Origin: a virus
Direction: 5' to 3' (one strand)
DNA: 37,721 nt
Virus record (IMG/VR): IMGVR_UViG_3300023176_002495
Coordinates: 1 to 37,721 of that record
A model generated the notes under the pieces. The model had not been told where the DNA came from, did no database searches, and saw nothing but the letters and a program-made list of their open reading frames with translations. Below, one piece after another: positions 1 through 37,721 of the stretch. How positions within the stretch are numbered: the first letter of the stretch is position 1; every line of letters starts with the position of its first letter. Made by a program: the position numbers and the translations under genes.

Positions 1-19
1 TCGAGTCCCTCCACTCCTA
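1..19 (+). tRNA. tRNA 3' fragment, cut by window edge
   Basis: The first 19 bases read as the end of a tRNA: most of a T loop (TCGAGT, lacking its first T), the 3' half of a T stem (CCCTC, 7-11), a 7-base acceptor strand (CACTCCT, 12-18) and a discriminator A at 19. The same T-loop form is seen in the complete Lys and Thr tRNAs of this window. The anticodon lies outside, so the identity is unknown. It suggests the tRNA array begins to the left of the window. Confidence 0.6.
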
Positions 20-43
20 TCCTCTTCTTAAACTTTACATCAC

Positions 44-325
44 ATGGACGACCTTAAAATTTATTGTGAATCTGAAGAGGACCAGTCAGCAATCTTTGAC
101 TTCCTCTTTTATGAATACCAAAATGATATCAAGTATTGTACTTGGGAACCTGATGGTGATGAAGAGAATCCCGGTTCTTGGGGTATGTTTATTGACGACT
201 TCCCCTATCCAGAACTTTGGGACAAGTTAGTTGAGTTCCTTGAGAGTGATGACTCTTGGATGCTAGAATCTCCAGTGGAAATGTCACTTGGAGACGGTAC
301 TGTTTCTTATCCCCCGCTCCTTTAG
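44..325 (+). CDS. small acidic hypothetical protein
   Basis: A 93-residue, very acidic protein (many D and E, several W) that I do not recognise. It has no signal peptide or membrane segment. It sits between two tRNA genes. Its stop codon TAG (323-325) lies inside the following tRNA gene, using tRNA positions 8-10, so the two genes overlap by 10 bases. No clear Shine-Dalgarno precedes the ATG at 44. Codon use and uninterrupted length support a real gene. Small acidic proteins of unknown role are common in cyanophages, but I cannot assign a function. Confidence 0.7.
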   Translation: MDDLKIYCESEEDQSAIFDFLFYEYQNDIKYCTWEPDGDEENPGSWGMFIDDFPYPELWDKLVEFLESDDSWMLESPVEMSLGDGTVSYPPLL

Positions 326-388
326 CAATCTGGTGAATGCAGCGAACTCATAATTCGCCTGAGGCGTGTTCGATCCACGCAAGGAGCA
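316..388 (+). tRNA. tRNA-Met (CAT), or Ile2 if lysidine-modified
   Basis: Folds as a cloverleaf: acceptor GCTCCTT/AAGGAGC, a short D stem, anticodon stem GCGAA/TTCGC with loop CTCATAA (anticodon CAT), T arm GCGTG/CACGC with loop TTCGATC, discriminator A at 388. It lacks the GC-rich anticodon stem and unpaired first position of an initiator, so it is an elongator Met tRNA or an Ile tRNA read as AUA after lysidine modification; sequence alone does not decide. CCA is not encoded. The next tRNA starts 4 bases later. Confidence 0.93.
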
Positions 389-392
389 CCTA

Positions 393-475
393 GGAGGATT
401 GGCAGAGCGGTTAATGCAGCGGTTTGCTAAACCGTGAGGGTAACACCTCCGTTGGTTCGAATCCAACATCCTCCG
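393..475 (+). tRNA. tRNA-Ser (GCT)
   Basis: An 83-base type II tRNA with acceptor GGAGGAT/ATCCTCC, anticodon loop TTGCTAA (anticodon GCT, reading AGC/AGT), a long variable arm, T arm GTTGG/CCAAC and discriminator G. CCA is not encoded. Spacers of 4 bases on both sides imply co-transcription and processing with the Met and Lys tRNAs. Confidence 0.95.
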
Positions 476-479
476 CTTC

Positions 480-551
480 GGGTTTGTAACTCAATGGTAG
501 AGTACCGGGCTTTTAACCTGTTAGTTGTGGGTTCGAGTCCCACCAAACCCA
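480..551 (+). tRNA. tRNA-Lys (TTT)
   Basis: Acceptor GGGTTTG/CAAACCC, D stem ACTC/GAGT, anticodon loop CTTTTAA (anticodon TTT), T arm GTGGG/CCCAC, discriminator A. The outermost anticodon-stem pair is a C/T mismatch and one pair is G-T. It serves AAA/AAG codons, which suits the A/T-rich coding of this phage. CCA is not encoded. Confidence 0.93.
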
Positions 552-552
552 C

Positions 553-590
553 TAGACAATCCACTGCCTCTATGGTATGATTGTCTCATC
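553..590 (+). promoter_or_regulatory. sigma70-type promoter within tRNA array, repeat copy 1
   Basis: TAGACA (553-558), a 17-base spacer, then TATGAT (576-581): a near-consensus bacterial vegetative promoter directly upstream of tRNA-Glu. Positions 555-590 are a 36-base direct repeat of 670-705. The element also holds an inverted repeat, GACAAT (555-560) against ATTGTC (580-585), with an inner CCA/TGG pairing. It could be a promoter, an operator-like site or an RNA processing hairpin; the spacing and hexamers favour a promoter. Confidence 0.7.
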
Positions 591-594
591 AAGC

Positions 595-667
595 GGTCCC
601 TTCGTCTAGTGGCCTAGGACACCTCCCTTTCACGGAGGCGACACGGGTTCGACTCCCGTAGGGACTA
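595..667 (+). tRNA. tRNA-Glu (TTC)
   Basis: Acceptor GGTCCCT/AGGGACT (first pair G-U), anticodon stem CCTCC/GGAGG with loop CTTTCAC (anticodon TTC), T arm ACGGG/CCCGT, discriminator A. The body closely resembles bacterial tRNA-Glu, including the TTCGTCTAG start of the D arm. Promoter-like repeats flank it on both sides. The next -35 hexamer begins on the base after the discriminator. Confidence 0.94.
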
Positions 668-705
668 TTGACAATCCACTGCCTCTATGGTATGATTGTC
701 TCATC
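668..705 (+). promoter_or_regulatory. consensus sigma70-type promoter, repeat copy 2
   Basis: TTGACA (668-673), exactly 17 bases, then TATGAT (691-696): a perfect -35 box and a near-perfect -10 box in front of tRNA-Ile. Positions 670-705 repeat 555-590 base for base as I read them. The inverted repeat GACAAT/ATTGTC (670-675, 695-700) is retained. It probably drives early transcription of tRNA-Ile, tRNA-Leu and downstream genes by unmodified host RNA polymerase. Confidence 0.78.
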
Positions 706-779
706 GGGAGATTAGCTCAGTTGGTTAGAGCGCACGACTGATAATCGTGAGGTGCCAGGTTCGAGTCCTGGATTTCCCA
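706..779 (+). tRNA. tRNA-Ile (GAT)
   Basis: Acceptor GGGAGAT/ATTTCCC (one G-U pair), a standard AGCTCAGTTGGTTAGAGC D arm, anticodon stem CACGA/TCGTG with loop CTGATAA (anticodon GAT), T arm CCAGG/CCTGG, discriminator A. It begins one base after the promoter-like repeat. CCA is not encoded. Confidence 0.95.
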
Positions 780-783
780 CCTA

Positions 784-868
784 GCGAGTATGGTGGAATC
801 GGTAGACACACCAGACTTAAAATCTGTTGAGCATTACGCTCGTGGGAGTTCAAGTCTCCCTACTCGCA
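784..868 (+). tRNA. tRNA-Leu (TAA)
   Basis: An 85-base type II tRNA: acceptor GCGAGTA/TACTCGC, anticodon stem CCAGA/TCTGT with loop CTTAAAA (anticodon TAA, reading TTA/TTG), a long variable arm, T arm GGGAG/CTCCC, discriminator A. It is 4 bases after tRNA-Ile and is followed by a perfect 8-bp inverted repeat. Confidence 0.95.
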
Positions 869-869
869 T

Positions 870-893
870 CCACACATAAATACAAATGTGTGG
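870..893 (+). promoter_or_regulatory. perfect hairpin holding a late-promoter-like motif
   Basis: CCACACAT (870-877) and ATGTGTGG (886-893) form a perfect 8-bp inverted repeat with an 8-base loop just after tRNA-Leu. The sequence CATAAATA (875-882), close to the T4-type late motif TATAAATA, spans the stem-loop junction. There is no T tract, so it does not look like an intrinsic terminator. It may set the 3' end of the tRNA transcript, give a late start for the gene at 905, or both. Confidence 0.45.
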
Positions 894-904
894 AAATCAC
901 CAAA

Positions 905-1171
905 ATGGAATATCAACTTTCTCAATCTTACGCTTTCTATATGGGAACCGTAGTGAGAATGTATTTCATTCAAGGTATGCCATATACCTTTGATGAGTTA
1001 CCAACACTAGTTCAAGATCATCCAGCAGTCCAAACGGAAGCGTTAGCGGGGAAGGATTGGGATGATGAAGAACTATACTTGGCATCTAGTTACTTAGTAA
1101 CTGAAGGATGTCATCCGTTGATGTTTGATATTCCTGTTAATAATCCTGAGTTACTGCCAAAAGATGACTGA
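905..1171 (+). CDS. hypothetical protein, 88 aa
   Basis: An 88-residue soluble acidic protein that I do not recognise. The reading frame stays open back into tRNA-Leu, but the in-frame ATG at 905 is preferred because it clears the tRNA and the hairpin at 870-893. The last 8 bases overlap cpeT in the form ATGACTGA, a translational-coupling arrangement that suggests the two are made together. There is no membrane segment or cysteine motif. The role is unknown; it may share a host photosynthesis or metabolism role with its coupled neighbour, but that is only contextual. Confidence 0.65.
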   Translation: MEYQLSQSYAFYMGTVVRMYFIQGMPYTFDELPTLVQDHPAVQTEALAGKDWDDEELYLASSYLVTEGCHPLMFDIPVNNPELLPKDD

Positions 1172-1703
1172 ACTTGAAGAACTTGAACATTTGTTAGAAG
1201 GGCAGTTTGATAATCGAACACAAGCACTTTCTAATCCTAGTAGGTTTGCCTATATTCGGGTAACCCATATTCCTATGGGCAATGGCAAGTTCTATGGCGA
1301 GCAAGCTTATAACTATAAACTTGATCAACCTTATCGTCAGTTTGTTATTTTACCTGTCCAACGTCAAGATGGCAGGATTGAGATTCAAAACTTTGAAATC
1401 GAAGACAAAGAACAGTTCATCGGCGGTAAAAACCTTGACAAACTCAAGAACCATATGCTATCCTTAAAAAAAGGATGTTCACTCTTCGTTAAGAAGGTTG
1501 AAGATTCTTTTGAGGGAGCAGTGGAAGGTGATAAGTGTATTGTGGAGTGGGGTGGACATAGAACATTTCTCACTACATCTATTAAACTCACTCCAACACA
1601 CTATTATGTCCTTGACAAAGGATATGATGTAAATAACCCCAAGAAACAAATCTGGGGCACCCGTAATGGGCAGTTCCAGTTTGTTCGTAAAACGCCACTT
1701 TAG
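1164..1703 (+). CDS. cpeT: CpeT/CpcT-type phycobiliprotein lyase
   Basis: A 179-residue protein matching the CpcT/CpeT bilin-lyase family, whose members attach or chaperone phycobilin chromophores on phycobiliprotein beta subunits in cyanobacterial light-harvesting antennae. The family signature GEQAYNYKLDQPYRQ is at about residues 45-59, followed by alternating beta strands as expected for the lipocalin-like barrel (for example CIVEWGGHRTFLTTS). The length is close to cyanobacterial CpeT. CpeT is a known auxiliary gene of T4-like cyanophages, presumably adjusting host light harvesting during infection. The start at 1164 is chosen over an upstream in-frame ATG at 1125 because it overlaps the preceding stop as ATGACTGA. 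Its TAG stop lies inside tRNA-Thr. Confidence 0.85.
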   Translation: MTELEELEHLLEGQFDNRTQALSNPSRFAYIRVTHIPMGNGKFYGEQAYNYKLDQPYRQFVILPVQRQDGRIEIQNFEIEDKEQFIGGKNLDKLKNHMLSLKKGCSLFVKKVEDSFEGAVEGDKCIVEWGGHRTFLTTSIKLTPTHYYVLDKGYDVNNPKKQIWGTRNGQFQFVRKTPL

Positions 1704-1767
1704 CTCAGCTGGATAGAGCAACGGTTTTGTAAACCGTAGGTCGTCGGTTCGAGTCCGACATGTGGCT
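1694..1767 (+). tRNA. tRNA-Thr (TGT)
   Basis: Acceptor GCCACTT/ATGTGGC (one T/T mismatch), a standard AGCTCAGCTGGATAGAGC D arm, anticodon stem ACGGT/ACCGT with loop TTTGTAA (anticodon TGT, reading ACA), T arm GTCGG/CCGAC, discriminator T. The first 10 bases overlap the end of cpeT, whose stop codon TAG is tRNA positions 8-10. A small hairpin TGGGA/TCCCA (1769-1782) follows. Confidence 0.93.
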
Positions 1768-1811
1768 CTGGGAGTATTCCCAACAAATAGTTCTTCAATA
1801 AAGAGGCAATC

Positions 1812-1967
1812 ATGACATTACTTTCTAAAAAGGATCATGATATGGTAATCAAGGCGCTTGATTTTTATCTCTTCAGCAAAGGTGCTGATATTGGATCTGA
1901 AACACATCGAGAATACCAAGGTTTACTTGATTGGGTCAGAAACAAGAAGGAAGAACTATCATTCTAA
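1812..1967 (+). CDS. small hypothetical protein, 51 aa
   Basis: A 51-residue charged protein (starts MTLLSKKDHDMVIKALDFYL, ends KKEELSF) with a predicted mostly helical content. An AAGAGG Shine-Dalgarno (1801-1806) lies 5 bases before the ATG. It ends just before the terminator at 1989, so it is the last gene of the tRNA/cpeT transcription unit. I do not recognise the family. Confidence 0.7.
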   Translation: MTLLSKKDHDMVIKALDFYLFSKGADIGSETHREYQGLLDWVRNKKEELSF

Positions 1968-1988
1968 CCAAACCCCTTCCGTGTGATT

Positions 1989-2010
1989 AAGGTCCCTTCG
2001 GGGACCTTTT
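1989..2010 (+). terminator. intrinsic terminator with TTCG tetraloop
   Basis: AAGGTCCC (1989-1996), TTCG loop, GGGACCTT (2001-2008), then TT and an AAAA stretch. The 8-bp stem with a UUCG tetraloop and T tail is a strong rho-independent terminator separating the tRNA/cpeT unit from the oxygenase and structural genes. Confidence 0.85.
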
Positions 2011-2017
2011 AAAATAT

Positions 2018-2551
2018 ATGAACTTAACTGATTGTGTTTTACATTTAAAAAACTATATCCCAAGACAGGATTGTGACGATTTTATTAAAATCTCACAGGA
2101 AAAACAGTGGCAGGTAGGAGCGTGGCATAACTACAAAAAAGAAAAAGTAAAACAAAATAATCACAGTGAAGTGTATTTTTTTGAAGAACATATGTTCTTG
2201 AAACACTTATATGGGAACTGGATTGAAAAATACATTGAACAGGTAAGAGATCCTCATATAACACAATGTTCATACGTAAAAGTGAACAGATATGAGGTTG
2301 GTCAAAATATGAGTGAACACGTTGATCATATACGAACGTTGTTTGAAGGAAAAGTAAGAGGTATACCTATTATTACCACATTAGGGGTATTAAATGATGA
2401 TTTTGAGGGTGGAGATTTTACCCTTTGTGGAGAAGTTATAGATCTGAAAACTGGAGATTTTTTGGCGTTTCCTAGTGTGTTTTTGTATCCCCATGAAGTA
2501 AAACCAATCACTAAAGGAACACGTTATTCCTGGATCTCTTGGTGGGTTTAG
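2018..2551 (+). CDS. 2OG-Fe(II) oxygenase (prolyl 4-hydroxylase-like)
   Basis: A 177-residue protein of the 2-oxoglutarate/Fe(II) dioxygenase superfamily, the P4H-like branch common in cyanophages. Visible features: the HxD iron motif HVD at residues 101-103, the NDDFEGGDFTL strand (126-136), the GDFLAFPSVFLYPHEV segment carrying the distal iron-binding His159, and Arg169 in GTRYS as the likely 2OG-carboxylate ligand. So all catalytic residues appear present. The substrate is unknown; protein or small-molecule hydroxylation are both possible. It starts 8 bases after the terminator with no obvious ribosome binding site. The late promoter of the giant fibre gene directly follows its stop. Confidence 0.82.
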   Translation: MNLTDCVLHLKNYIPRQDCDDFIKISQEKQWQVGAWHNYKKEKVKQNNHSEVYFFEEHMFLKHLYGNWIEKYIEQVRDPHITQCSYVKVNRYEVGQNMSEHVDHIRTLFEGKVRGIPIITTLGVLNDDFEGGDFTLCGEVIDLKTGDFLAFPSVFLYPHEVKPITKGTRYSWISWWV

Positions 2552-2553
2552 TG

Positions 2554-2561
2554 TATAAATA
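2554..2561 (+). promoter_or_regulatory. T4-type late promoter TATAAATA
   Basis: An exact TATAAATA late-promoter box lies 2 bases after the oxygenase stop and 39 bases before the ATG of the 3741-aa structural gene. This is the position expected for late transcription by phage sigma (gp55-like) and sliding-clamp-activated polymerase. Confidence 0.75.
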
Positions 2562-2600
2562 CATTGAGGAATAAGCAACACCCTAGGCATCGGCAGTATT

Positions 2601-5600
2601 ATGGCTTTAACTAGACTTGATAACCTATATTCAAGTAAAACAGGTAAGTATCTTTACGTTTCCCCTGACGATTTTAACGCTTCGGATGAACTAGACAATA
2701 GAGGTAACTCACCTCTACGTCCATTTAAGACAATCCAGCGTGCTTTTATTGAAGTAGCAAGATTCTCTTACTTACCTGGATCAGATAATGATAGATTTGA
2801 CCAGTTCAGCATTATGCTGATGCCTGGTGATCACTATATTGATAACCGTCCTGGTCTAGTACAGATTGATAGACGATCTAGGCAAAGATATTATGATGCT
2901 AGAAATCTAATCAATGCAAACCGTCAGGAAATCATTGATAGATCATTTGCTGAGATTGCCATTCAGTATGATGAAGTTGCTTGGGGAACTGATTGGGTAG
3001 TTCCCGGTGATGACCCTGCTCAAACTAAGTCTAGATATTATGATGCTTATCGCTTAATCCAGAAGAACAAACAAGAGATTATTGACAGATCTGTTGCTGA
3101 GATTGCTCTTGGACCTAATGAACTATTCAGTTTCCCAGAAGATGCTACTGAAACTGAAGTATCTCGTTATAAGGATGCTTATCGCCTAATCAGAAACAAC
3201 CAAGCACTTATTGTTGATGATGTTTGGCAAGAGACTTTTGCTAGCTATCCTTCTGTTGGTTCTACACAAACTAAGTGTAAACGCGACCTAGGATATTTTA
3301 TTGAAGCTATTGCTTTAGACGTATTTGGTGGCGGTGGTAACAGATACTCCAGAGAGTTTGTACTTAAGTATTTTGATGGTGCCGGAAACCCCATCCCCGA
3401 AGGTATTCCCAACACCACCGATCTTATCCCTGATCCTGATGAGATCAACGCTTCGATCTTTGCTTTTGAGAGAGCAAGAGATTATTTACAACAGGCAGTA
3501 TCTAATAACTACGTTTCTGTTCTTTCTCCTGGTTCTGAGTATACTGATAACGACATCCTAGAGGGCGAAGCTGTATACAATGATGGTGCTGGTGATGTAT
3601 CTAGAACTGATCCTACTGCTTGTTCTGATGTTCAGACAACGATTGCTAACCTAGTAACTACGATTACTACGCCTATTCTAAACCAAACTATTGCTGGCGG
3701 AAACTTAGCATCTTTGGTGGAAGTTATTCCTCCTGCAGGCGAAGCAAAGTGTAAGCGTGATTTAGGATTTATCGTCGATTATATCTCCCTTGACATTGTT
3801 CAAGGCGGTGGTAATGTATACACCCGTAAGGTGATGCAGAACTACTTTAATGAGGCAGGCAATGATTGGATTGATGATGGACTACAAGGAGAAACAGCAG
3901 AATCGTTGATTGCTTTTAACAAAGCAAGAGATGTGATGCTACAAGCAATCACCAACCAACTATATTACAAAGATCTTACGATCACTGCTGATATTGCTAC
4001 CGGAGACAACCAAGATCCAGCATCCTGTAACGACGTTCAGACTCTAATCGGTAATCTATTCCAGATTGTTATCGATGCCGTTACTAACGAAAGTATTGCT
4101 ACTGTTGACTTCCCACCAGAATCCACATCTCCTCTCAATCCTGGAGAAGAAAAGTGTAAACGTGATATCGGATATATTGTAGACGCTACTGCTGCTGACT
4201 TACAAAATGGTGGTAATGCTCAGATTGTTGCTGCTACGAAGGCATACTTTGACGCTAATGGTCTACCTATTAGTAATGGATTGGTAGGAGAAGAAGCACA
4301 ATCTGTTGTTGCTTTCTCCCGTGCTGCTACAGAGATGCAGAAAGCAGTAACTAACCAGTTACTATCTAAAGATCTCACACTTCTTGCTGGTCCTGCTAAC
4401 TTTAATGTAGAAGGTCCAACTGTTCCTGTATTGCCTTCTGGTAATGCTGCTTCTTGTGTTGATGTTCAGTCCAGCATTGCTGACCTTATTACTATTGCCA
4501 CCGATGTTATTTCTTCCGGTGACATTAGCCTATTGGTTGGTATTAACGCTCCTGGTGATGTTCCTGTATTCAACTACAACCAGAATCTAGAAGAATGGAA
4601 TGACAACACTATTCTCGACCTTTCCAATCCTGATAACGCTCTTTATAAGTTTAACTCTAGTACAGGCGGCGCTATCGTTCCTAGGGGTTGTTCTCTTATT
4701 GGTTACGACCTTCGTAGAACTATAGTTAGACCACTATATGTTCCTGATCCTGCTGACGCTACACAGGAAAGAACATCTATCTTCAATCTAACTGGTGGTT
4801 GCTATCTATGGCAGTTCACTATCAAGGATGGTGACTTATCAGAAAACTCTCCTCTCTACAACCCAACTGATAAAGTTGGTAGAGTTTACTATCAAAAAGG
4901 AAATACTAATCTAGCAACTCCAGAATACTCTCACCATAAGATCTGTATCATGACTTATGCTGATGAGCAAGATCTTGAGGATTACTACGAAAAAGTTGGT
5001 AGATCTTTCTCTCTATTCCAACCAACTATTGATGATGGTGATCTTGAGGCATTGGTTCAAGAGAATAGAATCGTTGGACCTCTATCCGACACCAGAAATA
5101 TCACTAACATCAGACTTGAGGATAATGTTGATGCTAGTAAGGTAACAGTTGTAGTTACCACAAAGATTGCTCATGGTTACTTCAAGGACCAGTATGTTGC
5201 TATCATTGATAACGGACTAACCGACTTACTTAACGGTACATTTAAAGTTATTGAACTTGATAATGAAGATCCAAGAGTCTTTAAGTATGAACTTGGTGTA
5301 ACTGAGTTACAACTAGGTTTAGATCTAGAACAGGATTATGATTTCACATCTGTTCCTGCATTAGACGTTGCTGCTAGAGTACAGGCAGAGATTGACTCTG
5401 TAGAATCTGCTTCTCCATACGTCTTTAACTGCTCGATTCGTTCCACCTGGGGTCAGTGTGGTATGTGGGCAGATGGATCCAAGGCAACTGGATTCAAGTC
5501 GATGGTTGTTGCTCAATACACTGGTGTATCGCTCCAAAGAGACGATAGAGCATACATCCGCTACGATGAGTTTACAAACACCTGGAACCAAGCATCTATC

Positions 5601-8600
5601 ACTGATGCCTTTGCTACAGAACCATATCACACTAGAGGTGATGCCTATTGGAAGGATGACTGGAGAAACTTCCACATCCGTGCTTCTGATGACGCATTCA
5701 TCCAGTGTGTATCGGTCTTCGCTGTTGGATTCTTCGATCACTTCTTGATGGAGTCTGGTGGTGACATGTCCATCACCAACTCGAACTCTAACTTCGGTAA
5801 TACATCACTTCACGCTATTGGTTTCAAAGGATTTGCCTTCAACCAGGATAAGGGTGGATATATTACAGATATTATTCCTCTCAAGACTATCGACGATTCT
5901 GCTTTCAATGAGACTGATTACAAATACTATTCTTTAGACGCTCAGTTAACTAAGGACGCCGCCAATACTACCGGCAGACTATACTATGGTGCTGATACAA
6001 TCTATGATCCATTCGATAAACCCGTCGTTAGTATTGATGGTTATAGACTTGGTGCTAAATCTGGAGAAAGACTATATCTAACACTCAAAGATACTGTTGG
6101 TGGTAACAGCAGATATGAAGCAGAGTTATCCGAATCTGGATTCACTCAGTATACTGCTTCTATTCAGACATTAAATCCTGATGGTCTAGTTATTGATAAT
6201 CTTGCTCAAGATGCTTCCACATCTATTGAAAAGAACAAACTATTCATTCAGCAAGAAGCATATGGATATATTATCGATAAGTATCCATATCTCCTAACTA
6301 AACCTGGCATTGAGATTGGTAAGTGTGAAAGAGACATCGGATACTTTGTAGATGCTGTTGTTCAGGATCTAAGAGTTGGTGGTAACATTCAGACTATTCA
6401 AGCAGCAGAAGCATACTTTGTTGGTGGTTCTCTAAGCTATGTTCCCGGAGAACTTAACGAAACAGTAGAAGCACTTGATTATGTCAAGAATCTATGTGTT
6501 GCTGCTATGAGAAACTTTGACATTCTCTATAGAGATTGTCAGACAACTGTTGGATCTGCTATCGTTGACGTTGGTGATACCACTGGACTATTAGTTGGTA
6601 TGAGAGTTAGAGAGTATGATTATACTCTTGCCAACTTCCAAGATGGTAGACTTAATCCTGATGTATCTGAAGGTGGTACTTCACAGGAAGTAACTGTAAA
6701 CCCTGCTATTCAACCAAATACTTACATCAAGAAAATCATTGACAGCACTAGAATCGAACTAGGTATTGAAGGATCTCTACCTTCTACTCTTGGTGATATT
6801 CAACCTGCTCAACAAACACGTTTAGCATACCTATATTTCTCGCTTCCACGTACCGGCACTCTAACTGATAGTGATGATAATCTAGTCGGTGCCTGGGCAG
6901 CACAAATCGCTGTAGCAGATAGCAGCATTATCCAATATGTTGATGGAAATAATGCTCCTGTTCCCTGGAACGGACTACAGAATGAATATCCAGAGTGTGC
7001 TAGCATCAGATCTACTATCGAGACATATTTCTCCGATATTAATGTAATCCTTAACCAGGGATTACAACCTATTAGTGAAAGAGAATCTGCCCTATCTACT
7101 CTAATCCTTGCCAACAAAGATCTTGCTACTGAAGAAGCACTAGATAGAGCAAAGGCAAACTATCCAACACTAACTCTAAACAACCAAGTACAGTTGGTTG
7201 CTGACGTTAAAGAGACCATTGAAGCATATGCTTATAATGTTCTATACGGAGCAAACAATAAAGCGTATGATAGAGGCGTATTCTACACTGCTAATCCTTC
7301 CCGTACTAACGGAGAAGAACTCTTCACTACATTCTTGTATGATGAAGTATACAACATCTTAGTAGAAGTTATCCGTAACGAGACCGTTACTATTATTGGT
7401 GACCACGGATTAACTCAAACGTTTGACAATAGCATTGTTCCTGATACTCCTCCATTCGAGCCCGGAACTTATGGTCTTACTGACTTTGTTGACATTCAAA
7501 GTAATCTAGGTGATTATAGAGATCTAGTCAACGCTGGTATTGGTACAGACGTTATTGTTGGAGACGTAACAAATGCTGGTATTGCTAGAACAGAACCTGT
7601 AGTTGGTGCTAGTGTTGGTAGAGTTGATCCAACCCTCCAGACTGCCAATCTTGCTAACAGAGCAACGTTGTTCACTGTCAATACTGGCGGTGGTGTATCT
7701 GACCCACACAACTGGGAGACTGGAACTCCCGTAAGACTTGTTCCTAACGCAAGAGAAGGTACTAACCCAGACAAGAGAGTTATTAGACTACCTAGAGGAT
7801 TTGAACCTAATACAATCTATTATGTAATCGCTCCTGGTAGAACTACACAACCAGAAAACTATGCCAATGGTTTAGTTTATCCTGGTGTATTTGAAGCAGA
7901 TTCTAAGACTAGAATCATGCTTGCCAGCACTAAGGAAAATGCAGCTGCTGGCATTTATCTATATTCTTCCGAAACAGACAGCATTGATCCAGATCTAGAG
8001 ATTGGTATTCAACAGTTTGTCCTGGATGTAGATTACGCTCTACATCAGTATCTCTGTAATGAAGTTTCTGGTGTAAATGATGTTCTACAAACTGGTGTTC
8101 CTCACTTGTTTGATGTTCCCGGCACTGGTGGTCCAGTACAGAAGGTGTTCTTCAGAACATTCGGAAATAACTCGGATTTACCAGTTCTTTCTGCTAGCGG
8201 AGTAGCAGTTGATCCTAATACATATTACTACGCTAGATTTGTTACACCTAGAACGTTCTCTATCTTCCTTACCGAGGCTGAAGCGATTTCTGGTGCTACA
8301 CCACAAACCTTTATCCAAGGTTTTGGTCAAAACTTCTATGTATTCTCCGATAAGAGAAGATCCCCAGTCAAGTTTGATGCCGAGTTAGTTAATACTAACA
8401 CTACCACTGGTCAATGGTACATTCAAACTATTCCGGATCCAACCGACATCAACGTTGAACCAGGATCTGCTGGTAACATGATTACCAGACTACAAGCTCT
8501 AGGTGTCACACTAACAGATGCTAGAACAAAAAATACCTTCTTCAACAGACTAGATGATGGAAGACCAAAAGAAGATAGAGTATACAGACTACGTTATGTT

Positions 8601-11600
8601 ATTCCACGTTATGCCAGAGGTGTTCGTGATCCTCTAAACGGATTTGTTCTCAAGACAAGAACCGATGAAACAAGAAGACTGGTCCCACAGAGAATCGTTC
8701 TCCAGAACATCGCTGCTGGCGCTCCTGTTGCTACATTTAATGTACCATTTAATATCGGCACTGGAACTATCCAACAGGCATTAGGTTTGCCAGAGGGTGA
8801 TGTTGGACTAAATCCAGACTTTGACTATGATGCTTATAATAGCGATCAAGTTAAGATTATTGATTCTGATAGAGTTGATTCTAAGACTTCCTTCAGCATC
8901 CTATCTGCCAGACAGATTGATATTGGTGGAGTAGGTGATCCTGCTGATCTAAGACTTGAGTTGACCGTATTCAATCACAGCATTAACAATAATGCTCTCA
9001 AGAATGAGAAGTTTACTGTTGTCAAGATTGATGCTCCACAGGGAGGAACTGGAATCTTCCGTACCGATGACCTCCAAGCAACTAACTTAAATAGAATCAC
9101 CTGGAGTGGATATTCTTCTGGCGCTGGTTACCTACAGGGGTACTTTAATCCAGATGGTACAAACGATCATTACTTAATCATTAAGGCTATTGAGTCTAGA
9201 GAACCAATCGAGTACAATCAGTTTGCTAGTACAAGATTTGCTCAACCTGTACTTAACCTTGATAATGACCCCACATTTGATGTTAATGGCAATCCCATTG
9301 AAATCTATGCTACACTACAAGCAAAACCAGATAGTGTTGGTAACGAGGCACTAAGTAAGTCTACTAAGGAAGATTATCTATACAGTAATAAGGACGCTAA
9401 CGTTCTTACTATGGTTCCTGGTGATGTTATCGAAGATGATACAAGCACCGATTATGAGATTATCTCTGTTGAGGATGTCGGGGACTTCGAAGATTCCTTC
9501 TACATCTTTGATATTAATGAGATCCAGAGACGTATTCCTGATCAGCAAGAAGGTATTTACTACCTAACTTGTTTGAGAGGTAATATTTCTCCATTCCCAA
9601 CTGGTGCTGGTGTTGGTCAGAACTTCAGAAACTTTAAGTTCTCTCAACCTATCTCTCAACTATATCCCTTAGACTACAAAAACGATCCTCTATGGTTCCA
9701 AGTCAGACCTGACGGAACTAGAGATGATACTATTCTCGATCCACCTTCTACTATTTGTGCTGCCGACAACTATGTTCATGGTCTAGTCAGAACTAACGAC
9801 AATAAGAATAGTGAAACCAAAGAGGTTGTTGAAGATCTAATCCTTAACCCTGCTCTTTCCAGATATAACTACACGATTGAAGCTCAGTCTGGTAATGCTA
9901 CTTCTGGTTCCGAAGATCGTAGAATCTCCATTGCTGGTGATTCTCTCTACAAACAGTCCGGCGAAAACAAACTATTTGTTGAACTCCGTCGTCCATCGAT
10001 TGCTAGATCTGGTAACCATACTTTCGAATATCTTGGTTTCGGTCCTGGTAACTACTCAACTGGTTTCCCACTCCGTCAGGAAGTTGTTCTATCCGATATC
10101 CAAGACTTCTATGCTCAGTCTAAGAAGGAAGATGCCGGTATTGTATTCTATACTGGTCTAAACTCCAACGGTGATCTCTACATTGGTAACAGAAAGATCA
10201 ATGCTATTACTGGCGAAGAGACATTCTTAGAGTCTGCTGAACTACAGGAAACTGAGGATGAAGGAGGAGATCTCGGTGGATTGGTAACAACATTTGAACT
10301 ACCGGTTGTATTTGAAAGAGACATTACTGTTGATGGTGATGCCAACTTCAACAATCCAGTTACTATTACCGTTGATCCAGATGAAGCAGCTGCTTTAACT
10401 ATTGTCTCCAACGTAGATTTCTCTGCCGGTGGTGATCAAACTCTAGACAGTTCTTCTTTCAACTTCAGTCCTATTCCTTCTAATGGTAACATTGTTGCCA
10501 CTCAGAACAATATCTATGCTGCTATCTTCAGACTTAACCCAAGAGGTAATACAACACTCGCCGGTCAGAACTACAGCATTAGAACACATGTAAACTCCTT
10601 TGATGGTAATAATCCTTCCAACCATAGTCCACATCAGACTCTATCTACCCTAGGTATTCCCATTCTTTATGGTAACCAGACACCTCAGACTGGTGATATC
10701 CTACTCAAGGGTGAGCAAGTCGGTAAAACTGGTTCTCTTGGATGGATTTATTCTAACTTCTTTGTTGATGTTACTACTGCTACATTTACGATCTCTGCTG
10801 ATAGCCCACCATCTACTACGGTTATCTTTGCTACTCAACCAGGAACATCTCCTAGCGATCTAGGCATTCAACTAGGTACTGTTGTAAGACTAACTGGATT
10901 TGACGGTAGATTTAATAACATCAATGGTGTTAGAACTGTCACCAACGTCAATGATGTTCAAGGTGGTACATGGGAAGTTACTTCTTCCTTTATCATTGCT
11001 GGCGACCCTGGAGATCCTACACTTCTCACTTCGCTCACTGGAACCCCATTGATTGAAGTCTCTGTTGACTCCTGGAAAGAAACTGGTCTCTTAGGAACAG
11101 AATCTCTCAGAACATTAACAGACAACAATGGTGATTACAGACTTGGTATTAATACTCTAGCAAGATCTGATCATGGTGTTGATGGAGATCAGGAAGAAGG
11201 ATTTGTCTCCGATGCTGTATTGCCAAGAGCTAACTTGGATGTGGTTGGTACTACCTGGATTAGTGGTAGAACACTAGACACAGTTGTCAACAACTACATT
11301 AACAACCCTCTCTTAGCAGACAGAACATTCCTAGACAATGACCATGCTTTCCTAGTTGGTGGTCTTAGTGAAGATCCCGGTCAAGAAGCTACATTTAGAA
11401 TCTCCACAACAAATGGTGGTAGAGTTGGTATTAACGTAGACTTCTCCGAACTAGACAGAACTCTAGTTGTTGACGGTGACATGAGACTCACCAACGACTT
11501 CTTACTAGAGCAAAATCTAACCATCGGTGGCGAGAGTTTAATCACTCAGACTCAAAACTTTAACCTCGTTCCAAACACTACCACTAGACTTAACTTCGGT

Positions 11601-13826
11601 AATGTTGTTGAGGAACTCAACATTGCTAACCAAACAACAGAAGATCAAGAGATTAATATCGGCAACATTGCTGGTGGTCAGATATTCAATATCGGAACGT
11701 TTAGTCTAGTTACGGAGTTTAATCTTCATAGAAATGCTCAGAACTCTATTATTAGAGCAGGCACGGTTGCCAATGACGATGTTAACTTCTCTAGCGTTGT
11801 TCTTGTTGGTGGTGCTTATGCCAATACATCTGATGATTTGCTAACAGGTTCCATACTTAAAGTATATAACAGATTTGCTTACTTCGATGGCGATATTCGT
11901 GTCGGACAAGCATTGTCTCCTGGTACTGGAATCGCTTCCATCTCGTCTCCTGCTCAGACATTTAACTTACTCACTACTACAGTAACCAATATCAACATTG
12001 GTTTATCTGCTTCCGATATTAATATTGGTGCTCTTGGTGGTATTACTAGAGTTAATAACTCTCTTGAGGTTGGTGCTGATACAGATCTGTTTGGTGATGT
12101 TACACTTCAAGGTGGTCTAAATGCTGGTCAGTTTGAACTCCGTCGTGGTTCACTCGGAACACCTACCACTGCTCATAGCATTGGTAACGAGGTCGATAAC
12201 TTTAACATTGACTTCTATAGAAGGACCGAGACTAGTATTAGGTTGAGCACGGAGGGTGCTGAATATTGGGGTAATGAGGCTGAGTTTAAGGATAACTCTG
12301 TTGGATTTGCTTCTGATCCAACAGTCTACAGATTAACCATTGATCAACCTGCTACTCTTCTAGATTTTGAAGTTGGATCTTATGTCTTGATTGATAGATC
12401 TATTGATGTCGGTCCTACTCAAGGCGATGCTCCTGTGGGCGAGCAATACAGTGAACTTCTAGAAGTTATTGGTATCATTAACCTATCTGATGTTGGTCCT
12501 GAACCACTACAAGTTAGAGTTAGACGTGCTAGAAACCAGCTAGATTCTGCTGGTAACATGATTCTAGGAACTCCTGCTGATCTTCCTGTTGATGCCGAAC
12601 CACCTCTAAACTACAAGTATCTAAGAACAGATCACCCAGATCAAGCAGTTCTTGTACGTTATGATTTCTCTAGAAATGTAAGCTATCTCAATGAGAATCT
12701 AAATCAAGAGGCACCTGGATTCCTAGATGATGTTGCTACCGGTAACTTTGCTGGATCTATTAATGAAGGTGATATCTTTAGACTATCTCCTGATGAAAAT
12801 GGAAACCTAGGTGAACTTACAACTGTAACAGGAATCAATCAGGTTACTAACCAACAGTTCCTCATTACTGATGGTGGAACACCACCATTAACCGCTTTCT
12901 CTGTTGACTCTGTAACTGGCGAGACATTCATTAACGGTCAACTAGATGTCAATAACAGTATTATTCTTTCTGGTTCTGTTACATGTGGTGTTGAAAGACT
13001 AGTTCTTACTGATGGTACTGGTAATCCTGATTTTGAGAAGTTTATCGTTGACAGTTGTGATGGCACTACCTCTATTCGTGGTAATCTCCAGATTGGTACA
13101 GATAACTTCGATAGATTTGTAGTTGAAGGTCCAACGGGCGATACTACAATTACTGAAGGTAATCTTGTTATTGAGAATGATTTAGGAGATCAGCAACTTG
13201 TTCTACAAAACTCCAGTGGTAATCTAACAATCGCTGGTATTATTAGAACAGAAGGAACAGCACAGAACATCTTCAGTGGTGATGTTGTTATTAACGGTTC
13301 TGACTTTATCGTTAATGCTGATTCTATAATCGATAGATCTGGATCAAATCTAACCAGTTCTCAGGTAGGAGAGACAATCGCTAGCATAAATAATGATGGA
13401 TCGTTCACATTCGCTGGTCAGTCTGCTTATCTAACGCCTACTGGCGGTAGAAACTGGGAGTACATTGGTGGCGGTGTTGCTGTAGCACCTCTATCCTCCA
13501 ATGTTAACTACTTTATTGCTCCAGCCGCTGATATTCTTCTTGAACTACCACAACTACCAACACACGGAGATGTAATCCGTATCCTTGATGTTGGTGGACA
13601 GTTGACCTACAACGTTTCTCTAAGGATTAGAGCAGTTGATGGAACAAGAGTTCAAGGTGGTGCTGATAACTCTGGTCCTATTGCTGGTACTACCTTTGAT
13701 GGTGGCGAACTATTAGTTCAAACACCTAACGTTGGTCTTGGACTTGTTTATCTAGGATCTGTTGATTACAGAGGAGTAGCTACCGGAGCAAGCATCGACA
13801 CTGGTTGGTGGTTAATGGAAATCTAA
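2601..13826 (+). CDS. giant fibre-like virion structural protein, 3741 aa
   Basis: A single 11.2-kb gene, by far the largest here. Residues about 30-85 (NSPLRPFKTIQRAF ... IMLMPGDHYI) look like the start of a pectate-lyase-type right-handed beta helix, which resumes at about 690-1150. Inserted are three R-YYDAYRLI..N-QEIIDRS-type helical repeats (about 96-210) and three copies of a domain opening KCKRD(L/I)G(Y/F) at residues 225, 383 and 518; a fourth (KCERDIGYFVDA) starts at 1241. From about 2570 to the end there are many short beta repeats of the form 'I-x-G-D-hydrophobic', ending in a compact beta domain (NWEYIGGG to WWLMEI). This is the design of a long trimeric fibre or baseplate-attached structural protein. 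A late promoter precedes it, and the next gene starts after 1 base. A role in the distal tail or fibre is inferred; no catalytic domain is evident. Confidence 0.85.
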   Translation: MALTRLDNLYSSKTGKYLYVSPDDFNASDELDNRGNSPLRPFKTIQRAFIEVARFSYLPGSDNDRFDQFSIMLMPGDHYIDNRPGLVQIDRRSRQRYYDARNLINANRQEIIDRSFAEIAIQYDEVAWGTDWVVPGDDPAQTKSRYYDAYRLIQKNKQEIIDRSVAEIALGPNELFSFPEDATETEVSRYKDAYRLIRNNQALIVDDVWQETFASYPSVGSTQTKCKRDLGYFIEAIALDVFGGGGNRYSREFVLKYFDGAGNPIPEGIPNTTDLIPDPDEINASIFAFERARDYLQQAVSNNYVSVLSPGSEYTDNDILEGEAVYNDGAGDVSRTDPTACSDVQTTIANLVTTITTPILNQTIAGGNLASLVEVIPPAGEAKCKRDLGFIVDYISLDIVQGGGNVYTRKVMQNYFNEAGNDWIDDGLQGETAESLIAFNKARDVMLQAITNQLYYKDLTITADIATGDNQDPASCNDVQTLIGNLFQIVIDAVTNESIATVDFPPESTSPLNPGEEKCKRDIGYIVDATAADLQNGGNAQIVAATKAYFDANGLPISNGLVGEEAQSVVAFSRAATEMQKAVTNQLLSKDLTLLAGPANFNVEGPTVPVLPSGNAASCVDVQSSIADLITIATDVISSGDISLLVGINAPGDVPVFNYNQNLEEWNDNTILDLSNPDNALYKFNSSTGGAIVPRGCSLIGYDLRRTIVRPLYVPDPADATQERTSIFNLTGGCYLWQFTIKDGDLSENSPLYNPTDKVGRVYYQKGNTNLATPEYSHHKICIMTYADEQDLEDYYEKVGRSFSLFQPTIDDGDLEALVQENRIVGPLSDTRNITNIRLEDNVDASKVTVVVTTKIAHGYFKDQYVAIIDNGLTDLLNGTFKVIELDNEDPRVFKYELGVTELQLGLDLEQDYDFTSVPALDVAARVQAEIDSVESASPYVFNCSIRSTWGQCGMWADGSKATGFKSMVVAQYTGVSLQRDDRAYIRYDEFTNTWNQASITDAFATEPYHTRGDAYWKDDWRNFHIRASDDAFIQCVSVFAVGFFDHFLMESGGDMSITNSNSNFGNTSLHAIGFKGFAFNQDKGGYITDIIPLKTIDDSAFNETDYKYYSLDAQLTKDAANTTGRLYYGADTIYDPFDKPVVSIDGYRLGAKSGERLYLTLKDTVGGNSRYEAELSESGFTQYTASIQTLNPDGLVIDNLAQDASTSIEKNKLFIQQEAYGYIIDKYPYLLTKPGIEIGKCERDIGYFVDAVVQDLRVGGNIQTIQAAEAYFVGGSLSYVPGELNETVEALDYVKNLCVAAMRNFDILYRDCQTTVGSAIVDVGDTTGLLVGMRVREYDYTLANFQDGRLNPDVSEGGTSQEVTVNPAIQPNTYIKKIIDSTRIELGIEGSLPSTLGDIQPAQQTRLAYLYFSLPRTGTLTDSDDNLVGAWAAQIAVADSSIIQYVDGNNAPVPWNGLQNEYPECASIRSTIETYFSDINVILNQGLQPISERESALSTLILANKDLATEEALDRAKANYPTLTLNNQVQLVADVKETIEAYAYNVLYGANNKAYDRGVFYTANPSRTNGEELFTTFLYDEVYNILVEVIRNETVTIIGDHGLTQTFDNSIVPDTPPFEPGTYGLTDFVDIQSNLGDYRDLVNAGIGTDVIVGDVTNAGIARTEPVVGASVGRVDPTLQTANLANRATLFTVNTGGGVSDPHNWETGTPVRLVPNAREGTNPDKRVIRLPRGFEPNTIYYVIAPGRTTQPENYANGLVYPGVFEADSKTRIMLASTKENAAAGIYLYSSETDSIDPDLEIGIQQFVLDVDYALHQYLCNEVSGVNDVLQTGVPHLFDVPGTGGPVQKVFFRTFGNNSDLPVLSASGVAVDPNTYYYARFVTPRTFSIFLTEAEAISGATPQTFIQGFGQNFYVFSDKRRSPVKFDAELVNTNTTTGQWYIQTIPDPTDINVEPGSAGNMITRLQALGVTLTDARTKNTFFNRLDDGRPKEDRVYRLRYVIPRYARGVRDPLNGFVLKTRTDETRRLVPQRIVLQNIAAGAPVATFNVPFNIGTGTIQQALGLPEGDVGLNPDFDYDAYNSDQVKIIDSDRVDSKTSFSILSARQIDIGGVGDPADLRLELTVFNHSINNNALKNEKFTVVKIDAPQGGTGIFRTDDLQATNLNRITWSGYSSGAGYLQGYFNPDGTNDHYLIIKAIESREPIEYNQFASTRFAQPVLNLDNDPTFDVNGNPIEIYATLQAKPDSVGNEALSKSTKEDYLYSNKDANVLTMVPGDVIEDDTSTDYEIISVEDVGDFEDSFYIFDINEIQRRIPDQQEGIYYLTCLRGNISPFPTGAGVGQNFRNFKFSQPISQLYPLDYKNDPLWFQVRPDGTRDDTILDPPSTICAADNYVHGLVRTNDNKNSETKEVVEDLILNPALSRYNYTIEAQSGNATSGSEDRRISIAGDSLYKQSGENKLFVELRRPSIARSGNHTFEYLGFGPGNYSTGFPLRQEVVLSDIQDFYAQSKKEDAGIVFYTGLNSNGDLYIGNRKINAITGEETFLESAELQETEDEGGDLGGLVTTFELPVVFERDITVDGDANFNNPVTITVDPDEAAALTIVSNVDFSAGGDQTLDSSSFNFSPIPSNGNIVATQNNIYAAIFRLNPRGNTTLAGQNYSIRTHVNSFDGNNPSNHSPHQTLSTLGIPILYGNQTPQTGDILLKGEQVGKTGSLGWIYSNFFVDVTTATFTISADSPPSTTVIFATQPGTSPSDLGIQLGTVVRLTGFDGRFNNINGVRTVTNVNDVQGGTWEVTSSFIIAGDPGDPTLLTSLTGTPLIEVSVDSWKETGLLGTESLRTLTDNNGDYRLGINTLARSDHGVDGDQEEGFVSDAVLPRANLDVVGTTWISGRTLDTVVNNYINNPLLADRTFLDNDHAFLVGGLSEDPGQEATFRISTTNGGRVGINVDFSELDRTLVVDGDMRLTNDFLLEQNLTIGGESLITQTQNFNLVPNTTTRLNFGNVVEELNIANQTTEDQEINIGNIAGGQIFNIGTFSLVTEFNLHRNAQNSIIRAGTVANDDVNFSSVVLVGGAYANTSDDLLTGSILKVYNRFAYFDGDIRVGQALSPGTGIASISSPAQTFNLLTTTVTNINIGLSASDINIGALGGITRVNNSLEVGADTDLFGDVTLQGGLNAGQFELRRGSLGTPTTAHSIGNEVDNFNIDFYRRTETSIRLSTEGAEYWGNEAEFKDNSVGFASDPTVYRLTIDQPATLLDFEVGSYVLIDRSIDVGPTQGDAPVGEQYSELLEVIGIINLSDVGPEPLQVRVRRARNQLDSAGNMILGTPADLPVDAEPPLNYKYLRTDHPDQAVLVRYDFSRNVSYLNENLNQEAPGFLDDVATGNFAGSINEGDIFRLSPDENGNLGELTTVTGINQVTNQQFLITDGGTPPLTAFSVDSVTGETFINGQLDVNNSIILSGSVTCGVERLVLTDGTGNPDFEKFIVDSCDGTTSIRGNLQIGTDNFDRFVVEGPTGDTTITEGNLVIENDLGDQQLVLQNSSGNLTIAGIIRTEGTAQNIFSGDVVINGSDFIVNADSIIDRSGSNLTSSQVGETIASINNDGSFTFAGQSAYLTPTGGRNWEYIGGGVAVAPLSSNVNYFIAPAADILLELPQLPTHGDVIRILDVGGQLTYNVSLRIRAVDGTRVQGGADNSGPIAGTTFDGGELLVQTPNVGLGLVYLGSVDYRGVATGASIDTGWWLMEI
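3273..4520 (+). repeat. three tandem 'CKRD' domains inside the giant fibre gene
   Basis: Copies open at 3273, 3747 and 4152, each with KCKRD, aromatic/hydrophobic residues, a D--GGN motif about 15 residues on, a Y(F/D)x(A/G)G element, an (A/S)x(A/E)...(A/T)N(Q/N) helix, and a closing CxDVQ(T/S) segment (for example ACSDVQTTI, SCNDVQTLI, SCVDVQSSI). A diverged fourth copy opens at 6321. Two cysteines per copy are conserved at the same places. The repeat is seen directly; its fold is unknown to me. Confidence 0.8.
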
Positions 13827-13827
13827 T

Positions 13828-15519
13828 ATGCCAAGTTACAACTCTGTTAGAACTGCTGAAGCCCAACCCATCGGATCCGCCGTCCCTTGGGTTGGAGCAC
13901 TAACATCTATTCCTCCTGGGTGGCTGATATGCAATGGTCAAGAGTTGGATGCTGCCGACTATCCTTTGCTTAGAAGAGTGTTGAAAAACACTTATGGTGG
14001 TAACTCTTCGGGTGATTTTCCTAACTATTCCGGTACGTTTAACCTTCCTAATATCAGTCAGAAAGCATTGGCAGATATTTCGGTAGAATGGTTTGCTTAC
14101 AACGACGGTGATATTATTCCTGGTAATGATCAACCAACTTATAATATTGATAATGCTCAGTCGCTAGCTGTTATACAACCGTACATTGGTCCAGAGGGAG
14201 ATGTTGGTACACCCGGAACAGTCTTTGCTTTAACTGACTTAAACTTTAGCTATACTCCGGATCCAGATGGAACTTTAGAAAGAGCAACATTAGTATCTGG
14301 TATTGCAGCAGTAACAGGATCTACCTTGTTCTTTGGTAATGTTCCTGTTCAACCAGATCCTGCTCAGATTCCTCCATCTACAGGCACAGGAGCCAGTTTT
14401 AACATTATCAAAAATGAAGATACTACGTATCAGATTGCTAGACGAGAAAAGGGACAGGATTATGAAGAGGGAGATTTACTTATTATACCTGGAAATTTAG
14501 TTGGTGGTACATCTCCTGCTAATGACATTTTTATTCAGGTAGATACAATCGGAAATCCTTTTTACACAGGTACTATTGCTGCCTCTAACGGAGATCCTCT
14601 AACCTTTGTTCCTGGATTTGGTATTGATACGGTTAATGTTGTTCCTAGAAAACTAGGTAGAAGACATATGCCACCCCATACTCATTTGGGGCAATACGAC
14701 ACTCTAAACACAGTTGATAATGGAACTGTTCCTGGAAGAGGTGTTGGTGTATGGAGTAATCCCCAGATTGATATTACAGAGTATTGGTTTGGTAGAGTTA
14801 TTGCTGACGTTGGTGCTTGTCCTTTCATTGGATTTACATATACAACAGAAGAAGCAGACGTTGGTGTTGAATGGGGAGATTCTCGTGACACGGGCACTGT
14901 TACAGAAGTCACTAATCCTTTTACTTCTGGTGTAGGAAGATATGCTTTGGGATCAGTATCTGGAACACCACCAGCTAAGACTCATACAGTATTTCAAACC
15001 GGTCAAGCAGGACATGGTATTGCTAAACCATGGTTTGATAGTATTTCATTTAAGTTAAGAGATGCCACTGGTGCTGTATCTACAGATAGAGGTGTTGATC
15101 CCGGTGTAACAATACCAGGAACTTTGGATGATTTGAAAAAAACTGGTAGATTTAGTATTGACAGTAGGATTCCTTATAGCGATAATGGAGCTATTGTTAA
15201 CAGTATCAACTATGACTTGGGTATAGCTCCGGATAGTGATGATACGGTTTTTCGTACTGAAGTTATGTTTAATAATGCTGCTGACAGTTTTACTAGACTT
15301 ACACCAGAAATCACAACTGCTATTGATGTTATTATTGCACACGATCACCAGGGCGAGATTAATATTACTTACAACAATGGTAGTTTAAATATTCCTGGTA
15401 ATATTTCTTCTCAAGTAGCAGCAAATATTAATCCAGATAGTGTACCAAACGCTTTCCAGATCACATTTACATGTAACTCAGCAAACCTTACTTGTCTAAC
15501 CTTAATAAGAGCTTACTAA
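13828..15519 (+). CDS. tail collar-domain fibre protein
   Basis: A 563-residue protein with an N-terminal phage tail collar domain: GSAVPWVGALTSIPPGWL, then CNGQELDAADYPLL and FNLPN (residues about 16-75), the classic pattern of collar domains in short tail fibres and microcystin-related phage tail proteins. HxH elements (HTH near residue 285, HDH near 505) recall the metal-coordinating His pairs of T4 gp12-like fibre tips. The middle is beta-rich and repetitive. It follows the giant fibre gene after a single base and is followed by another collar protein after one base, so the three are co-translated. It is probably a fibre tip or adapter; the exact T4 counterpart is not clear. Confidence 0.82.
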   Translation: MPSYNSVRTAEAQPIGSAVPWVGALTSIPPGWLICNGQELDAADYPLLRRVLKNTYGGNSSGDFPNYSGTFNLPNISQKALADISVEWFAYNDGDIIPGNDQPTYNIDNAQSLAVIQPYIGPEGDVGTPGTVFALTDLNFSYTPDPDGTLERATLVSGIAAVTGSTLFFGNVPVQPDPAQIPPSTGTGASFNIIKNEDTTYQIARREKGQDYEEGDLLIIPGNLVGGTSPANDIFIQVDTIGNPFYTGTIAASNGDPLTFVPGFGIDTVNVVPRKLGRRHMPPHTHLGQYDTLNTVDNGTVPGRGVGVWSNPQIDITEYWFGRVIADVGACPFIGFTYTTEEADVGVEWGDSRDTGTVTEVTNPFTSGVGRYALGSVSGTPPAKTHTVFQTGQAGHGIAKPWFDSISFKLRDATGAVSTDRGVDPGVTIPGTLDDLKKTGRFSIDSRIPYSDNGAIVNSINYDLGIAPDSDDTVFRTEVMFNNAADSFTRLTPEITTAIDVIIAHDHQGEINITYNNGSLNIPGNISSQVAANINPDSVPNAFQITFTCNSANLTCLTLIRAY

Positions 15520-15520
15520 A

Positions 15521-16405
15521 ATGACTAAGTATTACACTCAAGAAAAAGCAAAGTTTGGGGGAACCACAGGAACTATTATTCCGTTTACAGTTCAGTTATC
15601 TCTTATTAACTTTCCTAATATTGCCGAGTTTAAAACTTTGGTGCCTGCTGGTTACTTAAGGTGTGATGGATCTATTGTTAGAGCAGAACTTTACCCAGGA
15701 TTGGCTGCTACCATTGGAGTAGGATCAAACTGTCCATTTGCTAAAGACCCAGATTCACTCACTGATGAGTTTTTTCAACTCCCTGATTTAGGATCAAAAT
15801 ATCTTTCTGGTTCTCTCAGTAGTGGAGAATATTTTAATGATACTATTCTGCAAAATGATAGCGGAACACAAAGAGTAGGGGCAGAAACAGTCGTTGATAC
15901 TCTTGTTGGAGATAACATTCAAATCAGTTGGACCGGAGCATTTGAAATTCAACAGCAACAGATTCCGTTTAGTGGAAATCCTATCTTTCAATCGTTAGAT
16001 AACGATGGAAATACTAGAGATGATTTCCTAGCAGAAGATAACTTCCAAGCACACGGTCATAATTCTGACGTTGGTGTATTCACATACTTAGGTAACTGGC
16101 AAGATAGTGCATGGTTCAATACATTTGAAAGAGGAGATAACCTAGGAACTACAGAAGGATCAAATGAGTTGATTCAGATTGAAGCACCACCTAATAATCA
16201 AGCTGCCCCTTCTCATAATCACAGGGTTCTTCTCCCTGGTGCTTCAGAACTTAGAGACAAATGTGATTTTAGTTTTATTTTGAATACACAACAGGTTGAT
16301 CCTGTTGGATTAGTAACTGATGTTACATTGACTACAGAAAACGTACAAAAGCTAGATAAAGCAATCTCTCCATACATTTTTATGGAGTATATTATTAAGA
16401 TCTAA
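15521..16405 (+). CDS. short tail collar-domain protein
   Basis: A 294-residue protein with a second collar domain at about residues 37-95 (AGYLRCDGSIVRAELYPGL, later FFQLPDLGSKYL). It has HGHN (near residue 178) and SHNH (near residue 231), which together resemble the HxH metal-binding pairs of T4 gp12-type short tail fibre heads. The C-terminus ends in FMEYIIKI, similar in style to the WAKWMIKAY end of the 1970-aa fibre. It lies between the 563-aa collar protein and the first glycine-rich adhesin, with 1-base spacers on both sides. It is probably a short tail fibre or fibre-tip protein. Confidence 0.8.
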   Translation: MTKYYTQEKAKFGGTTGTIIPFTVQLSLINFPNIAEFKTLVPAGYLRCDGSIVRAELYPGLAATIGVGSNCPFAKDPDSLTDEFFQLPDLGSKYLSGSLSSGEYFNDTILQNDSGTQRVGAETVVDTLVGDNIQISWTGAFEIQQQQIPFSGNPIFQSLDNDGNTRDDFLAEDNFQAHGHNSDVGVFTYLGNWQDSAWFNTFERGDNLGTTEGSNELIQIEAPPNNQAAPSHNHRVLLPGASELRDKCDFSFILNTQQVDPVGLVTDVTLTTENVQKLDKAISPYIFMEYIIKI

Positions 16406-16406
16406 A

Positions 16407-18017
16407 ATGCCATCAGTTTCGTTTTCTAATCCCGGTTACTATACAGTAAACCTTCCTGTTAACGCTTATGACATCTTCATACAAGTACGTGGTGCTAGAG
16501 GTGGTAATGGTGGCAGAGACGCTGGTGCAGTTGGCGGCGTAGGTGGATTAACTACACTACAAGATTTTACTCTAACTCAAAATTTTATTGCTAGGCAAAT
16601 AATATGTTGGGTTGGTGCCCGTGGTGGTAATGGTGCAGACAATCTAGGTAACGCTCCTGGTGGATTCGGCGGTGCTGGACTTGTTAGTGGTGGTCGTGGT
16701 GGTAATGCTGGCGATCCTCCCTTTTCTGGTGGTGGAGGTGGAGGAGGCGGTGCCTCAGGAATTATTATTAATGGCGTTAATGCTATTTGTATGGGTGGAT
16801 CTGGGGGAGGCGGCGGAGCTTCTGACAATAGGAATGGTGGCGGCTCTGGTCTGGCTGGTCTCGCTGCTACTGCTGTTACTAGTGTAACACCGACTAACGG
16901 TGGTGGTGGTGGAGACCCAGGTGGCACCGATGGTGGCGGCGGCGGCGGCGGAGGCGGCGGAGATAATGGTGGAGGTGGCGGCGGTTCTGGACAGGATAAC
17001 AACCGAGGAGGCGGCGGTGGCGGCGCTGGAGGATCTACTTATATTGGTAGTTTAGTTGCTGAGTTTGGAGCTACTGTACCATTTCAAACTGCTGGGAATG
17101 GTTTTGTTTCGCTCACTTGGGACCTTGCTCCTGTTATTGACTCTTTTACTGCTTCACCTAATCCACAAACTAGTTCATCTGGAACTCCACGTTATGACAC
17201 TATTTTAAGTTGGAGTGCTTTTGATTATGAAGTCCTTACATTAACTAGTAGTATTGGTGAGAGTTGGGATGTTACTGGACTTTTTTCTTTTGATATAACT
17301 AATCTACCACAATCTGTTTTTGATTCAAATTCTCCAGCTTCAAGATCATACACTCTCACAGCAACAAAAGTAGGAGCTCCAACAGCAACTGCTAGCACTA
17401 CGGCTAGTGCTTTTAACGATAATACTCCCACTTCTGTTAATAGACTGTCTGAAGCTGAGCCATTTAATACTAATCTGCTTGAACTTGAACCAAATACGTT
17501 CTATTACGTTACATATTCTATTTCTGGTGTAGATATGAATACCAGTGTTATTGCTAATAATAACTGTACTATCAGTTTAAATGCTATTAACTTCGGACCA
17601 TCCAGATTAGTCCAGATTAATAATCTGTTTTATGTTGGATTTACAACTGATGGTTTCAATCAGTCTAGAACTCCTGGTGGATTTGACGATAATGGAAGAG
17701 CTGTAGGGCAACCAAATCCTAAAGTCATTACATTTACAGTAGGAACTCAGGTTGTCAACCTAAATGTTGCTACTAAGCCTCCTATTATTCAAGAACTTTT
17801 TGATGCCGAGGGTCAACCATTATCCCCAGAAGCATTTCCAAATCCTGATATTGATACTGTCTTCCCGAACGTCAATACTGAATATGTTATAACAAACAGT
17901 GTTATAACTAACGATGCTCAAATCCCAGTAGAAGTTAAAGCATCTCTTCCTGGCGTTCAAGTTAGAGTTAATGGGGGTGGATGGCAAGACGTGAGAGAAA
18001 TAGGCACACCGCCATAA
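16407..18017 (+). CDS. glycine-rich adhesin-like protein A
   Basis: A 536-residue protein. Order: an N-terminal beta segment (1-30), a long glycine-rich region (about 29-210) with runs of up to 10 consecutive Gly, an Ig/PKD-like beta domain (about 243-340, DSFTASPNPQTSSSGTP), a second beta domain around LELEPNTFYYVTYSISGVDM, and a C-terminal module of about 70 residues (EGQPLSPEAFPNPDIDT ... VQVRVNGGGWQDVREIG). Gly-rich runs of this kind form polyglycine-II lattices in gp38-type adhesins of T-even-like phages, so a receptor-binding tip role is a reasonable inference. It is paralogous to the genes at 19178 and 20914. Only three cysteines are visible (67, 68, 128). Confidence 0.78.
   Translation: MPSVSFSNPGYYTVNLPVNAYDIFIQVRGARGGNGGRDAGAVGGVGGLTTLQDFTLTQNFIARQIICWVGARGGNGADNLGNAPGGFGGAGLVSGGRGGNAGDPPFSGGGGGGGGASGIIINGVNAICMGGSGGGGGASDNRNGGGSGLAGLAATAVTSVTPTNGGGGGDPGGTDGGGGGGGGGGDNGGGGGGSGQDNNRGGGGGGAGGSTYIGSLVAEFGATVPFQTAGNGFVSLTWDLAPVIDSFTASPNPQTSSSGTPRYDTILSWSAFDYEVLTLTSSIGESWDVTGLFSFDITNLPQSVFDSNSPASRSYTLTATKVGAPTATASTTASAFNDNTPTSVNRLSEAEPFNTNLLELEPNTFYYVTYSISGVDMNTSVIANNNCTISLNAINFGPSRLVQINNLFYVGFTTDGFNQSRTPGGFDDNGRAVGQPNPKVITFTVGTQVVNLNVATKPPIIQELFDAEGQPLSPEAFPNPDIDTVFPNVNTEYVITNSVITNDAQIPVEVKASLPGVQVRVNGGGWQDVREIGTPP
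16932..16961 (+). repeat. (GGN)10 polyglycine microsatellite
   Basis: Ten consecutive Gly codons, including five GGC in a row, within adhesin A. The tract is much more GC-rich than the surrounding roughly 40% GC sequence. Such trinucleotide runs can change length by slippage while keeping frame. Confidence 0.85.
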
Positions 18018-18029
18018 ATATAGAAAACC
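17910..18029 (+). repeat. direct repeat of adhesin 3' end plus leader, copy 1
   Basis: About 120 bases ending at the ATG of the next gene match 22372-22492 with roughly 16 mismatches and one added C by my hand alignment. The repeat spans the last codons of adhesin A, its stop, a CATAAATA motif and the leader of the following small gene. Conservation runs through the non-coding part. Confidence 0.8.
18013..18020 (+). promoter_or_regulatory. late-promoter-like CATAAATA
   Basis: This sequence overlaps the stop codon of adhesin A, 9 bases before the ATG at 18030. It is one base off TATAAATA. The spacing to the start codon is very short, so it may give a nearly leaderless transcript or may be fortuitous; the identical motif at the copy in 22475-22482 argues for function. 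Confidence 0.4.
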
Positions 18030-18320
18030 ATGGACGACTCTTCTAGGAAGTTTACGCTGGCATCAAGTAACACACATATTTTGTTAGCGTTGTATTATTC
18101 TCAGGTACATAATGACAATACTCTTTTGGATAGATTGTTTGAAATCACCGAAGAGTATGTAAGTCGTGGAATGACATCGGATACTGTTTTGTCCGATCTC
18201 AATCTAGTAATAGAGCAAGATCTTTCATTGATTCCCGATGCCCAAACGGCAGTATGGGAAACTGCTTTGGATGAACTGGACATGCCTGGTGATGAATATA
18301 AGAGTGTTATTAGGAGTTAA
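18030..18320 (+). CDS. small helical protein, family H, single-unit form
   Basis: A 96-residue acidic, mostly helical protein. Its core (LLALYYSQ ... LLDRLFEITEEYV ... MTSDTVLSDLNLVIEQDLS) is clearly homologous to residues about 28-85 of the 173-aa protein at 18510. It has no cysteine and no membrane segment. It is followed 2 bases after its stop by a Cys-rich mini-protein, and the same order (helical protein, then Cys-rich protein) recurs at 18510-19176. The position between glycine-rich adhesin genes suggests an adhesin-specific assembly or attachment factor, but this is inference and I know no named family. Confidence 0.68.
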   Translation: MDDSSRKFTLASSNTHILLALYYSQVHNDNTLLDRLFEITEEYVSRGMTSDTVLSDLNLVIEQDLSLIPDAQTAVWETALDELDMPGDEYKSVIRS

Positions 18321-18322
18321 TC

Positions 18323-18481
18323 ATGGAATGGGAAGGAAAGAAAGAAGCAGTTAGAAAACTGAAAATCTGTATTAGATGTAAGCATTTTGATCCAGAAAGT
18401 AAACAGTGTATGTTGAACAACAACTACATGCCTCAAAAAGTTATTGTTCCAAAAACAACGTGCCCAACTAATAAATGGTGA
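18323..18481 (+). CDS. Cys-rich mini-protein, zinc-binding-like
   Basis: A 52-residue basic protein with the pattern KICIRCKHF-8-C (residue 29), then CP and KW at the C-terminus. The CxxC...C...CP-x-x-(K/R)W layout is shared with the 50-aa protein at 19024 and with many small phage proteins. Four cysteines (16, 19, 29, 47) could bind one zinc. The ATG lies 2 bases after the preceding stop, and GGAG (18313-18316) serves as ribosome binding site. It is followed at once by a late-promoter-like box. Function unknown. Confidence 0.72.
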   Translation: MEWEGKKEAVRKLKICIRCKHFDPESKQCMLNNNYMPQKVIVPKTTCPTNKW

Positions 18482-18489
18482 GATAAATA
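18482..18489 (+). promoter_or_regulatory. late-promoter-like GATAAATA
   Basis: It starts one base after the stop of the Cys-rich mini-protein and 20 bases before the ATG at 18510. It differs from TATAAATA only in the first base and sits at a sensible distance for a late transcript of the second helical/Cys pair and adhesin B. Confidence 0.5.
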
Positions 18490-18509
18490 CCTATAGCTAA
18501 ATCCTTGTT

Positions 18510-19031
18510 ATGGAAGAAAAAATCCCAGCAGAAAAACCCTCTCTAGAGTTTGAGGAACTTTGGCGTAGATTTTCTATTTGTGCTTCACCTAATAATCTAT
18601 TATTTGCTCTTTATTTTGCCCTGGGTAGAAAAGACTATAGACTTTTGGATAAACTGTTCGACCATGTAGATCAGTTACTTGAGCGTTATAATATGACCCC
18701 GGAAACTATCATGGGTGATATTGATGCTAGTATCAACCAAGAGTATTCTATTACTCCTACTATTAATGATACTCCTACCAAAACTGAGTTATATGGAGGA
18801 TTACCTCTTCCTAACTTCCATAAAGATCAAATCATGATCTCTCTTGTTTTATCGGAATATTTTATCAGGAGAGATAATGACCATAGATTGAAAGAAGAAG
18901 TAGAGCAAAGAATCGAAGAATATATCAAAACAAATGATATTAGTATGGAAGATGCTCTAGATAGTTTGGCATATTCTTCTGACAATGATCTACTTTATAA
19001 ACTAGCACTAGAAGAGTTAAATAATGACTGA
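18510..19031 (+). CDS. helical protein, family H, two-unit form
   Basis: A 173-residue acidic helical protein made of two related halves. Residues about 28-85 (LLFALYFALG, LLDKLFDHVDQLLE, MTPETIMGDIDASINQEYS) match the 96-aa protein at 18030. Residues about 105-170 (MISLVLSEYFIRRDN ... MEDALDSLAYSSDNDLL) look like a more diverged second copy. So the gene seems to be an internal duplication of the upstream gene type. Its last 8 bases (ATGACTGA) overlap the next Cys-rich gene, which implies translational coupling. No known family is recognised. Confidence 0.72.
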   Translation: MEEKIPAEKPSLEFEELWRRFSICASPNNLLFALYFALGRKDYRLLDKLFDHVDQLLERYNMTPETIMGDIDASINQEYSITPTINDTPTKTELYGGLPLPNFHKDQIMISLVLSEYFIRRDNDHRLKEEVEQRIEEYIKTNDISMEDALDSLAYSSDNDLLYKLALEELNND

Positions 19032-19176
19032 CGTGAAACCTGCCATTGAGAGAATGAAAGTATGTATTGAATGTGAACATTTTAGAAAACCTCTCAAACA
19101 GTGTAAACTATGTGGGTGTTTTATGCCCATAAAAGTAAGAATCCCTACTATGATGTGTCCTATCAACCGTTGGTAA
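19024..19176 (+). CDS. Cys-rich mini-protein, second copy
   Basis: A 50-residue basic protein: KVCIECEHF, then QCKLCGCFM, then CP-INRW. It has six cysteines (14, 17, 27, 30, 32, 44) against four in the copy at 18323, with the same CxxC, QC and CP-x-N-(K/R)W landmarks. Probably a small zinc-binding protein. It overlaps the helical gene by 8 bases and is followed after 1 base by adhesin B, so the triplet is co-translated. The CKLCGCFM...CP...W pattern is seen in many small phage proteins, but no function is established as far as I know. Confidence 0.74.
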   Translation: MTDVKPAIERMKVCIECEHFRKPLKQCKLCGCFMPIKVRIPTMMCPINRW

Positions 19177-19177
19177 G

Positions 19178-20914
19178 ATGTCTCAAACAAGTTTTAATCA
19201 AATATATACAGTTGGTCCTCAGATCGTTAATATACCCGATAATGCAATAAATGTAGAAGTTATTTGTAGGGGAAACTACGGAGGCAATGGATTTGGCGGT
19301 GGCAATGGTGGTAGGGGTAAAGTAGGGCAGTTTAGATTTAACAGCAACTTTGTATCTAGATCTCTCAGATTAAGAATGGGAGCTCCTGGTCAAAATGGTA
19401 GTAGTCCTAGTGGAGGATCTGGGGGTGGAAGTTGGAGCTTGCAAGCCAGGGGCGGTGATGGCGGACCGGGACAATATACACAATCTGGATCTTCTTATTG
19501 GGCAAATACCACATGTAGCGGAAATGGTATGCCCTGTTACCAACTAAATCCACCATTTCCATGTAACTGTCAAAACAACTGTAGAAGTATTAGATCATGT
19601 GGTGATGGAATCAACTATACTTTATGGGAAAAACAATGTAGATATTGTTACACTAACACTATTAACACCGGAGGTGGAGGTGGTGGAGGAGGAGCAAATG
19701 GTATCGAAGATTTAAACTCCGGCACTCCCTTAATCGTTGCTGGAGGTGGTGCTGGAGGTGGAGGATTTGGTAGTGGTGGATCTGGATTTGATGCTGGATC
19801 ATGGTCCGGAACTACTAGCTCTATTGGGTTGAGTGTAGGTGCTAACGGTGGTAACAGAGGATCTGGCGGTGGAACTGGTGGAGGTGGAGGTGGAGCAAGT
19901 CCACAGACTAACTGGCAACAAAACTCTAACTCCAGATATAGATCAGATATAGTTACTTTGATATCAAATTTAGAAAACTATCAACTACTTGGGCAGCAAC
20001 CAGAGATTAGAGTTTCTTACACATCTTTGTTTCCGGAAATCAACTCTTTTAGTGCTAATCCGAACCCACAAACAAGTCCTACTGGTGTTCCTACATATAC
20101 TTCTACACTTAACTGGCAAGTATCTGATTTTCAATACAGTCGTGTAACTGGTCCTGGAGTTGATTTTACTACTAGTAACAATCCAGCATCATTGGGTATT
20201 ACCCTACCTCAATCTAATGCTGATGGAACTAGTCCTGCTTGTAATACTTACACATTAACGGTGTATGCTGGAAGCCAATCTGTATCTCAAAATCTTCAAG
20301 TTTGTGCCTTTAATGATGATGACATTACAACTATTAATATCGGAACTACAGGGCAGCCATTTGGAAATCCTATTGATGGTTTAGAACCAAATACAGTTTA
20401 TTATGTTCAGGTAACATGGACTGGTACTGATATGCCTATCTTATGTGAGTCTCCTCAATCAGGAACTTCGGTATCTATTAATGCTTTGAACTGGAGTAAC
20501 TCTATTATCTGTCCCGATGGTAATCCTTTGTACGTTAGATTTACATCACTACCATTTAACACTTCTACTGCCGTTGGAGGTGGTGGCGGTGGAGATCCTA
20601 TTGTAGGGTCTCCGAATCCCAAAACTATTAACTTCGAGGTTGGGGGAGTTCAGTATTCTTTTGTTGCCACGACTAGACCACCTGTTATCGAAGAAAACTT
20701 TGATCAGGAAGGATTACCTTTATCTCCCGATGCTTATCCAAATCCAGATATCGATACTGTTGTTCCTGATGTAAATCTTCCGTTTGTAACTACTAATGAG
20801 ATCAATGCTAATGACATTGAGATTCCTGTTGAGATTAAAACAGACCTTGCTGATGCTCAAGTTCAAATAAATAATGATGGTGTCTGGCGAGATATGAGGG
20901 AGATAGGATCCTAA
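19178..20914 (+). CDS. glycine-rich adhesin-like protein B with Cys-rich insert
   Basis: A 578-residue paralog of adhesins A and C. It has an N-terminal beta segment, a Gly-rich region (about 33-240), a PKD/Ig-like domain (SFSANPNPQTSPTGVPTYTS, about 290-390), a YYVQVTWTGTDMP domain and the C-terminal EG-PLSPDAYPNPDIDT ... REIGS module. The odd feature is a Cys-rich insert at about 112-157 with eight cysteines (113, 120, 129, 131, 135, 141, 154, 157), absent from A and different from C. This may be a variable receptor-contact loop held by disulfides or metal (inference). The start codon is 1 base after the Cys-rich mini-gene. The terminal A of its stop codon TAA is the first base of adhesin C's ATG. 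Confidence 0.78.
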   Translation: MSQTSFNQIYTVGPQIVNIPDNAINVEVICRGNYGGNGFGGGNGGRGKVGQFRFNSNFVSRSLRLRMGAPGQNGSSPSGGSGGGSWSLQARGGDGGPGQYTQSGSSYWANTTCSGNGMPCYQLNPPFPCNCQNNCRSIRSCGDGINYTLWEKQCRYCYTNTINTGGGGGGGGANGIEDLNSGTPLIVAGGGAGGGGFGSGGSGFDAGSWSGTTSSIGLSVGANGGNRGSGGGTGGGGGGASPQTNWQQNSNSRYRSDIVTLISNLENYQLLGQQPEIRVSYTSLFPEINSFSANPNPQTSPTGVPTYTSTLNWQVSDFQYSRVTGPGVDFTTSNNPASLGITLPQSNADGTSPACNTYTLTVYAGSQSVSQNLQVCAFNDDDITTINIGTTGQPFGNPIDGLEPNTVYYVQVTWTGTDMPILCESPQSGTSVSINALNWSNSIICPDGNPLYVRFTSLPFNTSTAVGGGGGGDPIVGSPNPKTINFEVGGVQYSFVATTRPPVIEENFDQEGLPLSPDAYPNPDIDTVVPDVNLPFVTTNEINANDIEIPVEIKTDLADAQVQINNDGVWRDMREIGS

Positions 20915-22479
20915 TGCCTACAAGAAACTATACATCCCCCGGTACGTACTTTTTTTCTGTCCCTTTATACGTTACTCGAATGGGTGGGACAGTCATTGGT
21001 GGCGGAGGTGGAGGATATAGGGATAATGATGGTGATGATGAAGGTGGTGGCGGCGGTGGAGGCGCTTTTGTAGCTACTCCCGGTAGAAATAGAGTAACTA
21101 GTTTTGGACAATCTATTCGTATCGTTGTCGGTGCTGGTGGCCCTGGTCGTAGCGGCGGATCTGGTGGAAATCCTGGGTCTGACAGCTCTATTTCTGGATG
21201 GTCTGGAACATCTATAACTGCCCGAGGTGGACGTACCGGTACTGATGACAACGGAGGTGGCGGTGGTGGTATTGGATCTGCCGCTCCTGGTGATACTATT
21301 CGATCTGGAGCTGGTGGTGCTGATGATGACGCGGGGAGACAAGGTGGACCTGCCGGTGGTTGTGGAGGCGCAGGGTCTTGCCCTAGTAATAGGGGAGGAA
21401 GAGGAGCCACTTTGAACGGAGGATGCAACGGATGCCCCGGCGGTAGATCTGGAACCGCCTACGGTGGTGGAGGAGCTGGAAATGATGGTGGCAGTTCTGG
21501 ATCTGGAAATCGAGGTGCTGCTCGAATCATCTACGAATATGATAATCCTGTTATCACTAGTTTTACATCAACTACACAAACAAGTTCTAACGGGATTCCA
21601 CAAGATACTGTTAGACTAGATTATTCTACATTAAACGCTGTTAGAGTAAGAATCCGACAAGATAGCACATCTGGACCGGTTATTATTAATGGGGCAGTTC
21701 CAAATGGTCCTGGCTCTGGTTATCTGATTAGCACGGGATTACAATCTACTGCTTTTGGTAACTCCCCAGCAACTAGAACATATTGTTTAGAAGCTACTGG
21801 TAACTCGGATAGCGGAGCAGCGGGTGGTGTAACAGTTAGACAATGTATTTCTGTTCAAGTTTTTAATGATGATACTCCTGCTAGTATTTCTAATAGTTCA
21901 AATGCTTTCCCTACAGGTGTTGGTACTGGTGGACCTGTTCCTTTAAATGAACTTAATCCAAGCACACAATATTATATTATAATCACATGGAATAATACTG
22001 ATATGCCGTGTAGGTGCTCTCCTGCTGTTAGTGGTCTTGCTTTAGGTGCTAACTCTAGTAATTTTACGACAGGAACTGTTACTATCCCCACTAACAGCAG
22101 GACGGTATATGCCAGATTTACTTCCGAACCATTTAATACTTCTAGAGTTGAATCATCGGGAGGTTTAGGTCAATATAATAGTAGAACTTATTCCTTTTCT
22201 ATTGGATCAGGAAGCTATAGTTTTACAGCGAGAACTAAAAGACCTAATCTCACAGAAATCTTTGATATAGAGGGGCAACCACAATCCCCGGAAGAGCTAC
22301 CAAATCCAGATATTGATACACTTGCTACTCCTAATCCACTTCCTTTTATTAACTCTAATGGGGTTACTCTTAATGATGCTGAAATCCCAGTGGAAGTTAA
22401 AGCATCTCTTCCTGATGTTCAAGTTAGAGTTAATAATGGTGGATGGTCTGATGTTAGGCAAATAGGCACACCACCATAA
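20914..22479 (+). CDS. glycine-rich adhesin-like protein C
   Basis: A 521-residue third paralog. Gly-rich from about 24 to 200, then a PVITSFTSTTQTSSNGIP beta domain, a YYIIITWNNTDMP domain and the shared C-terminal module ending VQVRVNNGGWSDVRQIG. The Gly-rich part has a four-cysteine insert (150, 156, 171, 174). The start shares one base with the stop of adhesin B (TAATG). Its last 110 bases and the following leader are nearly the same as those of adhesin A, pointing to duplication or recombination. It likely forms a fibre-tip adhesin; which of A, B and C is used on the virion cannot be told. Confidence 0.77.
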   Translation: MPTRNYTSPGTYFFSVPLYVTRMGGTVIGGGGGGYRDNDGDDEGGGGGGGAFVATPGRNRVTSFGQSIRIVVGAGGPGRSGGSGGNPGSDSSISGWSGTSITARGGRTGTDDNGGGGGGIGSAAPGDTIRSGAGGADDDAGRQGGPAGGCGGAGSCPSNRGGRGATLNGGCNGCPGGRSGTAYGGGGAGNDGGSSGSGNRGAARIIYEYDNPVITSFTSTTQTSSNGIPQDTVRLDYSTLNAVRVRIRQDSTSGPVIINGAVPNGPGSGYLISTGLQSTAFGNSPATRTYCLEATGNSDSGAAGGVTVRQCISVQVFNDDTPASISNSSNAFPTGVGTGGPVPLNELNPSTQYYIIITWNNTDMPCRCSPAVSGLALGANSSNFTTGTVTIPTNSRTVYARFTSEPFNTSRVESSGGLGQYNSRTYSFSIGSGSYSFTARTKRPNLTEIFDIEGQPQSPEELPNPDIDTLATPNPLPFINSNGVTLNDAEIPVEVKASLPDVQVRVNNGGWSDVRQIGTPP

Positions 22480-22492
22480 ATATAGAAAACCC
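22372..22492 (+). repeat. direct repeat of adhesin 3' end plus leader, copy 2
   Basis: Partner of 17910-18029. The last stretch (from AAATAGGCACACC to the leader TATAGAAAACC) differs by only one base plus an added C. The two copies flank the small genes of 18030-19176 and adhesins B and C, so recombination between them would delete or exchange that whole set. Confidence 0.8.
22475..22482 (+). promoter_or_regulatory. late-promoter-like CATAAATA
   Basis: Same motif and position as 18013-18020: overlapping the adhesin stop and 10 bases before the ATG at 22493. Kept in both copies of the 120-base repeat. Confidence 0.4.
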
Positions 22493-22714
22493 ATGGAAAC
22501 CACTTCTTTTATTTCAAAAGTATCTTTTGAATATGAAACTACCGCACCAAGAGTTTTGATAGAAACTACAGAAGAAACATATTCTGTGGATGATGGTCAA
22601 ATAAAGATTCATAATAGAAATACTACAAAAGTAAGATACAAGAGAGATGATGACATTTCTTCTCTTCCTGAAAATATTAAGCAGTTGATTACTACATATT
22701 GGCAAACATTATGA
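22493..22714 (+). CDS. hypothetical protein, 73 aa
   Basis: A 73-residue protein, beta-rich in the first half (SKVSFEYETTAPRVLIETTEETYSV) and helical at the end (ENIKQLITTYWQTL). No known family is recognised. It occupies the same place after adhesin C that the helical gene occupies after adhesin A, with the same leader sequence, but the protein is unrelated as far as I can see. Its stop overlaps the next ATG (ATGA). Confidence 0.65.
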   Translation: METTSFISKVSFEYETTAPRVLIETTEETYSVDDGQIKIHNRNTTKVRYKRDDDISSLPENIKQLITTYWQTL

Positions 22715-22908
22715 AAGATTTTAAGAAAAAAAATCTGAACAATACTGAGTTACATCCAGAAAAAACAGATTATTATAAGTCTGGAAGAATAGGTGTTAAC
22801 CACACAGATAAACCAGAAGAAATCAAAGCTTCTGTCCCTATTCAGGTAAGAGTGAATGGTGGACAGTGGAAAGATATTAGGGCATTGGACCCAGAAAACC
22901 AAGCCTAA
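22711..22908 (+). CDS. orphan copy of adhesin C-terminal module
   Basis: A 65-residue protein whose C-terminal half (EEIKASVPIQVRVNGGQWKDIR) matches the end of adhesins A and C (EVKASLP-VQVRVN-GGW-DVR). The N-terminal half is Lys/Asn-rich and unrelated. Start at ATG 22711, overlapping the previous stop as ATGA, is preferred to an upstream TTG at 22699. It may be a remnant of a fourth adhesin, or a free module that competes for or caps the site the adhesin C-termini bind. A CTAAATA late motif overlaps its last codons. Confidence 0.68.
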   Translation: MKDFKKKNLNNTELHPEKTDYYKSGRIGVNHTDKPEEIKASVPIQVRVNGGQWKDIRALDPENQA

Positions 22909-22911
22909 ATA
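22904..22911 (+). promoter_or_regulatory. late-promoter-like CCTAAATA
   Basis: The cyanophage late-motif variant CTAAATA overlaps the stop of the orphan module gene and lies 30 bases before the ATG of the 1970-aa fibre gene, a position like that of 2554-2561 before the first giant gene. Confidence 0.55.
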
Positions 22912-22941
22912 CTAAGACTAGTAGTGGGATTATCCTAGAAG

Positions 22942-25900
22942 ATGCCGTTTTTACCACCAACCTCTTCGGGCGTTATTGTACAACCCGGCGATTTTGTAGA
23001 GATTAGATATCCAACTCCTTCAACTTGGGATACTGATATCACATTCCAAGTTCAGATTGGAGAAGGTATTGACGATGTTACCATCGGAACAAAAATCCCT
23101 GATGCACAACCAGACTTCTTTATTTTTAACGATCAACTAGGAAGAACAACACCTACATCTGGTGCATTTGGTAGTGTATTTGAGAAAAATACTGTTTATT
23201 ATTCTAATGCTATTCAAGTCTCTGGTATCGAACTAAGAGTACCTATTCGTATTAGTTCTTCTGGTTCTGGTCCTAGAGGAACTTATCCTAATCTTTCTCA
23301 AGCGGCATTCAGTGTTAATGATGGTCCATATATTACAGAGGCAAACTCATTTTTCCCTGTAACTATTACCGCTACTCTTGACTCTACATCTATTACAGTT
23401 ACTTCTGGAAACATCGGTGATTTTGCTGTTGGCATGTATATTGCCACGCCAAGAGCTACGGGAGAAATCTTAAGTATTGTTGGTAATGTCATTACTCTTA
23501 CAGAACCAGCATCTTCTTCTGGATCTTCTAGCGGAAATGGATATTTCACGGTTCAGGCTGGTAATACGGTTAGACTTAGAATCCAAACAGAAGACTGGTA
23601 TACCACAAATACAAACGTAACATTAACTATTTCTGATAACTATTGGGATGACGGCAGTCAGACTAATGGACAAATATCAGACACATGGAGTATTACTACC
23701 AGAGCACAACAACAAGTAGTTACCACATTATCGAATGGTACGTTCGTAGATTATATTGATCAAAGAGACTTTGATTTTGGCACCTACAAGACAGCGACAT
23801 TCCCCATCGTTGGTATTGATGACGATGCTATTGTTGAGGCAACATCAACCGGTGATATTGAAATCTCTACAGATGGAAATACTTGGGTACAGAACATTCA
23901 AAATCTTACCTTAGGAGATTCTATTGAAGCTAGAACTCTTATTGGTGTAGATTACACTACCCTTACACAAGGAACTTTAACTATTTTTGCTAACGCCGGT
24001 CAAACATTGCCTGGTGGATTTGAAAATAATACCCCTGGTACATTTGGTGCTGATCAAGGTAATGGAAACTTTGAAGTTACACAGGTTATTGGCACAACAA
24101 CAGATGATCAACAGATCTGGACAGAAGTAGATAGATATCCAGACCCTATTAGTTTGTCTCCGGTATTTACATATTCAGATAACTTTGTTCTTACACTTGC
24201 AGGCACTGGTGGTCAAGGATTTATTCTTAATGCTGTCTATAATACTAGCAACTTTACAACACCAGCTGCTACAGGATTAACAGTTAGAGCAACACAAGTC
24301 GGCGCTGGTGCCGGAGAACTTTTAGCAGTTGAGATCGTAGAAAGAGGATCTGGATATCAAGACTTAGATCAGATTCAAATCATTGGTGGTTCCGTTCCTG
24401 CTTTATATGATCTTCAACAATATAGAAAAGTAACAGTATCTACTACAAATGTAGTTCCTAATGCTGAACCTAATCGAGATTATTATGTTGATGTTCCTAT
24501 TTCTGGTCTAGGTGTTGAATATCTAGATGGAGCATATAATCTTTTAGAAGAACCTCTTGCTGGTGATGATGGTAATCCAGCATTACCTATTGACACTAGT
24601 GCTGTTAATGGACAAAATGTACAGATTCAAGCAGTTGTCCTTAGTGGAGCTATGGATCTTAGAAAAAATGATACAGGAACATGGTCAACTGGTGTTTTTG
24701 TAGAAAATGGTGATGTACTTAATGTAAGACTAAGATCCGGTACAAACTTTAATCAAACTGTAGTCAGTTCTTTTGAGTTTCAAGGTCCAGCATCTGCTGG
24801 ACCACTTGGTAATCCAACTCTAGGACCAGTATTTAATGTTCCGTCAGATATTACGGATACCCTTACATTAACTACAAGAGCTCCTAGGTATGTTCCTGAA
24901 AGATTCAAAGCTCCTTTACAGATTGTAGATACTCCTGGTCAACTTATTGTTGCTCAGATTCCTCTTGCTGGATTAGACGCTAATACTACTATTTCTGTCG
25001 TTAGTTCCACACCATTCTCGAATGCTGGTGTGTCATCTCAAGCAGCTGGACCATTTACTTCTTCTGCTTTATTAACTCCTGTTCTCCCCTTTGCTTATGT
25101 TGGTATTGAAGCAGGAGATCCCGGAGATATTGTTGAAGTTACGTACCAAATAGGTTTTGCTGGAGATACAGTTCAAGATAAGTTTGTGGTACTTACAGAA
25201 AAAGAAGATTACACTTATATTACTAGATTAGGAGGAACCGATACCACTGTATTTGCGGCACAGTGGGCAGATTTGATTGATGTTTATGTTTATGGTGCTG
25301 GTGGTGGAGATGGTGGACAAGATGCGCCAAATAGTTATGCTGGACAAGGTGCTCCTGGTAACTTTGTTACCGGTACATTAAATCTTCCTCCATCTGCCTG
25401 GCCAGATCCTATTAATAGAAGATTGAATGTTGTTGTTGGTGAACGTGGACTTGATGGTGCTGACTTTTCTAATAATGCCGCTGGTGGTGCTGGTGGTTTC
25501 GGATATGGATTAGGTGGTGCTGGTGGTGCTGGTGCTAACAATGAGTTCTCCGGTGGCGGTGGAGGAGGCGGTGGTGCTTCTGCCATTAACTTATTGGATG
25601 CTCTTGGAAATACTGTTGTTGATACACTAATCATCGCTGGAGGCGGTGGAGGTGGAGGTGGAGCAGGTGGTGATACTACTCCCCCTGAAGATGATCAGCA
25701 AGGAAATCGAGGTTTAGGTGGAGGTACTCTATCCGGCACTGATGTTGTTAATGTAGCAGGACTTGATGGCGAGACTAACACTGTCAAAGGTGGTGGCGGC
25801 GGTGGAGCCGGTGGCGGATTTGGAGCAGGAGGACTCACTAATACTCAAAAGTTTGATTCATTTGGTGGACTTATTGGAACTACAGATCTTGATGCTCAGG

Positions 25901-28854
25901 GTGGACAAGGCGGTGGATGGTATTATGACCCAGCATTATTAACTGTAGATAATAGTTTCTTGGGACAGAGTGAAGTTGGTAGTGCTCCTCAAACTGATGG
26001 ATTAGTTATTCTTGCTTGGCCACCACAGGATACAGTACCAGATCCTTTCTCCTTTACTCCTGCTGGTCCAGTTGATCCATTTACTACAGTAGAATCTGAA
26101 ATCGTTCAGATTACTGGTATTACTGGATTTGTCAACTTTAGTATTACTACAAATGGCAGTAGTGCTGAAATGAGATCAGCATCTGATCCAGTAACTTTAC
26201 TTTCTGAACCATGGGGTCCTGGCACCGTATTACAAAATAATGACTACTTACAAATCAGAATGACTACTGGAGCATTGTATAATATTTCATACAATGCTAT
26301 AGTTACTCCTGGTACTGGATCTAATGTTGTTTGGTTTGTATCTAACGGCGAAGCACCAGATACAACTCCTACTCCATTCATCTTTAGCGATGTAACAGGT
26401 GCTCCTATCAGCACACTTATTGAGTCTAATCAAGTTGATATTGGTGGTATCAACCAAACTGTAGATGTAACAGCAACTAACGGTGCTGAAGTTAGAGTAG
26501 GAACAGAAACTCCAGTAGGATCTGGTATCTATGTATACGGACCTTATCAACAATCTCCTCAACTTTCTCCGACTGTAACCGTTTCTAATGGGCAGCGATT
26601 ACAGGTTAGAATCTTGAGCTCTGCTGCTTATCTAAACACGGTATCTACCTCAGTTGTTGTTGGTAATAGTGGCAGTGTTATCTGGAATGTAACTACAGAA
26701 GCAGAACCAGATTTAAATCCTGATGTATTATCATTTGTTCCATTAGTTAATCAACCTCCTTTGACTGAGGTGTTTAGTAATATTCAGGACATTCAAAATA
26801 TCAGTCAACCTGTTGATTTAACAGTTACTAACGGTGCTTTGATTGAACTAAATGGAGTACAAACAGGATTGAGTACCATTCAAGTAGCTGAGTTTGATGT
26901 TATTAGACTTTATTATACTACTTCTGCTATTGCTGGTGAGACAGTAAACTTTGGTGTAACAGCAGGGCTCAATAATGAAGTATTTTGGTCAGTATCTAAC
27001 GCTGGTAGTTTCGGAACAACACCGGATCCATTTACTTTCGGATCCGTTACCACTCCTCTTGCCGGAGATCCTACCGAAAGTGTATTGACTGTAACTATCA
27101 GTGGCATCACGGATCCAAATGGTGTTTCTATCTATACTGATGAAAATAGTGGTATTCAACTAGAGATTATTCCACCAGCCGGATCTTTCACTGGCAACTA
27201 CCAATCTTATGCTGGATTAGCAAGTGATTTCTTCCCTGCTTTTGATGGGTATCAGATTAGAGCACGATTAACTTCTCCTCTGTTCCCTGGATTCTCTAGA
27301 GTAGGAACGGTGTATATTGGTGATGGTGTTGGAACATTCACTGTATTTACAGCGCCACCAGTACAAGAACCAATCCTAGGTCAGTGGTATAGTTCTTTGA
27401 ATGTTATTATTCGTAGTGGAGTAGATCCTAACGTTAGTTACGCTAAGTATCCAACTAAGTTTGACGGTCTACCTGTTGGTAGCATTATGCCTGTATTCAA
27501 AGAGAATGTTAACCAAGATAGCAGTGGTTTTGGAGATTTAGATGATGGCACAGTTGGTCCTCCATCTAGATTCCCTGGTTTCATTTATTGCTATGGTCAG
27601 TTATTAGATCCAGTTGATTATCCTGTTTTGTTTAGTGTCATTGGATATACATACGGACAAGATATCTTCAATAGATTTAGAGTACCTGATATGAGAAATA
27701 AGAAGGTGGTTGGTACTGGTCCTATTGATGGAACCCGTGCTTCGTCTCCTATCTTGGCACCAGATTTTGGTCCTACTAAGTCAACTACCGGTAGATCTGC
27801 TTTTAATCCCGGATCTCATGGTGGTATTTGGTTCATTGACACCATTAACTCTCCGTCTGATCAGGTTATTCCTCAGGTTGAAGACGCTGCTGGTGATAGT
27901 CCAGATGTTGATTCACAGTTCTTTGACATTGCAAGTATCAGAACTAGTGGATATACTGATGTAACTTCTGTTGTTGAGTTTATTACTACAGGTTCTTCTC
28001 GTGGTGATATTAGTTTGAAGGAAACAAGATTGTTTGAAGTTCCTTTCCACGTTCATGAACTGATGACAGGTGTTGCTGATGTTCCTACCAAAGGAAGAGT
28101 ATACTGGAATGGTAATGGTGGATATGAGAATGATTTACCAACAACCAGTTTCATTGGAGATTCTCAACCTCAAAACCCTGAATACGCCACGTTCCTTAAC
28201 TTGTGGGGATTTGCTATCACTGATGGTATAACCCTTCAAGAAGATGATGCCGTTGATACATCTACTGGCGATGGGGTGTGGACGAGAGAAGTCGAAGCAT
28301 GGTCTCCATCATTCTGTGCTGGTATTGTGCTGGTTCAGGGTGCTGGTTATGATGGAGACCATATTACTCAAGAGTGGAATAGCATTGATTACAGACAAAT
28401 CGGGTTGGAACCCGGCGGTGCCAACTATAACGAAATCAATAGTTTTATTGATGTTGATAATACTCCATTCCCCGGTGTAAGTTCTGGCGGTTCTACATTT
28501 AAATGGATTGCCGCCATTGATATTCCAAGCAGAATCGTTAGTATCGATCAGTTTAGACCAGCAGAGAGAGCATCTCACAATCATTATCTAACAAGAGAGA
28601 GTGTAACAGGAATTATTGATAAGTTTAGTTATGGTAATAACTCCGGTCCTGGTGTTGTGTATGACACCACACCATCCACGGAATCTATTGAAATCTTATT
28701 TGATGCTTTGGACATTGGTTTGGAAGTTTTACCTGGAACGTTTACATTAGATCAAAACAAACAGATTATTCCTACTCCATCTCTCCAACCACAGCAACAG
28801 GTTGGATTGATCACTCCATATGTTTGGGCGAAATGGATGATCAAAGCGTACTAA
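22942..28854 (+). CDS. large fibre protein with Gly-rich, beta-repeat and collar domains, 1970 aa
   Basis: Residues about 1-760 are beta-rich and include a KNTVYYSNAIQVSGIEL motif like the NTxYY domains of the adhesins. A Gly-rich block (about 775-1010, runs of 7-8 Gly) also resembles the adhesins. Four repeats of about 95-120 residues follow (about 1029-1471), each starting near DP-(F/L)-(S/T/I)F and closing in V(I/V)W(N/F/S)V(S/T)-like strands. A tail collar domain (about 1503-1600: GSIMPVF, GFIYCYGQLLDPVDYPVLF, FRVPDMRNKKVVG) follows, and the end has HVHE and HNHY pairs typical of gp12-like metal-bound heads. So it combines an adhesin-like body with a short-tail-fibre-like tip. A late promoter motif precedes it and the chaperone-like gene follows it. 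Confidence 0.83.
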   Translation: MPFLPPTSSGVIVQPGDFVEIRYPTPSTWDTDITFQVQIGEGIDDVTIGTKIPDAQPDFFIFNDQLGRTTPTSGAFGSVFEKNTVYYSNAIQVSGIELRVPIRISSSGSGPRGTYPNLSQAAFSVNDGPYITEANSFFPVTITATLDSTSITVTSGNIGDFAVGMYIATPRATGEILSIVGNVITLTEPASSSGSSSGNGYFTVQAGNTVRLRIQTEDWYTTNTNVTLTISDNYWDDGSQTNGQISDTWSITTRAQQQVVTTLSNGTFVDYIDQRDFDFGTYKTATFPIVGIDDDAIVEATSTGDIEISTDGNTWVQNIQNLTLGDSIEARTLIGVDYTTLTQGTLTIFANAGQTLPGGFENNTPGTFGADQGNGNFEVTQVIGTTTDDQQIWTEVDRYPDPISLSPVFTYSDNFVLTLAGTGGQGFILNAVYNTSNFTTPAATGLTVRATQVGAGAGELLAVEIVERGSGYQDLDQIQIIGGSVPALYDLQQYRKVTVSTTNVVPNAEPNRDYYVDVPISGLGVEYLDGAYNLLEEPLAGDDGNPALPIDTSAVNGQNVQIQAVVLSGAMDLRKNDTGTWSTGVFVENGDVLNVRLRSGTNFNQTVVSSFEFQGPASAGPLGNPTLGPVFNVPSDITDTLTLTTRAPRYVPERFKAPLQIVDTPGQLIVAQIPLAGLDANTTISVVSSTPFSNAGVSSQAAGPFTSSALLTPVLPFAYVGIEAGDPGDIVEVTYQIGFAGDTVQDKFVVLTEKEDYTYITRLGGTDTTVFAAQWADLIDVYVYGAGGGDGGQDAPNSYAGQGAPGNFVTGTLNLPPSAWPDPINRRLNVVVGERGLDGADFSNNAAGGAGGFGYGLGGAGGAGANNEFSGGGGGGGGASAINLLDALGNTVVDTLIIAGGGGGGGGAGGDTTPPEDDQQGNRGLGGGTLSGTDVVNVAGLDGETNTVKGGGGGGAGGGFGAGGLTNTQKFDSFGGLIGTTDLDAQGGQGGGWYYDPALLTVDNSFLGQSEVGSAPQTDGLVILAWPPQDTVPDPFSFTPAGPVDPFTTVESEIVQITGITGFVNFSITTNGSSAEMRSASDPVTLLSEPWGPGTVLQNNDYLQIRMTTGALYNISYNAIVTPGTGSNVVWFVSNGEAPDTTPTPFIFSDVTGAPISTLIESNQVDIGGINQTVDVTATNGAEVRVGTETPVGSGIYVYGPYQQSPQLSPTVTVSNGQRLQVRILSSAAYLNTVSTSVVVGNSGSVIWNVTTEAEPDLNPDVLSFVPLVNQPPLTEVFSNIQDIQNISQPVDLTVTNGALIELNGVQTGLSTIQVAEFDVIRLYYTTSAIAGETVNFGVTAGLNNEVFWSVSNAGSFGTTPDPFTFGSVTTPLAGDPTESVLTVTISGITDPNGVSIYTDENSGIQLEIIPPAGSFTGNYQSYAGLASDFFPAFDGYQIRARLTSPLFPGFSRVGTVYIGDGVGTFTVFTAPPVQEPILGQWYSSLNVIIRSGVDPNVSYAKYPTKFDGLPVGSIMPVFKENVNQDSSGFGDLDDGTVGPPSRFPGFIYCYGQLLDPVDYPVLFSVIGYTYGQDIFNRFRVPDMRNKKVVGTGPIDGTRASSPILAPDFGPTKSTTGRSAFNPGSHGGIWFIDTINSPSDQVIPQVEDAAGDSPDVDSQFFDIASIRTSGYTDVTSVVEFITTGSSRGDISLKETRLFEVPFHVHELMTGVADVPTKGRVYWNGNGGYENDLPTTSFIGDSQPQNPEYATFLNLWGFAITDGITLQEDDAVDTSTGDGVWTREVEAWSPSFCAGIVLVQGAGYDGDHITQEWNSIDYRQIGLEPGGANYNEINSFIDVDNTPFPGVSSGGSTFKWIAAIDIPSRIVSIDQFRPAERASHNHYLTRESVTGIIDKFSYGNNSGPGVVYDTTPSTESIEILFDALDIGLEVLPGTFTLDQNKQIIPTPSLQPQQQVGLITPYVWAKWMIKAY

Positions 28855-28862
28855 AATAAATA
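28855..28862 (+). promoter_or_regulatory. late-promoter-like AATAAATA
   Basis: Directly after the fibre stop codon and 14 bases before the ATG at 28877. It is one base from TATAAATA. It could start transcription of the chaperone-like gene, though the region is AT-rich and chance matches are likely. Confidence 0.4.
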
Positions 28863-28876
28863 ATAACAAAAAGACA

Positions 28877-29824
28877 ATGACATTTAATCCTGACGATTTT
28901 GTTTTTAAATCTCTTCGAGTACCAGAGGATAATCCAACGGTATTAGAATATGATGCTACTCAAAAGTTTATTCTTATTCGACACAAGAATGAAGGAACTC
29001 AAGAACTAGATTATCAAGCTTGTCAACTATCAACAGAGCTTAATGATCATCTATTAAATAATATCCCTGACGAATATTCTAATAGAAATGATCGTATTCT
29101 TTTGTTCTACATTAGAAAAGACGGCACATATAGATTAGAAAAAGAGAAACTGAAGTATAACTTTCAAACCAAAGAGAGTTCTTGGGTTAGGTATGAGTAT
29201 AAAGAACTTACTTTAGAGCAAGCAAAAGAGTTATTTGAGGCTATCAAAGCGACAGCATGGGCTCAAGATGTTACTACTGCTGTCAAGATTAGAAATGAAA
29301 GTCTGGAACTTGCTAAAAAAAGACCTTATCTAGATAAAATGCACCTAGATAGACTTCAACTACAACAAAAAACTCTCCGTAATACAGACTGGAGAATCCT
29401 GGATGATGCTCCCCAGGAATATGAAGGTGAGATTGATAACTGGCGTTTGTTTAGAAGAAAACTAAGAGAGATTGTCAAGTCTCCTGATATGTTTGAGGAT
29501 GAACTTGATTACCTACTTTATAATGCTGATTTTAGATGGCCGATGAGCCCATATCAATGGCATATTAACTATCCAGATTCCCCAGCGTCTGAATATTTAC
29601 AAGATGATGCTCATTGGTCCGTGTCTCTAGATAGTCATATTGGCAACGAGAAACTAAATGATATTCAAAGAGATATCAATAATGTTTTGAAAGCTGCTAT
29701 TGAAAATGAACTACCAGAAGGATTTGGTGGTACACCAGAAAATGAACTCTTAATCAGACTTGCCAAGAAATATAAGTTATTGGCAGATATCCCAGAAATA
29801 AACACAATCATTTCCGAATCATGA
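28877..29824 (+). CDS. tail fibre assembly chaperone-like protein
   Basis: A 315-residue protein. Residues about 168-225 (LRNTDWRILDDAPQEY ... NWRLFRRKLREIV ... DFRWP) match the layout of phage tail assembly chaperone proteins: a 'TDW-x-L-D' turn, a 'W--(F/Y)R--LR-I' helix and a terminal WP. The N-terminal 130 residues are beta-rich and end in a helical stretch. Chaperones of this type help fold or trimerise tail fibres, and the place right after the large collar-tipped fibre fits. The last 4 bases overlap the next gene (ATGA). The homology is read from a short motif, so the call is moderate. Confidence 0.65.
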   Translation: MTFNPDDFVFKSLRVPEDNPTVLEYDATQKFILIRHKNEGTQELDYQACQLSTELNDHLLNNIPDEYSNRNDRILLFYIRKDGTYRLEKEKLKYNFQTKESSWVRYEYKELTLEQAKELFEAIKATAWAQDVTTAVKIRNESLELAKKRPYLDKMHLDRLQLQQKTLRNTDWRILDDAPQEYEGEIDNWRLFRRKLREIVKSPDMFEDELDYLLYNADFRWPMSPYQWHINYPDSPASEYLQDDAHWSVSLDSHIGNEKLNDIQRDINNVLKAAIENELPEGFGGTPENELLIRLAKKYKLLADIPEINTIISES

Positions 29825-30195
29825 ACATCGTAACAAATACATTCTTACAATATATTGAAGCATCTACAACAGCGATGGATTCGTGTGTTATGGTGCTCAG
29901 AACAGTGGGTCCAGATGCTTGTACTGATGCTGATAAGATCAATGAGATCTATTCGGCATATAAAAACAACATGGATGAGGAAAATACAGAAGTATTTCCT
30001 ACATTCTTGGCAAATGAGTGGACATTCTTGACATTTGATACAGAACAAGAAGCAGTAGAGTTTGCTGATGATAATCTTCCTAGATCTACAGATGTAGACC
30101 CGGATTACTTTGTCCAGTGTTGGATTTTTACTAGTGGTGGACTATCATGGGCAAATGATAACCTCACTAAACTATCACATAGAGTAGCCGGTTAG
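29821..30195 (+). CDS. hypothetical protein, 124 aa
   Basis: A 124-residue acidic protein with three Cys and several Trp; no membrane segment. I do not recognise a family. Its ATG overlaps the stop of the chaperone-like gene, so it is translated with it and is the last gene of the structural block. Three bases after its stop a 9-base AACTGTCAC motif and the helicase promoter begin. Confidence 0.7.
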   Translation: MNIVTNTFLQYIEASTTAMDSCVMVLRTVGPDACTDADKINEIYSAYKNNMDEENTEVFPTFLANEWTFLTFDTEQEAVEFADDNLPRSTDVDPDYFVQCWIFTSGGLSWANDNLTKLSHRVAG

Positions 30196-30208
30196 GGAAC
30201 TGTCACAT

Positions 30209-30241
30209 GGGATAGACTGGTCCCCTGATCTGATGTATACT
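30209..30241 (+). promoter_or_regulatory. sigma70-like promoter before helicase
   Basis: TAGACT (30213-30218), 17 bases, TATACT (30236-30241), 25 bases before the helicase start. The -35 box lies in the loop of a small inverted repeat GGGA/TCCC (30209-30212, 30221-30224). This would let the helicase block be read early and independently of the late structural genes. Confidence 0.6.
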
Positions 30242-30266
30242 ATATTCATCAGCACAGGAGACACAC

Positions 30267-31517
30267 TTGACCATCACCCTTCGCCCCCATCAACAGGCAG
30301 CACTTGACGCTCTCGCCGCCTGCTCCCACGGTCAGGTTATCGTACCTACCGGTGGTGGCAAGACTCTGGTGATGATCAAGGATGTTGAGCGCCGTCTGAC
30401 TGCTGCTGAGACCCCTCAGACCATCGTTGTGGTTGCTCCCCGTATCCTGCTGGCAAACCAACTGTGTGATGAGTTCTGGTCTGCTCTCAACGGCACTGTC
30501 AATGCTGCTGTGATGCATGTTCACAGTGGTGAGACTTCTTTCAACAGCAGCACCAAAGTTGATGCTATTAAGTGTCACGATGCTGTATGTAAGACTGTTG
30601 GCACTCACCAACTGATCTTCACCACTTACAACTCTCTCCGTCGTATTGTTGAAGCAGAGATCAGCATCGACGCTATCTATTACGATGAGGCACACAATGC
30701 TGTCCAACGTAACTTCTTCGAGTCTGTGCTTGAAGTTGATGCTAAGTCCTACTATTTCTTCACTGCCACTCCTAAGCACACTCGTTCTCCTCATGGTCGT
30801 GGCATGAACAATCGTATGGTGTTCGGTAACGTTATCTGTAATGTTGCTGCTCCTGATCTGGTTGCTGGTGGTTATATTCTTCCTCCTGAGGTTCACTCCT
30901 ATGAGGTTGACTTCGAACGTGTCAAGGGCACTTTCTCCTACGAATCTGACTATGACACTATCACCAACCTGATTGAGGATATTGATGCTCCTGGTAACAA
31001 AATCCTGGTAGCATCTCCTACCAGCAAGATTATGTTCATGCTGCTGACTCGTACCAAAGTCAAACAGTTCTTCCAAGAGAAAGGTTATGACGTGCTTCAC
31101 ATCACCAGCAAGTATGGTGCTTATGTGAATGACACTAAGGTCAATCGTGAGCAGTTCTTTGACACGTTCAATGCTTGGGGTAAGGATCCTGACCGTAAGT
31201 TTGTCATCTTCCACTACAGCATCCTGTCCGAAGGTATCAATGTCCACGGTCTCACTCACACTGTCTTCCTCCGCCAACTGGACGTGATCCAGATGGCACA
31301 GACTGTAGGACGTGTGATCCGTCTCCACAAGGATGACGCAGACGCCCTGGCATGTGGTACAATCAAACCCGGTGAGTTCCACCTCTACCGGAAACCTTCT
31401 GGCAAGGTCATCGTGCCTGTGTTCAAGAACTATGGTGCTCCTACCATCAAGCGACTCCAGAATCTCGTCAACACTATCTTCGTCAAAGGTCTCCCCGCCG
31501 TTTCTGTCACTGTCTAA
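30267..31517 (+). CDS. superfamily 2 DNA/RNA helicase
   Basis: A 416-residue SF2 helicase. LRPHQ (Q-motif-like, residues 5-9), Walker A PTGGGKT (27-33), APR motif Ia (58-60), DEAH (140-143), TATPKH motif III (166-171) and QTVGRVIRLHKD motif VI (345-356) are all present, so ATPase function looks intact. The layout is like UvsW/restriction-type helicases of phages. The start is TTG at 30267; a GGAG ribosome binding site (30257-30260) 6 bases upstream and the Q-motif at the very N-terminus support it. The gene is richer in C/G-ending codons (GCC, CTC, CCC, ATC) than the fibre genes, hinting at different origin. The HNH gene starts in its stop (TAATG). Confidence 0.85.
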   Translation: MTITLRPHQQAALDALAACSHGQVIVPTGGGKTLVMIKDVERRLTAAETPQTIVVVAPRILLANQLCDEFWSALNGTVNAAVMHVHSGETSFNSSTKVDAIKCHDAVCKTVGTHQLIFTTYNSLRRIVEAEISIDAIYYDEAHNAVQRNFFESVLEVDAKSYYFFTATPKHTRSPHGRGMNNRMVFGNVICNVAAPDLVAGGYILPPEVHSYEVDFERVKGTFSYESDYDTITNLIEDIDAPGNKILVASPTSKIMFMLLTRTKVKQFFQEKGYDVLHITSKYGAYVNDTKVNREQFFDTFNAWGKDPDRKFVIFHYSILSEGINVHGLTHTVFLRQLDVIQMAQTVGRVIRLHKDDADALACGTIKPGEFHLYRKPSGKVIVPVFKNYGAPTIKRLQNLVNTIFVKGLPAVSVTV

Positions 31518-32488
31518 TGGTAAATCAAACACGTATCATCGGTAATCAGATCCTTGACTGGGAACAGTGTCAGGGTCTGATTAACAACAAGCACAACCTA
31601 CTCATGGGTCGTCAATCTGTTCGTGATGCTATTGTAGTTGCTGAAACTACATGGGAAGAGGCAACAGACTATTATCATGCTCTGTCTACTCCTGATCGTG
31701 CCATGGTTCGTAAGTCTGGACAACAAGCTCAGACTGGTTGGTGGGATCCTGAGACACAATCTCTCACTAGAAATCCCACACATGCCCGTGGTATTTTAAT
31801 CTGTCAGATGTATCTGAACCAAGGTGGAAAGTGTGCCTACACTCACACTGGTCCATACAACATTCTAGACTTCCAAGTGGAGCACATTGAACCAGGAGCA
31901 GGTGATCATCCTGACAACTGGTTCCTAGTTGTGTACAACGTCAATGAGAATCGTAAGCAGTCTCGTATGTCGGATTTTATCAGACGTTGGGAGATTCGTG
32001 CTGCTAACGGTGAGGAAGAGTTTAGGAAGTGGTATGCTGACATGAAAGCAGCAGCAAAGAAGGGTCACCGTGCTAGGGTGAGCATTCTATCAATGAATGA
32101 AGATGAACTGAGAGATTATCTCTTTGAGTGTCCTGCTAAGTATGAAAAATACATGTGGAGGAACATTGGCATGTCATCCCTTATGCCTAAGCGAATGTCT
32201 CCAGATGGTGTACCTCGTAATGGTGGTACTCAAGGAAACTATAAACCAGTTTTGAATACTATTCTCCGTGAGTATCTGCTTGGTGATAAAGAACTGGCAC
32301 GTCAGATCTTTCGTACCATACGTGTTGCTGCTGCTAAGTATGCCAAAGGTGAGATCAATAACACTGACTATGTTGAGATCATGTGTGACTCTGTAGAGTT
32401 GTCAAATCACCCATCTCCGAAGTATAATAGAGAAAAGCTCACTAAACTTGTCCTTTCGAAGACTCATTCATGGCCAAACGTAAAGTAA
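31517..32488 (+). CDS. HNH-family nuclease
   Basis: A 323-residue protein with an HNH-type core at about residues 100-150: GGKCAYTH, then VEHIEP (His123 as likely catalytic base), then DNW-LV and a following N--N-RK. Only one CxxH-like pair is seen, so structural zinc binding is uncertain. The remaining N-terminal helical part and the C-terminal 170 residues (many basic residues) probably bind DNA. It is co-translated with the helicase (1-base overlap) and its last 19 bases overlap the methyltransferase gene. It could be a homing-type nuclease or part of a restriction-like set with its neighbours. Confidence 0.75.
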   Translation: MVNQTRIIGNQILDWEQCQGLINNKHNLLMGRQSVRDAIVVAETTWEEATDYYHALSTPDRAMVRKSGQQAQTGWWDPETQSLTRNPTHARGILICQMYLNQGGKCAYTHTGPYNILDFQVEHIEPGAGDHPDNWFLVVYNVNENRKQSRMSDFIRRWEIRAANGEEEFRKWYADMKAAAKKGHRARVSILSMNEDELRDYLFECPAKYEKYMWRNIGMSSLMPKRMSPDGVPRNGGTQGNYKPVLNTILREYLLGDKELARQIFRTIRVAAAKYAKGEINNTDYVEIMCDSVELSNHPSPKYNREKLTKLVLSKTHSWPNVK

Positions 32489-33321
32489 CAAATCATTCAC
32501 TCTATCGCTATGCTGGTGGTAAGAATCGAATGAAGAAAGACCTGATTGATATTATCAGGCAAGTGAGCGGTGGCACCAGTTATGTGGTGTCTCCGTTCTT
32601 TGGTGGTGGCAGCACTGAGATGCTGATGGCATCCCAGGGTATCAAGGTTCAAGCGTATGATGTGTTTCGACCCTTGGCGGACTTCTGGGAGATCGTCACC
32701 AGCGAGGGCGGAGAGCGCCTGGCAGATGCTGCTGAGAAGCATTTCCCACTAACTGATAGCGATCACTATAAATCCTTCCTTCCAATGCTAGATAGTGAGG
32801 ACAAGTTCGTCCGAGCACTAGGATTTTACATTGCAATCAAGGGTTCGTACTCAGGTAAGATCGGATGTTCTACTGTTCGTAGTAGAGCAGAGTTCAGATT
32901 AGTGGGAATCGATAAACTTAGGAATTTTTACAATCCCAACCTGTCGTTCCGCTACGGTTCATGCTTCGACACGCTCCCGCTTCACCGAAATAACTTCTTA
33001 TACCTGGACCCACCATATTATGAGACTGTTAGCCATTATTATGGCAAGGATGGTGAACTACATAAATCCTTTGATCATGAAGCACTGGCGGAGATGTTAA
33101 AGGATCACAAGGGTGGATTCGTGATGTCATATGACAATAGTGAATCTGTCCGTAAACTGTATGAGGGATGGACTGAGTTTAAATATCTCACCTTTCCTTA
33201 TCAAATGTCAGGTACTAAACGCTACGAGAAAACAGAACTTGTAGTGTGTATGAAACCTGACATTACTGTCAAACTAGCAAACGCTTCGCTAAACTCTTAT
33301 TTGATTGGTGGTGTTCTATGA
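32470..33321 (+). CDS. D12-class N6-adenine DNA methyltransferase (first copy)
   Basis: A 283-residue Dam-type enzyme that transfers methyl from S-adenosylmethionine to adenine N6. The AdoMet-binding motif is seen as RYAGGKNRMKK (13-23) and PFFGGGSTEM (42-51), and the catalytic DPPY at residues 180-183 (YLDPPYYETVSHYYG). The usual Dam 'FNG--R-N' motif is replaced by YSGKIGCSTVRSRAEF, so target specificity is probably not standard GATC. It overlaps the HNH gene by 19 bases and the following oxygenase by 4. It may protect phage DNA from a nuclease or regulate genes; see the second copy at 36683. Confidence 0.85.
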   Translation: MAKRKVTNHSLYRYAGGKNRMKKDLIDIIRQVSGGTSYVVSPFFGGGSTEMLMASQGIKVQAYDVFRPLADFWEIVTSEGGERLADAAEKHFPLTDSDHYKSFLPMLDSEDKFVRALGFYIAIKGSYSGKIGCSTVRSRAEFRLVGIDKLRNFYNPNLSFRYGSCFDTLPLHRNNFLYLDPPYYETVSHYYGKDGELHKSFDHEALAEMLKDHKGGFVMSYDNSESVRKLYEGWTEFKYLTFPYQMSGTKRYEKTELVVCMKPDITVKLANASLNSYLIGGVL

Positions 33322-33893
33322 ACATCATCAAGCACACCAGATACATCTGGGAAATAGAAAACTGTATGACAGACAAAGAGATAAACCTCTTTGATAAAGA
33401 GTTTAGTGAGCATAATCCTCCTGTTCTCAAAGAGGCAAGGATTAAGAATCGTGATAATAACTCTATTTTAATAACTGAGTTAGCACGCAGAAATCCAAAC
33501 ATACAGATTCTAGATAAGTTGTGTTGGTTGTGGGTCGAAAGAGCACAAAAACAATACATGGAGAATCAGTTTTTATTCTATGGTTATCCACGATCATATC
33601 TAAAACATAGGCCGTGGCGTGGTGATAATATCATGAGAATATATGATGTCAATGATAGCTATCAATGGCATATTGATCATGTTTTCGATAGAGGAGCAGA
33701 TATTTCATATCTCTTTTATATCAATGATGATTTCAAAGGAGGAAAAACATGCTTTTTTAATGATAGAATAGGTATCACACCCAAAAAGGGTAGTGCTTTG
33801 TGTTTTCCTGTAGATCATTATCATATACATAAATCGTTAAAGATTACAGAGGGACATAAAAAAGTTATTTGGAACTGTGTTTATAGTAAATAG
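33318..33893 (+). CDS. 2OG-Fe(II) oxygenase, second copy
   Basis: A 191-residue P4H-like dioxygenase. HID iron motif at residues 118-120 (WHIDHVFDRG), strand YINDDFKGGKTCFF (134-147), KKGSALCFPVDHYHIHKS with distal His at about 169-171, and Lys181/182 in EGHKKVIW where P4H enzymes have the 2OG-binding Lys. It shares the NDDF-GG core with the oxygenase at 2018 but is otherwise diverged. Its ATG overlaps the methyltransferase stop (ATGA), so the two are made together; whether the oxygenase acts on DNA bases, proteins or metabolites is not visible. Confidence 0.8.
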   Translation: MNIIKHTRYIWEIENCMTDKEINLFDKEFSEHNPPVLKEARIKNRDNNSILITELARRNPNIQILDKLCWLWVERAQKQYMENQFLFYGYPRSYLKHRPWRGDNIMRIYDVNDSYQWHIDHVFDRGADISYLFYINDDFKGGKTCFFNDRIGITPKKGSALCFPVDHYHIHKSLKITEGHKKVIWNCVYSK

Positions 33894-33902
33894 GAGAAAT
33901 CT

Positions 33903-34025
33903 ATGACCAAACGAACATTTGTGGTAAAATCTGGTGATACTTGGGAGTGGGAAGAAACACCTGAGTTTGTAGCAGCTCTTGCTAAGTATTGGCAAACAGT
34001 AGAAGAGAATAAGAATAATGTATGA
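33903..34025 (+). CDS. small hypothetical protein, 40 aa
   Basis: A 40-residue Trp- and Glu-rich protein (MTKRTFVVKSGDTWEWEETP start). An AGGAGAA ribosome binding site (33892-33898) lies just before ATG 33903, and the stop overlaps the next start. No family is recognised. Reality rests on the ribosome binding site and tight packing. Confidence 0.6.
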   Translation: MTKRTFVVKSGDTWEWEETPEFVAALAKYWQTVEENKNNV

Positions 34026-34209
34026 GGAACTAAATTGTTTTGAGGAAGCATTAAAACACTTCGGAACTCGTGTTGAGATCATTACTGCTATGGAAATGTC
34101 TCGTCGTATTACTGCCGAGGATGCTTATCAAATGATTAAGGATGAACTCAAAGAAGTTAAGAAATGCCGAAAATTCCTTAAAAAAGAAGCAGAATCCGAT
34201 AGTATGTGA
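34018..34209 (+). CDS. small helical hypothetical protein, 63 aa
   Basis: A 63-residue charged helical protein (EDAYQMIKDELKEVKKCRKFLKKE). The ATG at 34018 lies inside the end of the preceding gene, overlapping by 8 bases. No known family; possibly a small DNA- or protein-binding helper. Confidence 0.6.
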   Translation: MYEELNCFEEALKHFGTRVEIITAMEMSRRITAEDAYQMIKDELKEVKKCRKFLKKEAESDSM

Positions 34210-34235
34210 TTAAATAATAGAAATGGAGATCAACC

Positions 34236-34487
34236 ATGACAGAAGCATATTATCTGACTTTAGTGTCAGCAGCTGCTATCATATTATCATTGATGGTTAT
34301 TGATCCTAATGTGAGTGTCTGGATTGATCTTCAATATAAATTATTTGTAGTTAATCTTAGGAAGTGGATTTTCGTGACAACAATGTATCCACGTTTGAGA
34401 TATGATGCCTGGAAGATGAAAAGAGCACTCACTAAGATTAGAAAAGACTACAATCTACCACTGGAGAACGAACATGGGGATGTTTGA
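34236..34487 (+). CDS. small membrane protein, 83 aa
   Basis: An 83-residue protein with one clear hydrophobic segment at residues about 6-24 (YLTLVSAAAIILSLMVIDP) and a basic C-terminal half (KMKRALTKIRKDY), so probably N-out, C-in in the inner membrane. GGAG (34225-34228) precedes the ATG. The last 14 bases overlap the next gene. Function unknown. Confidence 0.68.
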   Translation: MTEAYYLTLVSAAAIILSLMVIDPNVSVWIDLQYKLFVVNLRKWIFVTTMYPRLRYDAWKMKRALTKIRKDYNLPLENEHGDV

Positions 34488-34848
34488 TACTGTCATATCA
34501 TCATATGATCTAGGACCATCATTTCATGTGTGTCAAACTAAATCATTGCATAATACAATGTCGATTTATTGGTTAGATCCAGCAGGTCAGTTGTATGTTG
34601 TTGATTATGACGGTACACAAGATTTTGAGTATGAGTCAGACAATGATACAGCATTATGGAAAGGTATCAAGTGGGTCTCAAATGGAACACATGGGAAGGT
34701 CCGCCCATACCCTTTTTATGGTATGATTGAGATCTACCCGGAGAAGTGGGACGCTCACTGGTCCGCCTACCCGAGGTTGACACTCTACATGGAGCATGGT
34801 ACACTTAATGAGTACAGGGTTACAACTCCCCATGACCTACATCTATGA
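34474..34848 (+). CDS. conserved phage hypothetical protein (MGMFDTV type), 124 aa
   Basis: A 124-residue protein opening MGMFDTVISSYDLG and QTKSLHNTM-YW. This opening is one I have seen in many phage proteins of unknown function, where it precedes a beta-rich body; the body here is beta-rich too (QLYVVDYDGTQDFEY, PRLTLYMEHGTLNEY). Start lies within the end of the membrane protein gene. No catalytic motif is visible. Confidence 0.72.
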   Translation: MGMFDTVISSYDLGPSFHVCQTKSLHNTMSIYWLDPAGQLYVVDYDGTQDFEYESDNDTALWKGIKWVSNGTHGKVRPYPFYGMIEIYPEKWDAHWSAYPRLTLYMEHGTLNEYRVTTPHDLHL

Positions 34849-35017
34849 GTCTCCAGACGACGGTGAGCATATCTATCGTCGTAAACCAGGACAAGATCCT
34901 AGTGAACGAAAGCTGCTAACGGATGCCGACATTGATGACATTTTCATGGCAGGCATTGAAGAACTGGCAGCAGAGGCAGAGGTTACGGTAGACTATTACA
35001 TGGATGAGTTCATGTAA
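34832..35017 (+). CDS. small acidic hypothetical protein, 61 aa
   Basis: A 61-residue acidic protein (MTYIYESPDDGEHIYRRKPG, then helices ending DYYMDEFM). ATG 34832 overlaps the previous gene by 17 bases; an earlier in-frame ATG (34796) would overlap by over 50 bases and is less likely. No family recognised. Confidence 0.62.
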   Translation: MTYIYESPDDGEHIYRRKPGQDPSERKLLTDADIDDIFMAGIEELAAEAEVTVDYYMDEFM

Positions 35018-35024
35018 ATAAATA
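35017..35024 (+). promoter_or_regulatory. late-promoter-like AATAAATA
   Basis: It begins on the last base of the preceding stop codon, 23 bases before ATG 35048. One base from TATAAATA, in an AT-rich gap; suggestive only. Confidence 0.35.
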
Positions 35025-35047
35025 ACACATACAATAGTTTTACTACA

Positions 35048-35260
35048 ATGGATAGTATCGAACAACATATTGAGCATGATAAAGAGATTCTAGAGAATCC
35101 GACTATCTCGCCACAACAACGTCGCCACATTGAGGGCGAACTTCACGATCTGGAGCTGTATCATGAGCACAACCCTGATGACCACCACGATCCAACCCCC
35201 CTTGAAGTCCACTGTGACCTCAACCCCTCAGCCCCAGAATGCCTCGTCTACGAAGACTAG
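35048..35260 (+). CDS. conserved cyanophage hypothetical protein, 70 aa
   Basis: A 70-residue His/Asp/Glu-rich protein with a helical N-terminus (SIEQHIEHDKEILENP, then QQRRHIEGELHDLELY) and a C-terminal DDHHDPTPLEVHCDLNPSAP followed by ECLVYED. I recall similar short proteins in other cyanophages, with no assigned role. The His cluster (EHNPDDHHD) and two Cys could bind metal, which is speculation. Confidence 0.7.
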   Translation: MDSIEQHIEHDKEILENPTISPQQRRHIEGELHDLELYHEHNPDDHHDPTPLEVHCDLNPSAPECLVYED

Positions 35261-35423
35261 GGTATGGGTCCAATACAAAAATGAAATGGGTTTCATTGCC
35301 TTTGAGTGTGATACCTGTGTTACAATATGTGTGAGAGAGTTCCCCGATGAACCCTCCCGTAACGTGAACGTAGTAGTCTACGATCATGATATCAACAACA
35401 TCATTTATCTTGATTCCAAATGA
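35214..35423 (+). CDS. small hypothetical protein, about 69 aa, start uncertain
   Basis: The well-formed part is VWVQYKNEMGFIAFECD ... VVVYDHDINNIIYLDSK, a small beta-rich domain. There is no ATG between the previous stop and this domain. GTG 35214 is chosen because it limits overlap with the previous gene to 47 bases; ATG 35130 would overlap by 131 bases and ATG 35286 would cut the first strand. The stop overlaps the next ATG (ATGA), which supports the gene. Confidence 0.5.
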   Translation: MTSTPQPQNASSTKTRVWVQYKNEMGFIAFECDTCVTICVREFPDEPSRNVNVVVYDHDINNIIYLDSK

Positions 35424-35545
35424 ACGACAACTTTGATTATTTTGACGATCCCGAGATTCGACAGGCACTACTCCGTGAAGCAGAAGACATGCCTGAGTAT
35501 GAAATGAATGAAGAACTGCCCTTTGACATTTTGAACGATTTTTGA
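35420..35545 (+). CDS. small acidic hypothetical protein, 41 aa
   Basis: A 41-residue, strongly acidic protein (MNDNFDYFDDPEIRQALLRE, ends PFDILNDF). The ATG overlaps the preceding stop as ATGA and the next gene starts after 2 bases. No family recognised; acidic mini-proteins in phages are sometimes DNA mimics or host-enzyme inhibitors, but nothing here shows that. Confidence 0.55.
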   Translation: MNDNFDYFDDPEIRQALLREAEDMPEYEMNEELPFDILNDF

Positions 35546-35547
35546 TT

Positions 35548-35709
35548 ATGAAGTATCGTATTGAATGGATGAAACTGAAGAAGAAAGGAACTGCTCAACA
35601 GCAGATTACTGTCTTCAACCCTGATGATGTCCAGCACATTGTCAAAAATCTTAAAGAAGATCCTACTATCATTGCCGATACTGTAGACTTTTATCCCGTC
35701 TTCAACTGA
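35548..35709 (+). CDS. small hypothetical protein, 53 aa
   Basis: A 53-residue protein with a basic N-terminus (MKYRIEWMKLKKKGTAQQQI) and then TVFNPDDVQHIVKNLKED, a beta-beta-helix-like pattern. It is packed between neighbours with 2-base gaps. No family recognised. Confidence 0.58.
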   Translation: MKYRIEWMKLKKKGTAQQQITVFNPDDVQHIVKNLKEDPTIIADTVDFYPVFN

Positions 35710-35711
35710 TC

Positions 35712-35897
35712 ATGAATGTAGTCACAATGGTTGAGCTGTCAACCAATGAACTTACGTTCTTAACAGATCTTATGATGGGATGTCCATTGGGTTACACCAA
35801 AGACAATGCCTTAAGCAATTCTGTAGATGACACCAAACTCTTTGAGCATCTGCTAAAATGTAGAGACACAGCACTCAAAGAAGTACAACCACAATGA
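35712..35897 (+). CDS. small hypothetical protein, 61 aa
   Basis: A 61-residue protein: STNELTFLTDLMMGCPLGYTKDN ... TKLFEHLLKCRDTALKEV, mostly helical. Start ATG 35712 or ATG 35727 (MVELS) are both possible. Its stop region overlaps the next ATG by 4 bases. No known family. Confidence 0.58.
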   Translation: MNVVTMVELSTNELTFLTDLMMGCPLGYTKDNALSNSVDDTKLFEHLLKCRDTALKEVQPQ

Positions 35898-36079
35898 AAT
35901 GCCAAATGTTTGATCTTGATACTATGAGCCATGGGTACAAGGAAGCACTTGCTGAAGATTGTGAGGATTATCTCCTCCATCGACATATTCCTCTTCATTC
36001 TCATTCATATGACAGAATCATAATACAAGCATTTCGAGAAGGATATCAAATAGACAAGTTTGATCGTCCGATTAAATAA
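35894..36079 (+). CDS. small hypothetical protein, 61 aa
   Basis: A 61-residue His-rich protein (LLHRHIPLHSHSYDR) that ends the string of small genes. Its stop TAA is directly followed by the CTGTCAC motif and the terminator. No family recognised. Confidence 0.58.
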   Translation: MKCQMFDLDTMSHGYKEALAEDCEDYLLHRHIPLHSHSYDRIIIQAFREGYQIDKFDRPIK

Positions 36080-36086
36080 CTGTCAC

Positions 36087-36113
36087 AGCACCCTTGACAC
36101 GGGTGCTTTTTTT
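36087..36113 (+). terminator. intrinsic terminator with a promoter -35 box in its loop
   Basis: AGCACCC (36087-36093) pairs with GGGTGCT (36101-36107) and is followed by a T7 tract (36107-36113). The loop TTGACAC contains the -35 box of the promoter at 36094-36122. It ends the small-gene operon. Confidence 0.88.
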
Positions 36114-36122
36114 GTGTATATT
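36094..36122 (+). promoter_or_regulatory. consensus sigma70-type promoter for the restriction-modification pair
   Basis: TTGACA (36094-36099), 17 bases, TATATT (36117-36122), 21 bases before the ATG at 36144. The -35 box is the loop of the upstream terminator and the T tract is in the spacer. It predicts early, host-polymerase-driven expression of the endonuclease and methyltransferase. Confidence 0.8.
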
Positions 36123-36143
36123 ATTCTTAGTTAAGCAAACATC

Positions 36144-36680
36144 ATGACCAAGACATTTAATGGCGGCATTCAAACTGGCACTGTTGCCACTGATGCTAGG
36201 GCACGACAACTTGACGAGCAATGTAAGCACATTAAGCAGAGTGTGTTTGAACAACTCCAGAAAGTTTATCCACAACTTACACTACAGAGGAAGTTGACCA
36301 AAGATCAGATTCCCGGTGGTAAAGGTGCCTGTGAGCCTGATGGTGGCGCTTGGTTCTATAATGGTGTGTTGATTGCTGTATTTGAAGGCAAGAAACAACA
36401 AGATCGTGGAAATGCTATTGAGCGTTGGTTTAAGAATAACTATATCTGTCGTAAGATCAATCCTGATGTTAGTTATGTCACTTTCTGTACTGGTGAAGGT
36501 GCCTACTCAGATGGGCAGATTGGTAAGGCATTAAATGTTGCTCACCTTGAGGGATTTAATAAGTATAATCCTGGCGATAATAGTGCTTATCTCACCACTG
36601 AGTATGGATTTACAAAACAGTTCATTAGTGCTAAGATGGTAGAAACTGTTGTTGAACGTATCAAGAGTCTGAGTTTTTGA
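36144..36680 (+). CDS. EcoRI-family type II restriction endonuclease
   Basis: A 178-residue protein whose core aligns by eye with EcoRI/RsrI/MunI. YPQLTLQRKLTKDQI (42-56) resembles EcoRI's YPQLSFRYRDSIKKTEI. The catalytic PD-(D/E)xK set is PDGG (65-68, Asp66) and EGK (81-83, Glu81 and Lys83). GNAIERWFKN (89-98) matches the GNAIERSHKN segment that in EcoRI reads the AATT core. EcoRI (277 aa) has about 20 extra residues between ExK and GNAIER and a longer C-terminus; both are missing here, so this is a compact version. All catalytic residues are present. Expected reaction: Mg2+-dependent double-strand cleavage at a short, likely AATT-containing site. It is followed 2 bases later by a D12 methyltransferase and has its own promoter. 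Confidence 0.8.
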   Translation: MTKTFNGGIQTGTVATDARARQLDEQCKHIKQSVFEQLQKVYPQLTLQRKLTKDQIPGGKGACEPDGGAWFYNGVLIAVFEGKKQQDRGNAIERWFKNNYICRKINPDVSYVTFCTGEGAYSDGQIGKALNVAHLEGFNKYNPGDNSAYLTTEYGFTKQFISAKMVETVVERIKSLSF

Positions 36681-36682
36681 AA

Positions 36683-37516
36683 ATGAAACCATTGTTTATG
36701 TGGGCAGGTGGAAAGACAAAAGTCATGAAACACTATGCCCCTTTCATGCCACAAACTATCAAGCATTACTATGAACCATTTGTAGGTGGTGGTGCTATGT
36801 TTGTTAATGTGATGAAGAACTATACTCCAAAGAGAGTATTTCTTAATGATACTAATGAGGGTATCATTAGTATCTACAAATCTATTCGTGATGATTATGA
36901 TAGATTTGTAGAGGTCATGGATAGCTATCAAGAAGTATATCTGCCCCTGGATTATGATGCTCGTAAAGCATATTACTTTCAAGTAAGAGATAGACATGCT
37001 TGGGATTATCATAACTGGGATAAAACATATGAAGCAGCAACACTATATTTTTTGATGAAGACTGGATTCAATGGTATATGGCAGATCAATAAGAATACTA
37101 ATGGTAGGTTTGGTACACCAGCTGGTTTGTTAAATCAAACTGACAAAGTATATGATAAAGATGTAGTTAAATGGTGGCATGATAAACTACAAGACGTTGA
37201 ACTATATTGTGGTGACTGGAGAATAGCAGTACAAGATGATCCTGATGGTTTCTTCTTCCTAGATCCGCCATACAGAAATAGTTTTACCAAATATGGCACT
37301 GGGTGGGATGACCAAGACCTGCTGGACCTCATCTCGTTTGCCAATACACAAAAATCAGTTTTTCTATGTAACCGTGCTGATGATGACTGGTTTGATACAC
37401 TTAACACACGTTTGAATGTTCACTATTTCCCAATAACCTACACTGCTGGGCGTAGGAAGAAGACAAACACCGGTTATGCTGCCAAAAAAGCAAGAGAATG
37501 TCTTCTTTATATGTGA
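36683..37516 (+). CDS. D12-class N6-adenine DNA methyltransferase (second copy, partner of endonuclease)
   Basis: A 277-residue Dam-type enzyme. WAGGKTK (7-13) and PFVGGGA (32-38) bind AdoMet; KTGFNGIWQINKNTNGRFGTP fits the Dam-family 'FNG---N--G-FN-P' motif (126-146); LDPPYRNS has the catalytic DPPY (194-197). The length is typical for the family. The start is set at ATG 36683, 2 bases after the endonuclease stop; an in-frame TTG at 36677 is less likely. D12 enzymes include GATC-type Dam and the EcoRV methyltransferase, so specificity cannot be read here. By position it should shield phage DNA from the upstream endonuclease. It is only distantly similar to the methyltransferase at 32470. Confidence 0.88.
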   Translation: MKPLFMWAGGKTKVMKHYAPFMPQTIKHYYEPFVGGGAMFVNVMKNYTPKRVFLNDTNEGIISIYKSIRDDYDRFVEVMDSYQEVYLPLDYDARKAYYFQVRDRHAWDYHNWDKTYEAATLYFLMKTGFNGIWQINKNTNGRFGTPAGLLNQTDKVYDKDVVKWWHDKLQDVELYCGDWRIAVQDDPDGFFFLDPPYRNSFTKYGTGWDDQDLLDLISFANTQKSVFLCNRADDDWFDTLNTRLNVHYFPITYTAGRRKKTNTGYAAKKARECLLYM

Positions 37517-37536
37517 CAGTTGGCAGAGTGTCCACC

Positions 37537-37559
37537 AGCGCCCCTAGAGGGCGCTTTTT
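37537..37559 (+). terminator. intrinsic terminator after the methyltransferase
   Basis: AGCGCCC (37537-37543), loop CTAGA, GGGCGCT (37549-37555), then TTTTT up to 37559. A strong 7-bp GC-rich hairpin. A TATTCT (37564-37569) -10-like box follows, without a clear -35, and may serve the last gene. Confidence 0.85.
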
Positions 37560-37595
37560 CGTGTATTCTATAGAAGTAGTCAAGGGAACAATCCA

Positions 37596-37721
37596 ATGAA
37601 ATGTGCTAAATGTAAATGGGCAGCACCATCTTCATTCCCTGATAAAGATGGTAAGAAATGGTATTCATGTAGGTATAATCCACCAATGCCATATGCTGAT
37701 GAGAAAGCATCAATGTATAAA
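37596..37721 (+). CDS. partial Cys-containing hypothetical protein
   Basis: The first 42 codons of a gene that runs off the window: MKCAKCKWAAPSSF, then KKWYSCRYNPPMPYAD. CxxC followed by C about 24 residues on suggests a small zinc-binding protein. AAGGGA lies upstream of the ATG. The fold and length remain unknown because the gene is cut. Confidence 0.6.
   Translation, partial: MKCAKCKWAAPSSFPDKDGKKWYSCRYNPPMPYADEKASMYK

Follow-up and report, generated by a model that had tools for sequence, protein, structure and literature searches.

The gp38 adhesins of the S16/T2 type are encoded by a separate gene beside the fibre gene and carry a glycine-rich face that is thought to read the receptor. 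Another described case is the tail fibre gp24 of phage Pam3, which combines TNF-like and glycine-rich domains and resembles the receptor ALK (PMC9608196). The host-range proteins of T4-like cyanophages, which are among the most abundant viruses of the sea, are poorly known, and the locus described here names candidate genes for them. The DNA that we analysed (the window) is an IMG/VR record of 37,721 bases and a fragment of a T4-like cyanophage. Two further IMG/VR contigs, 99.95-99.99% identical to it, come from the same population. In the left part of the window lie a gene for a protein of 3741 aa, two genes with tail-collar domains (13828..16405, i.e., 13828-15519 and 15521-16405; this and all features below are on the plus strand) that are counterparts of T4-GC735/736 and mark the left edge of a conserved slot, an array of putative adhesin genes, a collar-domain fibre of 1970 aa (22942..28854) and then a gene (28877..29824) at the position that the “tail assembly chaperone” (T4-GC741) occupies in related phages, a correspondence of gene order and not of homology. 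The same gene order is found in the T4-like cyanophages (Kyanoviridae) S-RIM32, S-PM2 and Syn1, and also in Sf-FR1.

The array comprises three genes called as open reading frames, A (16407..18017, 536 aa), B (19178..20914, 578 aa) and C (20914..22479, 521 aa), and a short gene D (22711..22908, 65 aa from its ATG), which is the last before the fibre. A, B and C all proceed from a glycine-rich N-terminus (up to 50% Gly per 50 aa) through two Ig/FN3-like domains to a common C-terminus, and C alone of the three exceeds the Pfam cut-off for Gly_rich_2. An HMM of this C-terminal module, built without any sequence from the window or from Sf-FR1, matched exactly four places in the six-frame translation of the window (E 4e-7 to 5e-6, against a best E of 0.19 in 20 shuffled sets): aa 465-532 of A (nt 17799-18002), aa 508-576 of B (nt 20699-20905), aa 450-517 of C (nt 22261-22464) and gene D. 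A preliminary description of this DNA had proposed that three paralogs and the 65-aa gene, at these same positions, have a common C-terminal module, with which the held-out HMM agrees; the motif it spelled out is looser in reality, as gene C reads PSTQYY and the end of gene B reads VQINNDGVWRDMREIG. To the array as then described we add four small genes, which separate A from B, and a proposed partner for the module, namely the N-terminal end of the fibre that starts at 22942. Profiles were needed for these comparisons, given that BLASTP of A against B gave no useful match, probably due to their composition. IMG/VR searched with A, B or C singly returned direct relatives from the same population alone.

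The four small genes between A and B (18030..19176) lie outside the docking scheme proposed below and are apparently two duplicated pairs, in which helical proteins of 96 and 173 aa are each followed by a four-cysteine protein of 50-52 aa, one of these being phrog_13558. Another small gene (22493..22714, 73 aa) overlaps D by 4 nt and has a positional counterpart in Sf26 of Sf-FR1; most loci that carry a free half-domain such as D have space for one. A T4-like late promoter word (NATAAATA) lies in a repeated stretch at 18013 and 22475, where it overlaps the respective stop codons of genes A and C. Among 64 IMG/VR fibres, 47 have the same word within 80 nt upstream, as against 1 of 62 reference array genes, and so the fibre and the tips may be transcribed separately.

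In the relatives, the slot between the tail-collar gene (GC736) and the gp12-like collar fibre (GC740) is likewise where the array proteins sit, with 2 to 6 modules in more than 12 cyanophage species and many IMG/VR contigs; A, B and C share both this position and the C-terminal module with the array proteins of the T4-GC737-739 type. Three modules each are found in S-PM2, S-RIM32, S-H9-2, Syn1, S-RIM44, Sf-FP1, Sf-CH11, S-CAM1 and ACG-2014i, while ACG-2014e and one ACG-2014j isolate hold three modules in two proteins, one chain having two. S-CAM4 has two modules and S-CAM3 six, and S-H9-1, S-MbCM7, S-RSM4 and S-WAM2 are without an array. A strict rule of three modules per trimer was considered and rejected, since three is common yet 2, 4, 5 and 6 also occur. 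Across 77 IMG/VR loci we counted 238 modules, 223 of which lie within 15 aa of the C-terminus, with the other 15 inside longer fused chains. One such locus (L072, 2362-9138) encodes a single chain of 2259 aa with four modules, i.e., four fused tips, which could bridge several fibre chains. In Sf-FR1, two annotated genes (Sf23/Sf24; L004, 11454-13362) resemble one array gene broken by a frameshift in the deposited sequence. The collar fibres of S-RSM4 (L026, 14789-19009) and S-WAM2 (L025, 14892-18701) carry glycine-rich regions in the same chain, without Ig repeats, and are an alternative, one-gene solution in array-less phages.

The AlphaFold2 model of A, predicted with 22 relatives, had a mean pLDDT of 84.8. 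Over residues 1-240 it matches ALK and LTK in their TNF-like/Gly-rich domain (Foldseek 3.1e-6 to ALK; Z about 15), and its residues 241-458 form two FN3/Ig-like domains; the predicted tip hence has the TNF-like plus polyglycine fold of the ALK glycine-rich domain and of Pam3 gp24-like proteins. The solved S16 gp38 is not among the structure matches listed for the model of A, which by itself does not speak against a similar fold. The preliminary description had likened the array to gp38-type adhesins, a likeness that the analysis does not support in that form. The polarity is reversed, as S16-type gp38 attaches by its N-terminus and is glycine-rich towards its C-terminus. Moreover, a Gly-rich tip is missing from 90 of 241 array members: the TNF-like/Gly-rich type accounts for 151, a PA14-like type for 66 and a vWA-like type with a DxSGS motif for 10, the remainder being rarer types. 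The names of the PA14-like and vWA-like tips are our reading of the sequences, most of which have no Pfam match. The vWA-like tips (W[IL]D[VI]SGSM) include gp221 in locus L003, gp31 in L023 and the second half of gp32 in L013, and their motif is possibly a metal-dependent adhesion site.

The fibre downstream of the array (gp12-like, the counterpart of T4-GC740) carries a phage tail collar domain (PF07484, E 1.5e-12), an internal Gly-rich domain (aa 757-1028, 25210..26025) and four complete Ig-like repeats (aa 1033-1470, 26038..27351). Complete repeats of this kind, about 98 residues long and unnamed by Pfam, are a feature of the downstream fibres generally. When an HMM was trained exclusively on complete repeats, the array C-termini matched its first part alone (mostly positions 14-53 of 98) and the fibre N-termini matched about 54-98. 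In the window, the second half corresponds to aa 1-52 of the fibre (22942..23097; HMM positions 57-90 of 98), a match that is weak for this fibre alone (iE 0.035) but strong in relatives and in profile comparison; the similarity of module to repeat is also weak for single sequences. Profile-profile comparison aligned 162 non-redundant modules to columns 2-58 of the 104 repeat columns (E 1.2e-5, score 31, whereas 200 column shuffles scored no higher than 14) and the fibre N-termini to columns 61-104 (E 2.8e-10). Two proteins, therefore, contain complementary halves of one Ig-like domain. The second half starts 67 of the 70 ORFs downstream of IMG/VR arrays, and of the other three, which are not complete fibres, one is a truncated fibre, one a further array gene and one unrelated. 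The second half is absent from the fibre start in the four array-less phages named above. A second arrangement is found in Sf-CH1b and 10 IMG/VR loci. Here the array proteins comprise almost four repeats and stop at position 86-87, and the fibre of this type (555 aa) opens with YTT(T/N)WSVST, the last strand, so that the cut falls one strand from the domain end. The position of the cut thus differs between the two arrangements, but in both it falls within an Ig domain and leaves complementary pieces. The annotation of the relatives does not mention this relation, and no description of it was found in the literature that we searched.

Judging from sequence relations and models, we consider it probable that the array adhesins dock by completing the split Ig domain at the fibre N-terminus, and that the paralogs are interchangeable receptor-binding tips. 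Each of A, B and C would consist of a tip domain, an Ig-like stalk and the first half of an Ig-like domain, and the fibre encoded just downstream would open with the second half, such that the junction between tip and fibre would be a completed Ig-like domain, as in the donor-strand complementation of pili. T4 gp12 is a homotrimer; if the gp12-like fibre is trimeric as well, it would offer three sites for docking, to be occupied by members of the array pool. The proposal in the preliminary description that the constant C-terminus docks to the fibre agrees with the complementary half found at the N-terminus of the downstream fibre; the binding itself and the orientation of the proteins on the virion are putative. 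Divergence of the modules follows that of the fibre N-terminal repeats (Spearman rho 0.78-0.79) more than that of the fibre C-terminus (0.49), with a mirror-tree signal for the half-domain that is no stronger than for the next repeats, and residue-level covariation between module and fibre half gave uninformative noise.

A split domain might also be left behind by gene fission, if a single ancestral chain of tip plus fibre had been severed within an Ig domain and each half had since come to fold or bind by itself, for example with the module packing on its own stalk and attachment running through other surfaces. Such a history would suit Sf-CH1b, in which the same chain of about four repeats is shared differently between genes, and S-SCSM1 gp146, a virion protein according to its record, which combines a Gly-rich domain and the same Ig repeats within a single chain. 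However, few parts of the array proteins are conserved as well as the module, which nonetheless is not confidently folded on its own (the AlphaFold2 model of the A module has pLDDT below 50 at 463-507 and about 60 thereafter), the two different cut sites are both complementary, and the modules have been multiplied and homogenised within genomes. We therefore regard a mere relic of fission as unlikely, and prefer docking by domain completion.

The array proteins vary at the end opposite to the module. In sorting the 241 array members into tip types, low-complexity BLAST merged everything, and the clustering was redone leaving out the Gly-rich tips. Of 37 array proteins from 12 genomes, 31 had their nearest module within their own genome (2.4 expected by chance) and none its nearest tip. 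Between S-RIM44 isolates the middle gene differs over 400 vs 798 residues before 98% identity returns in the last 86 codons, and between ACG-2014j isolates the swapped gene regains identity (91%) 68 codons ahead of its stop. Isolates of one species thus exchange entire tips, and the module is where the breakpoint falls. A constant docking end with a variable adhesin face had been suggested in the preliminary description, and genome-specific modules, varying tips and whole-tip swaps agree with it, docking itself being a putative step. Copy number, which it had also proposed to compare, differs between close isolates, and so do the tips. Since every tip bears the same short 3′ module, recombination there would swap tips without breaking docking. 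On another account the array proteins would be anchors or side-fibre linkers, and the collar-domain C-terminus of the fibre would bind the receptor, in the manner of T4 gp12, which binds with its C-terminal part; the collar domain of the fibre and its gp12-like annotation are in keeping with this. Anchors would be expected to stay constant, though, whereas between isolates of one species no part swaps faster than the tips, which also include adhesin-type folds; this makes the account improbable and favours the tips as the receptor-binding part.

Gene D encodes a free half-Ig module. It has counterparts in Sf27 of Sf-FR1 and in genes of 58-70 aa in about 15 IMG/VR loci, placed between the last tip gene and the fibre. 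The complete fibres of these loci are all long (1820-2010 aa) and have an internal Gly-rich domain, whereas those of other loci are about 970-1350 aa and lack it. Keeping just the end of the module and no tip, D could be taken for the debris of a fourth adhesin gene or for a spurious ORF, but the same gene in the same place in so many loci, the coincidence with the long, Gly-rich-bearing fibre type and a pairwise dN/dS of 0.05-0.29 in all 13 pairs tested, which indicates a gene under purifying selection, make this very improbable. The likeliest role of D, and a reasonable guess, is that of a putative cap, in which the free half-domain would take a docking place without adding a tip. Readthrough of the D stop codon into an in-frame fibre was also considered and rejected, because the two are out of frame in about half of the loci with such a gene. 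In the window D, the spacer and the fibre N-terminus do share one frame, and they were modelled as a single chain with both stop codons as residues (code 6). Confidence was moderate (both halves about pLDDT 64-79, low in the spacer, pTM 0.50), and structure comparison gave weak Ig-like sandwich matches spanning both halves (Z up to 6.2). The model is compatible with complementation, modestly so given that linkage in a single chain favours contact.

The array proteins of relatives are annotated as “virion structural protein” or hypothetical, and their presence in virions rests on this annotation. Virion proteomics of S-SM1 and S-PM2 is described in PMC3037559, while the proteomics of S-SZBM1 and S-CREM2 were of no help on array proteins. 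When S-PM2 evolved with its host in a chemostat, mutations arose in the block genes d218, d219, d220 and d224 (PMC9910659), and the array genes d221-223 are not among the mutated genes named in the main text of that study, an omission that, as far as the main text goes, counts against split-domain docking by array tips. A broader reading of the locus is that one collar-fibre gene serves as a split-domain socket into which the products of 2 to 6 tip genes plug, joined in one clade by a half-domain without a tip, so that single virions display mixed tips and recombination at the half-domain exchanges them; to this we give even chances. In the literature searched we found no phage case of a plug-in adhesin system with mixed display, and no paper on strand complementation in phage fibres.

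If docking works as proposed, its interface would be open to testing with two short peptides, and it would account for close isolates that differ in recognition proteins while nearly everything else nearby stays common. Ig-fold complementation, known from pili, would then extend to phage fibres with several alternative partners per acceptor. Compared with known systems, the array genes of S-PM2, Syn1, S-RIM32 and others (T4-GC 737-739, 1047, 1048) are relatives, with the same slot and module. The S16/T2-type gp38 is alike in its Gly-rich face and in being a separate gene adjoining the fibre gene, but is a single copy with the opposite polarity and without an Ig half-domain. Pam3 gp24 has the same type of receptor-binding fold, with its ALK resemblance, but is a single protein with an N-terminal helical anchor (PMC9608196), whereas the array proteins have an N-terminal tip, a C-terminal half-domain as anchor and several alternative copies. 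In the chaperone-usher pili, as proposed here, the neighbouring protein supplies the strands that an Ig-like domain lacks, and the Sf-CH1b type comes nearest to them, as one strand is supplied, at the N-terminus of the other protein. Unlike in pili, most of these phages cut the domain near its middle, and the acceptor is a phage fibre with several alternative partners.
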